Source of the DNA: Cyclobacteriaceae bacterium
GTDB taxonomy: Bacteria; Bacteroidota; Bacteroidia; Cytophagales; Cyclobacteriaceae
DNA length: 41,263 nucleotides
Reading direction: 5' to 3'
Assembly: GCA_012033595.1 (NCBI GenBank)
Contig: JAAUQL010000046.1
Location: 1 to 41,263 of the forward strand
Part shown: piece by piece, positions 1 to 41,263 of the stretch
Numbering within the stretch: position 1 is the stretch's first letter
Layout: each line of letters opens with the position of its first letter
Notes under the pieces: model-generated
Database searches by the model: none
What the model saw: the letters and a program-made list of their open reading frames with translations, nothing else
What the model was told of the DNA's origin: nothing
Made by a program: the position numbers and the translations under genes

Positions 1-470
1 AGGATAGCAGGATGACCAGGATTAGTAAAAAATAAAAATCGCTTCTCATAAAGCAAAGAACCACATAGTGCCCCACCCGTCGCTGGCAGATTGCCACACT
101 ACGCGAAAAGCTCCGTTCACACTATTGCCGTCTTTGCGAGGAGCGCTTGCGCAGCATAGCGACGCGGCAATCTCTATGAATCTGCAATGATCTTTTTACT
201 GAATCTCCCATGTCCCCTTTTGGAAAAGGGGGAGTGGGCAATAGCTTGCATTTCTGAAAATTTACCGGTTTGAAACGCAGGAATAAAGAGGCAAATTAAT
301 TTGATCAATAAAGCCGAAAAAATCAAAAGCACCATTCCTCCTTAACAAAGGGGGTTAGGCGGATTGATTTTTGAAATCCATCAGGAATAATTATCATTAG
401 GTAATTTATGCTGATGTCCATAGTGAGATCGTAGAACTATAGCCTATTTTTAAAATATATTTATTCTGAG
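1..470. repeat. Intergenic repeat debris upstream of the TetR gene
   Basis: No gene is seen here. Three repeat-like pieces are visible. Positions 124-173 form an imperfect inverted repeat (attgccg at the left, cggcaat at the right) of the kind that recurs between genes in Bacteroidota genomes. Positions 213-232 pair a C-rich and a G-rich arm around a TTGG centre. Positions 337-354 (cctcc ... ggggg) form a similar small hairpin. The first 25 bases also resemble common intergenic repeat text. That these are members of dispersed families is from memory of such genomes; only the palindromic structure is directly visible. Bases 370-470 are AT-rich and probably carry the promoter of the next gene, but I cannot fix one. 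Confidence 0.45.
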
Positions 471-1136
471 ATGGCAAAACACAAAGCAAAGCTGCTAAAC
501 AGCGAAAAAAGTCAACAGCTTTTGAAGGTATCACTTGATTTATTTTTAGAAAAGGGATTCGAAAATGTGACAGTTCGCGATATAGTAACAGCCGCCAATT
601 CCTCCATGGGAAATCTGTATTTTCATTTCGATAATAAACTTGACATTTTAAGATTTATTAGTCGAAAGTATCTTGATACACTTCAAGAGAAAACCCAGTC
701 CAACTTAGAGCTGCCTTATGATCCACATATCAAATTTTGCATCGATTTGAAGGGAGGACTAATTACTACACTGGAAGATCCGAAACTAAGTAAGTTGTTT
801 TTACTCGTGAGGGAACTGCCCGAAATGCGCAAGCATTCCATCGAGAATAAAAAACATCGTTTGCAAACCTTCTTTAAAAATAAACATAGCGAAGAAGAGG
901 CCAAAACTCTTGCAGTTGCCTTGCAAGGTATTAGCGATGCGTTTTTTAAAATACGGTTTGAAGAATACCTTGAAATACCGGTAAATCAGTTTAGCAATCA
1001 AATCATCAAATACAATCTGCTGCTTTTGGGCTACTCAAAACCTGAAGTAGAAAATGCCATTAAAACAGTTGATCAGTACTTCCGGGAAAATACCTATCGA
1101 CTTTCCTTTGATCAGGTAATTGAATCTATGCTGTAA
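471..1136 (+). CDS. TetR/AcrR family transcriptional regulator
   Basis: A 221-residue protein with the size and plan of TetR repressors. Residues about 12-60 hold the helix-turn-helix DNA-binding domain; the pattern 'GFENVTVRDIVTAA' followed by 'GNLYFHFDNK' is the classic TetR core, in which the recognition helix precedes an aromatic Y-F-H-F segment. The rest is a mostly helical ligand-binding and dimer domain with no recognisable ligand pocket. It lies directly upstream of the alcohol dehydrogenase/acid-sugar kinase genes on the same strand, with a palindrome in between at 1213-1247, so it probably controls that cluster. The inducer is unknown. The ATG start is preceded by an AT-rich leader without a Shine-Dalgarno sequence, as is normal in this phylum. 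Confidence 0.9.
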   Translation: MAKHKAKLLNSEKSQQLLKVSLDLFLEKGFENVTVRDIVTAANSSMGNLYFHFDNKLDILRFISRKYLDTLQEKTQSNLELPYDPHIKFCIDLKGGLITTLEDPKLSKLFLLVRELPEMRKHSIENKKHRLQTFFKNKHSEEEAKTLAVALQGISDAFFKIRFEEYLEIPVNQFSNQIIKYNLLLLGYSKPEVENAIKTVDQYFRENTYRLSFDQVIESML

Positions 1137-1212
1137 GCCACATACCGGCTTTTATTACCAGTTTTACTCCCAACCACCTGGTGCAAATGAGTCACGGAAT
1201 AAAACTTTGATT

Positions 1213-1247
1213 GCATAATATAGAGCAATGCTCTATATTTGTTATGC
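1213..1247. promoter_or_regulatory. Palindromic operator candidate overlapping a -7 box
   Basis: Nine-base arms (atatagagc / gctctatat, 1218-1226 and 1230-1238) surround a 3-base centre, and outer arms gcataa / ttatgc (1213-1218, 1242-1247) extend the symmetry with a small bulge. Within the right arm, TATATTTG at 1234-1241 fits the Bacteroidota -7 consensus TAnnTTTG; a weak -33 (attg, 1210-1213) lies 20 bases upstream. A repressor bound here would block that promoter. The position between the TetR gene and the catabolic genes makes it the likely TetR target. This is inferred; the arms are too AT-rich for a convincing terminator. Confidence 0.6.
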
Positions 1248-1421
1248 TTTAACACCTTCACCTGATCAATACGATTGGGGATCACAAAGCATTGGGAGCG
1301 TAAATATTACTCGCAGCCAAATGGCTTTGAAAGATGATGGATCGCTGCTATTCCGGATTTTTTTGATGGATGATAAAGTCTTTTGAGTCTGTGGCTGTTG
1401 ACATTAATAATCGGAACTACT

Positions 1422-2561
1422 ATGAATATTATAGAAACCCATATTCCCCGCAGGTTGGTTTATGGTGACCACTGTTTTCAAACTTTCTTGCACGATATCC
1501 GGCTTTCTGATTATAAAGAACTGTTTATTGTGGCCGATGCCAACATAACGCAAGCTTTGCAAGAGCTGAAAGAGACCCTGAGGCAGTCAAAAATCAGGTT
1601 CACTATTAATACAGAAATCAAAGCTGAGCCTACCATCTCAGATTTCCAGGCCATTCTGCATGCAGCAGAAGCCACCAATGCCGATGCGGTGGCAGGTATA
1701 GGGGGAGGCAGCGTGCTGGATGTGGCGAAACTGATTGCAGCACTTTACAAATCCGCTGATAAAATCGACGAAGTGGTGGGCAAAGACAAACTGTCGAAAC
1801 GAAGCCTGCCGCTATATTGCATCCCAACCACAGCGGGCACCGGAAGTGAAGTGTCTCCCAATGCCATCCTGCTGGACGAAAAGCAGCATTTGAAAGTTGG
1901 AATTATCAGTCCGTACCTGATCCCGGATGCATCGTATGTCGATCCGGTACTTACCTATTCGGTGCCGTATCATATCACCGCTGCGACGGGCATAGATGCG
2001 CTTACACATTGTCTGGAAGCCTATACCAATAAAAACGCCCACCCCTTCATCGATATGTATGCCTTGGAGGGTATTAAACTCATCTTTCACCATCTTGAAA
2101 AAGCATGTGAGAACGATGCGGTGGCCCGAGCCAATGTGGCTTTGGGTAGTTTATATGGTGGGATATGTCTTGGCCCTGTCAATACGGCGGCGGTTCATGC
2201 GCTGGCTTACCCGCTGGGGAGCGAATACAAAATTCCTCATGGTATATCCAATGCTTTGTTACTACCCCATGTGATAGAGGCCAATCTGCCATTTGCCAAT
2301 GAAAAATACGCTACTGTGGCTCTTGCTATAGGTGCAGACAACACCGAAAACACAAATGAAACAGCGCGCAACGGCATAGAACTGCTGAAAAAACTATGCA
2401 GCAATGTAGGAATCCCAGCATCTTTGAATGCATTCAATATTTCAAAAGGAGAAGTAATCAATTTGGCCAAATCCGCCATGAAGGTTGAGCGTCTGTTGAA
2501 AAACAATCCGAGAACCCTAACCGAAGAGGAGGTTCAAAATATCTATTACAAACTGTTTTAA
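1422..2561 (+). CDS. Iron-containing alcohol dehydrogenase (group III)
   Basis: NAD(P)-dependent dehydrogenase of the Fe-ADH/FucO family, 379 residues from the ATG at 1422; a TTG 39 bases upstream would add a poor N-terminus, so the ATG is preferred. The dinucleotide-binding motif GGGSVLDVAK sits near residue 92 and TTAGTGSE near 140. Four metal ligands are visible at Asp192, His196, His259 and His273, spaced as in E. coli lactaldehyde reductase FucO (196, 200, 263, 277), so the enzyme should be active. It is the first gene of the acid-sugar cluster. The likely role is oxidising or reducing a small hydroxy-aldehyde or alcohol of the pathway, but the substrate cannot be read from sequence. Confidence 0.9.
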   Translation: MNIIETHIPRRLVYGDHCFQTFLHDIRLSDYKELFIVADANITQALQELKETLRQSKIRFTINTEIKAEPTISDFQAILHAAEATNADAVAGIGGGSVLDVAKLIAALYKSADKIDEVVGKDKLSKRSLPLYCIPTTAGTGSEVSPNAILLDEKQHLKVGIISPYLIPDASYVDPVLTYSVPYHITAATGIDALTHCLEAYTNKNAHPFIDMYALEGIKLIFHHLEKACENDAVARANVALGSLYGGICLGPVNTAAVHALAYPLGSEYKIPHGISNALLLPHVIEANLPFANEKYATVALAIGADNTENTNETARNGIELLKKLCSNVGIPASLNAFNISKGEVINLAKSAMKVERLLKNNPRTLTEEEVQNIYYKLF

Positions 2562-2578
2562 AAATACCAAGAACCTGA

Positions 2579-3673
2579 ATGCCTAAAATCCTTGTAATTG
2601 CCGATGATTTTACCGGAGCTGCCGAGATGGGCGGAATAGCGCATCTTTATGGGTTTAGGGTTAAGTTTATATCAAATCCTACCTGGCCCAAAGCATTTGC
2701 AGAAGATGTTCTTGTCTTGGATACCGATAGCCGAAATCTAAATGGCGAGGATGCTGCTACGAAAGTGCAAAAATTTGTATCCGGTTTCCAGCCGGAAGAT
2801 TTTTCCTTAATTTATAAAAAAACAGACTCGGTATTGCGTGGACAGGTTGAAGCTGAAATTAAGGCATTGTTGAAATGGACAGGATTTTCAGGTTCCGTTT
2901 TGGCTCCGGCTAATCCTTCAAAAAGACGAACTATAGTCAATGGTCACTATCTGATAGATGGACAACCTATCCACGAAACTGATTTTTTGCTTGATCCGAT
3001 TTATCCAAGGCGACATTCAGAAGTGGTACGTTTGCTTGGCGATCATGTAGAGGCGACACACGCTAACGATTTCTCCCACAATACCGGAATTATTATTCCT
3101 GATGTCTTGTCGATAGATCAACTAAACGGGCTACTAAGTACCATCAGCTTGGACAATTGCCTGCTATCAGGTGGAGCCGATTTTTTCAGGTCTGTACTAA
3201 CCACCAAACTTCAACTTGGGGAACAAGCCAAATACAATACGAATCAGATTAGCGGGGCGCGGTGTTTTATCATAGGAAGTACCTCAAACTCCAGCCGGCA
3301 AACTGTGCAAAGACTGCAGGAGCAGGGGCTGCCTCTCCTTTCCCTGCCCAGGGCTGGTCTTTACGATCAGGTTGTTTTCCGAAGTTGGCTGGATCATATC
3401 AAATCTAATTTGAAAAACGAACTGGGGCTTGTTGTCAGCAGTCCGGCAGAGCACATCACTGACCCTGCCGATAAAAAAAATATCACTAAGCGACTGGCAT
3501 CTGCCGGAAAATTCATATTACAAAATGGATCGCAGCACAAACACTTGTTTGTGGAAGGAGGCGAAACGGCCAGGGCAATTATGGATGAAGCTGAAGTTCC
3601 AGATTTGAGATTGGATGGTGTTCTTGCCGATGGTGTGGTCAGGTTTTGGTCAGACCGGTATCATTTTATTTAA
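2579..3673 (+). CDS. Four-carbon acid sugar kinase family protein (DUF1537)
   Basis: ATP-dependent kinase of the DUF1537 family (DtnK/OtnK/LtnK group), which phosphorylates acid sugars such as threonate, erythronate or 3-oxo acids. Of 364 residues, the N-terminal domain shows IADDFTGAAE (residues 6-15) and YKKTDSVLRG (about 81-90), which bind the sugar acid, followed by the NPSKRRTIVNGHY segment. The C-terminal nucleotide-binding half ends in the GGETA motif. It is slightly shorter than the usual 400-430 residues but no motif is missing. The pairing with PdxA2 downstream is the known signature of D-threonate-type pathways, in which the phosphorylated acid is oxidised and decarboxylated to dihydroxyacetone phosphate. 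The exact substrate is open. Confidence 0.9.
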   Translation: MPKILVIADDFTGAAEMGGIAHLYGFRVKFISNPTWPKAFAEDVLVLDTDSRNLNGEDAATKVQKFVSGFQPEDFSLIYKKTDSVLRGQVEAEIKALLKWTGFSGSVLAPANPSKRRTIVNGHYLIDGQPIHETDFLLDPIYPRRHSEVVRLLGDHVEATHANDFSHNTGIIIPDVLSIDQLNGLLSTISLDNCLLSGGADFFRSVLTTKLQLGEQAKYNTNQISGARCFIIGSTSNSSRQTVQRLQEQGLPLLSLPRAGLYDQVVFRSWLDHIKSNLKNELGLVVSSPAEHITDPADKKNITKRLASAGKFILQNGSQHKHLFVEGGETARAIMDEAEVPDLRLDGVLADGVVRFWSDRYHFI

Positions 3674-3725
3674 CTGTTAAACCCGGAAGCTACGTGTGGC
3701 CGGAAAATATTATGTCAAAAAAATA

Positions 3726-5282
3726 ATGGATAAAGGAGAATTGATTTATATCGATTACGCAATTATTCTGCTGTCACTGGCAGGCTCTGTATGGATTGGA
3801 TTTCATTTTGCCAAAGGCCAAAAATCCACCAGCAAATATTTTATCGCATCGGGCAAGATACCGGCATGGGCCATAGGTATGTCCATTTTGGCCACTCTGA
3901 TCAGCAGCATTACCTTTTTGGCTTATCCCGGCGAGGGCTTTTCCAACAACTGGATTCGGTTGGTGCAGGGGTTTATGGTTCCCATAGTGCTGCTTTTATT
4001 GATATGGTCGGTGGTTCCGCTATATCGAAATGTCATAGGCCTGAGTGCATACGAGTATTTCGAAAAGCGCTTCGGTCTCCTGGCACGCATGTACAGTTCG
4101 CTGGGCTTCATTATGGCGCACTTCTCAAAAATGGGTACGGTACTCTACCTGTTGGCACTGGCCATCGGACACTTGCTGGGCATGGACACCGTGGTCATCA
4201 TTATCATCTTGGGCGTGGTCATCATTATTGTCACCTATTTTGGCGGAATTGAAGCGGTGATATGGCTGGATGTGATTCAGGGATTTATGCTCATAGCCGG
4301 AGGTTTGGTGACGCTCATCATCATTGTCTCCACCACCCCGGGCGGACTCCCGGCCATCTGGGAGGTGGGTGTGCAAAATGATCTGATTGGCTTTGGGCCA
4401 TTTGATTGGGATTTTGTCAATCTGACATTCTGGGTGATGGCACTCAATGGAGTTTTCTATGCCATTCAGAAATATGGCACCGATCAGACCATCGTCCAGC
4501 GCTATCTGACGGCCAAGTCTAATAAGGATGCGATCAAAGCCTCACTCATTGGTGTATTGCTCAGCGTGCCGGTATGGGCGCTATTCATGTTTATCGGCAC
4601 TGCACTTTTCGGATATTATCATTTAAATCCTGAAGTGACCTTACCATCAGATATTAAAGCAGATGCAGTTTTTCCACTTTTTATCCTTCAGGAGCTTCCG
4701 ATTGGTGTGTCCGGCCTGGTGATCTCCGCATTGATCGCTGCGGCCATTTCCAGTCTCGATTCCGATATCAACTGCCTTTCGGCCATTCTGACCGAGGATT
4801 TTTATTGTAAGTTGAAAAGGAAGGTTACAGAGCGTCAAAAGCTCTTTTTTAGCAAAATCACCGTGTTGGTGGTCGGTTTTGCCTCCATAGCCATAGCCAT
4901 GCTATTCACAAAAATAGGCGGAGAGGGCATTTTGGGAACCGTTTTTAGTTTGTATGCCATATTCTCTGGTGGCATCGCCGGAATCTTCCTCTTGGGGTTA
5001 TTCTCAAAAACAGCCAATAACAATGGATTGAATATCGGCATTGCTGCGTGTGTATTGTTTACGGCTTATGCGGTGCTTACCTCTACCAGGGTAGAAGACC
5101 GGCTGCTCTTGGATTTGGGATCGTTCAATTTTTCCCAGCACAATTACATGCTTGGTGTGTACAGCCACTTGATTTTGATCGTGGTGGGCCAGTTGGCAAG
5201 CTACCTGTTCCCCCGGCAAGAGATCAATGAAAGGTTGACATTTTACGGATGGTCAAAAAAGAAAAGAAAAGAAGCACAATGA
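3726..5282 (+). CDS. Sodium:solute symporter (SSS family)
   Basis: Inner-membrane transporter of the solute:sodium symporter family, 518 residues with about 13-14 hydrophobic helices. The first helix follows the start (IDYAIILLSLAGSVWIG), and the unwound-helix stretch SILATLISSITFLAYPGEGF near residue 55 is typical of the family. GTDQTIVQRYLTAK in the middle and SSLDSDINCLSAIL near residue 340 are the other conserved blocks. The ATG at 3726 gives a normal cytoplasmic lead; a GTG ten codons upstream is possible. The stop overlaps the next gene by four bases (ATGA). Placed between kinase and dehydrogenase, it most likely imports the monomer used by the cluster. No SusC/SusD pair is present, which favours a small substrate. 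Confidence 0.92.
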   Translation: MDKGELIYIDYAIILLSLAGSVWIGFHFAKGQKSTSKYFIASGKIPAWAIGMSILATLISSITFLAYPGEGFSNNWIRLVQGFMVPIVLLLLIWSVVPLYRNVIGLSAYEYFEKRFGLLARMYSSLGFIMAHFSKMGTVLYLLALAIGHLLGMDTVVIIIILGVVIIIVTYFGGIEAVIWLDVIQGFMLIAGGLVTLIIIVSTTPGGLPAIWEVGVQNDLIGFGPFDWDFVNLTFWVMALNGVFYAIQKYGTDQTIVQRYLTAKSNKDAIKASLIGVLLSVPVWALFMFIGTALFGYYHLNPEVTLPSDIKADAVFPLFILQELPIGVSGLVISALIAAAISSLDSDINCLSAILTEDFYCKLKRKVTERQKLFFSKITVLVVGFASIAIAMLFTKIGGEGILGTVFSLYAIFSGGIAGIFLLGLFSKTANNNGLNIGIAACVLFTAYAVLTSTRVEDRLLLDLGSFNFSQHNYMLGVYSHLILIVVGQLASYLFPRQEINERLTFYGWSKKKRKEAQ

Positions 5283-6310
5283 ATAAAAAACCCATAATCG
5301 CAATCAGCGCCGGAGACCCTGCCGGTATAGGACCCGAGGTGACCGTAAAAGCATTGGCCAGCAGAGACATTTACGATGTCTGTCGCCCCCTGGTGGTTTG
5401 CGATGCGCATATTATAAAACAGGCATTGGAGTTTTGTGGAATGCAAACTTTTAATATTAGAAAAGTACTAAATCCACAGGAAGCAAAATATGAATTTGGA
5501 ACTATTGATGTGCTGGATGTGGCCAATATTTCCATGGCAGACTTCGCCTTTAACCGGGTGTCTGAAATGACCGGAAAAGCATCGTTTGAATATGTGGAGA
5601 AAGTCATTGCACTGGCTATGAATAAAGAGGTAGATGCTACCGTTACCGGGCCGATCAATAAGGAAGCCATTCAACTGGCAGGCTACAACTATGCCGGCCA
5701 TACGGAGATTTTTGCAAAATATACCAACACCACCAGGTATGCCATGATGCTGGCCGAAAAAAACTTCCGGGTGGTGCATGTCAACACCCATGTTTCCATG
5801 CTTGAATCCATTAAGCGGACAACAAAAGATCGCGTTTTATCTACCATTGTGCTGGCTCATACTGCTTTGAAGCAAATGGGTATTGAAAACCCGCGAATTG
5901 CCGTGAACGGCATTAATCCTCATGCCGGAGAGCATGGCCTTTTTGGAGATGAAGAAATCAGGGAAATTATCCCGGCGATTGAGCAGGCCAAAGCCTTGAA
6001 TATCATGGCCGACGGCCCGCATCCACCCGACACCATCTTCCCCAAGATGAAAGGCGGACAATATGATATAGTAGTTTGTATGTACCATGACCAGGGGCAC
6101 ATTCCGACCAAATTATTGGGTTTTGAATACAATCATGAAACGCAAAAATGGGAAGGCATGTCGGGGGTGAATATCACCCTGGGTCTGCCGATCATCCGTG
6201 TATCGGTAGATCACGGAACTGCATTTGACAAAGGAGGCAAGGGAGAGGCCAACCCGCAGAGCATGCTTCAGGCCATAAAATATGCTTCATTATTCAGTAA
6301 TAAAAAATAA
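5279..6310 (+). CDS. pdxA2: PdxA-family 4-hydroxythreonine-4-phosphate dehydrogenase, PdxA2 type
   Basis: NAD-dependent, divalent-metal dehydrogenase/decarboxylase of 343 residues. It opens with SAGDPAGIGPE; the metal-binding histidines are His141 (YAGHTE), His215 (NPHAGE) and His270 (YHDQGH), followed by DHGTAFDKGGKGEANP. In vitamin B6 synthesis PdxA acts on 4-phosphohydroxythreonine, but PdxA2 enzymes next to DUF1537 kinases act on 4-phospho-threonate or -erythronate, giving dihydroxyacetone phosphate and CO2. The kinase two genes upstream and the symporter overlapping its start (ATGA) argue for PdxA2. The ATG at 5279 is chosen over one ten codons earlier because it aligns with the usual PdxA N-terminus. 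It is followed three bases later by the aldolase gene, so the two are cotranscribed. Confidence 0.88.
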   Translation: MNKKPIIAISAGDPAGIGPEVTVKALASRDIYDVCRPLVVCDAHIIKQALEFCGMQTFNIRKVLNPQEAKYEFGTIDVLDVANISMADFAFNRVSEMTGKASFEYVEKVIALAMNKEVDATVTGPINKEAIQLAGYNYAGHTEIFAKYTNTTRYAMMLAEKNFRVVHVNTHVSMLESIKRTTKDRVLSTIVLAHTALKQMGIENPRIAVNGINPHAGEHGLFGDEEIREIIPAIEQAKALNIMADGPHPPDTIFPKMKGGQYDIVVCMYHDQGHIPTKLLGFEYNHETQKWEGMSGVNITLGLPIIRVSVDHGTAFDKGGKGEANPQSMLQAIKYASLFSNKK

Positions 6311-6313
6311 AAA

Positions 6314-7234
6314 ATGAATCAGAAAGTGAATTTTTTCGAGGGCGTAATGGTACCCATGATCACACCAGCCACACAAGATGGAAACATCGATGAGGTGCAT
6401 GCAGCAAAGATGATCCGGTTTTTACTCGACAACAATACCATACCGTTCATTTTAGGGACTACCGGTGAGGTCGCTTCTATTTCTATTCCGCAAAGAGAAA
6501 AGCTTGTTCGCATACTATTGGAAAACAAAAGAAAAGAGGTGCCTTTGGTAGTTGGCATGGGGTCATTGACTGTGAAGGAAACATTTGAATTATCCAATAA
6601 GTTTTTCGCATGGGGAATTGATGCAGTGGTGCTTACCATACCCAACTACTTTAAGCTGGGCGATGAACAGATATTTCGGTATTTCGAAAACCTGGCGGAG
6701 AAAATTGACGGTAAGATAATACTTTACAACATCCCGGCTACAACCCACAATTCGATTCCTATCGATGTGGCAGATCGCCTGAGCTATTTAGAAAATATTG
6801 TAGGAATCAAGGATTCTGAAAACAACAAAAGCAGGCTACTCAAGTCGCTGGAACTATGGCAGAATAGAGAAGATTTCATTCATCTGGTGGGCGTAAATGA
6901 CCTGATGGCAACGGGACTGACGATGGGATCGTCAGGAATAGTGCCCAGCTCAGCGAACCTGGTTCCTCATCTATATTATCAATTGTTTACTGAGACCAGG
7001 GCCGGAAACGAACAAAAAGTAAGCGAAATCCAGGAGCTGACCAGAGCAGTAACCAATGTATATAAAGACGATTTTTTGCTGGGTGAGTCTTTAGCTGCTT
7101 TAAAATACCTCTTGTCTGAGCAAGGGCATTGCCTGCCCTACATGTTTGCGCCTTTGTGCGAATTGGATGAAGTCCAGAAGAAATGTGTGAAAGCCAGATG
7201 GCTGGAACTGACCGACACTGTTGAAAAATTATAA
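6314..7234 (+). CDS. Dihydrodipicolinate synthase family aldolase/lyase
   Basis: Class I, pyruvate-type aldolase of the DHDPS/N-acetylneuraminate lyase superfamily, 306 residues in one TIM barrel. The substrate-carboxylate motif GTTGE is near residue 48, the proton-relay Tyr is Tyr138 (LYNIP), and the Schiff-base lysine is Lys166 (VGIKDSE). All catalytic parts are present. Because the neighbours are catabolic, it is more likely a retro-aldolase or dehydratase for a 2-keto-3-deoxy acid than the lysine-pathway DapA. It begins three bases after pdxA2. Its product would be pyruvate plus a small aldehyde, and that aldehyde could be the substrate of the Fe-alcohol dehydrogenase at 1422; this link is inference. 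Confidence 0.87.
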   Translation: MNQKVNFFEGVMVPMITPATQDGNIDEVHAAKMIRFLLDNNTIPFILGTTGEVASISIPQREKLVRILLENKRKEVPLVVGMGSLTVKETFELSNKFFAWGIDAVVLTIPNYFKLGDEQIFRYFENLAEKIDGKIILYNIPATTHNSIPIDVADRLSYLENIVGIKDSENNKSRLLKSLELWQNREDFIHLVGVNDLMATGLTMGSSGIVPSSANLVPHLYYQLFTETRAGNEQKVSEIQELTRAVTNVYKDDFLLGESLAALKYLLSEQGHCLPYMFAPLCELDEVQKKCVKARWLELTDTVEKL

Positions 7235-7253
7235 GCCAACTAAACGAAAGATT

Positions 7254-7415
7254 ATGAAATTGAAACTTGTACTTGACCTCGACATCAGAAAAAGAAAACT
7301 CCTGCAACGATATATTGGAAAGGAGAAAGGATTGCGACCCGAAGAATATAAGCTGGCTTTGTCTGAGCTGATAGATAAGCAACTTTTCAAACAGCTTCAG
7401 AAATACCAATATTAA
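7254..7415 (+). CDS. Small basic hypothetical protein, 53 residues
   Basis: A short open frame beginning MKLKLVLDLDIRKRKLLQRY, rich in lysine, arginine and leucine, predicted to be helical and cytosolic, with no signal peptide or cysteine pair. It fits neatly between the aldolase stop and the GH97 start without overlapping either, and its codon use resembles its neighbours. The ATG at 7254 is preferred; a TTG 33 bases earlier lies inside the aldolase gene. I do not recognise a family. It could be a genuine small operon protein or a chance frame. Confidence 0.45.
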   Translation: MKLKLVLDLDIRKRKLLQRYIGKEKGLRPEEYKLALSELIDKQLFKQLQKYQY

Positions 7416-7437
7416 ATCAGTCCTTACCTTTGATACG

Positions 7438-9404
7438 ATGAAACACGGATTTTACCTGACTTTTTTACTGACCTTTTTTGGTCTGAACACAGTTTTTGGC
7501 GCAGAAAAAGTACTTTCCTCACCAGATTCGAATATTAAAGTTGAAATTATAATCGGCGACCGGCTCTATTACAGGGTGAAGTACAAGGACAACATCGTGA
7601 TGCAGGCCTCTCCATTGTCGTTAACGATCAATAAAAATCAACTTGGAAAATCTCCAAAACTACTCAAGGCAAATGAATCTAAAACCGATCAGATCATTCG
7701 CACGGTTTGGGGCAACCGAAAGGAAATCATTGATCAGTTCAATGAACTGACATTGGATTTTGAGGGTAATTATTCGCTACAGTTCAGAGCATACGATCAC
7801 GGTGTTGCCTATCGCTTCGTAACCAATCTAAAGGAAAAGGACGTTATCGTGAACAGCGAGGAAGTTGCCTACCGATTTGATTTTGGAACAAATGCCTGGC
7901 TGCTCGAGGGCCCCTCTTACGAATCAAATTTCAAATTCACTCCTTTGGATGTGGAGGAAATCACCAATTTCCAAAACAGCATGGAAAAGATATATCTGCC
8001 TGCTTTCATCGAAGTGAAAAATAAGGTAAGGATCGCCATTACCGAGGCAGGATTGTACGATTACCCGAGCCTGTTCCTCAATCGCGGGAATGACTATGAA
8101 AACTATATGCTGGGTGTTTTTGAAAACTATGCCCTGACTACCACGGTGGGCGGATTTAGCAATTATTCGAAACTGAGCGACACTTCTGCGGATTATATTG
8201 CCAAAACTGCCGGTTCGCGGGCTTACCCCTGGCGACTGCTGGTGATCAGCGATGACGATGCCGTGTTTGCTGACAATAATCTTGTTTACCAACTGGCAGC
8301 GCCTTGCGCTTATCAGGACACGGACTGGATCAGGCCGGGGAAAGTAGCCTGGGACTGGTGGCATGATTATGCGGTGAAAGGGGAAGATTTTGAAGGTGGA
8401 ATCAATACCAAAACCTACCTATACCAGATTGACTTCGCAGCAAAATACAATATCGAATATATACTGGTAGACTGGATGTGGACCGACAAATACGATCTAT
8501 CATTATTTAATCCCAATGTAGATATCAAAAAAATTATTGACTACGGAAAAAATAAAAACGTTGGGGTGATGCTGTGGTGCCCGGGGCATACCCTTCATGA
8601 GCAGCTCGACCAGGCCCTGGATCTATTCTCCGGTCTGGGGGCAGCAGGTGTCAAGGCTGACTTTTTTGGCAGAGAAGATCAAACATGCATTAAAATGTAC
8701 GAAGATATAGCCATTGCTGCCGCTAAAAGAAAAATGTTGGTGGATTTCCACGGTTGCACCAAACCCACCGGCATAGAGCGCACCTACCCAAACATTATAA
8801 ACTATGAGGCGGTACTCGGCAACGAGTACAATAAATTGGCACCTGAAAATGTACCATCGGCCATAAGGTGATGTTGGCCTTTACACGAGGTATGATCGGC
8901 CCGATGGATTTTACCCCCGGGGGCATGAGAAACAGAAACGACCACCTCAGTGTCTTTTTTACCCTTCCGCAAGTGTATGGGACCAGAGCCGGTGAAATGT
9001 CCCTTTACGTGATTTACGATGAGCCATTAAAAATGCTTTGTGATGCCCCGTCGGCCTATGAGGCGGAACCAGACATTCCCTCTTTTATATCTCAGATCCC
9101 TACTACCTGGGATGATACAAAAGTACTGGATGGCGTTTTTGGTGAGTTCATTATAAAAGCTCGAAAAACGGGCAATACCTGGTTTATTGCCGGTTTAAAT
9201 GGGGAGCAATCGCGAACAATCCAACTGGATTTGTCCTGGCTGCAAAACGACGCCTATGTCGGGGAGATATTAAGAGATGGCGCGAACGCTCACAGGATCG
9301 GAATCGATTATGTCATCGAACAAATCAATATCAGTAAAAACAGTAGCCCTGAGATTACAATTCCAGCCGGTGGCGGCTTTATTATGAGAATTGAAGGCAA
9401 ATAA
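7438..9404 (+). CDS. Glycoside hydrolase family 97 (one frameshift)
   Basis: Periplasmic or surface GH97 enzyme (alpha-glucosidase or alpha-galactosidase), 655 residues after repair. Residues 1-21 are a signal peptide ending near VFGA. An N-terminal beta-sandwich runs to about residue 290, then a TIM barrel starting near KVAWDWWHDY. GVKADF places Asp408 where retaining GH97 members carry the nucleophile, and NYEAV gives Glu457 as candidate acid/base, so a retaining alpha-galactosidase-like mechanism is suggested. The frame breaks near 8857-8860: the first frame ends after PSAIR, while the next frame continues GHKVMLAFTRG and GPMDFTPGGM, the expected GH97 continuation. One missing G in a GG run repairs it. 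It probably acts outside the cytoplasm on the glycan feeding the upstream genes. Confidence 0.88.
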
Positions 9405-9416
9405 ACCCAAATACTT

Positions 9417-11285
9417 ATGAAAACTAAGATAATTATCCTTATCCCGCTTTTGATGTTTTGCACCTACGCATTTGCCCAGCAAATACCAAAGGCCGGTTCT
9501 CCCGAAATGCCACTTGAATATATTGGTCAACCAAAATACATGAAAGACCATAGACACGACGGCTACCTTCGACCGGTTGTTGGCGTGCAAAACATTCAGA
9601 TTCTGCGTGCAAACCGGTCAAATCCGCCAGAGACCAACAAGGCAGGTAACACATACAATCACGCACCCATGATGGCATACTGGAATGGTAAGTTTTATGT
9701 GCAATACCTGGCCCATGAATGGGAAGAACATGGCAATCCCACAGAGACATATCTGTTACACTCCGAAGATGGATATAACTGGTCTTCGCCACGACTACTT
9801 TTTCCCGCTATAGAATATGAACCAGGCCGATTTACCATTGCCCACCAGCGCATGGGTTTTTATGTAGCTCCAAATGGGAAATTACTCACTTTATCATTTT
9901 ACGGTGCACCCGGAGTTGGAAAAGACAGCCCAAATAGTGGCGAAGGCATCGGCAGGGCTGTAAGAGAAATTAAAGAAGACGGCACATGGGGACCCATTTA
10001 TTTTTTAAGGTACAATCGTCACTATGGTTTTAATGAAAAAAACACCGGTCAATGGTACCTTTCCTATACACAATCCCCCGATAAAGCATTTGTACAAGCA
10101 TGCAATGATCTGCTCAAAAACAAGCTCATGACCCAACAATGGTGGGAAGAGGACAGAAGCACGGATGGTTTTTATACAATTGATGATACTTCCGAAGAAG
10201 ATTTTTCGGCGAAAGCGCTGTCTTTTTATCACCGCAAAGACGGTAAGGTAGTCGGACTCTGGAAAAGCGCCTATGCCGCTATTTCTGACGATGAAGGAAA
10301 AACGTGGTCAACGCCCGTAGCTGTGAAATCAAAACCGGAAGATACGGGAAAGGAATGGGGACAGAAGACCGATGATGGCCGATATGCCATTACCTACAAC
10401 CCGGCAGGTGCCGATATGCGGATGCCCCTTGCCATCATATCTAGCGATGATGGCATCACATTCGATAACATGTTGGCAGTACATGGTGAGGCGCCCGAAC
10501 AACGTTTCGCAGGACGATTTATGAATATTGGTGCTCAATACAACAGGGGTATCGCCGAAGGAAATGGAAATCCGCCGGGTGATGATATGTGGATAGTTTA
10601 TGCCCAAAGTAAGCAGGATTTATGGGTAAGCCGCATACCTATTGCACCCGTGAGTGCTGTACAGGAAGACGTTGATGAAAATTTTGAATCAATGGATTTA
10701 CATACAATTCCTGATGGGTGGAATGTGTACAAACCGACGTGGTCACAAATTCAGATTGAAGAGGAGAGCGGAAATAAATATTTACACATTCGAGACGAAG
10801 AGCCCTATGACTATGCAAAAGTGGTTAAAGTATTCCCGGAGGCGAATGCAGTCACTATTGAGTTTTCTCTTTTAGACTATGAAGGGCAGCACTTAGAAAT
10901 AGATGTCACGGATTCAGAGGGCAAGCGGGCAGTCCATATGACTGATTTTCCCTGGAATTACCTCTTAGCCAACGATGGGCGAAGCATTAAATATCTAAAA
11001 CGGCTACCCGCAAAAGAAGACTATCGCGTTGTTGTCCACATCGATCTTAAAAAACAATCATATTCACTGGTGTTAAATGGGGAAACCTTACTAGAAAATG
11101 CAGGCTTGTATGAATCGGTCGGAACTGTAGAAGGATTGGAATTCAGGACAGGGATGTTTCGAATGGACAATTTGTATGCAAATGATCTATTGGCGCCAAA
11201 GGATACAGGCCTGCCGGGAGCTGACCAAAAAGCACATAGAATAGCGAATTACAAAATTGATGATGTGAAGATTACGACGAAATGA
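9417..11285 (+). CDS. Secreted sialidase-fold beta-propeller protein with Asp-box repeats
   Basis: A 622-residue exported protein: a signal peptide of about 20 residues (ending YAFAQ), then a beta-propeller of the sialidase/BNR superfamily. Asp-box-like motifs are visible as HSEDGYNW (about residue 118), SDDEGKTW (about 286) and SSDDGITF (about 342). From about residue 415 (ENFESMDLHTIPDGW) a lectin-like beta-sandwich of LamG/concanavalin type follows, ending in a segment that describes a 'FRMDNLYA' strand. The enzyme class cannot be fixed: sialidase-fold hydrolases and propeller polysaccharide lyases both look like this. It lies 12 bases after GH97 and overlaps the esterase by four bases, so it probably attacks the same glycan. 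Confidence 0.75.
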   Translation: MKTKIIILIPLLMFCTYAFAQQIPKAGSPEMPLEYIGQPKYMKDHRHDGYLRPVVGVQNIQILRANRSNPPETNKAGNTYNHAPMMAYWNGKFYVQYLAHEWEEHGNPTETYLLHSEDGYNWSSPRLLFPAIEYEPGRFTIAHQRMGFYVAPNGKLLTLSFYGAPGVGKDSPNSGEGIGRAVREIKEDGTWGPIYFLRYNRHYGFNEKNTGQWYLSYTQSPDKAFVQACNDLLKNKLMTQQWWEEDRSTDGFYTIDDTSEEDFSAKALSFYHRKDGKVVGLWKSAYAAISDDEGKTWSTPVAVKSKPEDTGKEWGQKTDDGRYAITYNPAGADMRMPLAIISSDDGITFDNMLAVHGEAPEQRFAGRFMNIGAQYNRGIAEGNGNPPGDDMWIVYAQSKQDLWVSRIPIAPVSAVQEDVDENFESMDLHTIPDGWNVYKPTWSQIQIEEESGNKYLHIRDEEPYDYAKVVKVFPEANAVTIEFSLLDYEGQHLEIDVTDSEGKRAVHMTDFPWNYLLANDGRSIKYLKRLPAKEDYRVVVHIDLKKQSYSLVLNGETLLENAGLYESVGTVEGLEFRTGMFRMDNLYANDLLAPKDTGLPGADQKAHRIANYKIDDVKITTK

Positions 11286-12846
11286 TAGGGCAAATAATTG
11301 GTGTAGTGCTTCTCCTTTTTAGCTCGTTCTGCTTTGCACACAATTGGCCAAGTCAATGTCTGACTGTTGAAATAGAATCTTCCATAGATCATAAATTGCA
11401 AGAAGCCCGGTTTATGAAGAGCAACAGCAAAAATCCGAGGCCACTTGTGGTTAGTCTGCATACCTGGAGTGGAGATTTCAATCAAAACGATACGCTGGTT
11501 TGGCAATGTGTGGATAGGGATTATAATTACATCCACCCAAATTTCAGAGGGCCTAACAGGACAGTGGAAGCCTGTGGTAGTCCATTGGTTATCAGCGACA
11601 TTGATGACGCAATCGACTATGCGATAGCGCATGGCAACGTAGATATAAATGAGATTCATGTAATCGGATCCAGTGGTGGTGGCTACGCTACCCTGTTGTG
11701 CTACATGCAATCCCGGCATCATATTAAATCATTTGCTTCATGGGTTCCTATTTCCAATCTAATAGACTGGTACAATGAGGTCAGAATCAGAGAGCCTGAG
11801 CATGCGCTGGATATCGCAAAAGCGACAACAGGTAAAAACTTTGATACCAATTGGCACTATATCGATGAAGAAGAAGCAAAGAAACGTTCCCCGATCTATA
11901 TGCAAACAGCCACGCTTGATCGCAGTAAAAGTAAACTGTCGATCTACGCGGGTGTGCATGACGGGTTTACTGGCGCTGTACCCATTACCCATTCCATAAA
12001 TATGTACAACAAGTTGGTCATGGACAATGATCGCGAAAGGATTCATTGTCAGGTTTCAAAAGATGAAACCATCTCATTGCTTACCTCACGTGGAGCAGGT
12101 CGCAAAGGCATGCATCACACACTTGCAGATCGCCCGATTCACCTGCAGCGAGCCTACAAAGACATGATCAGCTCACCATCTTTGAAGGTTCGCATGAGTG
12201 TTTAACCAATGTTGCCCTACAGCATATCGATAGTAAGCGCATGCTTACTATTGGCGACTCCAACGGGGCTATGGAAAATGGTTGGGTTGACCAATTGAAA
12301 CAAATCAGATTCAACGATCACAATTACAATACGTCAATTTCTGGAAATACGATTGGATTTATGAATAATGGTGACCCTCGCCTCAACACCCTTCACAATA
12401 TCGACAACTATATGAGTAGCGCTATTGACCACCTAAAAGGGCTGGATGCCTTAATCATTACCTTAGGCACCAATGATTGCAAAATCGTATTCAAGGATAG
12501 CATCAACCTCGTTTCCGAAAACTTAAAAGAGCTGATCGGGATGATCAGGGCACATGATGCGTACAAAGCTTCGCAGCCGCGGATATTTATTGTTTCACCT
12601 CCTCCTTTTGGTATAGCAAGCCACAGCCACGATGAGTTTGTACATGCAAATGAGCGAATGCTCCGCCTGTACCCCGAGTTGAAAAAAACAGCCCTAAGTG
12701 AAGGCTGCACTTTTATTGATATTAAGTCGCAACTAGATGGCGTTATTGACCATTTGACTTCCGACGGTATTCATTTGCATGCGGAGGGGCAGCGTCTAAT
12801 GGCGGAGATCATCAGTCAGGAAATAGACAAATATGATCTGGACTGA
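11282..12846 (+). CDS. Two-domain secreted esterase: alpha/beta hydrolase fused to SGNH hydrolase (one frameshift)
   Basis: Reconstructed as one 521-residue protein. Residues 1-20 are a signal peptide. The alpha/beta-hydrolase (prolyl-oligopeptidase-like) domain has nucleophile Ser131 in GSSGGG, acid Asp227 in VHDGF and, after frame repair, catalytic His305 in FEGSHE. The frame breaks at 12161-12163: reading on from 'cat' at 12163 gives HDQLTIFEGSHECL, the normal end of this fold, and continues without a stop into the SGNH domain, whose block I is IGDSNG (residue about 323), block III GTND and block V DGIHLH. One missing C repairs it. Such esterases remove acetyl or similar groups from glycans. 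If the frame break is real, two proteins result, the first without its histidine. Confidence 0.72.
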
Positions 12847-13025
12847 ATCACCATGCAATTAGGCATTGGGAATGCTATGCTGCTCGAAATACCCGTTCAA
12901 GTGTGCTCGGGTAGGAGTAACTGCTGTTTTTTTTTTTAATCTTTCAACAATCCCCGCAATAAAAAACAAATTCTACCTTCACGCCCCAGGCCTGGTCAGG
13001 CAGTTTGGGAGAACTAGCCGGGACT

Positions 13026-13391
13026 TTACTGGGAGATGATTTTCATGAACTCGTCCAATTCCGGCTTCACATATATTTTTCCGTCAATCTCTACCACCGG
13101 AAAGGAGACATAGCCTTTGTACTCGGCTTCCTGGATTTTTTGCACTAACTCATTGTAGTAAGTTTCACTGGCTTCTACGTCTTTAAAGGTATATTTCACA
13201 TCCAGAGCGTCAACTGATTTACGAAATGCGATACAGTGATCGCAGTTTTCGCTGCCATACACCATGATAACGGGCTCTGCTTTTGGTATCACCACCTCAG
13301 CGGCCTCTGTGTTTTTCTGTGGTTTGGTTTCACAGGCCAAAAAAGCAATAATAATTAGAATGAAAAAGCTGGCAATTGATGAGTATTTCAT
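13026..13391 (-). CDS. Glutaredoxin/thioredoxin-fold lipoprotein
   Basis: A 121-residue protein with a lipoprotein signal (hydrophobic run then LAC, Cys20), a linker rich in Glu and Lys, and a glutaredoxin-like domain: VYGSENCDHC places a CxxC redox pair at the end of the first strand and start of helix 1, and the later FPVVEIDG contains the cis-proline expected of thioredoxin folds. It likely faces the periplasm and reduces or exchanges disulfides there. It is transcribed opposite to the esterase cluster and lies 95 bases downstream of the membrane protein gene at 14179, so the two may be a unit. The partner is unknown. Confidence 0.8.
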   Translation of the reverse strand: MKYSSIASFFILIIIAFLACETKPQKNTEAAEVVIPKAEPVIMVYGSENCDHCIAFRKSVDALDVKYTFKDVEASETYYNELVQKIQEAEYKGYVSFPVVEIDGKIYVKPELDEFMKIISQ

Positions 13392-13486
13392 GATTATGTT
13401 ATTGAAAATCCAGGCAATGGGGTGTACTTGCGTCTAAATTTATTATTTTTTATGTGATCGCAGCGATGTAAAAGAAACAAAATGCA

Positions 13487-14179
13487 CTATGATGCTTTTC
13501 CGGCCAATTTATAGTAGAGCGGTATGCAAACCAATATGGCGGCAAGCAAGCTGATAGGAGGCATATATCCCGGCCACAATTGCCATTTTATCCAGCCATC
13601 CAAGCCCATGGCGCCAACATGCAACAGCGAAGTGACAAGCCCGAAATATCCCATGCGCTGGCCTTTTTGCCACTTTTGTATCCCTACGGCTTCTTGCATA
13701 AAGGGAATGGTGGTGATGGCCGGAATAGAGAAAAAATACAAGCTGACAACCCCCATCAACATACTCACCTCCCCGGTCAGGTTCATCATGTCATCCTGGT
13801 AAAATTTTGGAAAATAAGCCGGGGTTAGAATGATAAGTGAGATAAATACATGCATGGCAATAAGTGAAAAGCCCGCCAGTCCACAGTACTTCACAAACTG
13901 GTTTCGGGACGGTGCATCCTCGAATATGGGCCATATAGATTTGCCGGTGACATAGCTTAGCGCAAGAAAGAAAATGCCCGATATGCTCAATATTTTGTTT
14001 ACAATGTACAATGGAAAGTGAATAAGTGCTACCCCTTTGAAAACCAAATAGCGCAAAACGGCATAAAGCGAAAAAAATATCAGAACCTTCCAAAGCAAAT
14101 TGTTTTTGCTACTTCCTCCATGTACTGTACTTGCTGACATCACATCTTTTACTTTGATGAATAAGCCCCGGCCCAGCAT
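13487..14179 (-). CDS. Ferric reductase-like transmembrane protein
   Basis: A 230-residue integral membrane protein with about six hydrophobic helices. Conserved histidines lie in helices (AMHVFISL near residue 114 and LLHVGAMG near residue 188), as in the ferric-reductase/MsrQ haem-binding domain, so it probably binds haem and moves electrons across the membrane. No FAD or NAD domain is attached. The N-terminus before residue 30 is hydrophilic and the start could be the inner ATG at 14140. The glutaredoxin-like lipoprotein gene follows on the same strand, which would fit a redox role at the membrane. The specific acceptor cannot be stated. Confidence 0.72.
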   Translation of the reverse strand: MLGRGLFIKVKDVMSASTVHGGSSKNNLLWKVLIFFSLYAVLRYLVFKGVALIHFPLYIVNKILSISGIFFLALSYVTGKSIWPIFEDAPSRNQFVKYCGLAGFSLIAMHVFISLIILTPAYFPKFYQDDMMNLTGEVSMLMGVVSLYFFSIPAITTIPFMQEAVGIQKWQKGQRMGYFGLVTSLLHVGAMGLDGWIKWQLWPGYMPPISLLAAILVCIPLYYKLAGKAS

Positions 14180-14405
14180 CTTATGGGTAGTCGGCCTGGC
14201 TTTAAAAACTCAAATATATATCGGCACCCTGAATTACCGTTTACTTATCTAACTATTTGTTGCAATGCTAGCGGCTTTTTTGACGTCAATGGTGCTTCCG
14301 GCCTGCCCAAAATGAACGCTGAGCCCGGCAAGAGGTATAACTTGCTTAAGCATTGACATAAAAAATATAAATAATCGATATTTTTCTGTGCGTTGATATA
14401 GGTGA

Positions 14406-15878
14406 AATAGTTTTGATTTTATCAGGCAGCGGCATGTAGATGACTACCAAAGGCTTTTTGACCGCTTTGCCATCGACCTGGGGGGACTCGCCAGAGACAG
14501 CCTCCCTACAGATCAGCGGATTAAGCAATTTCAGGATCAACCTGACAATCAGCTCGTAGCCTTATATGTGCAATATGCCCGTTATTTGCTGATTGCCTCC
14601 AGCCGTGCCGGAAGCCACCCGGCCAACTTGCAGGGAATCTGGAACGACAAGACAGCGCCCCCGTGGGACAGCAAATACACTGTCAATATCAATACTGAAA
14701 TGAACTACTGGCCTGCTGAAGTCACCAACCTCAGCGAGTGCCACGAGCCGCTGTTTCAGTTGGTGGAAGAATGTGCCCGGTCTGGCAAAAATACCGCCAG
14801 ACAACACTACAATGCCAGGGGGTGGATTCTTCACCACAATACAGACCAATGGAGGGGTACTGCGCCCATCAACCATGCCAACCATGGCATTTGGGTCGGC
14901 GGTAGCGGCTGGCTCAGTACCCACTTGTGGGAGCATTTCCTCTTCACCCGCGACATAGACTTTTTGCGTCAAAGGGGCTATCCCATCATGCGCGAAGCAG
15001 CATTGTTTTATACTGATTTTCTTGTCGAAGACCCCGAAACCTCCTGGCTCATGAGTACCCCATCCAATTCACCCGAAACCGGCGGGCTGGTTGCGGGACC
15101 CACCATGGATCATCAGATCATCAGGTCATTGTTCAAGGCTTGCATCGCGGCAGATTCGATTCTGGGCGGGAGGGATGGCTTTATTGACACCTTAAAAAAC
15201 ATGGTACCCAGGATTGCCCCCAACCAAATCGGGCAATATGGCCAGCTACAGGAGTGGTTGCGAGACCGCGATGACCCCAAAAATACCCACAGGCATGTGT
15301 CGCACCTGTGGGGCATGCATCCCGGCACAGACATCAATTGGGAAGATAACCCGGAGCTAATGCAGGCAGCAAAGCAATCGTTGCTTTACAGGGGAGACGA
15401 TGGCACAGGATGGAGCCTCGCGTGGAAAATAAACTTCTGGGCGCGTTTTCTGGATGGAAACCATGCCTACGAATTGGTGAAAATGTTATTTCGATTCGTG
15501 GATAATGGGAGTGAAGGCCATCAAAAGGGAGGCTCCTACCTCAATCTGTTCGATGCACATCCGCCATTTCAGATAGATGGCAATTTTGGCGCTGCGGCAG
15601 GTATAGTTGAAATGCTCCTGCAATCGCACCTTACCTATATCGATTTATTGCCGGCGCTTCCGGATGCTTTCGAAAACGGCTCTCTTGCCGGCGTGTGTGC
15701 CAGGGGTGGCTTTGAGCTCGACTTTGGTTGGGAAGACAAAAAACTGGTTCAGGTGAGTGTGCTTTCTAAAGTTGGGGGAATTTGCCGTTTGAAATACGGG
15801 CAAAAAACCATAGATTTTGAAACTGTTGCCGGTGAACGGTATATCTTCGATGGTCATCTGGTGATGCAGGAAAAATAG
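14406..15878 (+). pseudogene. GH95 alpha-L-fucosidase, 5'-truncated remnant
   Basis: The frame is open from 14406 (just after a TGA at 14403) to 15878, and from about 14427 it is clearly GH95: HVDDYQRLFDRF, NLQGIWND, VNINTEMNYW and PFQIDGNFGAAAG are family blocks. The catalytic Asn pair (NIN), a Glu in the ETSWLMSTPSNSPE region and the base Asp (QIDG) are all present. About 350-400 N-terminal residues (the beta-sandwich and the start of the helical barrel) are absent, with no signal peptide and no ATG at a sensible place; a GTG at 14568 gives the longest initiated frame. The sequence before 14405 is AT-rich and does not code for the missing part in any frame. This is a deletion or a misjoin, not a frameshift. 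Confidence 0.82.
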
Positions 15879-15916
15879 CCGGATAATGTTAATTTTGAGC
15901 GCTTCAACAAACAAAA

Positions 15917-16966
15917 ATGCAAAAAGTGTTATTCATCCGGTGGGTATTTCCATTGCTAGCCACCTTTACAATAATATGCTACTTAAGTGTGCTTATTCCA
16001 CCAACCTTTTTTTGGCCTGCTGTTTTTGCCAGCTATGCCATCCCGGCCGTATTGCTTGTCAATGCCATATTGTTGCCTGTCACCCTGTTTTTTTATAGAC
16101 GCAAAATCTTCTATCCCCTGTTGGGCTTGCTAGCCGGTGTACCTTTCGTGTTGGTCACCTATAGCCATCATCGCCCACAACCCCGCGAGGCGAAGATGAT
16201 TTCTGTGTTGAGCCTCAATGCCAAGCTCTTTAGAAAGTCGCGTATGTACAATGAATTTTCAACTGATTTGATTTCCTGGGTTGCTGCCGATAGCTCCGAT
16301 ATCAAATGTTTTCAGGAGTATAGTACCAATGCCAGGTGGGAACCGCTGGATGTGACAGGGCAAATAAAAAAGCAAGGGTTTAATGGCTTTATCCACCGGG
16401 CTACCATGGATGGGGCACACAATCCCGGGTTGGCCATTTTTTCTAAATACCCCATACTGGATACCGGAACGGTATGGATACGACCGGGCTCGCTCAACGA
16501 TGGGATATTTGTGGATATCGATCTGGGATATGACACCGTCAGAATCTACAATGTTCACCTGGAATCGATGAAACTGCTGCTTTATCAATACAAAAACGCA
16601 GAAAATTATCCCTGGAAAATGAAGCACTTGGTGTCGCGGCTAAAGGATGGCGCCGCGCAGCGTTCGTATCAGATCGACCGCTTAATCACGCATACCCGCG
16701 TCTGTCCACATCCTTTTATCATTTGTGGCGATTTCAACGAAACACCGTACAGCTTCAATTATTTTCTCCTGCGACAGCACTTTTCCAATGCCTTTGAACA
16801 GGCAGGCAGGGGATTTGGCTTTTCGCTGAATAGTGTCCTCTTTTTTTTACGCATCGATCATCATTTCTATGGCCCCGGGATAGAAGCGCTCGACTACCGG
16901 GTAGATCGAAGCATGAAGGTCTCAGACCATTTCCCAACCCGGGGTCGCTACACCATAAGCAGGTAA
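15917..16966 (+). CDS. Membrane-anchored endonuclease/exonuclease/phosphatase family protein
   Basis: A 349-residue protein. The first 90 residues contain three hydrophobic helices, then an extracytoplasmic EEP-fold domain begins at SVLSLNAKLFRKS. Conserved EEP features follow: CFQEY (metal-binding Glu), the IYNVHLES strand, ICGDFNETPYS (Asp and Asn of the active site) and the C-terminal VSDHFPTRG with the catalytic His. This layout is common in Bacteroidota, where the substrate is usually unknown; phosphodiesters of nucleic acids, inositol phosphates or lipids are all possible. It begins 38 bases after the GH95 remnant, so it may share its transcript. Confidence 0.85.
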   Translation: MQKVLFIRWVFPLLATFTIICYLSVLIPPTFFWPAVFASYAIPAVLLVNAILLPVTLFFYRRKIFYPLLGLLAGVPFVLVTYSHHRPQPREAKMISVLSLNAKLFRKSRMYNEFSTDLISWVAADSSDIKCFQEYSTNARWEPLDVTGQIKKQGFNGFIHRATMDGAHNPGLAIFSKYPILDTGTVWIRPGSLNDGIFVDIDLGYDTVRIYNVHLESMKLLLYQYKNAENYPWKMKHLVSRLKDGAAQRSYQIDRLITHTRVCPHPFIICGDFNETPYSFNYFLLRQHFSNAFEQAGRGFGFSLNSVLFFLRIDHHFYGPGIEALDYRVDRSMKVSDHFPTRGRYTISR

Positions 16967-17150
16967 CCTGATTCCCTGATCTGGGTAAGACTTTAACTAG
17001 GATTTGTGAATTTGAGCGCCTGATGCCTGGGCAATAGCGAGCAGATTACAGCCGCATCAGCCCATAACACTTCAACAACGCCCGCCGGTCATTAGCGATT
17101 TTTAAGTATTGTCTCTATATTCACCCCGATTTTTTTACAAACCTAGAAAT

Positions 17151-18761
17151 ATGAAAAATACATTAGAAACCAGTAGTGGAAACAAATCATTTGTACTGGG
17201 ATTGACCTTGGTCGCCACCTTGGGTGGATTACTTTTTGGCTACGACACCGCTGTGATATCCGGTGCTGTCAGTTCCCTGCAATCCTTTTTTATCGACACG
17301 CTCAACCTTGACAATGGCGAAGCGCGTACGGTAATTTTAGAATACCGGATCACAGTATATGTTGCCATTTATATTGTACTATTTTCTGTTGGTGGCGTGC
17401 TCATCAAGCTGGTGGGCAGGGGTAAGGGTATACTCTCTACCATTGTACTGATGGCCATTTCCACCCTGGTGATTTCCAACAATTTCAAAGATGCTCCTGT
17501 TTTGGACGAAGAGACCGCCAATTCACTCAAAGGCTTTATCGTCTCCAGTGCACTGATTGGATGTATCATTGGAGGTTCGCTCGGGGGTATTATCTCCAAA
17601 GAGATGGGGCGTAAGCGGGGGCTCATCCTCGCAGCCTTGCTTTTTACCTTGTCGGCTATAGGGTCAGCGGTTCCTGAAGTAATGAATATTTTTGGAGTGG
17701 AAAATGTCACTTCCTTCATCATATACCGCATTATCGGCGGCATCGGAGTGGGTATGGCCTCTATGCTTTCGCCCATGTACATTGCCGAAATCGCCCCGCC
17801 AAAGATCCGGGGACAACTGGTGTCATGGAACCAATTTGCCATAATATTTGGTATGTTGGTCATTTATTTTGTCAACTTTTTTATAGCCCGACTCGGAGAT
17901 GAATCTTGGCTGAATACCGTGGGTTGGCGATGGATGTTTGCCTCAGAGACTATACCCGCAGGCTTATTCCTTATATTGTTGTGGTTTGTGCCGGAAACTC
18001 CAAGGTACCTGGTTATGAAAAACCGTGATGGCGATGCTTTAAAAGTGCTTAACAAACTCAATGGCGAAAGTCATTCGGCCAGGATACTGGCAGAAATCAG
18101 GGACACCCTGAAAATAAAAGATGCGCCCTGGCTTTCATATGGTTGGATGCTGATAGGAGTAGGCATTTTCCTGTCGGTATTTCAGCAGTTTGTAGGCATC
18201 AATGTGGTGCTGTACTATGCCCCGGAAATATTCAAGAGCATGGGCAGCGGTACCGAATCATCACTCTTGCAGACCATCATAGTAGGTGCGGTCAACCTCA
18301 CCTTCACAGTGCTTGCTATTTTTACTGTCGATAAATTTGGCCGTAAGCCACTGATGGTAATTGGTGCCGTGGGTATGGCCGTCAGTATGTTGGCCCTGGG
18401 ATTATCGTTTTACCTGGGCTCAGTAGGTGCCGGAGCCTTGATATTCATGTTGTTTTATACGGCTTCATTTGCCATGTCCTGGGGGCCTGTCACCTGGGTA
18501 TTGCTGTCAGAGATTTTTCCTAACCGCATCAGAGGGGCGATGTCGATAGCCGTGGCGGCTCAATGGATCGCGAATTTCGCGGTTTCCTGGACTTTCCCAA
18601 TGATGAATGACAACACATGGCTCACGTCACAGTTCAACCATGGTTTCGCTTATTGGATCTATGGGGGCATGAGTATGCTTGCAGCGTTTTTTGTCTGGAA
18701 ATGGGTTCCCGAAACCAAAGGCAAAACGCTGGAGGCCATGGAAGATGTGTGGAACAAGTAG
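17151..18761 (+). CDS. MFS sugar porter (XylE-like sugar:proton symporter)
   Basis: Inner-membrane sugar transporter of the major facilitator superfamily, 536 residues, 12 core helices. The sugar-porter signatures are all visible: GGLLFGYDTAVISGA in helix 1, KEMGRKRG in loop 2-3, RIIGGIGVGMASMLSPMYIAE (helix 4-5), PETPRYL before the central loop, QQFVGINVVLYYAPEIF in helix 7 and PETKGKTLE at the end. The ATG at 17151 is chosen over a TTG 14 codons earlier. An extra loop of about 50 residues after helix 1 is longer than in E. coli XylE. Its position next to a fucosidase remnant suggests uptake of a released hexose or deoxyhexose, but specificity cannot be read. A strong terminator follows at 18822. 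Confidence 0.93.
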   Translation: MKNTLETSSGNKSFVLGLTLVATLGGLLFGYDTAVISGAVSSLQSFFIDTLNLDNGEARTVILEYRITVYVAIYIVLFSVGGVLIKLVGRGKGILSTIVLMAISTLVISNNFKDAPVLDEETANSLKGFIVSSALIGCIIGGSLGGIISKEMGRKRGLILAALLFTLSAIGSAVPEVMNIFGVENVTSFIIYRIIGGIGVGMASMLSPMYIAEIAPPKIRGQLVSWNQFAIIFGMLVIYFVNFFIARLGDESWLNTVGWRWMFASETIPAGLFLILLWFVPETPRYLVMKNRDGDALKVLNKLNGESHSARILAEIRDTLKIKDAPWLSYGWMLIGVGIFLSVFQQFVGINVVLYYAPEIFKSMGSGTESSLLQTIIVGAVNLTFTVLAIFTVDKFGRKPLMVIGAVGMAVSMLALGLSFYLGSVGAGALIFMLFYTASFAMSWGPVTWVLLSEIFPNRIRGAMSIAVAAQWIANFAVSWTFPMMNDNTWLTSQFNHGFAYWIYGGMSMLAAFFVWKWVPETKGKTLEAMEDVWNK

Positions 18762-18821
18762 CATAGACCAATTGGATAAGCAAATTAGCTGTGTGACCAG
18801 TTGAAAAATAATGAAAAAAGG

Positions 18822-18860
18822 ACAAGCTTCGATCGGGTCAGATCGGAGCTTGTTTTATTT
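18822..18860 (+). terminator. Rho-independent terminator after the MFS porter
   Basis: Thirteen-base arms at 18822-18834 and 18841-18853 pair with a single mismatch around a GGGTCA loop, followed by a T-rich tail (ttttattt) and preceded by an A-run, so it may also work on the other strand. It lies 60 bases after the sugar-porter stop. Confidence 0.88.
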
Positions 18861-18989
18861 GTGGCGTATCATCGTCCTATGCAATTTTAGTTTGACAAGA
18901 TGAGATTTGGCAATTGATGGTTGCCTGTGGCAGGCCCTGAGTTGATTTTACTTTAAAATAAATGCGTTTTAAATCCCGTTAGAATAGTT

Positions 18990-19388
18990 ATGTCGCAAGA
19001 ACTCGATTTTTTAATTGCCAGAGCCAAATCTGCTTGTGAAAAGGCCTATGCGCCCTATAGTAAATTTCCGGTAGGCTGTGCTCTGGTATCGGCCTCGGGG
19101 CAGGTTTATACCGGATGCAATGTCGAAAATATATCATTTGGCCTCACCATTTGCGCTGAACGGGCAGCGGTTTTCGCCGGGGTGTTGGCCGAAGGGTCTG
19201 AGTTCAAGATCAAAAAAGTGGTCATTTATACCCCGACCGAAGTGCCCATTACTCCATGTGGCGCTTGTCGTCAGGTCATTCACGAGTTTGGCAAAGAGGT
19301 AGAGGTGGTCAGTGTGTGCAATACAGGTCATCCGAATATTGCCAACCTGCCATTCTTGCTGCCCGATTCACCTGCTATTGCCCTTTGA
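18990..19388 (+). CDS. cdd: Cytidine deaminase
   Basis: Zinc-dependent deaminase of the small tetrameric type, 132 residues, converting cytidine and deoxycytidine to uridine forms in pyrimidine salvage. The substrate motif NVEN is at residues about 43-46; zinc ligands are Cys55 (CAERAA, with Glu57 as proton shuttle), Cys90 and Cys93 (PCGACRQ). The N-terminal AYAPYSKFPVGCAL stretch is the family hallmark. It stands alone on the plus strand, and its end overlaps by 21 bases the end of the convergent gene at 19368. The ATG start leaves no extra residues. Confidence 0.95.
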   Translation: MSQELDFLIARAKSACEKAYAPYSKFPVGCALVSASGQVYTGCNVENISFGLTICAERAAVFAGVLAEGSEFKIKKVVIYTPTEVPITPCGACRQVIHEFGKEVEVVSVCNTGHPNIANLPFLLPDSPAIAL

Positions 19389-20474
19389 GTTTTTGTTGGT
19401 CTTCTTGTATTTGAAGCGATAGCCAAAATAGAGTTTTATTTTTCCATGACCCGAAACTACTTTTTGCTTTTTTTCAATGCGGGTATCATACGAATCTGTG
19501 GCAAACTGAATACCCCCAAATAATTTGTCGGCATTGTAGCCAATGGAATTGATGGTGCTCAGACCCAGGAAGAGATGGGTAGGATAGGGCTGTCGAAAGT
19601 CTGTTTTATAGTCGCCCATATTGAGACCCAGACTTGGGATCAGACTCAGGGTCACAAAAAAATGTTCTTTCCAAACCAGCGTGTACATATAACCGATGTT
19701 TACAGCCATGCTGGTGGAGTTGACATCGGTTAGGTGGAGGTTTTTATTGAAATTGGATGCGATCTCATTGGATATCACCGAAGAATCGGAGACCATATTG
19801 AACATATAAAACGAAAAACCGGCCAATACGCTTCCGGCACTTTTCTTTTGCATTTCATTTTGGATAAAAGGGGCCTTGAGCGAAAATTTGTCATAATTGA
19901 AGGCAAAAGTATAGTCCAGCCCCACAAACACCGACCTGATATCATCCCTTACTTTTGAGGCAGGAAACACCCTGGAGCTCACTCCGCTCATATCGCTGTG
20001 TTGGTAGCCATAATAATACTGGTAAACTGCCGAGATATACTGTTTATTGTTGAAAATAGTCCCTTGAAAATCCAGTAGGTTGCTGTTCAAAAAGCCGGTG
20101 TTTTCGGCAATACCAACATTGAAGGCCAGATCCAGGGCAAACCACTTATAGGCTACACCAATACCGAGATTGAGCCGGCGATCGGGGCGGTATCTGATAC
20201 TCGAATTTTGCTCGCGGTCTTTTACGGTAAAATAATTTATCTTATTCACGCCAATGAGCTTCAACGTGAGGTCTTGCGAAAAATTTTTGATGTAGCTTGT
20301 GTCCTGTTCTTTATCCAAAATAGCACTACCCAGCTCCTCGACCTTTTGCATCAGGCTATCCGGCTGGAGTATTTGTGCTTCAGCCTGCTCAGACAGGCTG
20401 GTGAGCAAAAATACTAAACCCAGTAATCGGTATGCGTATGTCCTGTATTTTTGATGGCTGTTTTTTACTTTCAT
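19368..20474 (-). CDS. DUF4421-family outer-membrane beta-barrel-like protein
   Basis: A 368-residue exported protein with a signal peptide (hydrophobic run LLGLVFLLTSLSEQAEA ending about residue 33). The mature part begins with a helical stretch, then alternates short hydrophobic and aromatic strands (for example LNLGIGVAYKWFALDLAFN, AGFSFYMFN) in the manner of an outer-membrane beta-barrel; it ends in a basic tail after FGYRFKYKK. The strand pattern and length match the DUF4421 family of Bacteroidota, whose function is unknown. It converges on cdd with a 21-base overlap. Confidence 0.75.
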   Translation of the reverse strand: MKVKNSHQKYRTYAYRLLGLVFLLTSLSEQAEAQILQPDSLMQKVEELGSAILDKEQDTSYIKNFSQDLTLKLIGVNKINYFTVKDREQNSSIRYRPDRRLNLGIGVAYKWFALDLAFNVGIAENTGFLNSNLLDFQGTIFNNKQYISAVYQYYYGYQHSDMSGVSSRVFPASKVRDDIRSVFVGLDYTFAFNYDKFSLKAPFIQNEMQKKSAGSVLAGFSFYMFNMVSDSSVISNEIASNFNKNLHLTDVNSTSMAVNIGYMYTLVWKEHFFVTLSLIPSLGLNMGDYKTDFRQPYPTHLFLGLSTINSIGYNADKLFGGIQFATDSYDTRIEKKQKVVSGHGKIKLYFGYRFKYKKTNKNSKGNSR

Positions 20475-20515
20475 CTAATAAAACTCAGTAATAGATTAGG
20501 ACAGTTTCCTGGGGC

Positions 20516-20950
20516 TTACAGTGCCCAATAGTCCAATACCATCACATCTTCCAAAACAGGCTGTAGCAAGCTGCCAAATGCCTGATGATCGGGATGCGGA
20601 AGATAAGCCGCCCGGCCTTCTTCGCTATCGAAAGTTAGTAAAAACCCATGGGTAAAGCCCTTGTTCAGGCCTTCCGGGCTATTGTTAATACCCCATTCAT
20701 ATCCTTTGATTTCGGGGATTTTGGCCGGCAGGGCAGCAAAGGCTTCCTCAACGGCAGTGATTTCCTCAGCGCTTGCCGATGCCTTAAATTTGAACAATAC
20801 CATATGTCGCAATTGCCTGGCCTGTTCGCTTTCTTTTGTGTCAATAGTCATATTGTCGGTGGGGCTTTCGGGCTTTTTGGATTCGGTACAGGCAGATACC
20901 ATGAGGGTCAAGATCCATATGCCCACAATGTTTCGTAGATGATTTTTCAT
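20516..20950 (-). CDS. Dabb-family (stress-responsive alpha/beta barrel) lipoprotein
   Basis: A 144-residue protein with a lipoprotein signal (ILTLMVSAC, Cys21) and a polar linker, then a single dimeric alpha/beta-barrel domain: LRHMVLFKFK is the standard first strand, followed by the helix EEITAVEEAFAALP, YEWGINNSPEG and the closing HPDHQAFGSLLQPVLEDV. Proteins of this fold are implicated in stress responses or as small cyclases and oxygenases in other settings; here the export signal puts it in the cell envelope. No catalytic residue is diagnostic. It is on the same strand as the haemoglobin gene 110 bases upstream. Confidence 0.85.
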   Translation of the reverse strand: MKNHLRNIVGIWILTLMVSACTESKKPESPTDNMTIDTKESEQARQLRHMVLFKFKASASAEEITAVEEAFAALPAKIPEIKGYEWGINNSPEGLNKGFTHGFLLTFDSEEGRAAYLPHPDHQAFGSLLQPVLEDVMVLDYWAL

Positions 20951-21060
20951 GTTATTTTTAGTTTAGCTGTGAAAGGTATAAATATAAGGGAAATTGTGTT
21001 GCAGCCAGAGCCTGACCTGGATTTAGCCCTCAGTCATGATTTTTTGTGACTTTTGCCAGA

Positions 21061-21453
21061 TCATTGTTGCTGTTGGCTTTGCTGATAGATTTTTGTCTGC
21101 ATGACTGTGGCAATCGACAACGCCCGTGTTTTGGCCAATTGTGATTTTTCCCCTTCAAAGCGCTCGTCAACTGTTTCGTTGAACAAAGCCAGCCACCGGT
21201 CGAAGTGTTGCTTTTTGAGCGCTTCTTTGCCATGAAGCTGTAGATGTACCTGCATGGGATTGCCTTTGTAAGCACTGCTGTGAAAAAGGGTGGTTTCCCA
21301 AAAGTCATACATTTTGGGCATATGTTCGTCCCAGTTGAGGCCTGCCACCTCGTTAAAAATATATCCTATGGTCTCATCGGCGAGCACTTTTTTATAAAAT
21401 TCGTTCACCAGCAATTCAATGTCAGATCGTTGTTGAATGTCATGTTTTTGCAT
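21061..21453 (-). CDS. Group III truncated haemoglobin
   Basis: A 130-residue single-domain globin of the 2-over-2 helical type. The start DIELLVNEFYKKVLADETIGYIF is the group III pattern; FWETTLFHSSAYKGNPMQVH covers the CD/E region with Phe and Trp near the haem, and the proximal histidine lies in the F helix (KKQHFDRWLALF). These proteins bind oxygen or nitric oxide; no physiological partner is visible. The gene starts eight bases after the stop of the upstream oxidoreductase gene, so they share a transcript. Confidence 0.9.
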   Translation of the reverse strand: MQKHDIQQRSDIELLVNEFYKKVLADETIGYIFNEVAGLNWDEHMPKMYDFWETTLFHSSAYKGNPMQVHLQLHGKEALKKQHFDRWLALFNETVDERFEGEKSQLAKTRALSIATVMQTKIYQQSQQQQ

Positions 21454-21461
21454 AGCAGCGG

Positions 21462-22421
21462 TTAAAATTTTTGTTTTACAATATCCATGATTTTTTGCAG
21501 CATGATGCTCACCGACCAGGGCATGATTTCCGATTGTTTTTTACCGGCCAGCAGGTCATTGTTCACAGCTTCCAGTTCGTAGCTATAGCCCACTGTGGGC
21601 TTATCGTCCACAAAATGTCCTGCTATCTGCTTGTTTTTGTACAAGAAGCACTCTTTGGCCATAAAAAACTCCGGTATGCTGATGTAACCTTTGGTGCCAA
21701 TGAAGTAGGCATCGTTGGGCATGTCGAAAAGAAACGATGCCATCAGATTAGCTGTGGTGCCATTGAGGTATTCAAACACCATGCTTTCTTCACTGTCAAC
21801 CCCGGTACTGGCTTTTTTGGAGCTTGCACATATACTAATGGGCAGTTGTGGCATGGCCAGACAAGACAGGGCGATGGGGTAGATGCCAATATCGAGCAGG
21901 GCACCCCCGGCAAGTTTGGGGTCGAATAAGCGCAGATTGGTCTGCGGATCGGCGAGAAAGGCGAAGTCGGCTCTGATGTGCTTGAGTTCTCCTATTTCAC
22001 CGGAATCCAGCCAGCTTTTGGCTTGAATGATGGCGGGCAAAAAGTAAGTCCACATGGCTTCCATCAGATAGGTGTTGGTATTTTTGGCTGTTTCGATGAG
22101 CTGCCTTAGTTCGTTTTCGTTGGTGGTGATGGGCTTTTCGCAGAGTACGGCTTTGCCAGCCATCATGGCTGCTGTGGCATTTTCGCGATGGAAGTTGTGT
22201 GGGGTGCCGATATAGATTGCATCTATTTCGGGGTCACGGTAGAGCGCTTCGTAGCTGTCGTAGTAGCGTTCGATACCAAAATGCTTTGCAAAAGAGGCGG
22301 CTGTATCGAGCGACCTGGAGGCAACGGCATGTATTTCACCATTAGAAACATGGACAAAATCAGCGCAGATCGACCGCGCAATATTTCCCGTACTTATGAT
22401 ACCCCATTTTATTTTTTTCAT
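21462..22421 (-). CDS. Gfo/Idh/MocA family NAD(P)-dependent oxidoreductase
   Basis: A 319-residue cytosolic dehydrogenase. The N-terminal Rossmann fold has KWGIISTGNIA (a G-x-x-x-x-G dinucleotide loop variant at residues 5-14), followed by IYIGTPHNFH and the family hallmark CEKPIT near residue 98, whose Lys is catalytic. The C-terminal alpha/beta domain starts near residue 125, with GGALLDIGIYP as the conserved block that carries the active-site Asp. Substrates in this family are sugars, polyols or trans-dihydrodiols; there is no context here to choose. The truncated haemoglobin gene follows by eight bases. Confidence 0.9.
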   Translation of the reverse strand: MKKIKWGIISTGNIARSICADFVHVSNGEIHAVASRSLDTAASFAKHFGIERYYDSYEALYRDPEIDAIYIGTPHNFHRENATAAMMAGKAVLCEKPITTNENELRQLIETAKNTNTYLMEAMWTYFLPAIIQAKSWLDSGEIGELKHIRADFAFLADPQTNLRLFDPKLAGGALLDIGIYPIALSCLAMPQLPISICASSKKASTGVDSEESMVFEYLNGTTANLMASFLFDMPNDAYFIGTKGYISIPEFFMAKECFLYKNKQIAGHFVDDKPTVGYSYELEAVNNDLLAGKKQSEIMPWSVSIMLQKIMDIVKQKF

Positions 22422-22603
22422 TCTTATTAACTTTTGATTTTTGCATTGCGGCGCCCGGCCATCACGCCTACTTCACATTTTTAAATTTTTTGCCAATTCT
22501 ATACCTGTAGAAAAGGCCTTGATGGCTGCAAGATGGCGACAAAGTCTGGTACACAACTTAGGCATCGCCCATGGCCTCCCCGGCATGTGGCATCCCGCAT
22601 CCA

Positions 22604-23220
22604 TCACAGCGTTTCGGCCAGCACCATTTTGATGGTGCGGTTGCCATTTTTTGCTTTTGCCAATTTGCAAACTCCCGCTTCGTAGAAGTATTCGCAATAG
22701 TTGTCTTCCGGAAGCAGCAGTTTATAGTGACCTTCACTTAGTTTACGCAGTTCCAAAGGTTTTGCAAACGTTCAGAAAATACCATTGTCACATTTTTAGG
22801 TTCTTTGAAATACAACTCAGAAACATAAAAAGTATGGGAAATGCTAATATTTTTCTTTTCGCCTGAGCCATATTCTACCAGCCAGTCTTTATCGGCCTTT
22901 CTGGTTATTTTGCAATATTCCCGTTGGTCATCATTGAGCACTTGCTCATAAGTGGAGCGTTGCAGCAGGCCATCTTTTATGGTGGCGCTTGTGATCCAGT
23001 TGAAGGTATAAAAAGGGATTTTGACTTTAGATTCGGTCGAGATATGCTCCTGCCCGGCCACAGTCGATTTGTTGATGGTGAGTTTGCCAATAGTGCCAAA
23101 CCATAAAATGTCGTATTCAAGGGATTGTGCCATAGGTTGGCTGGCTATGAGCATGGCAAGACATACCGATATCGCTATGGACTTTATTCTTGTCAGTCTG
23201 ATACAAGCATGAGTTGACAT
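22604..23220 (-). CDS. DUF6134-like exported protein (one frameshift)
   Basis: Reconstructed as 205 residues. A signal peptide (to about MAQS, residue 32) precedes a beta-rich domain starting LEYDILWFGTIGKLTI, which resembles the DUF6134 family of unknown function; the match is from memory of the pattern. The first frame stops at 22738, but from the AAA run at 22766-22768 the next frame continues RFAKPLELRKLSEGHYKLL to a stop at 22604, ending MVLAETL. One missing base in that run restores a continuous protein. If the break is real, the last 50 residues are replaced by a short nonsense tail. It is probably periplasmic or secreted. Confidence 0.65.
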
Positions 23221-23329
23221 ATTGTTTCCCGGTCATTTGATCTTATGTAAAATTACTTTTTATATGAATAATATCCAGCAGGCTTCTATTTTTGCGTCTG
23301 CTATATTTTATACCCACACCATTTTGACC

Positions 23330-23590
23330 ATGAAAACATCGATAGAAGTAAGTTATTATCCATTGACAGCAGATTATCTGGCTCCCATTGGAGAATTTAT
23401 AGAACGACTAAACCAGTATCCCAAAATCGAAGTCAGGACCAGTGGCATGAGCACACAGGTTTTTGGCGAATTTGATGAGGTGATGCAGGCCCTTAGCCAG
23501 GAAATCAAATCTGCCTTCGCTTTACCTCATTCGGTGTTCACACTCAAAGTGATCAATGCCGACCTGAGGGAGATTCCCAAAGCACAATAA
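23330..23590 (+). CDS. Thiamine-binding (YkoF/MTH1187-like) small protein
   Basis: An 86-residue protein starting MKTSIEVSYYPLTADYLAPI, with one ferredoxin-like alpha/beta unit: strand, helix IGEFIERLNQYP, strand IEVRTSGMSTQVFGEF, helix DEVMQALSQEIKSAF, strand. The SGMSTQVFGEFDEV stretch is the characteristic core of the MTH1187/YkoF family, members of which bind thiamine or hydroxymethylpyrimidine. The ATG at 23330 is chosen because the 36 codons upstream are not conserved-looking and run through promoter-like sequence. It sits 81 bases before a PnuC-type transporter, which supports a role in thiamine uptake. No TPP riboswitch is seen upstream. Confidence 0.78.
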   Translation: MKTSIEVSYYPLTADYLAPIGEFIERLNQYPKIEVRTSGMSTQVFGEFDEVMQALSQEIKSAFALPHSVFTLKVINADLREIPKAQ

Positions 23591-23671
23591 CATTGCCTCA
23601 TCTTAATAATTTGTTTTTGCGCACCACCATTTTAGACTGTTTTGTTGCCGGGCCAATTCACGTTTATTGCT

Positions 23672-24283
23672 ATGGATAATATGGGGCAAATAATCCAATG
23701 GCTGGGACACCACTATTTTGAGTTGATCGCTGCTGCGCTGGGGTTTGTGGCCATTTTTCTGCAAATAAAACAGCATGTGTGTTATTGGCTGGTGAGCATA
23801 GTGATGGTGAGCATGTATATTTATATATACATCGATGCCAGGTTATATGCCGATATGTCTTTGCAGGTGTATTATCTGGTGGTTAGTTTTTATGGTTGGT
23901 ACCTGTGGATGTTTGGCGAGAGCAAAAGTCATCAACCCACCGGCTTAGGGGTCAGCACCTCCTCCAGGTCTTTGATTGCTTTGTTGGCGGGCATTAGTGT
24001 GCTGTTGTTTTTCCTCATCTCCTGGATTTTGACCACCTTCACCGATTCTGATTTGCCGTATTGGGATGCCTTTACCACTGCGCTCAGTTTTGTAGCCACC
24101 TGGATGCTCGCCCGAAAAAAGATTGAGAACTGGCTCATTTGGGTGGTAGTCGATGCGGTTTCTTCGGTCATTTACCTCTACAAGGGGCTCTACCCCACGG
24201 CTATATTGTTTGTGTTCCTCACCGTGCTGGCGGTGGTTGGATATCGCAATTGGCAAAAGGACTTGCGTCAGGATATGGCTTGA
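23672..24283 (+). CDS. PnuC-family vitamin transporter, probably PnuT (thiamine)
   Basis: Seven-helix inner-membrane transporter of the PnuC/SWEET-like fold, 203 residues from the ATG at 23672 (a TTG ten codons upstream is less likely). Helix 1 begins FELIAAALGFVAIFLQIKQ, and the YGWYLWM segment holds the W-x-x-W motif of the substrate channel. The C-terminal half shows ENWLIWVVVDAVSSVIYLYKGLYPTA in separate conserved pieces (ENWLIW, YKGLYPTA). PnuC proteins carry nicotinamide riboside, and PnuT relatives carry thiamine; the thiamine-binding-like gene just upstream favours thiamine. The substrate call is inference from context. The pair is read as a two-gene unit. Confidence 0.88.
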   Translation: MDNMGQIIQWLGHHYFELIAAALGFVAIFLQIKQHVCYWLVSIVMVSMYIYIYIDARLYADMSLQVYYLVVSFYGWYLWMFGESKSHQPTGLGVSTSSRSLIALLAGISVLLFFLISWILTTFTDSDLPYWDAFTTALSFVATWMLARKKIENWLIWVVVDAVSSVIYLYKGLYPTAILFVFLTVLAVVGYRNWQKDLRQDMA

Positions 24284-24357
24284 AAGGCACAATAGCTAAT
24301 GATTGCCAGTGGCTCCGGCAAAAAATATTATGAGCCGCTTTTAGCGACGAACTAATC

Positions 24358-25353
24358 TCAAAGATTGTTTTTAAGGGCATCAATTTTATGATACAGCCCA
24401 TTGAAATACAGCTTACGTCCGACGGGAGTGGCCAGGTCAGTGGCCTGTGCCATCAGTTGGCCGGCATAGAGGCGGTTTTCAAGATAAAATTCCTGATTGT
24501 TGGTGGTGAGCATATTCAGGCCGTAGTGGGCGATATAGGTGAGTTCAAAATGCTCCAATTTGACCAAGACCTGATTTTTAGGTATAGGACCTTCGTATTG
24601 GTACAAAGAGAATAATGGCTTGTCTTTTTCGATAGAACCCTTGGCTGCAGGGTCAAATTTATGCCCATATTCAGCTTGTTTTTCCACATGCTCCAGTACT
24701 TTTATCAATTCATCCAGAATATGGCCAATATCTTGTTTGCTTTCAAACATACCTTTCTTATGGCAAAACAATACCTGGTTCATGGTTGAGTGGATCGTCT
24801 CTGTGTTCCATATTTCTATGGAAGGATGATCAAGGTATGCCTGCAACAATTTGTACGACATATCCAGCAAGGTATCGATGGAGCCCGGATCAAACTGTGG
24901 GTACTTCCCGGAAGGCAACTGATGGAACATTTGGCGCCAGCAATACATTTTGAAAGAGGCGAGGTGTGGGTACATAAACAAATAGAAAACCGGCAAATCA
25001 GAAGCCAGGAAGACAATTTCCTTTAATCCAAAATTAGAAAAAGACTTTAGCTGCTTACTTAGGTAGTTAAATATTCCGGGCAGGCCTTCATCGCGATTGT
25101 TCAAGGAATGATAGTCGAAATGGACACTGTCGAAAGACCGGGATAGGATGGCCTCGGTCGAAATGGCATATTTGGTCATCAACAAGTCGAATTCGAGCAA
25201 AGACAGATGCGATTCTCCCCTTATTCTGCGGTAGGCACTGTCCACACTGATGCTTAGCTCATCGGCCACCACTCTTGCCATAGATAGGTTCGAAGGCAGC
25301 TTTGACTTAAGTTCGGCAAAAAACCGCTTTTGAACGTTGTTTTCTGCATCCAT
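24358..25353 (-). CDS. Helix-turn-helix regulator of Bacteroidota-specific type
   Basis: A 331-residue cytosolic protein. Residues about 20-65 resemble a Cro/BetR-like helix-turn-helix: MARVVADELSISVDSAYRRI has the spacing of a DNA-recognition unit, followed by RGESHLSLLEFDLL. The remaining 260 residues are helical and aromatic-rich with no domain I can name; HFELTYIAHYGLNML and related stretches look like a ligand or protein-interaction region. No phospho-acceptor motif is seen. It converges on the PnuC gene and is divergent from mnmA, so it may control neither. Its target cannot be told from the sequence. Confidence 0.65.
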   Translation of the reverse strand: MDAENNVQKRFFAELKSKLPSNLSMARVVADELSISVDSAYRRIRGESHLSLLEFDLLMTKYAISTEAILSRSFDSVHFDYHSLNNRDEGLPGIFNYLSKQLKSFSNFGLKEIVFLASDLPVFYLFMYPHLASFKMYCWRQMFHQLPSGKYPQFDPGSIDTLLDMSYKLLQAYLDHPSIEIWNTETIHSTMNQVLFCHKKGMFESKQDIGHILDELIKVLEHVEKQAEYGHKFDPAAKGSIEKDKPLFSLYQYEGPIPKNQVLVKLEHFELTYIAHYGLNMLTTNNQEFYLENRLYAGQLMAQATDLATPVGRKLYFNGLYHKIDALKNNL

Positions 25354-25677
25354 GACAATGGGAGTCTATTGCTTGTGCTCAATTACCTGATGTTGCTAAT
25401 AGGTGATACTAATTTAAAAATATTCATAAGAAAATCATGCGTGCAACGCAAAATCCCTGGCACCCCGGGGGCGCTTACACCGACCACCTTCTGCTGCATG
25501 CGATGTCCGCCCGACGGTGCCGCAAGACCTTACCACACAGGTGTGCACACATTTTTTCTCAATTAATTCCCAATCCAAACAATTACAGGTAAATTTGCAT
25601 TCGTTTGTTTGCAGCACGGTGCTGTAGATATTACCGTCTTAAAAGTCAGGCCTTTAACCTGATGAAAAAAGGAAGCA
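25354..25677. other. Intergenic stretch with a GC-rich islet and palindrome
   Basis: A 324-base gap between two divergent genes. Bases 25440-25550 are distinctly GC-rich compared with the AT-rich flanks and hold an open frame of 51 codons (25437-25592, start MRATQNPWHPGGAY), which I do not recognise and cannot call a gene. A near-perfect palindrome, cagcac/gtgctg, lies at 25612-25624, with TTTG at 25604-25607 just before it; this could be an operator or promoter part for mnmA, at low confidence. No terminator or RNA gene is evident. Confidence 0.35.
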
Positions 25678-26784
25678 ATGAGTAAGAAAGGAAGAGTGTT
25701 GGTAGCCATGAGCGGAGGCATAGACAGTTCGCTTGCCGCCGTACTGCTACATGAGCAAGGGTATGAAGTGATAGGCATGACCATGAAAACCTGGGACTAT
25801 GCCTCTTCGGGAGCCTCGAAAAAAGAAACCGGATGTTGCAGCCTTGACTCCATCAATGACGCGCGCAATATCGCCGTAAGCCTCGGTTTTCCACATTATA
25901 TCCTGGACATTAGAAATGAGTTTGGCGACTATGTGATCGACTACTTTACTGATGAATACATGGCTGGGCGCACCCCAAACCCCTGTGTTCTTTGCAATAC
26001 GCATATCAAGTGGGATGCCCTGCTGAGACGGGCCGACAAGCTCGGATGCGAATACATTGCTACCGGTCACTACGCCCGGATAAGGCGCGAAAATGATCGC
26101 TATGTACTGTCGAGAGGATTAGATGGGTTCAAAGACCAGTCGTATGCCCTGTGGGGTGTTTCGCAGCAAAGCCTGAGTCGCACCATATTCCCGCTGGGGC
26201 AACTTGCCAAAAAGCAAATTTATGAAATGGCCAAAGAACGCGGTTTTACCGAATTGGTCACCAAATCAGAATCTTACGAGATTTGCTTTGTGCCCGACAA
26301 CGACTACCGGGGTTTTTTGAAAAGGCGCGTAGAAGGGCTCGAAGACCAGGTGCAGGGGGGCGAATTTGTTTTGGAAGATGGCACCGTGGTGGGCACACAC
26401 GAAGGCTATCCATTCTATACCATTGGCCAGCGCAAAGGCCTGGGAGTTGCCCTGGGTTTTCCGGTTTATGTCACTGAAATCCAAAAGGATAAAAACCGCG
26501 TGGTACTTGGCACCTTCGACGAACTGGCTCGAGATGGCATGTATGTAAGCAAACTGATCATGGGAAAATACCCATCGATAAACGAACGCATGGAAACCAT
26601 CACCAAAGTGAGGTACAACGACACCGGCCACCCGGCAGTGATAGAGCAGACCGGAGATACCATGAAGGTATTTTTTGGCAATGGGGTCAATGCCATCGCA
26701 CCCGGCCAGGCGGCGGTTTTTTACGAGGGCGATGACGTGATAGGTGGCGGATGGATCAAATCTAGTTTCAGACAAAATGCGTAG
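25678..26784 (+). CDS. mnmA: tRNA-specific 2-thiouridylase MnmA
   Basis: ATP-pyrophosphatase of 368 residues that thiolates U34 of tRNA-Lys, -Glu and -Gln. The P-loop motif SGGIDSS is at residues about 12-18. The catalytic cysteine pair is Cys103 (NPCVLCN) and Cys203 (YEICFVPD), matching Cys102 and Cys199 of the E. coli enzyme. GHYAR and the SYALWGV segment with the tRNA-contact DQSYAL are also intact, and the C-terminal beta-barrel (FYTIGQRKGLGVAL) is complete. Its end overlaps the start of the following lipoprotein gene by eight bases, so translation is probably coupled. The ATG start is supported by an upstream 'ggaagc' that could act as a weak ribosome site. Confidence 0.96.
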   Translation: MSKKGRVLVAMSGGIDSSLAAVLLHEQGYEVIGMTMKTWDYASSGASKKETGCCSLDSINDARNIAVSLGFPHYILDIRNEFGDYVIDYFTDEYMAGRTPNPCVLCNTHIKWDALLRRADKLGCEYIATGHYARIRRENDRYVLSRGLDGFKDQSYALWGVSQQSLSRTIFPLGQLAKKQIYEMAKERGFTELVTKSESYEICFVPDNDYRGFLKRRVEGLEDQVQGGEFVLEDGTVVGTHEGYPFYTIGQRKGLGVALGFPVYVTEIQKDKNRVVLGTFDELARDGMYVSKLIMGKYPSINERMETITKVRYNDTGHPAVIEQTGDTMKVFFGNGVNAIAPGQAAVFYEGDDVIGGGWIKSSFRQNA

Positions 26785-27473
26785 GCTGGCCATCAACATA
26801 GCGCTTGCCTTTGCCGGACTGGTTTTTTGGCAATGTAGCGAAACCAAAGAGGTAGATCCGGAAATGTTGGGTGGCGAATATTTCCCGTTGCAAACCGGCA
26901 TGTACCAGGTCTATCAGGTGCATGGCACCCGCTATTTGTCTTACCAGGACAGCGCAACCTTTACCTATCTGCTCAGGGAGGTGGTCACTGACTCATTTCA
27001 AAACCTTGAATCGGGTCTTTTCATACAAGATACTTCGACAGAAAAAAATGACGGAAACCGACCTGTGGGTGACAGATTCGGTTTGGACAGCCAGAAAAAA
27101 CAATGGGCAGGCCATCAGAGTGGAAAATAACCTTCCCATTGTGTCATTGATATTCCCGCTAGGGGAAAACAAAAAATGGGATGGCAACAAGCTGAATGCC
27201 AGGGAGGAAGACGAATATGAAATGATGGATATCGGACGATCTTTCACGCAGGGTTCAAACGATTTTCAGGAAACGGTAACCGTGGTGCAGGAAGATTTGC
27301 CCGACATTTTTGTGGAATCGAAATACAAAATAGAAGTGTACGGCAAAGGTCAGGGATTGGTATATAAAGAAATTAACCTGGTGAATTACCGGCAAGGCGA
27401 TGATTATGGATTGCAAAAAGTGGAGTCAGGCCTGCGATATTTCCAAACCCTGATCGAGTATGGCAAGGATTAA
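26777..27473 (+). CDS. Hypothetical lipoprotein (one frameshift)
   Basis: Reconstructed as 231 residues. A lipoprotein signal ends LVFWQC (Cys about 18), then a beta-rich domain starts EYFPLQTGMYQVYQV. The initial frame drifts into nonsense after ESGLF, but in the neighbouring frame SYKILRQKKMTETDLWVTDS and later VENNLPIVSLIFPLGENKKW continue the same kind of protein to a stop at 27473. Removing one T from the TTTT run at 27018-27021 joins them. This type of lipoprotein is common in Bacteroidota next to mnmA-like housekeeping genes, but has no known function. It overlaps mnmA by 8 bases and the subtilase by 14. Confidence 0.68.
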
Positions 27474-29094
27474 TATAGCGATAGCGACACTATTGGTACT
27501 GCTCACCATGCCCGCTTTTGGCAATGTAAACCGCTACATGGTTTTTTTTAAAGACAAAAAAGAAAACCCATATACGCTGGCAAAACCATTGGAGTTTTTG
27601 TCAGCCAGGGCGCTGGAACGAAGACAAAAACAGCAGATAGCCATCGGGGCGGGCGATTTGCCGGTCTCGGAGCACTACCTCGGGCAGCTCCGCGCTATCG
27701 ATAGTGTTCAGGTTTCTTTTGCTTCCAGGTGGTTCAATGCAGTGTTGGTAGAAATGGACGAAGGCAAATTGGAGGAGGTGGGCTCCTTACCATTTGTAAA
27801 TACGATTAAGTTCGTGGCTCCGGGTAGCAAGCTTCAGCCAGACGCCGGAAATGGCCGCAAGTCTGGTCAACTGGATATTGCTAATACCGAAGAGGAGGAG
27901 GAGTCGAAAGCTCAGAATGAATTTATCGGTGTGGAAGAAATGCATGAGCAAGGGTATCGAGGTGAAGGCATGCTGATCGGAGTATTCGACTCGGGATTTG
28001 ACGAGGTGGATCGCTCGCCCTATTTCAGCCATTTGTTTGAGAACAAAAAAATAAAAGGTGCCAGGGATTTTGTACATGGTTCTTCTGAGGTTTTCCGCTA
28101 CGATAGCCATGGATCCAAGGTGCTTTCCTGCATTTCGGCGTGGTTACCGGGTGAATATTCGGGCACGGCTCCACAGGCCGATGTATTGCTTTGCGTCACG
28201 GAAGATGTGCAGTCGGAATTCAGAATTGAGGAATACAACTGGCTATTTGCCGCAGAATATGCCGACAGCGCCGGAGTAGATATTATAAATTCTTCGGTTG
28301 GGTATTCCTATTTCGACTATGAGTCGATGGACTACAGCTACGCCGATATGGATGGCAATACGGCCGTGATAACAAGAGCAGCCGATATGGCGGCGGCCAA
28401 AGGAATACTGGTAGTGGCCAGTGTAGGCAATGAAGGTAAAAACACCTGGAAGTACCTCAATGCCCCCTCCGATGGCGACTCGGTTCTAGCCATTGGGGCT
28501 GCCACATTTGCCCAGGACAAGTCGGCATTCAGCTCATTCGGCCCCTCTAGCGATCACCGGATCAAGCCCGATATTGCTGCACTTGGCACATGGGTGCAGG
28601 TGGTACACAATAGTGAGTTGAGCACAGCCAATGGCACTTCTTTTTCTTCGCCAATGGTGGCAGGCTTGGCCGCCGGACTATGGCAGTCTTTTCCACACCT
28701 CAGCAATATGGAGCTGATGGGCTACCTCGTCACTACCGCCAGCCAGGCAGATGCCCCCGATACCCTGCTGGGTTATGGCATTCCTGACTTTATAAGGGCG
28801 TACAACAAAATAAAGGTGTCGGAAGGCGATGTGGTCAATAGTTTTGTGGTCTTCCCCAATCCGGTCACCAACCGCAGGGTCATCAGTTTTTATGTAGAGG
28901 GAATTGCCAGCCCGCAGTCAGCCGACCTGCAATTTTTCGATTCGAAAGGAAGTCTGATCAAAACAGCCATATTTGAAAGTAAAAACACGGATGACCCGGT
29001 CGAAATCGATGTTTCATTTTTAAAACCCGGCGCCTACATCCTTGCCTTACACATCGATGGCAAAGCCAGAAAATCCAAACTTATCGTTCAATAA
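27460..29094 (+). CDS. Secreted S8 (subtilisin-like) serine peptidase with T9SS-type C-terminal domain
   Basis: A 544-residue exported peptidase. Signal peptide to about residue 20, a propeptide-like region, then the catalytic triad Asp177 (VFDSGF), His217 (DSHGSK) and Ser394 (NGTSFSSPMVAG); the oxyanion Asn is in SVGNEGKN. Residues from about 463 (FVVFPNPVTNRR) form a sorting domain of the Por/type IX kind, ending GKARKSKLIVQ, so the enzyme is likely secreted or anchored to the cell surface through the type IX system. It overlaps the preceding lipoprotein by 14 bases and is followed by rpe 11 bases later. The natural substrate is unknown. Confidence 0.92.
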   Translation: MARINIAIATLLVLLTMPAFGNVNRYMVFFKDKKENPYTLAKPLEFLSARALERRQKQQIAIGAGDLPVSEHYLGQLRAIDSVQVSFASRWFNAVLVEMDEGKLEEVGSLPFVNTIKFVAPGSKLQPDAGNGRKSGQLDIANTEEEEESKAQNEFIGVEEMHEQGYRGEGMLIGVFDSGFDEVDRSPYFSHLFENKKIKGARDFVHGSSEVFRYDSHGSKVLSCISAWLPGEYSGTAPQADVLLCVTEDVQSEFRIEEYNWLFAAEYADSAGVDIINSSVGYSYFDYESMDYSYADMDGNTAVITRAADMAAAKGILVVASVGNEGKNTWKYLNAPSDGDSVLAIGAATFAQDKSAFSSFGPSSDHRIKPDIAALGTWVQVVHNSELSTANGTSFSSPMVAGLAAGLWQSFPHLSNMELMGYLVTTASQADAPDTLLGYGIPDFIRAYNKIKVSEGDVVNSFVVFPNPVTNRRVISFYVEGIASPQSADLQFFDSKGSLIKTAIFESKNTDDPVEIDVSFLKPGAYILALHIDGKARKSKLIVQ

Positions 29095-29105
29095 AAATTT
29101 ATGAT

Positions 29106-29765
29106 ATGTCCTTAATCGCGCCATCCATCCTCAATTCAGATTTTTTGCTGCTGGGCGATACCGTACAAATGCTCAATGAAAGTGAAACGGACTGGATACA
29201 CCTCGATGTGATGGATGGATCGTTCGTTCCTAATATTTCCTTTGGAATTCCTATAGTGGAAGCTGTAAAAAAAACGGCAAAAAAGCCGCTTGATGTTCAT
29301 TTAATGATAGTGAACCCCGAAAAATATATTGAAGGTTTTCGACAAGCCGGGGCAGACATTATCAATATCCATTATGAAGCATGCCAGCAAAAAAACCTGA
29401 AATCAATCCTCCGCACCATCAGAGACACAGGAGCCAGGCCTGCGTTGGCCATCAAACCCGACACTCCGGTGAGTGCCGTGTTCGACTATGCAGAGTACAT
29501 CGACATGGTGTTGGTGATGTCGGTATTTCCAGGCTTTGGCGGACAGCAATTTATGGAAGAAAGCTATGAGCGCATTGCCAGATTGAGAAGTTTTTTTAAT
29601 GACAACAACATGGACACCCTCATTCAGGTAGATGGCGGGGTGTCGCCAGGTAATATTGCGCGATTAAAAAGCGCAGGAGCCGATGTAATGGTGGTAGGCA
29701 GTGTGATATTTAAATCGGCCAGTCCCTCCAACACCATTTCCGAACTCAAGTCGCTGGTAAGGTAG
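29106..29765 (+). CDS. rpe: Ribulose-phosphate 3-epimerase
   Basis: TIM-barrel epimerase of 219 residues interconverting D-ribulose 5-phosphate and D-xylulose 5-phosphate in the pentose phosphate pathway. Metal and catalytic residues are present: the N-terminal APSILNSDF (Ser), HLDVMDG (His and Asp, residues about 33-37), DVHLMI (His about 66), and IQVDGGV (Asp about 175). GFGGQQF is the flexible loop over the active site. Nothing is missing or added relative to the family. The ATG at 29106 gives the normal N-terminus; an overlapping ATG five bases upstream is out of frame. The gene is packed between the subtilase and a TonB receptor gene. Confidence 0.96.
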   Translation: MSLIAPSILNSDFLLLGDTVQMLNESETDWIHLDVMDGSFVPNISFGIPIVEAVKKTAKKPLDVHLMIVNPEKYIEGFRQAGADIINIHYEACQQKNLKSILRTIRDTGARPALAIKPDTPVSAVFDYAEYIDMVLVMSVFPGFGGQQFMEESYERIARLRSFFNDNNMDTLIQVDGGVSPGNIARLKSAGADVMVVGSVIFKSASPSNTISELKSLVR

Positions 29766-29783
29766 CCGCGCAAAACCAACAGA

Positions 29784-32170
29784 ATGAAAGCAACTTTACT
29801 GGTATTTTTATGCATTTTCTCTTATGGAATGGTGGCCGCTCAGGAGGAGAGCAGGAGCATTTCCGGTAGGGTGCTGGACGAAAGAAGCATTCCCATAGGC
29901 GATGTTTCCATCCATCAACCAGCCTCCGGCACCGGGGTCATTAGTGATTCGCTTGGTCGGTTCAATATTAAAATAGACCTTAGCGCCGGGCAGTTGCTGA
30001 TATTCAGGCATATACTCTTTACAGGAAAAAAAATTGATCTGAGAACGCACGACTATGACGCTGAACTTATAGTGGTGATGAAAGATTCAATGCGGGTGCT
30101 GGATCAGATCAACGTGACAGACCTACGCGAGGGCGAAATGGGCAAAAATGCCAGCACCTATGTATTGGACCCCATGCACGCCAAGTTCATTCCTTCGCCT
30201 TTTCAGGACATCAGCAGTTTGCTCATTACCTTACCTGGTGTTTCGGCGCGTAATGAATTGTCCACAGGCTATGCTGTACGCGGGGGCAACTATGACGAAA
30301 ACCTGGTTTATGTCAATAATTTCCCCATATACCGACCACAAATTGTCACTTCCGGACAGCAGGAAGGCCTCAGCTTCATCAATACCGATCTGGTGCAAGG
30401 TATCAATTTTTCATCAGGCGGATGGGAGGCAAAATATGGTGACGGACTGGCTTCTACCCTGAACGTACAATATAAAACCCCTGATAAAATGGCCGGATCG
30501 TTAAATATTGGCCTTCTGGGCGGATCGGCACATTTGGAAGGAACAGGCCGCGACAGCCGCTTCAGCTATTTGATTGGTGGCAGGCTCAAATCATCTACCT
30601 ACCTGCTCAATACCCTCGAAACCAAAGGCGAGTACCGGCCTCGGTTTGCCGACGTGCAGGCGTATTTCAATTATGATATGTCGCAAAAGGAAGTAGTGGC
30701 AAGACCGAAATTGGCCTGTTGATGTCCTATGCACAAAACCGATATTTGGTCCGTCCGACCAGTCGCGAAACCACCTTTGGCACGTTCAATAACCAGCTAA
30801 GGCTTTTTGTGGCCTTTGATGGGCAGGAAAAACTGACCTACGACACCTGGCAAAGCGGGGTACTGCTCAACCACAAGGTAAGTGGAAAGTGGATGACCCA
30901 CCTGGCCATTTCCGGAACTTATTCCCGGGAACGGGAGTACTACGATATAGAAAGCGGCTACCTGCTTTGCAATGTCGATAATAACCCGGGTTCGCCCGGT
31001 TTTAACAAATGCGCTACGAATATAGGCGTCGGTACCAACTACTATTCGGGTCGTAACCGGCTCGATGCCACCCTGCTCAATATCGAAATGCGCAATGAGC
31101 TCATCCTCAACCACAGCAATACACTGGAATTTGGTATGGGCTACGCATGGCACGGTTTCGACGACCACCTCAATGAATACGAATTTATAGATTCGGTTGA
31201 TTATGTCACCATTACCGATGCGGCACAAGCCAATGCGCAAATCAGCTACGCCCGCCTTCAGGCATATGTACAAAACACCACCATGCTCCGCCAGCACCAC
31301 GCGCTCACCTATGGCCTGCGGATGCTCTATCAGCAGTTCAGCAACGATGTGCTCATTAGCCCCAGGGTGCAGTATGCTATGCGACCTGCAAGACTCAGCA
31401 ATACCTACTTTCGCGCTTCTGCAGGGCTGTATCAGCAACCACCCTTTTACAGGGAATTCAGGAAAAGTAATGGACAAATCAATGAAAAGGTAAAGGCGCA
31501 ATCTTCGCTGCACAGCATTGTGGGGATGGATGTGGATTTTTTAAAATGGGGACGTCCCTTTAGGTTCACTACCGAAGTGTATTACAAATATGTATGGAAT
31601 GTAAATCCGTATGATATTGAAAATGTACGCATCAGGTATTTTGCCGACAATGTTGCCACAGCCTATGCCCTTGGAGCAGATTTCAGGATCAGCGGGGAAT
31701 TTATCCCCGGCGAAGAGTCGTGGTTTAGTTTGGGCATATTGTCAACCCGTGAAAATATTGAGGGCGACGGACGCGGCTACGTGGCAAGACCTACCGATCA
31801 AAGGATAAATTTTGGTGTCTATTTTCAAGATCACATTCCCAACAACCCCAGCTTTCAGGTACACCTCAGGCTATTGTACGCTACCGGATTGCCGTTTTCA
31901 CCACCGGCCAATCCGGCCTACCGCAATAGCTTCAGAGGCAGCGAATACCAACGCCTCGATATCGGGTTTTCAAAGATATTTTCCTTCGGTAATTCCGGCA
32001 AAGATACGTTCATTAAGTCCTTGTGGTTGAGTGCCGAAATCCTCAACCTTACCGGCAATCAAAACACCATCTCGTACTATTGGGTTAACGATGTCAACAA
32101 CAACTACTACGCCGTGCCCAATTCGCTTTCACAAAGGTTTTTGAACCTCAGGGTCAATTTGAAATTTTGA
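29784..32170 (+). CDS. TonB-dependent outer-membrane receptor (one frameshift)
   Basis: Reconstructed as 795 residues. Signal peptide to about residue 19, then a CarboxypepD_reg-like domain (SISGRVLDERSIPIGDVSI), a plug with the LITLPGVSARNELSTGYAVRGGNYDE core, and a 22-strand-type barrel ending LNLRVNLKF. The first frame ends at 30722; the second begins before 30719 and continues KTEIGLLMSYAQNRYLV without a gap. One A missing from the AAAA run at 30685-30688 fixes it, giving SQKGSSGKTEIG. The receptor is not beside a SusD gene, so it is more likely for a siderophore, metal or vitamin, or a peptide, than for a polysaccharide; the substrate is unknown. It follows rpe by 18 bases. Confidence 0.82.
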
Positions 32171-32379
32171 TAGAACAACATTTTACTGAATAGGGCACTT
32201 GCCGGGCACCAGGCCGGCATGGGATCAGTTACAAAATATTCGAGATCATAGCGCAGGGGGCGATTTGGGCAGGAAAAAAGAAGATAGACAGTTTTTTGGG
32301 TTGTGGTGATTGGAGGCCGGGCTAGAAAGCGAATATATACTTTTTTGCCATAGAAATGGCCTTTATGCATTTTTCACAA

Positions 32380-32408
32380 TTTGTTAACGCCTGTTTTTAT
32401 TATATTAG
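32380..32408 (+). promoter_or_regulatory. Bacteroidota-type promoter of the 150-residue secreted protein
   Basis: TTTG at 32380-32383 and TATATTAG at 32401-32408 fit the -33 and -7 elements (TAnnTTTG, one mismatch) with a 17-base spacer, about 48 bases before the ATG at 32456. Called by pattern only. Confidence 0.5.
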
Positions 32409-32455
32409 CAAGATCAAAAAATTATATTATTAACTAATAACGCGTAAATCGAATA

Positions 32456-32908
32456 ATGATGAAGAGAAAACTAATGAATGGAATGCTGGCTTTGGTGTTG
32501 GTGGCAGGTTTTGTAAACGTGTACGCACAGGATGTGACCGATGAAGATGTAAAAAACTATGCAATAATTGAGCTTGCCAAAAATAGTATTATTGACGGCA
32601 TTAGCCCCTTGGTAAATGAAATGATCGAAAAACAAGAAGGTATGACCGGACAGCGATATCAGGAACTGCAAGGCGCTGCCGGAGATGCTGGTAAGTTGGC
32701 AGGTATTGAAGCCCAGGAGTGGGAAATTAAATTTTATGAGTTGGTGGACAAGCAGATTGAAAAAAAGAAAAGTGCAGCCACCGATGTAGTGAAGCTGCTG
32801 GCAAGCAATGCGATGGGTGCAGCCAGCTACAAGGCCACCAAAGCTGCTGTCGACTCAGATCCGGCGATCAAAGCCAAATTTGAAGGTTATTTGGCCGCCT
32901 TTAAATAG
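32456..32908 (+). CDS. Small secreted helical protein, unknown function
   Basis: A 150-residue protein with an N-terminal signal peptide ending VNVYAQ (about residue 25). The mature part is mostly helical and rich in Ala, Lys and Glu, with the patterns ELAKNSIIDGISPLVNEM and LVDKQIEKKKSAATDVVKLL. It has no cysteine, no transmembrane segment and no recognised domain. It stands alone with its own promoter-like boxes upstream and a strong terminator 105 bases downstream, which suggests an independently expressed gene. Either of the two consecutive ATGs (32456, 32459) could start it. Function unknown. Confidence 0.72.
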   Translation: MMKRKLMNGMLALVLVAGFVNVYAQDVTDEDVKNYAIIELAKNSIIDGISPLVNEMIEKQEGMTGQRYQELQGAAGDAGKLAGIEAQEWEIKFYELVDKQIEKKKSAATDVVKLLASNAMGAASYKATKAAVDSDPAIKAKFEGYLAAFK

Positions 32909-33012
32909 ATTGTGCATCGATGATTATATGGCTGTAATTCCAATAGTTTGAAATTAAACCGGCTCCTGGCCGCAAACCTCCATCATCGAATAGAAACAAA
33001 TAATAATTACAC

Positions 33013-33040
33013 AAAAGCCCGGCAAGATCCGGGCTTTTTA
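33013..33040 (+). terminator. Strong rho-independent terminator
   Basis: Perfect ten-base arms at 33013-33022 and 33029-33038 (core GCCCGG / CCGGGC) with a CAAGAT loop and a T-rich tail. It closes the transcript of the secreted protein at 32456. Between here and 33260 no gene is seen; 33209-33247 holds a repeat-like element described in the findings. Confidence 0.9.
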
Positions 33041-33260
33041 TTCTCCGGCAATATCTATCAAACAGGCTGCGAAATTAATCTACTCCTTCTCAATCCACAT
33101 TGACCAGATCGTCCATGGTGGTTAGTTTCTTTCCATGATGAAAAGAACAGATTCCAAAGAAAAATCAAGACAGCACCATGCTTCCACGCACTGCTTAACC
33201 CATTTTCTCTTAGTTTAATCACACAAAGTTTTATGTTTTCAGCTGACAGTATTTGTGCTG

Positions 33261-35084
33261 TTATGCCATCTTTTCATTGCCCGCTGGCTTATCGTCAATA
33301 GGTTCCGAAAGCAGCTCACCGGTATTGACGTACAGCAATTCGGCAGCTTTCATCAGATGTTTGTTTATTGAATTGGAGATTCGGTTGTCGTTGATCAGCG
33401 ATGTCACCATTTCGCTGGTGATGGCATGGTTGGCGATGAGCCTGTTCAGCGAACCGTTGAACAAAAGGTCGTTGGTTTTCAGTTTTTCGATATATCTTTT
33501 CAGGTGATTGCGCTCCTCATTGATTTTGTGCTCGATCAGGTTCAGATCTTTTTCGTGAAGAGGTTTGGGTAGTCTGAACTCTTGATATTGAAATATGATT
33601 CTCACAAATCTGGCGATGCGTTTTCTGATATTGTGGTATTCATTTCGGATGATTTCGTTGTCGGAGGCGCTGTATTTGAGTACGTTGGGTTGGAGGTCTT
33701 TTACGTCCTTTACCACTTCTATAAAGTAACGGTTGGCTTCCAGTATGCCGTTGATGGCAAAGTAATACCGGGGCTCGGCATATCTCCGTTGTGCTTTGAT
33801 ACCAAACCTGATAATGGCGCCATACAAAGTTTTTATCCTTTCGTAGTAGATCGCGTCGATGTTTACATCGTATTTCACTTCTTTATCCAGGGTATTCATT
33901 TCTTTTTTGCTAAGCATAGAAGAGCGCGAGAGTCCAAGTCCATGGGCTATGGCTTCGAAACAGAGAGAAAAAAGATGCTTGGTTTCTTTGAGCATTACCT
34001 GTAGGGCGGTTTGCGGAAATGCCAGTGCGGCATCGTTGAGATAGCGTGGCTGAATGCCCTCTTTTTTCTTGTCCCTGATGCGCAGTTGCAATTGGCGAAC
34101 CACCACCGAAGTGAATGGCGCGAGCATCATAATACCCAGCAGATTGAAAACGCTATGGAAAATGGCCAGCTTGAGGGTGTGGTCTTCTGGCGCTATATGC
34201 ATCAGGTGAGCAGTGGCATCTACCAGCCATGTGAGCTGTTTCAAAAAAACAAAGGCCACCAGTCCGGTAATGATCTTGAAAGAGAAGTGGGCAATGGCAA
34301 TGCGTTTACCGTCGATATTCGAAGCCATTGCGGCTATAATGGCTGTGACCGTGGTGCCGACATTGGCTCCTATTGCCAGTGCCAACGCATTGCCATAGTT
34401 GATCTGACCTACTGCCAGTACCGTAAGAATGATCGCAATGGTGGCACTGCTGCTTTGCAAAATCACCGTCATCACGATGCCCACCATCACAAAAAACAGA
34501 TCGCCCCAGATACCTTGCAAGCTATGCGAGGTGAAATCAAAGACATCCTGATATGCTTCAAAGCCACCCTTCATCATGGCGATGCCATAGAAGAAAAATC
34601 CCAGTCCGGCCAGAATATTTCCCAGTCCTTTCAGGGTGCGAAGCGACTGCAGGTATAGCACGATGCCAAATACGATCATGGGCATGGCGAGCGCCGCTAT
34701 ATCGAGCTTGAGGCCCAGCGTGGCCACCAGCCAGGCCGTGGCCGTGGTGCCGAGATTGGCTCCGTAAATAATGCCAATGCCCTGGTACAGGCTGATAAGC
34801 CCCGCACTGAGAAAGGAAATGGTGATTACGGATATCAGCGAGCTCGACTGTAGCAAGGCCGTGGCTAGCATGCCGACACTAAAGCTCTTGTAAAAACGGT
34901 TTGTTGCTTTTGCCAGCAATTTCTTCAACGAGCCTTCAGCAAACGACTTGAAGCCTATCTCCAGGGATACCATGCCAAATAACAAAAATGCCACGCCGGT
35001 AGAAATCTCCTGAAAATTGGGCACGGCCCAAAAGGAAACTCCCAAACCCAACAAAACCACGAGAAGGAACAATTTTTTGAACAT
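33261..35084 (-). CDS. Na/Pi-cotransporter family protein with PhoU-like tail
   Basis: A 607-residue membrane protein of the NptA/YjbB type. The N-terminal 310 residues hold two inverted repeats of hydrophobic helices, each with the hallmark QSSS (TALLQSSSLISV and VILQSSSATIAI) and the GANLGTT / GANVGTT loops that bind sodium and phosphate. From about residue 340 a soluble helical tail of PhoU type follows (LRIRDKKK, then long helices around RYYFAINGILEANRYF). It should import or export phosphate coupled to sodium. It is alone on the minus strand; the ATG start is clear. Nothing is missing. Confidence 0.93.
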   Translation of the reverse strand: MFKKLFLLVVLLGLGVSFWAVPNFQEISTGVAFLLFGMVSLEIGFKSFAEGSLKKLLAKATNRFYKSFSVGMLATALLQSSSLISVITISFLSAGLISLYQGIGIIYGANLGTTATAWLVATLGLKLDIAALAMPMIVFGIVLYLQSLRTLKGLGNILAGLGFFFYGIAMMKGGFEAYQDVFDFTSHSLQGIWGDLFFVMVGIVMTVILQSSSATIAIILTVLAVGQINYGNALALAIGANVGTTVTAIIAAMASNIDGKRIAIAHFSFKIITGLVAFVFLKQLTWLVDATAHLMHIAPEDHTLKLAIFHSVFNLLGIMMLAPFTSVVVRQLQLRIRDKKKEGIQPRYLNDAALAFPQTALQVMLKETKHLFSLCFEAIAHGLGLSRSSMLSKKEMNTLDKEVKYDVNIDAIYYERIKTLYGAIIRFGIKAQRRYAEPRYYFAINGILEANRYFIEVVKDVKDLQPNVLKYSASDNEIIRNEYHNIRKRIARFVRIIFQYQEFRLPKPLHEKDLNLIEHKINEERNHLKRYIEKLKTNDLLFNGSLNRLIANHAITSEMVTSLINDNRISNSINKHLMKAAELLYVNTGELLSEPIDDKPAGNEKMA

Positions 35085-35676
35085 AAGAAAAAAATAAAAA
35101 TCTAAAGCTCATTAAATCGTAGATCAAATGCCAGCTCAGCGACAACAAATCTCGGCATAGGCATTAGCAGAATGAGTGGGATACGTGCCACATAAAAAAG
35201 GGAAGCTTGGGGCTTCCCTTTGGGGTATCTAGGTGAGTAATTTCTAACTGGGTACTTAGGTGTATAATGATTTTAACAAATTCACGCCCCGGGTTGCTAA
35301 GAGGGCTAAAGAAATATCATATTTTGCAACACGTCAAAAATAGTATAATATACTTTGAAATAGAAAAATACAGATATAATAATTTGTCTTTTGAGCGAAA
35401 AACAAAATTTTAGTGTTTCATAATGAAGATTTTTTGCGAGAAATGAAGCGAAAACAAGTGTAGATTAGTATTCTTAATGCTCGGAGAGCAAGGTCGAAAA
35501 ACAAGTGTAGCGAGATACTTCAAACTTTTGTGCCCTACTTTGGCTTTACTATGGTGGTAGAACCAGGGCTTATTTTACCTGTTAGTGGTTTTTGTTTTTC
35601 AAATCTTCCTGCATTTTGCAGGTGCGCAGGCAACACAATGAACGAACAGCTATATTCAAATTTTATTTGCTGAAAT
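35085..35676. other. 592-base gene-free region with hairpin and short direct repeats
   Basis: No frame longer than a few dozen codons that looks like a protein. 35197-35221 is a perfect ten-base hairpin (AAAGGGAAGC / GCTTCCCTTT, TTGGG loop) with an A-run on its 5' side, so it reads as a terminator only for minus-strand transcription arriving from the right, where no minus-strand gene lies. Two near-identical copies of 15-16 bases beginning CGAAAA and ending AAGTGTAG sit at 35449-35463 and 35495-35510, 31 bases apart. The rest is AT-rich and probably holds the promoters of the two divergent genes, which I cannot place. Confidence 0.5.
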
Positions 35677-36816
35677 ATGAAGCGGAAAGGTCTGGTAAAC
35701 ATGGTCATCGGTTTTATCTCATTTTTAATTATACTATTTATAAGTACAATGGCATTTATTAAAACATCACCACAGTTTGGTTCTTCGCCCTCTGGCGCCC
35801 ACCTTCAAAAAATCAGTGCATCCGGCAATTTTGAAAATGGGATTTTTGTCAATCAAATCCCTACCAGCATGGATATGGGGCTGGGAGGTATGCTCGGCAC
35901 CATTTATGAATTTGCCTTTAAAGATGGCGACCGTAAACCCGGGACGCCTTTGCCGGTAAAATTCGACTCGAAAGCGGGTGAATTGCCAGCCGATTTGGCC
36001 AAGGTCACCTGGTATGGCCATTCGGCAATATTAATTGAAATAGACGCTAAGCAAATACTTATCGATCCGATGCTTGGCAATGCCGCCTCTCCATTTTCTT
36101 TCATGACCAATCGGTTTGAGTATCAAAAACCAATAGACCTCCGCGACATACCGCAGGTCGATGCTGTTGTGCTTTCGCACGACCACTACGACCATCTCGA
36201 CTACCGGTCGATTTTGAAATTGAAAGACAGGGTAGGGCACTTCTATACCCCGCTGGGTGTAGGGGCACATTTGGAGCGGTGGGGGGTGCCTGCCGAACGC
36301 ATCACCGAGCTGGATTGGTGGGAAAGCTTGCGCCTCGACCAGATCAGGCTGATTGCTACGCCTGCCCGGCATTTTTCGGGTCGGGGTATTTCCGATCGCA
36401 ACAAAACACAGTGGGCATCGTGGGTGATCGAAGGCGAAAACGAAAAATTCTATTTTAGTGGCGATAGTGGCTATGGCCCGCATTTTAAAGAAATTGGGGA
36501 AAAGTATGGGCCATTCGATTTTGCCATGATGGAATGTGGCCAGTACAATACAAAATGGGAAGCCATACACATGATGCCGGAACAAACCATACAAGCCAGC
36601 AAAGATATTGGTGCCAAATCTATGATGCCCATACACTGGAGTGCCTTCAATTTGTCGCTGCATTCATGGATCGAGCCGGCAGAAAGGGCCCTGAAAGCCG
36701 CAGAGTCACAAGAGGTTCACATGGTGACACCGGGAATAGGATTGCGGTTTGCACCGGGCATGTTTCATGAAAAAAATCCGTGGTGGCGGGCGGTAGAAGG
36801 TAACAGCAATAAATAG
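35677..36816 (+). CDS. MBL-fold metallo-hydrolase, NAPE-PLD/UlaG-like
   Basis: A 379-residue protein with a single N-terminal membrane anchor (about residues 8-28) and a metallo-beta-lactamase-fold domain from about residue 108 (KVTWYGHSAILIEID). The metal motif HDHYDH is at about residues 168-173, and further metal ligands are in the ARHFSGRG, FSGDSGYG and MPIHWSAF segments. The overall layout, with GHSA at the first strand and IHMMPEQT, matches N-acylphosphatidylethanolamine phospholipase D-like proteins and UlaG relatives. It could act on phospholipids or other phosphodiesters at the outer face of the inner membrane. It is monocistronic here. Confidence 0.87.
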   Translation: MKRKGLVNMVIGFISFLIILFISTMAFIKTSPQFGSSPSGAHLQKISASGNFENGIFVNQIPTSMDMGLGGMLGTIYEFAFKDGDRKPGTPLPVKFDSKAGELPADLAKVTWYGHSAILIEIDAKQILIDPMLGNAASPFSFMTNRFEYQKPIDLRDIPQVDAVVLSHDHYDHLDYRSILKLKDRVGHFYTPLGVGAHLERWGVPAERITELDWWESLRLDQIRLIATPARHFSGRGISDRNKTQWASWVIEGENEKFYFSGDSGYGPHFKEIGEKYGPFDFAMMECGQYNTKWEAIHMMPEQTIQASKDIGAKSMMPIHWSAFNLSLHSWIEPAERALKAAESQEVHMVTPGIGLRFAPGMFHEKNPWWRAVEGNSNK

Positions 36817-37202
36817 GATTTGCAGCACCTCCCAAGCTCATGTTTCCGGGTAATTCACCTGCATTTGCTTCATTGTCGCCCCCTTTTTTAAATCAATATT
36901 CAAACATCAGGCTAATAAAGCTTGCACGTGTACCAGTGTGGTCGGGTGGGCGCTCATTAGCCTTAACTTAATCAATACATTTTTAAGCTAAATAAGACAA
37001 AGGCTCGCGTGGCAATAAAGGAAACCAATACAATAACAATTAAACGGCTGCAAACTTTAGCCAAATTTTTATACATACAATCTGCGTAGGTGTATAATAT
37101 TATGTGGTGAAATACACATATTTTAAAATTAAACTGGACTTTCTATGGATTTTTAAGCATGTTTGGAGACTTTTAAACTACAACTATTTTTTCTTCACGA
37201 CA
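36817..37202. other. Gene-free region, no clear signal
   Basis: 386 bases, AT-rich in the second half. I see no protein frame, RNA gene or terminator. The piece 36962-36991 resembles, at about 11 of 13 positions over its best part, the repeat-like element found at 33209 and 37919. An upstream extension of the next gene (33 codons from a GTG at 37104) is open but aromatic and low in coding character. Confidence 0.4.
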
Positions 37203-37760
37203 ATGAAAGTAAAGGGCACCATTATCACCTCAGTTCAGAACTATTTAAAGGCAAATTTCCCCGGACAATATCAGGATTGGTTAAAAACCTTGCCTCCATC
37301 ATCTCAAAAAATGTATACCAATGCAGTAATGGCTACGGAGTGGTACGATTATCAGGATGCGCTGATCAAGCCCACCGAACAGGCGGCAAATTTTTTTTTC
37401 AACAAAGATGTAAAAAAGATTTCCTGGGAAATAGGCCGCTATAGTGCCGAAGTCGGGCTCACTGGCATATACAAGGTTTTTATCCTGATCGCCACGCCTC
37501 AGTTTATTATGAAACGCGGTGGCAAAATTCTCTCATCGTTTTACCAGCCCTCATTTTTGGAAGTTCCCGTTGAAAGACCAAAAGGGGTTGACATACACAT
37601 TACCGAGTTTCCGGAGCCTTCTGAGGTGGCAGAAAATCGCATCGGAGGATGGATGGAAAAAGCACTTGAGATTTGTGGCGTCAAAAACATTAGCATTCAA
37701 AAAATCAGCTCGATGGTAAAAGGTGATGATAAGACCATTTACGTCGTGAATTGGGTATAA
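37203..37760 (+). CDS. Hypothetical cytosolic protein, 185 residues
   Basis: Starts MKVKGTIITSVQNYLKANFP; no signal peptide or membrane segment. The plan is an alpha/beta protein with a helical N-terminus (QDWLKTLPPSSQKMY, TEWYDYQDAL), a middle helical part (GRYSAEVGLTGIYKVFILIA) and a beta-rich C-terminus ending TIYVVNWV. The layout reminds me of the TIGR02265/DUF2378 group and of proteins with haem-NO-binding-like domains, but I cannot confirm either and assign no function. The ATG at 37203 is chosen because the upstream codons look non-coding. It is unconnected to the neighbours. Confidence 0.6.
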   Translation: MKVKGTIITSVQNYLKANFPGQYQDWLKTLPPSSQKMYTNAVMATEWYDYQDALIKPTEQAANFFFNKDVKKISWEIGRYSAEVGLTGIYKVFILIATPQFIMKRGGKILSSFYQPSFLEVPVERPKGVDIHITEFPEPSEVAENRIGGWMEKALEICGVKNISIQKISSMVKGDDKTIYVVNWV

Positions 37761-39097
<1,337 letters not shown>

Positions 39098-39098
<1 letters not shown>

Positions 39099-39877
39099 TG
39101 AAACGGGAAATAGCACTTTTTTTTACTGCTCTTATGTTTTTTACCCGGCTTCCCTGCCCGCATTGGATAGGGCATAGTGCAGCAATGCTTGATAAATCGC
39201 TGAAATACTTTCCGCTTATTGGCATGCTGGTGGCCGCCCTGGCTATGGCAGTTTTTTATTTGTCGCAGTATATCCTGCCCATGCCCATCGCCATTATTTT
39301 GTCTATGCTCACGGGTATATTGGTCACCGGGGCATTTCACGAAGATGGCCTGGCCGATGTAGCCGATGGTTTTGGCGGGGGATGGACCAAAGAAAAAATC
39401 CTCGAAATCATGAAGGACAGCCGCATAGGCACCTATGGCGTGGTTGCCCTGGTGTTTGCCTTGCTTTCTAAATTTTGGGTATTGCTCGAGCTGGCCAATC
39501 TTTCTGTTCACTACTTTATCGCATCACTTATACTGGGTCATACACTTAGCCGGCTCAATGCTGCCACCATGATTTTTGTGTTTGAGTATGCACGCGACGA
39601 TGCCACCAGCAAAACAAAGCCCCTCGCAAAAAAAATGCAGTGGTCCACCTACCTGTTTGCGCTGGCGACGAGCTTCGTTCCCTTGATTGCCATGTCTTGT
39701 CTATGGAGTGGCTACCTCATGTTGCTGCCGGTACTTCTGGTTTTATTGATGCTTTGCTTGGGCAGATATTTTCGCAAGTGGATTGGTGGCTTTACCGGCG
39801 ACGGACTGGGCACGCTGCAACAATTGAGCGAAATACTGATATACATTTACCTGTTGGCGTTATGGAAATATATTTAG
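39098..39877 (+). CDS. cobS: Adenosylcobinamide-GDP ribazoletransferase CobS
   Basis: Integral membrane enzyme of 259 residues that joins adenosylcobinamide-GDP to alpha-ribazole (or its phosphate), the final step of nucleotide-loop assembly. Family motifs are visible: FFTRLP near the start, FPLIGMLVAAL, GAFHEDGLADVADGFGGG with the metal-binding acidic cluster (residues about 82-95), and KDSRIGTYGVVAL. GFTGDGLGTLQQLSEI is the conserved C-terminal block. About six hydrophobic helices are predicted. It begins inside the cobT stop (TAATG) and its end overlaps the phosphatase gene by 16 bases, so the three are translated together. Confidence 0.93.
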
Positions 39878-40428
39878 TCCGACATACGAAGGTGGCGGTC
39901 TCAAGCGATATTTGTTATGGTATTTCCGATGTGGAACTGGCACCGCATTTCGAAGAGGACATCCGCCAGGTAAAAAGCAAACTTGCAGACCTGGTTTTCG
40001 ACAAAGTGTATGCTAGTCCGCTAAAGCGATGCGGATTGCTTGCCAATCACCTTTCAGAAACAGTCGATGTAGCCTGGGAGCTGCTGGAAATGAATTTTGG
40101 CCTGTGGGAAATGAAAAGGTGGGACGAGATCGACCGTAAGGCACTGGATGTTTGGATGAATGATTTTACCAATCAGCGGCCATCTACCGGCGAATGCCTT
40201 ACTGACTTTGCCATGAAGAGCGTCATGTTCTTTGACCGACTGGTCAGGGAGTCTGCTTCCGCAGACAAAATAGCACTGGTTACGCACTCCGGCCCCATCC
40301 GTTCTATCGTTTGCCATGTGCTCAATATGTCTCTGAACCATTCGTTCAATTTCGATATCGACTTTGGCAGTATTACAAAAATAGAAGTGAAGGATGGCTG
40401 GTACAAAGTGAAATACCTCAACCTTTGA
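39862..40428 (+). CDS. cobC: Histidine phosphatase family protein, probable alpha-ribazole phosphatase CobC
   Basis: A 188-residue phosphoglycerate-mutase-like phosphatase. The phospho-acceptor His8 is in LVRHT; the second part has SPLKRC with the conserved Arg, LLEMNFGLWE with the acidic proton donor region, and VTHSGPIRS with the second catalytic His. Because it follows cobT and cobS with overlapping ends, its job is most likely removing the phosphate from alpha-ribazole phosphate or adenosylcobalamin phosphate. The ATG at 39862 is chosen; an open extension upstream lies inside cobS in another frame. Its end overlaps the convergent cutC by 11 bases. Confidence 0.88.
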   Translation: MEIYLVRHTKVAVSSDICYGISDVELAPHFEEDIRQVKSKLADLVFDKVYASPLKRCGLLANHLSETVDVAWELLEMNFGLWEMKRWDEIDRKALDVWMNDFTNQRPSTGECLTDFAMKSVMFFDRLVRESASADKIALVTHSGPIRSIVCHVLNMSLNHSFNFDIDFGSITKIEVKDGWYKVKYLNL

Positions 40429-41040
40429 GCGACCCGGTGATCTTTTGGCCGTGAAATTCGTCGGTGAGCAAGACCGGCTGCAACATTTCAAGGTCGGTAT
40501 ATACGATTTTCCGGCAGCAATTATTTTCACTTTGCCGTTGGCGAGTGTGTACAGGTCGTTGATCATAGATTTTCCTTCTATTGCCGTGTTGCATCCTCCC
40601 GAAGTCAGCACGCTGTCAATCCCGATATCCATTAATTTCCTGAACTCGCCCAACATATCCGGAGTTTCATCTATGGCTTTGTGAAAGGTAAGTTGCATGG
40701 GCCTGGCGGCCTGTACAAACTGGTGTGTCAAATCCGTATCTATCGTGCCATCCTTGCGCAGGGCACCCGTCACCACGCCACTGACACCCATTTGTCTGCA
40801 AAAGGCAATATCATATAGCATCTCTTTTACTTCTGTAGCGGAATAGACAAAATCACCACCCCGTGGTCTAATCAACACCTTAACGGGAATACGGAGCATC
40901 TGCGTAGCAATCGCAATGGTGCCTGCTGAGGGGGTAGTGCCGCCAACAAGCAGGTTTTGGCACAGCTCTATCCTGTTGGCACCACGTGTCTGAGCCTTAA
41001 TGGCGTCATGAATATTTTCCACACAAGCTTCTATCATCAT
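40418..41040 (-). CDS. cutC: Copper homeostasis protein CutC family (one frameshift)
   Basis: Reconstructed as 207 residues. It has the TIM-barrel blocks of the CutC family: IEACVENIHDAIKAQTRGANRIELC at the N-terminus (in two conserved pieces, IEACVEN and ANRIELC), VKVLIRPRGGDFVYS, GALRKDGTIDTD, LTFHKAIDETPD and VLTSGGCNTAIEG. After KVKIIAAGK the first frame runs on into nonsense; the next frame gives IVYTDLEMLQPVLLTDEFHG and a stop at 40418. One A missing from the run at 40507-40510 (TTTT on the plus strand) repairs it. The family name reflects an early copper-tolerance link; the reaction is not established. It is somewhat shorter than the usual 240 residues. Confidence 0.87.
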
Positions 41041-41192
41041 TTTATTTTGCCCGGTTTGCTACAGATCGTAAAATTAGGGCAATAGGTGCTAAAATTTTCG
41101 CTTCAACGAATTTTTGAAGCTGCGTTTTGGTTTTTACTTAGATGTTCCGATACGCTGTTTTCAGCTCAGGATTTCAAAAAAAAAGTACAATC

Positions 41193-41263
41193 ATGAAACA
41201 TCCCCGCCGTTTTTTTTTTAAAAATGTTAGGTGCGATGCCCCTGCTCGGCACCACCCTGGCTT
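41193..41263 (+). CDS. Tat-exported protein, 5' end only (window edge, one frameshift)
   Basis: The window ends inside this gene. It starts MKHPRRFF at 41193. As written the T-run of ten at 41210-41219 shifts the frame; removing one T gives RRFFLKMLGAMPLLGTTLA, a clear twin-arginine signal peptide (RRxFLK then a hydrophobic stretch). The mature part is not visible, so the function is not known. In Bacteroidota a glycosylasparaginase-type hydrolase often neighbours cutC and carries such a signal; that is a guess from memory. Confidence 0.6.
   Translation, partial: MKHPRRFFFKNVRCDAPARHHPG

Follow-up and report, generated by a model that had tools for sequence, protein, structure and literature searches.

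Five adjacent genes and a neighbouring gene for a GH143-type protein in a Cyclobacteriaceae contig (JAAUQL010000046.1, the whole 41,263 nt of which is referred to here as the window) probably encode a linear bacterial route for Dha (a rare acidic sugar that occurs in plant pectin and certain algae), as judged from protein families and gene neighbourhoods. The exported GH143-type enzyme would free Dha from a glycan, which in most relatives within the order would be RG-II; an SSS symporter would then take up the sugar, and a DHDPS-family aldolase would split it between C3 and C4 into pyruvate and the C4 aldehyde-acid 2,3-dihydroxy-4-oxobutanoate. The latter would be turned into D-threonate by an Fe-ADH, phosphorylated to 4-phospho-D-threonate by a DUF1537 kinase, and oxidised and decarboxylated by PdxA2 to dihydroxyacetone phosphate (DHAP), so that one C7 acid would yield pyruvate, DHAP and CO2. 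The kinase and PdxA2 steps are drawn by analogy with the D-threonate route, in which a DUF1537 kinase (DtnK) and PdxA2 reportedly lead to DHAP. We infer Dha as the substrate, together with every reaction of the route; among the eight 3-deoxy-2-heptulosarates, only the D-lyxo (Dha) and D-xylo forms give D-threonate. The five-gene module provides a specific, stereochemically exact and directly testable hypothesis on the fate of Dha. A search of part of the literature found neither a catabolic pathway for Dha nor anything on the fate of Dha from RG-II, and excerpts of one paper describe standards for Dha as lacking (PMC12168206).

Organization of the locus

The ORFs of the window were assigned using Pfam and NCBIfam profile searches:

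471..1136, + strand: TetR-family regulator, probable local repressor, a role given by position only (PF00440, E 6.4e-11)
1219..1237, + strand: perfect palindrome TATAGAGCA-A-TGCTCTATA (0 mismatches), candidate operator for the TetR regulator, located between its gene and that of Fe-ADH
1422..2561, + strand: Fe-ADH (PF00465, PF25137)
2579..3673, + strand: DUF1537 acid-sugar kinase, C-terminal end out of frame (PF07005, E 1.5e-32; PF17042 below cut-off)
3726..5282, + strand: SSS-family sodium symporter, proposed Dha importer (PF00474, E 1.1e-44)
5279..6310, + strand: PdxA-family dehydrogenase, proposed PdxA2 (PF04166, E 1.2e-103)
6314..7234, + strand: DHDPS-family class I aldolase, proposed Dha aldolase (PF00701)
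7438..8871, + strand: N-terminal domain of GH97 with the larger part of its catalytic domain, the frame breaking at the end (PF14508; PF10566 positions 1-190)
8868..9404, + strand: GH97 remainder in a different frame (PF10566 positions 199-275; PF14509)
9417..11285, + strand: GH143-type (BT_1020-type) beta-propeller with CBM-like domain, proposed Dha-releasing hydrolase (PF24067, E 1.3e-87)
11282..12205, + strand: alpha/beta-hydrolase portion of the esterase, with a frame break at the end (PF20434, PF00326)
12241..12846, + strand: SGNH esterase domain, apparent continuation of the broken esterase (PF13472, E 5.7e-16)
14412..15878, + strand: GH95, with catalytic and C-terminal domains but lacking the N-terminal one (PF22124, PF21307)

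The gene families of the original prediction were recovered, all on the + strand, with the exception that the TetR gene lies outside the range 1213-12846 in which it had been placed. The tiny gaps and overlaps it described hold for most neighbours, but not between TetR and ADH (285 nt) or aldolase and GH97 (203 nt). GH97 and the two-domain esterase, each taken for a single gene, proved to be two ORFs apiece, with the catalytic barrel of GH97 divided between its two and those of the esterase (11282-12205 and 12241-12846) lying in different frames. The palindrome has 1 match in the window against 0.01 expected by chance, and no TetR match at E 1e-8 was found in the fetched loci of relatives that were checked. 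The GH95 gene (PF22124 positions 2-408 matched at 14412-15617) is an outlying part of the glycan locus, behind two opposite-strand ORFs. In NCBIfam, GH97 matched the retaining alpha-galactosidase family NF053844 and the SGNH ORF matched positions 344-459 of the AxeA1 model, both below cut-off.

The Fe-ADH is 55, 47 and 50% identical to the ADHs of three other cassettes and reached the cut-off of no NCBIfam equivalog. Its metal ligands (Asp192, His196, His259 and His273) are invariant in an alignment of four cassette proteins, as are aldolase residues Tyr138, Lys166 and G48-T49-x-G51-E52 in an alignment of five, so the earlier description of the four ligands, Lys166 and Tyr138 as intact stands. 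The aldolase fell below the cut-offs of all seven NCBIfam families it matched and was placed in no named subfamily (DapA, NanA, KDG aldolase, KdgD); cassette-type aldolases, at 317 bits or above, are set apart from a sister type at 224 bits or less. The best NCBIfam match of the kinase, the D-threonate kinase family NF047819, reached 116 bits against a cut-off of 450, and it is therefore proposed to work like a D-threonate kinase. Among solved relatives, the PdxA protein scored 287 bits against the generically named 4JQP, 268 against 2HI1 ("dehydrogenase 2") and 267 against 6E85, a D-threonate 4-phosphate dehydrogenase, followed by 1PS7 at 169; it exceeds the cut-off of the generic pdxA family TIGR00557 and falls below that of the D-threonate 4-phosphate dehydrogenase family NF002891. 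A second PdxA is encoded elsewhere in the window's genome, on C173. Relatives of the symporter lie inside other cassettes (72% in L077, 59% in L065, 54% in L059). The gene adjoining the aldolase in L059 is an Fe-ADH rather than a RhaI-like gene.

The GH143-type protein and its link to the cassette

The propeller protein is homologous to 5MQR/5MQS over residues 17-609 (E 1.3e-120), which makes it GH143-type, with full-length homology to the BT1020 N-terminal domain. GH143 is described in excerpts of PMC6811678 as the Dha-cleaving family, which points to Dha as the substrate; we propose the exported propeller enzyme as a Dha-releasing hydrolase. The original prediction had derived the acid from a polymer by way of exported enzymes, which is consistent with our evidence, but had left the substrate unnamed. 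Like it, we infer that the symporter imports a polymer-derived acid and that the Fe-ADH acts on the aldehyde, in keeping with the evidence.

In 390 sampled genomes of the window's order, PF24067 exceeded its cut-off in all 14 with a cassette-type aldolase (above 300 bits, a line set after a gap in the scores was seen) and in 39 of 376 others (Fisher p 1.4e-13, treating genomes as independent); with the window left out, the former figure is 13/13 (p 1.0e-12). The safer test by genus, tallied by hand, gave 9/9 versus 10/121 (p 4e-9). The sister aldolase type was accompanied by GH143 in 2/33 genomes of the order. Genomes were sampled evenly within larger groups, and absence here means absence among the candidates scored, at most five for the aldolase and seven for PF24067 per genome. 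Of the order's 13 other cassette genomes, seven have GH143 in the same fetched stretch as the cassette, and nine have it on the cassette's contig at a distance of no more than 28 kb.

The same linear chemistry could instead serve another 3-deoxy-2-heptulosarate or a free C7 acid freed by GH143 relatives, which we consider unlikely. Examples would be the D-xylo isomer, which likewise gives D-threonate, or an acid of an algal or bacterial polysaccharide. A GH143 tree, used solely to judge divergence, puts the window, L077 and G031 proteins on long branches. Of 124 columns with at least 95% conservation among 42 other proteins, the window's protein keeps 102 and differs at 22, including Glu to Gln at position 400; because of these changes and its long branch, its target may be another linkage or glycan. 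G031 has cassette and GH143 in one locus, together with two sulfatases, an HpcH/HpaI-type aldolase and an FAA hydrolase, which suggest a sulfated, perhaps algal, glycan and other acids too. Deoxy-lyxo-heptulosaric acid has been found in prasinophyte scales and the Tetraselmis theca, according to excerpts of PMC10762512. Against another substrate, the best GH143 reaches at least 400 bits in 11 and 396-397 in two of the order's other cassette genomes, resembling the 409-418 bits of nine genomes of genus g15 (perhaps Bacteroides) in the phylum sample. Moreover, the module of G964 (L235) sits in an RG-II-like gene set of GH95, GH78, GH143, GH28 and an apiosidase.

RG-II is an exceptionally complex plant polysaccharide. 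Several of its enzyme families occur together in G964, and the window itself has just GH143 and the shortened GH95. Elsewhere, the window's genome has a second GH95, a weak GH106 match and one apiosidase, next to an apionate-lactonase-like gene (262 bits, cut-off 750). A GH106 gene in three pieces was considered and rejected, one piece being AbiEi_2 and one without a family. Apiose catabolism was likewise rejected as an explanation of the transketolase that is split in L111 and next to the G033 cassette, where NCBIfam matches were to generic transketolase and glycerol-kinase families only.

Broken reading frames

The kinase ORF ends early, and the KPGSYxW end common to six relatives was found in another frame; in the esterase, the FEGSHE stretch, which we take to be the catalytic-His motif, sits in the second of its two frames. 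The frameshifts in the kinase end, GH97 and esterase are either draft errors or decay. These three breaks, together with the shortened GH95 and its missing N-terminal domain, would fit a decaying remnant without present function in this strain, a reading we regard as quite unlikely. Against it, the frames of Fe-ADH, SSS, PdxA, aldolase and GH143 are open, and conserved residues are kept in aldolase, ADH and GH143. In the same draft genome an unrelated amino-acid permease, a single clear example, is also split into two ORFs, and assembly or read errors are therefore possible.

Conservation of the module

The module recurs in many genomes in the same or a rearranged order, which rules out a chance neighbourhood. 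Gene-order comparison bears out the linkage originally predicted: L077 has the same gene order as the window, GH143 included, and ADH, PdxA2 and kinase lie beside the aldolase in 13/13 other cassette loci of the window's order, with SSS in 12/13.

Among the best 80 of at least 560 PdxA2 relatives, many of whose loci stop at contig ends, aldolase and Fe-ADH, counted on one strand within 6 kb, were both found in 47, aldolase alone in 7, ADH alone in 2 and neither in 24 (p 4e-12). A looser count of the same loci gave 48/7/3/22; it accepted 25-27% ADHs on the opposite strand in L075 and L137, which the strict recount did not. No Fe-ADH was found in L095, L098 and L111, which have aldolase and PdxA2, and no aldolase in L104, which has ADH, PdxA2 and kinase. 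L075 carries kinase, PdxA2 and a cassette-type aldolase, with no cassette ADH, SSS or GH143 within its 16 kb.

The original prediction divided one acid between a decarboxylating and an aldol branch. We prefer a single four-step line because aldolase, ADH, kinase and PdxA2 co-occur, and because some kinase and PdxA2 clusters (L076, L078, L079) have neither aldolase nor ADH that we could find. It is very unlikely that these are two branches that are mere neighbours, with kinase and PdxA2 acting on a tetronate and aldolase and Fe-ADH on a separate 2-keto-3-deoxy acid. In 15 of those 80 loci (some on short contigs), kinase and PdxA2 are indeed accompanied by neither of the other two, and the best-ranked solved aldolase relative not named DHDPS is YagE, by title a 2-keto-3-deoxy-galactonate aldolase. 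Nevertheless, across loci of Bacillota, Coriobacteriia, L153 (Consotaella) and Bacteroidota, aldolase and ADH are present or missing jointly, along with the module, and the aldolase type is linked to GH143. A plain D-threonate operon was likewise rejected. Kdo fails as a substrate: its aldol cleavage yields D-arabinose, which does not feed the kinase and PdxA2 steps.

Two settings and cross-feeding

The cassette is absent from 39/53 GH143 genomes of the window's order. In the phylum sample, 19/22 GH143 genomes, including all nine of genus g15, lack the cassette aldolase, and GH143 is absent from three of six cassette genomes (G074, G176 and G393, the last with the aldolase alone); the profile used there, A1, includes the G031 aldolase, itself found via GH143, which affects this sample only. 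Bacillota and Coriobacteriia (Faecalibacterium, Olsenella, Lachnospiraceae) carry the module too; no GH143 was seen near it. We suggest, tentatively and with slightly less than even confidence, an undescribed Dha pathway in two settings: GH143-bearing Bacteroidota would liberate the Dha bound in RG-II or algal walls, and those Bacillota and Coriobacteriia would use Dha freed by others. Since 19/22 GH143 genomes lack the cassette aldolase, RG-II digestion would end in cross-feeding. The module suggests a cross-feeding link, would give enzymes for Dha and could provide names for gut-bacterial genes at present resembling "dihydrodipicolinate synthase" or "PdxA".

Comparison with known systems

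The D-threonate pathway (DUF1537 DtnK and PdxA2) shares with the cassette its kinase and dehydrogenase families and the predicted end product, DHAP. In the cassette, a C7 acid would be converted to D-threonate by two further enzymes, the pyruvate-type aldolase and the Fe-ADH, and its kinase and PdxA are below the D-threonate NCBIfam cut-offs. The cassette would work like the glucarate/galactarate route, with GarL aldolase, GarR reductase and GarK kinase: a 3-deoxy-2-keto aldarate gives pyruvate and an aldehyde-acid, which is then reduced and phosphorylated. The cassette would differ in its C7 rather than C6 substrate and an additional decarboxylating step, and its enzyme families are not those of GarL, GarR and GarK, making this an analogy only.

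OtnC is a class II aldolase. It belongs to the "Aldolase-DUF1537" clusters of Ralstonia and Brucella for L-threonate and D-erythronate (ltnD, otnK, otnI, denD, otnC and an mfs gene), which likewise place a DUF1537 kinase within a tetronate pathway; the kinase apart, none of the gene types given in excerpts of that paper was identified in the cassette (PMC10580937).

RG-II depolymerisation by one gut bacterium has been largely worked out, according to excerpts of PMC12282258. The module of G964, with GH95, GH78, GH28, GH143 and an apiosidase, resembles RG-II polysaccharide utilisation loci, from which the window differs in having only GH143, split GH97, esterase and shortened GH95, with no SusC/SusD among the 20 ORFs searched against Pfam. 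BT1020 supplies the Dha hydrolase in the RG-II system of B. thetaiotaomicron, and its GH143 domain is homologous to the window's GH143 throughout the propeller and the CBM-like domain; unlike BT1020, the window's protein is divergent, stands alone without a GH142 half and is joined to a catabolic operon.

Gene row in the window

The genes concerned lie as follows:

471-1136, + strand, TetR
1422-2561, + strand, Fe-ADH
2579-3673, + strand, DUF1537 kinase, C-terminal end out of frame
3726-5282, + strand, SSS symporter
5279-6310, + strand, PdxA-family gene
6314-7234, + strand, DHDPS-family gene
7438-8871 and 8868-9404, + strand, GH97, in two frames
9417-11285, + strand, propeller protein (GH143-type)
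11282-12205 and 12241-12846, + strand, esterase/SGNH, in two frames

The families and the single strand given in the original prediction were borne out, while three frame breaks had been overlooked. Alignment confirmed the claims that the aldolase's catalytic residues (Tyr138 and Lys166) and the Fe-ADH's metal ligands (Asp192, His196, His259, and His273) are intact. The kinase ORF ends ahead of the KPGSYxW terminus common to six aligned relatives, and this end is encoded in a different frame; neither GH97 nor the esterase/SGNH protein runs in a single frame, each being divided between two. In this draft genome one unrelated gene, for an amino-acid permease, likewise falls into two ORFs. The breaks in the kinase, GH97, and esterase could be either draft errors or decay.

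The propeller protein and its possible glycans

The propeller protein matches PF24067, the Pfam family of GH143-type propellers (E 1.3e-87), and the sole PDB sequence it matched was BT1020 (5MQR/5MQS; query 22-619 against chain 17-609; E 1.3e-120). It retains 102 of the 124 columns conserved in 42 other sequences. CAZy family GH143 was set up for the B. thetaiotaomicron enzyme releasing the acidic sugar Dha from RG-II (PMC6811678), and prasinophyte scales and the Tetraselmis theca also contain deoxy-lyxo-2-heptulosaric acid (PMC10762512).

Long branches in the GH143 tree lead to the window and to two other compact operons. A Bacteroidales MAG locus (L077) keeps the window's order, ADH-kinase-SSS-PdxA2-aldolase-GH143, with GH97 absent, and a genome of another class (G031) has ADH-aldolase-PdxA2-kinase-SSS with GH143 7 kb further on. 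The G031 locus also holds two sulfatases, an HpcH/HpaI-type aldolase, and an FAA hydrolase, which suggest that the compact operons may target an algal glycan or another that bears Dha. Genome G033 has all five cassette genes, with GH143 at another place.

Conservation of the module

Selecting by PdxA2 similarity alone, we compared the loci of the best 80 of 560 PdxA2 relatives, the majority from Bacillota and Coriobacteriia, counting genes strictly (on the PdxA2 strand, at most 6 kb away) or loosely (any position in the locus). Fe-ADH, DUF1537, and aldolase were all present in 43 of these 80 loci by the strict count (45 loose), DUF1537 occurred without the other two in 15 (14), and all three were absent from 9 (8). 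Strictly, aldolase and ADH occurred together in 47 loci, aldolase alone in 7, ADH alone in 2, and neither in 24 (Fisher 4e-12); the loose counts were 48, 7, 3, and 22 (p 9e-11). Among the seven strict aldolase-only loci, the contig ends at the aldolase in L092, L094, and L135, and the cassette ADH was not found in L075, L095, L098, and L111, with only 596 bases between the PdxA2 start and the contig end in L098. By eye, L075 (a Cyclobacteriaceae MAG) carries Kdo biosynthesis-like, aminotransferase-like, and Fe-ADH-like (25% identity) genes after its cassette (7406-13453), perhaps for 8-amino-Kdo synthesis.

The four-enzyme module is carried by members of Bacillota and Coriobacteriia, by title including Faecalibacterium and Olsenella (L142, L144, L146, L148, and further loci in L081-L154). 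No GH143 matches were seen in these loci, whose carriers are possibly scavengers of free Dha. His145 is invariant in five Bacteroidota cassette aldolases, and the aligned Bacillota module aldolases mostly have a DHDPS-like RTG there; two aldolase lineages seem to serve the same module.

Association of the cassette aldolase with GH143

Scored with A1, a profile built from five cassette aldolases, both genome samples showed a clear score gap. Among 390 genomes of the window's order, 14 scored at least 344 bits and 33 more had only matches of at most 224 bits, the related sister type. PF24067 exceeded its cut-off in 53 of the 390: 14/14 cassette genomes versus 39/376 others (p 1.4e-13), and 2/33 with the sister aldolase only. 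By hand-counted genera, GH143 occurred in 9/9 versus 10/121 (p 4e-9). The association is weaker in the phylum sample (395 genomes), at 3/6 versus 19/389 (p 0.0027), or 2/5 cassette genomes with the window removed (p 0.025); GH143 was not found in its cassette-aldolase genomes G074, G176, and G393. In two genomes of the window's family (G076 and G194; L072 and L073), a sister aldolase (about 160-225 bits, A1) adjoins another SSS symporter.

Around the 16 newly found cassette aldolases, ADH, PdxA2, and kinase adjoin in 15 neighbourhoods and SSS as well in 13; G393 has the aldolase without other cassette genes, SSS was not found in the stretch examined of G176, and the G959 contig stops before any SSS would be visible. 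GH143 lies within the same stretch in 7 of 13 order cassette genomes (in two frames in G1012; L232 2782-4433) and farther off on the same contig in G933 (16 kb) and G1009 (28 kb), and was not found near the cassette in G706, G814, G887, and G898. The SSS-bearing ORF is 984-992 aa long in L230, L233, L234, and L236; in L230, the one searched, no Pfam family clearly matches the C-terminal half, which gives a weak glucuronyl-esterase match.

RG-II context

The G964 row (L235) comprises GH95, esterase-like, kinase, PdxA2, ADH, SSS, aldolase, GH78, GH143, arabinosidase-like, GH28, and apiosidase genes; near other cassettes lie GH106 (G933), GH78 (G914), and GH127 (G917). Proteins clustering with DUF6298 types from L230 and L232 occur in 8 of the 16 loci (L229-L233, L235, and two others), and 7 loci carry a BNR_2-type cluster; clusters of DUF3826 and of SASA-esterase proteins are each present in 5. 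All are candidate RG-II enzymes not yet assigned.

A single apiosidase gene, two GH95, and only a weak GH106 match were found in the genome to which the window belongs. On contig C95 of this genome (L246, 6366-12153), Gfo/Idh, xylose-isomerase-like, PGDH_C, apiosidase GH140, and apionate-lactonase-like genes stand in series, the last under its family cut-off and adjoining the apiosidase; this looks like a locus for apiose release and oxidation. Together, these genes suggest that the organism may use some RG-II-type sugars, not necessarily whole RG-II.

Proposed Dha pathway

No Dha catabolic pathway was met in the literature searched, and an earlier description may exist elsewhere. We propose that the aldolase, as a class I pyruvate aldolase, would split Dha into pyruvate and 2,3-dihydroxy-4-oxobutanoate, whose aldehyde would be reduced to a tetronate. 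Because Dha has the D-lyxo configuration, this would be D-threonate, which by the same Fischer logic is reachable from only two of the eight 3-deoxy-2-heptulosarates, D-lyxo and D-xylo. The DUF1537 kinase DtnK is paired with PdxA2 in a D-threonate pathway. The window's PdxA-family protein scores above the generic pdxA cut-off and below the D-threonate one (NCBIfam), and PdxA2-type structures are much closer to it than 1PS7-type ones. D-threonate is the substrate of DtnK (PMC10971088). Under the proposed scheme, each cassette gene would have a single place in a single line.
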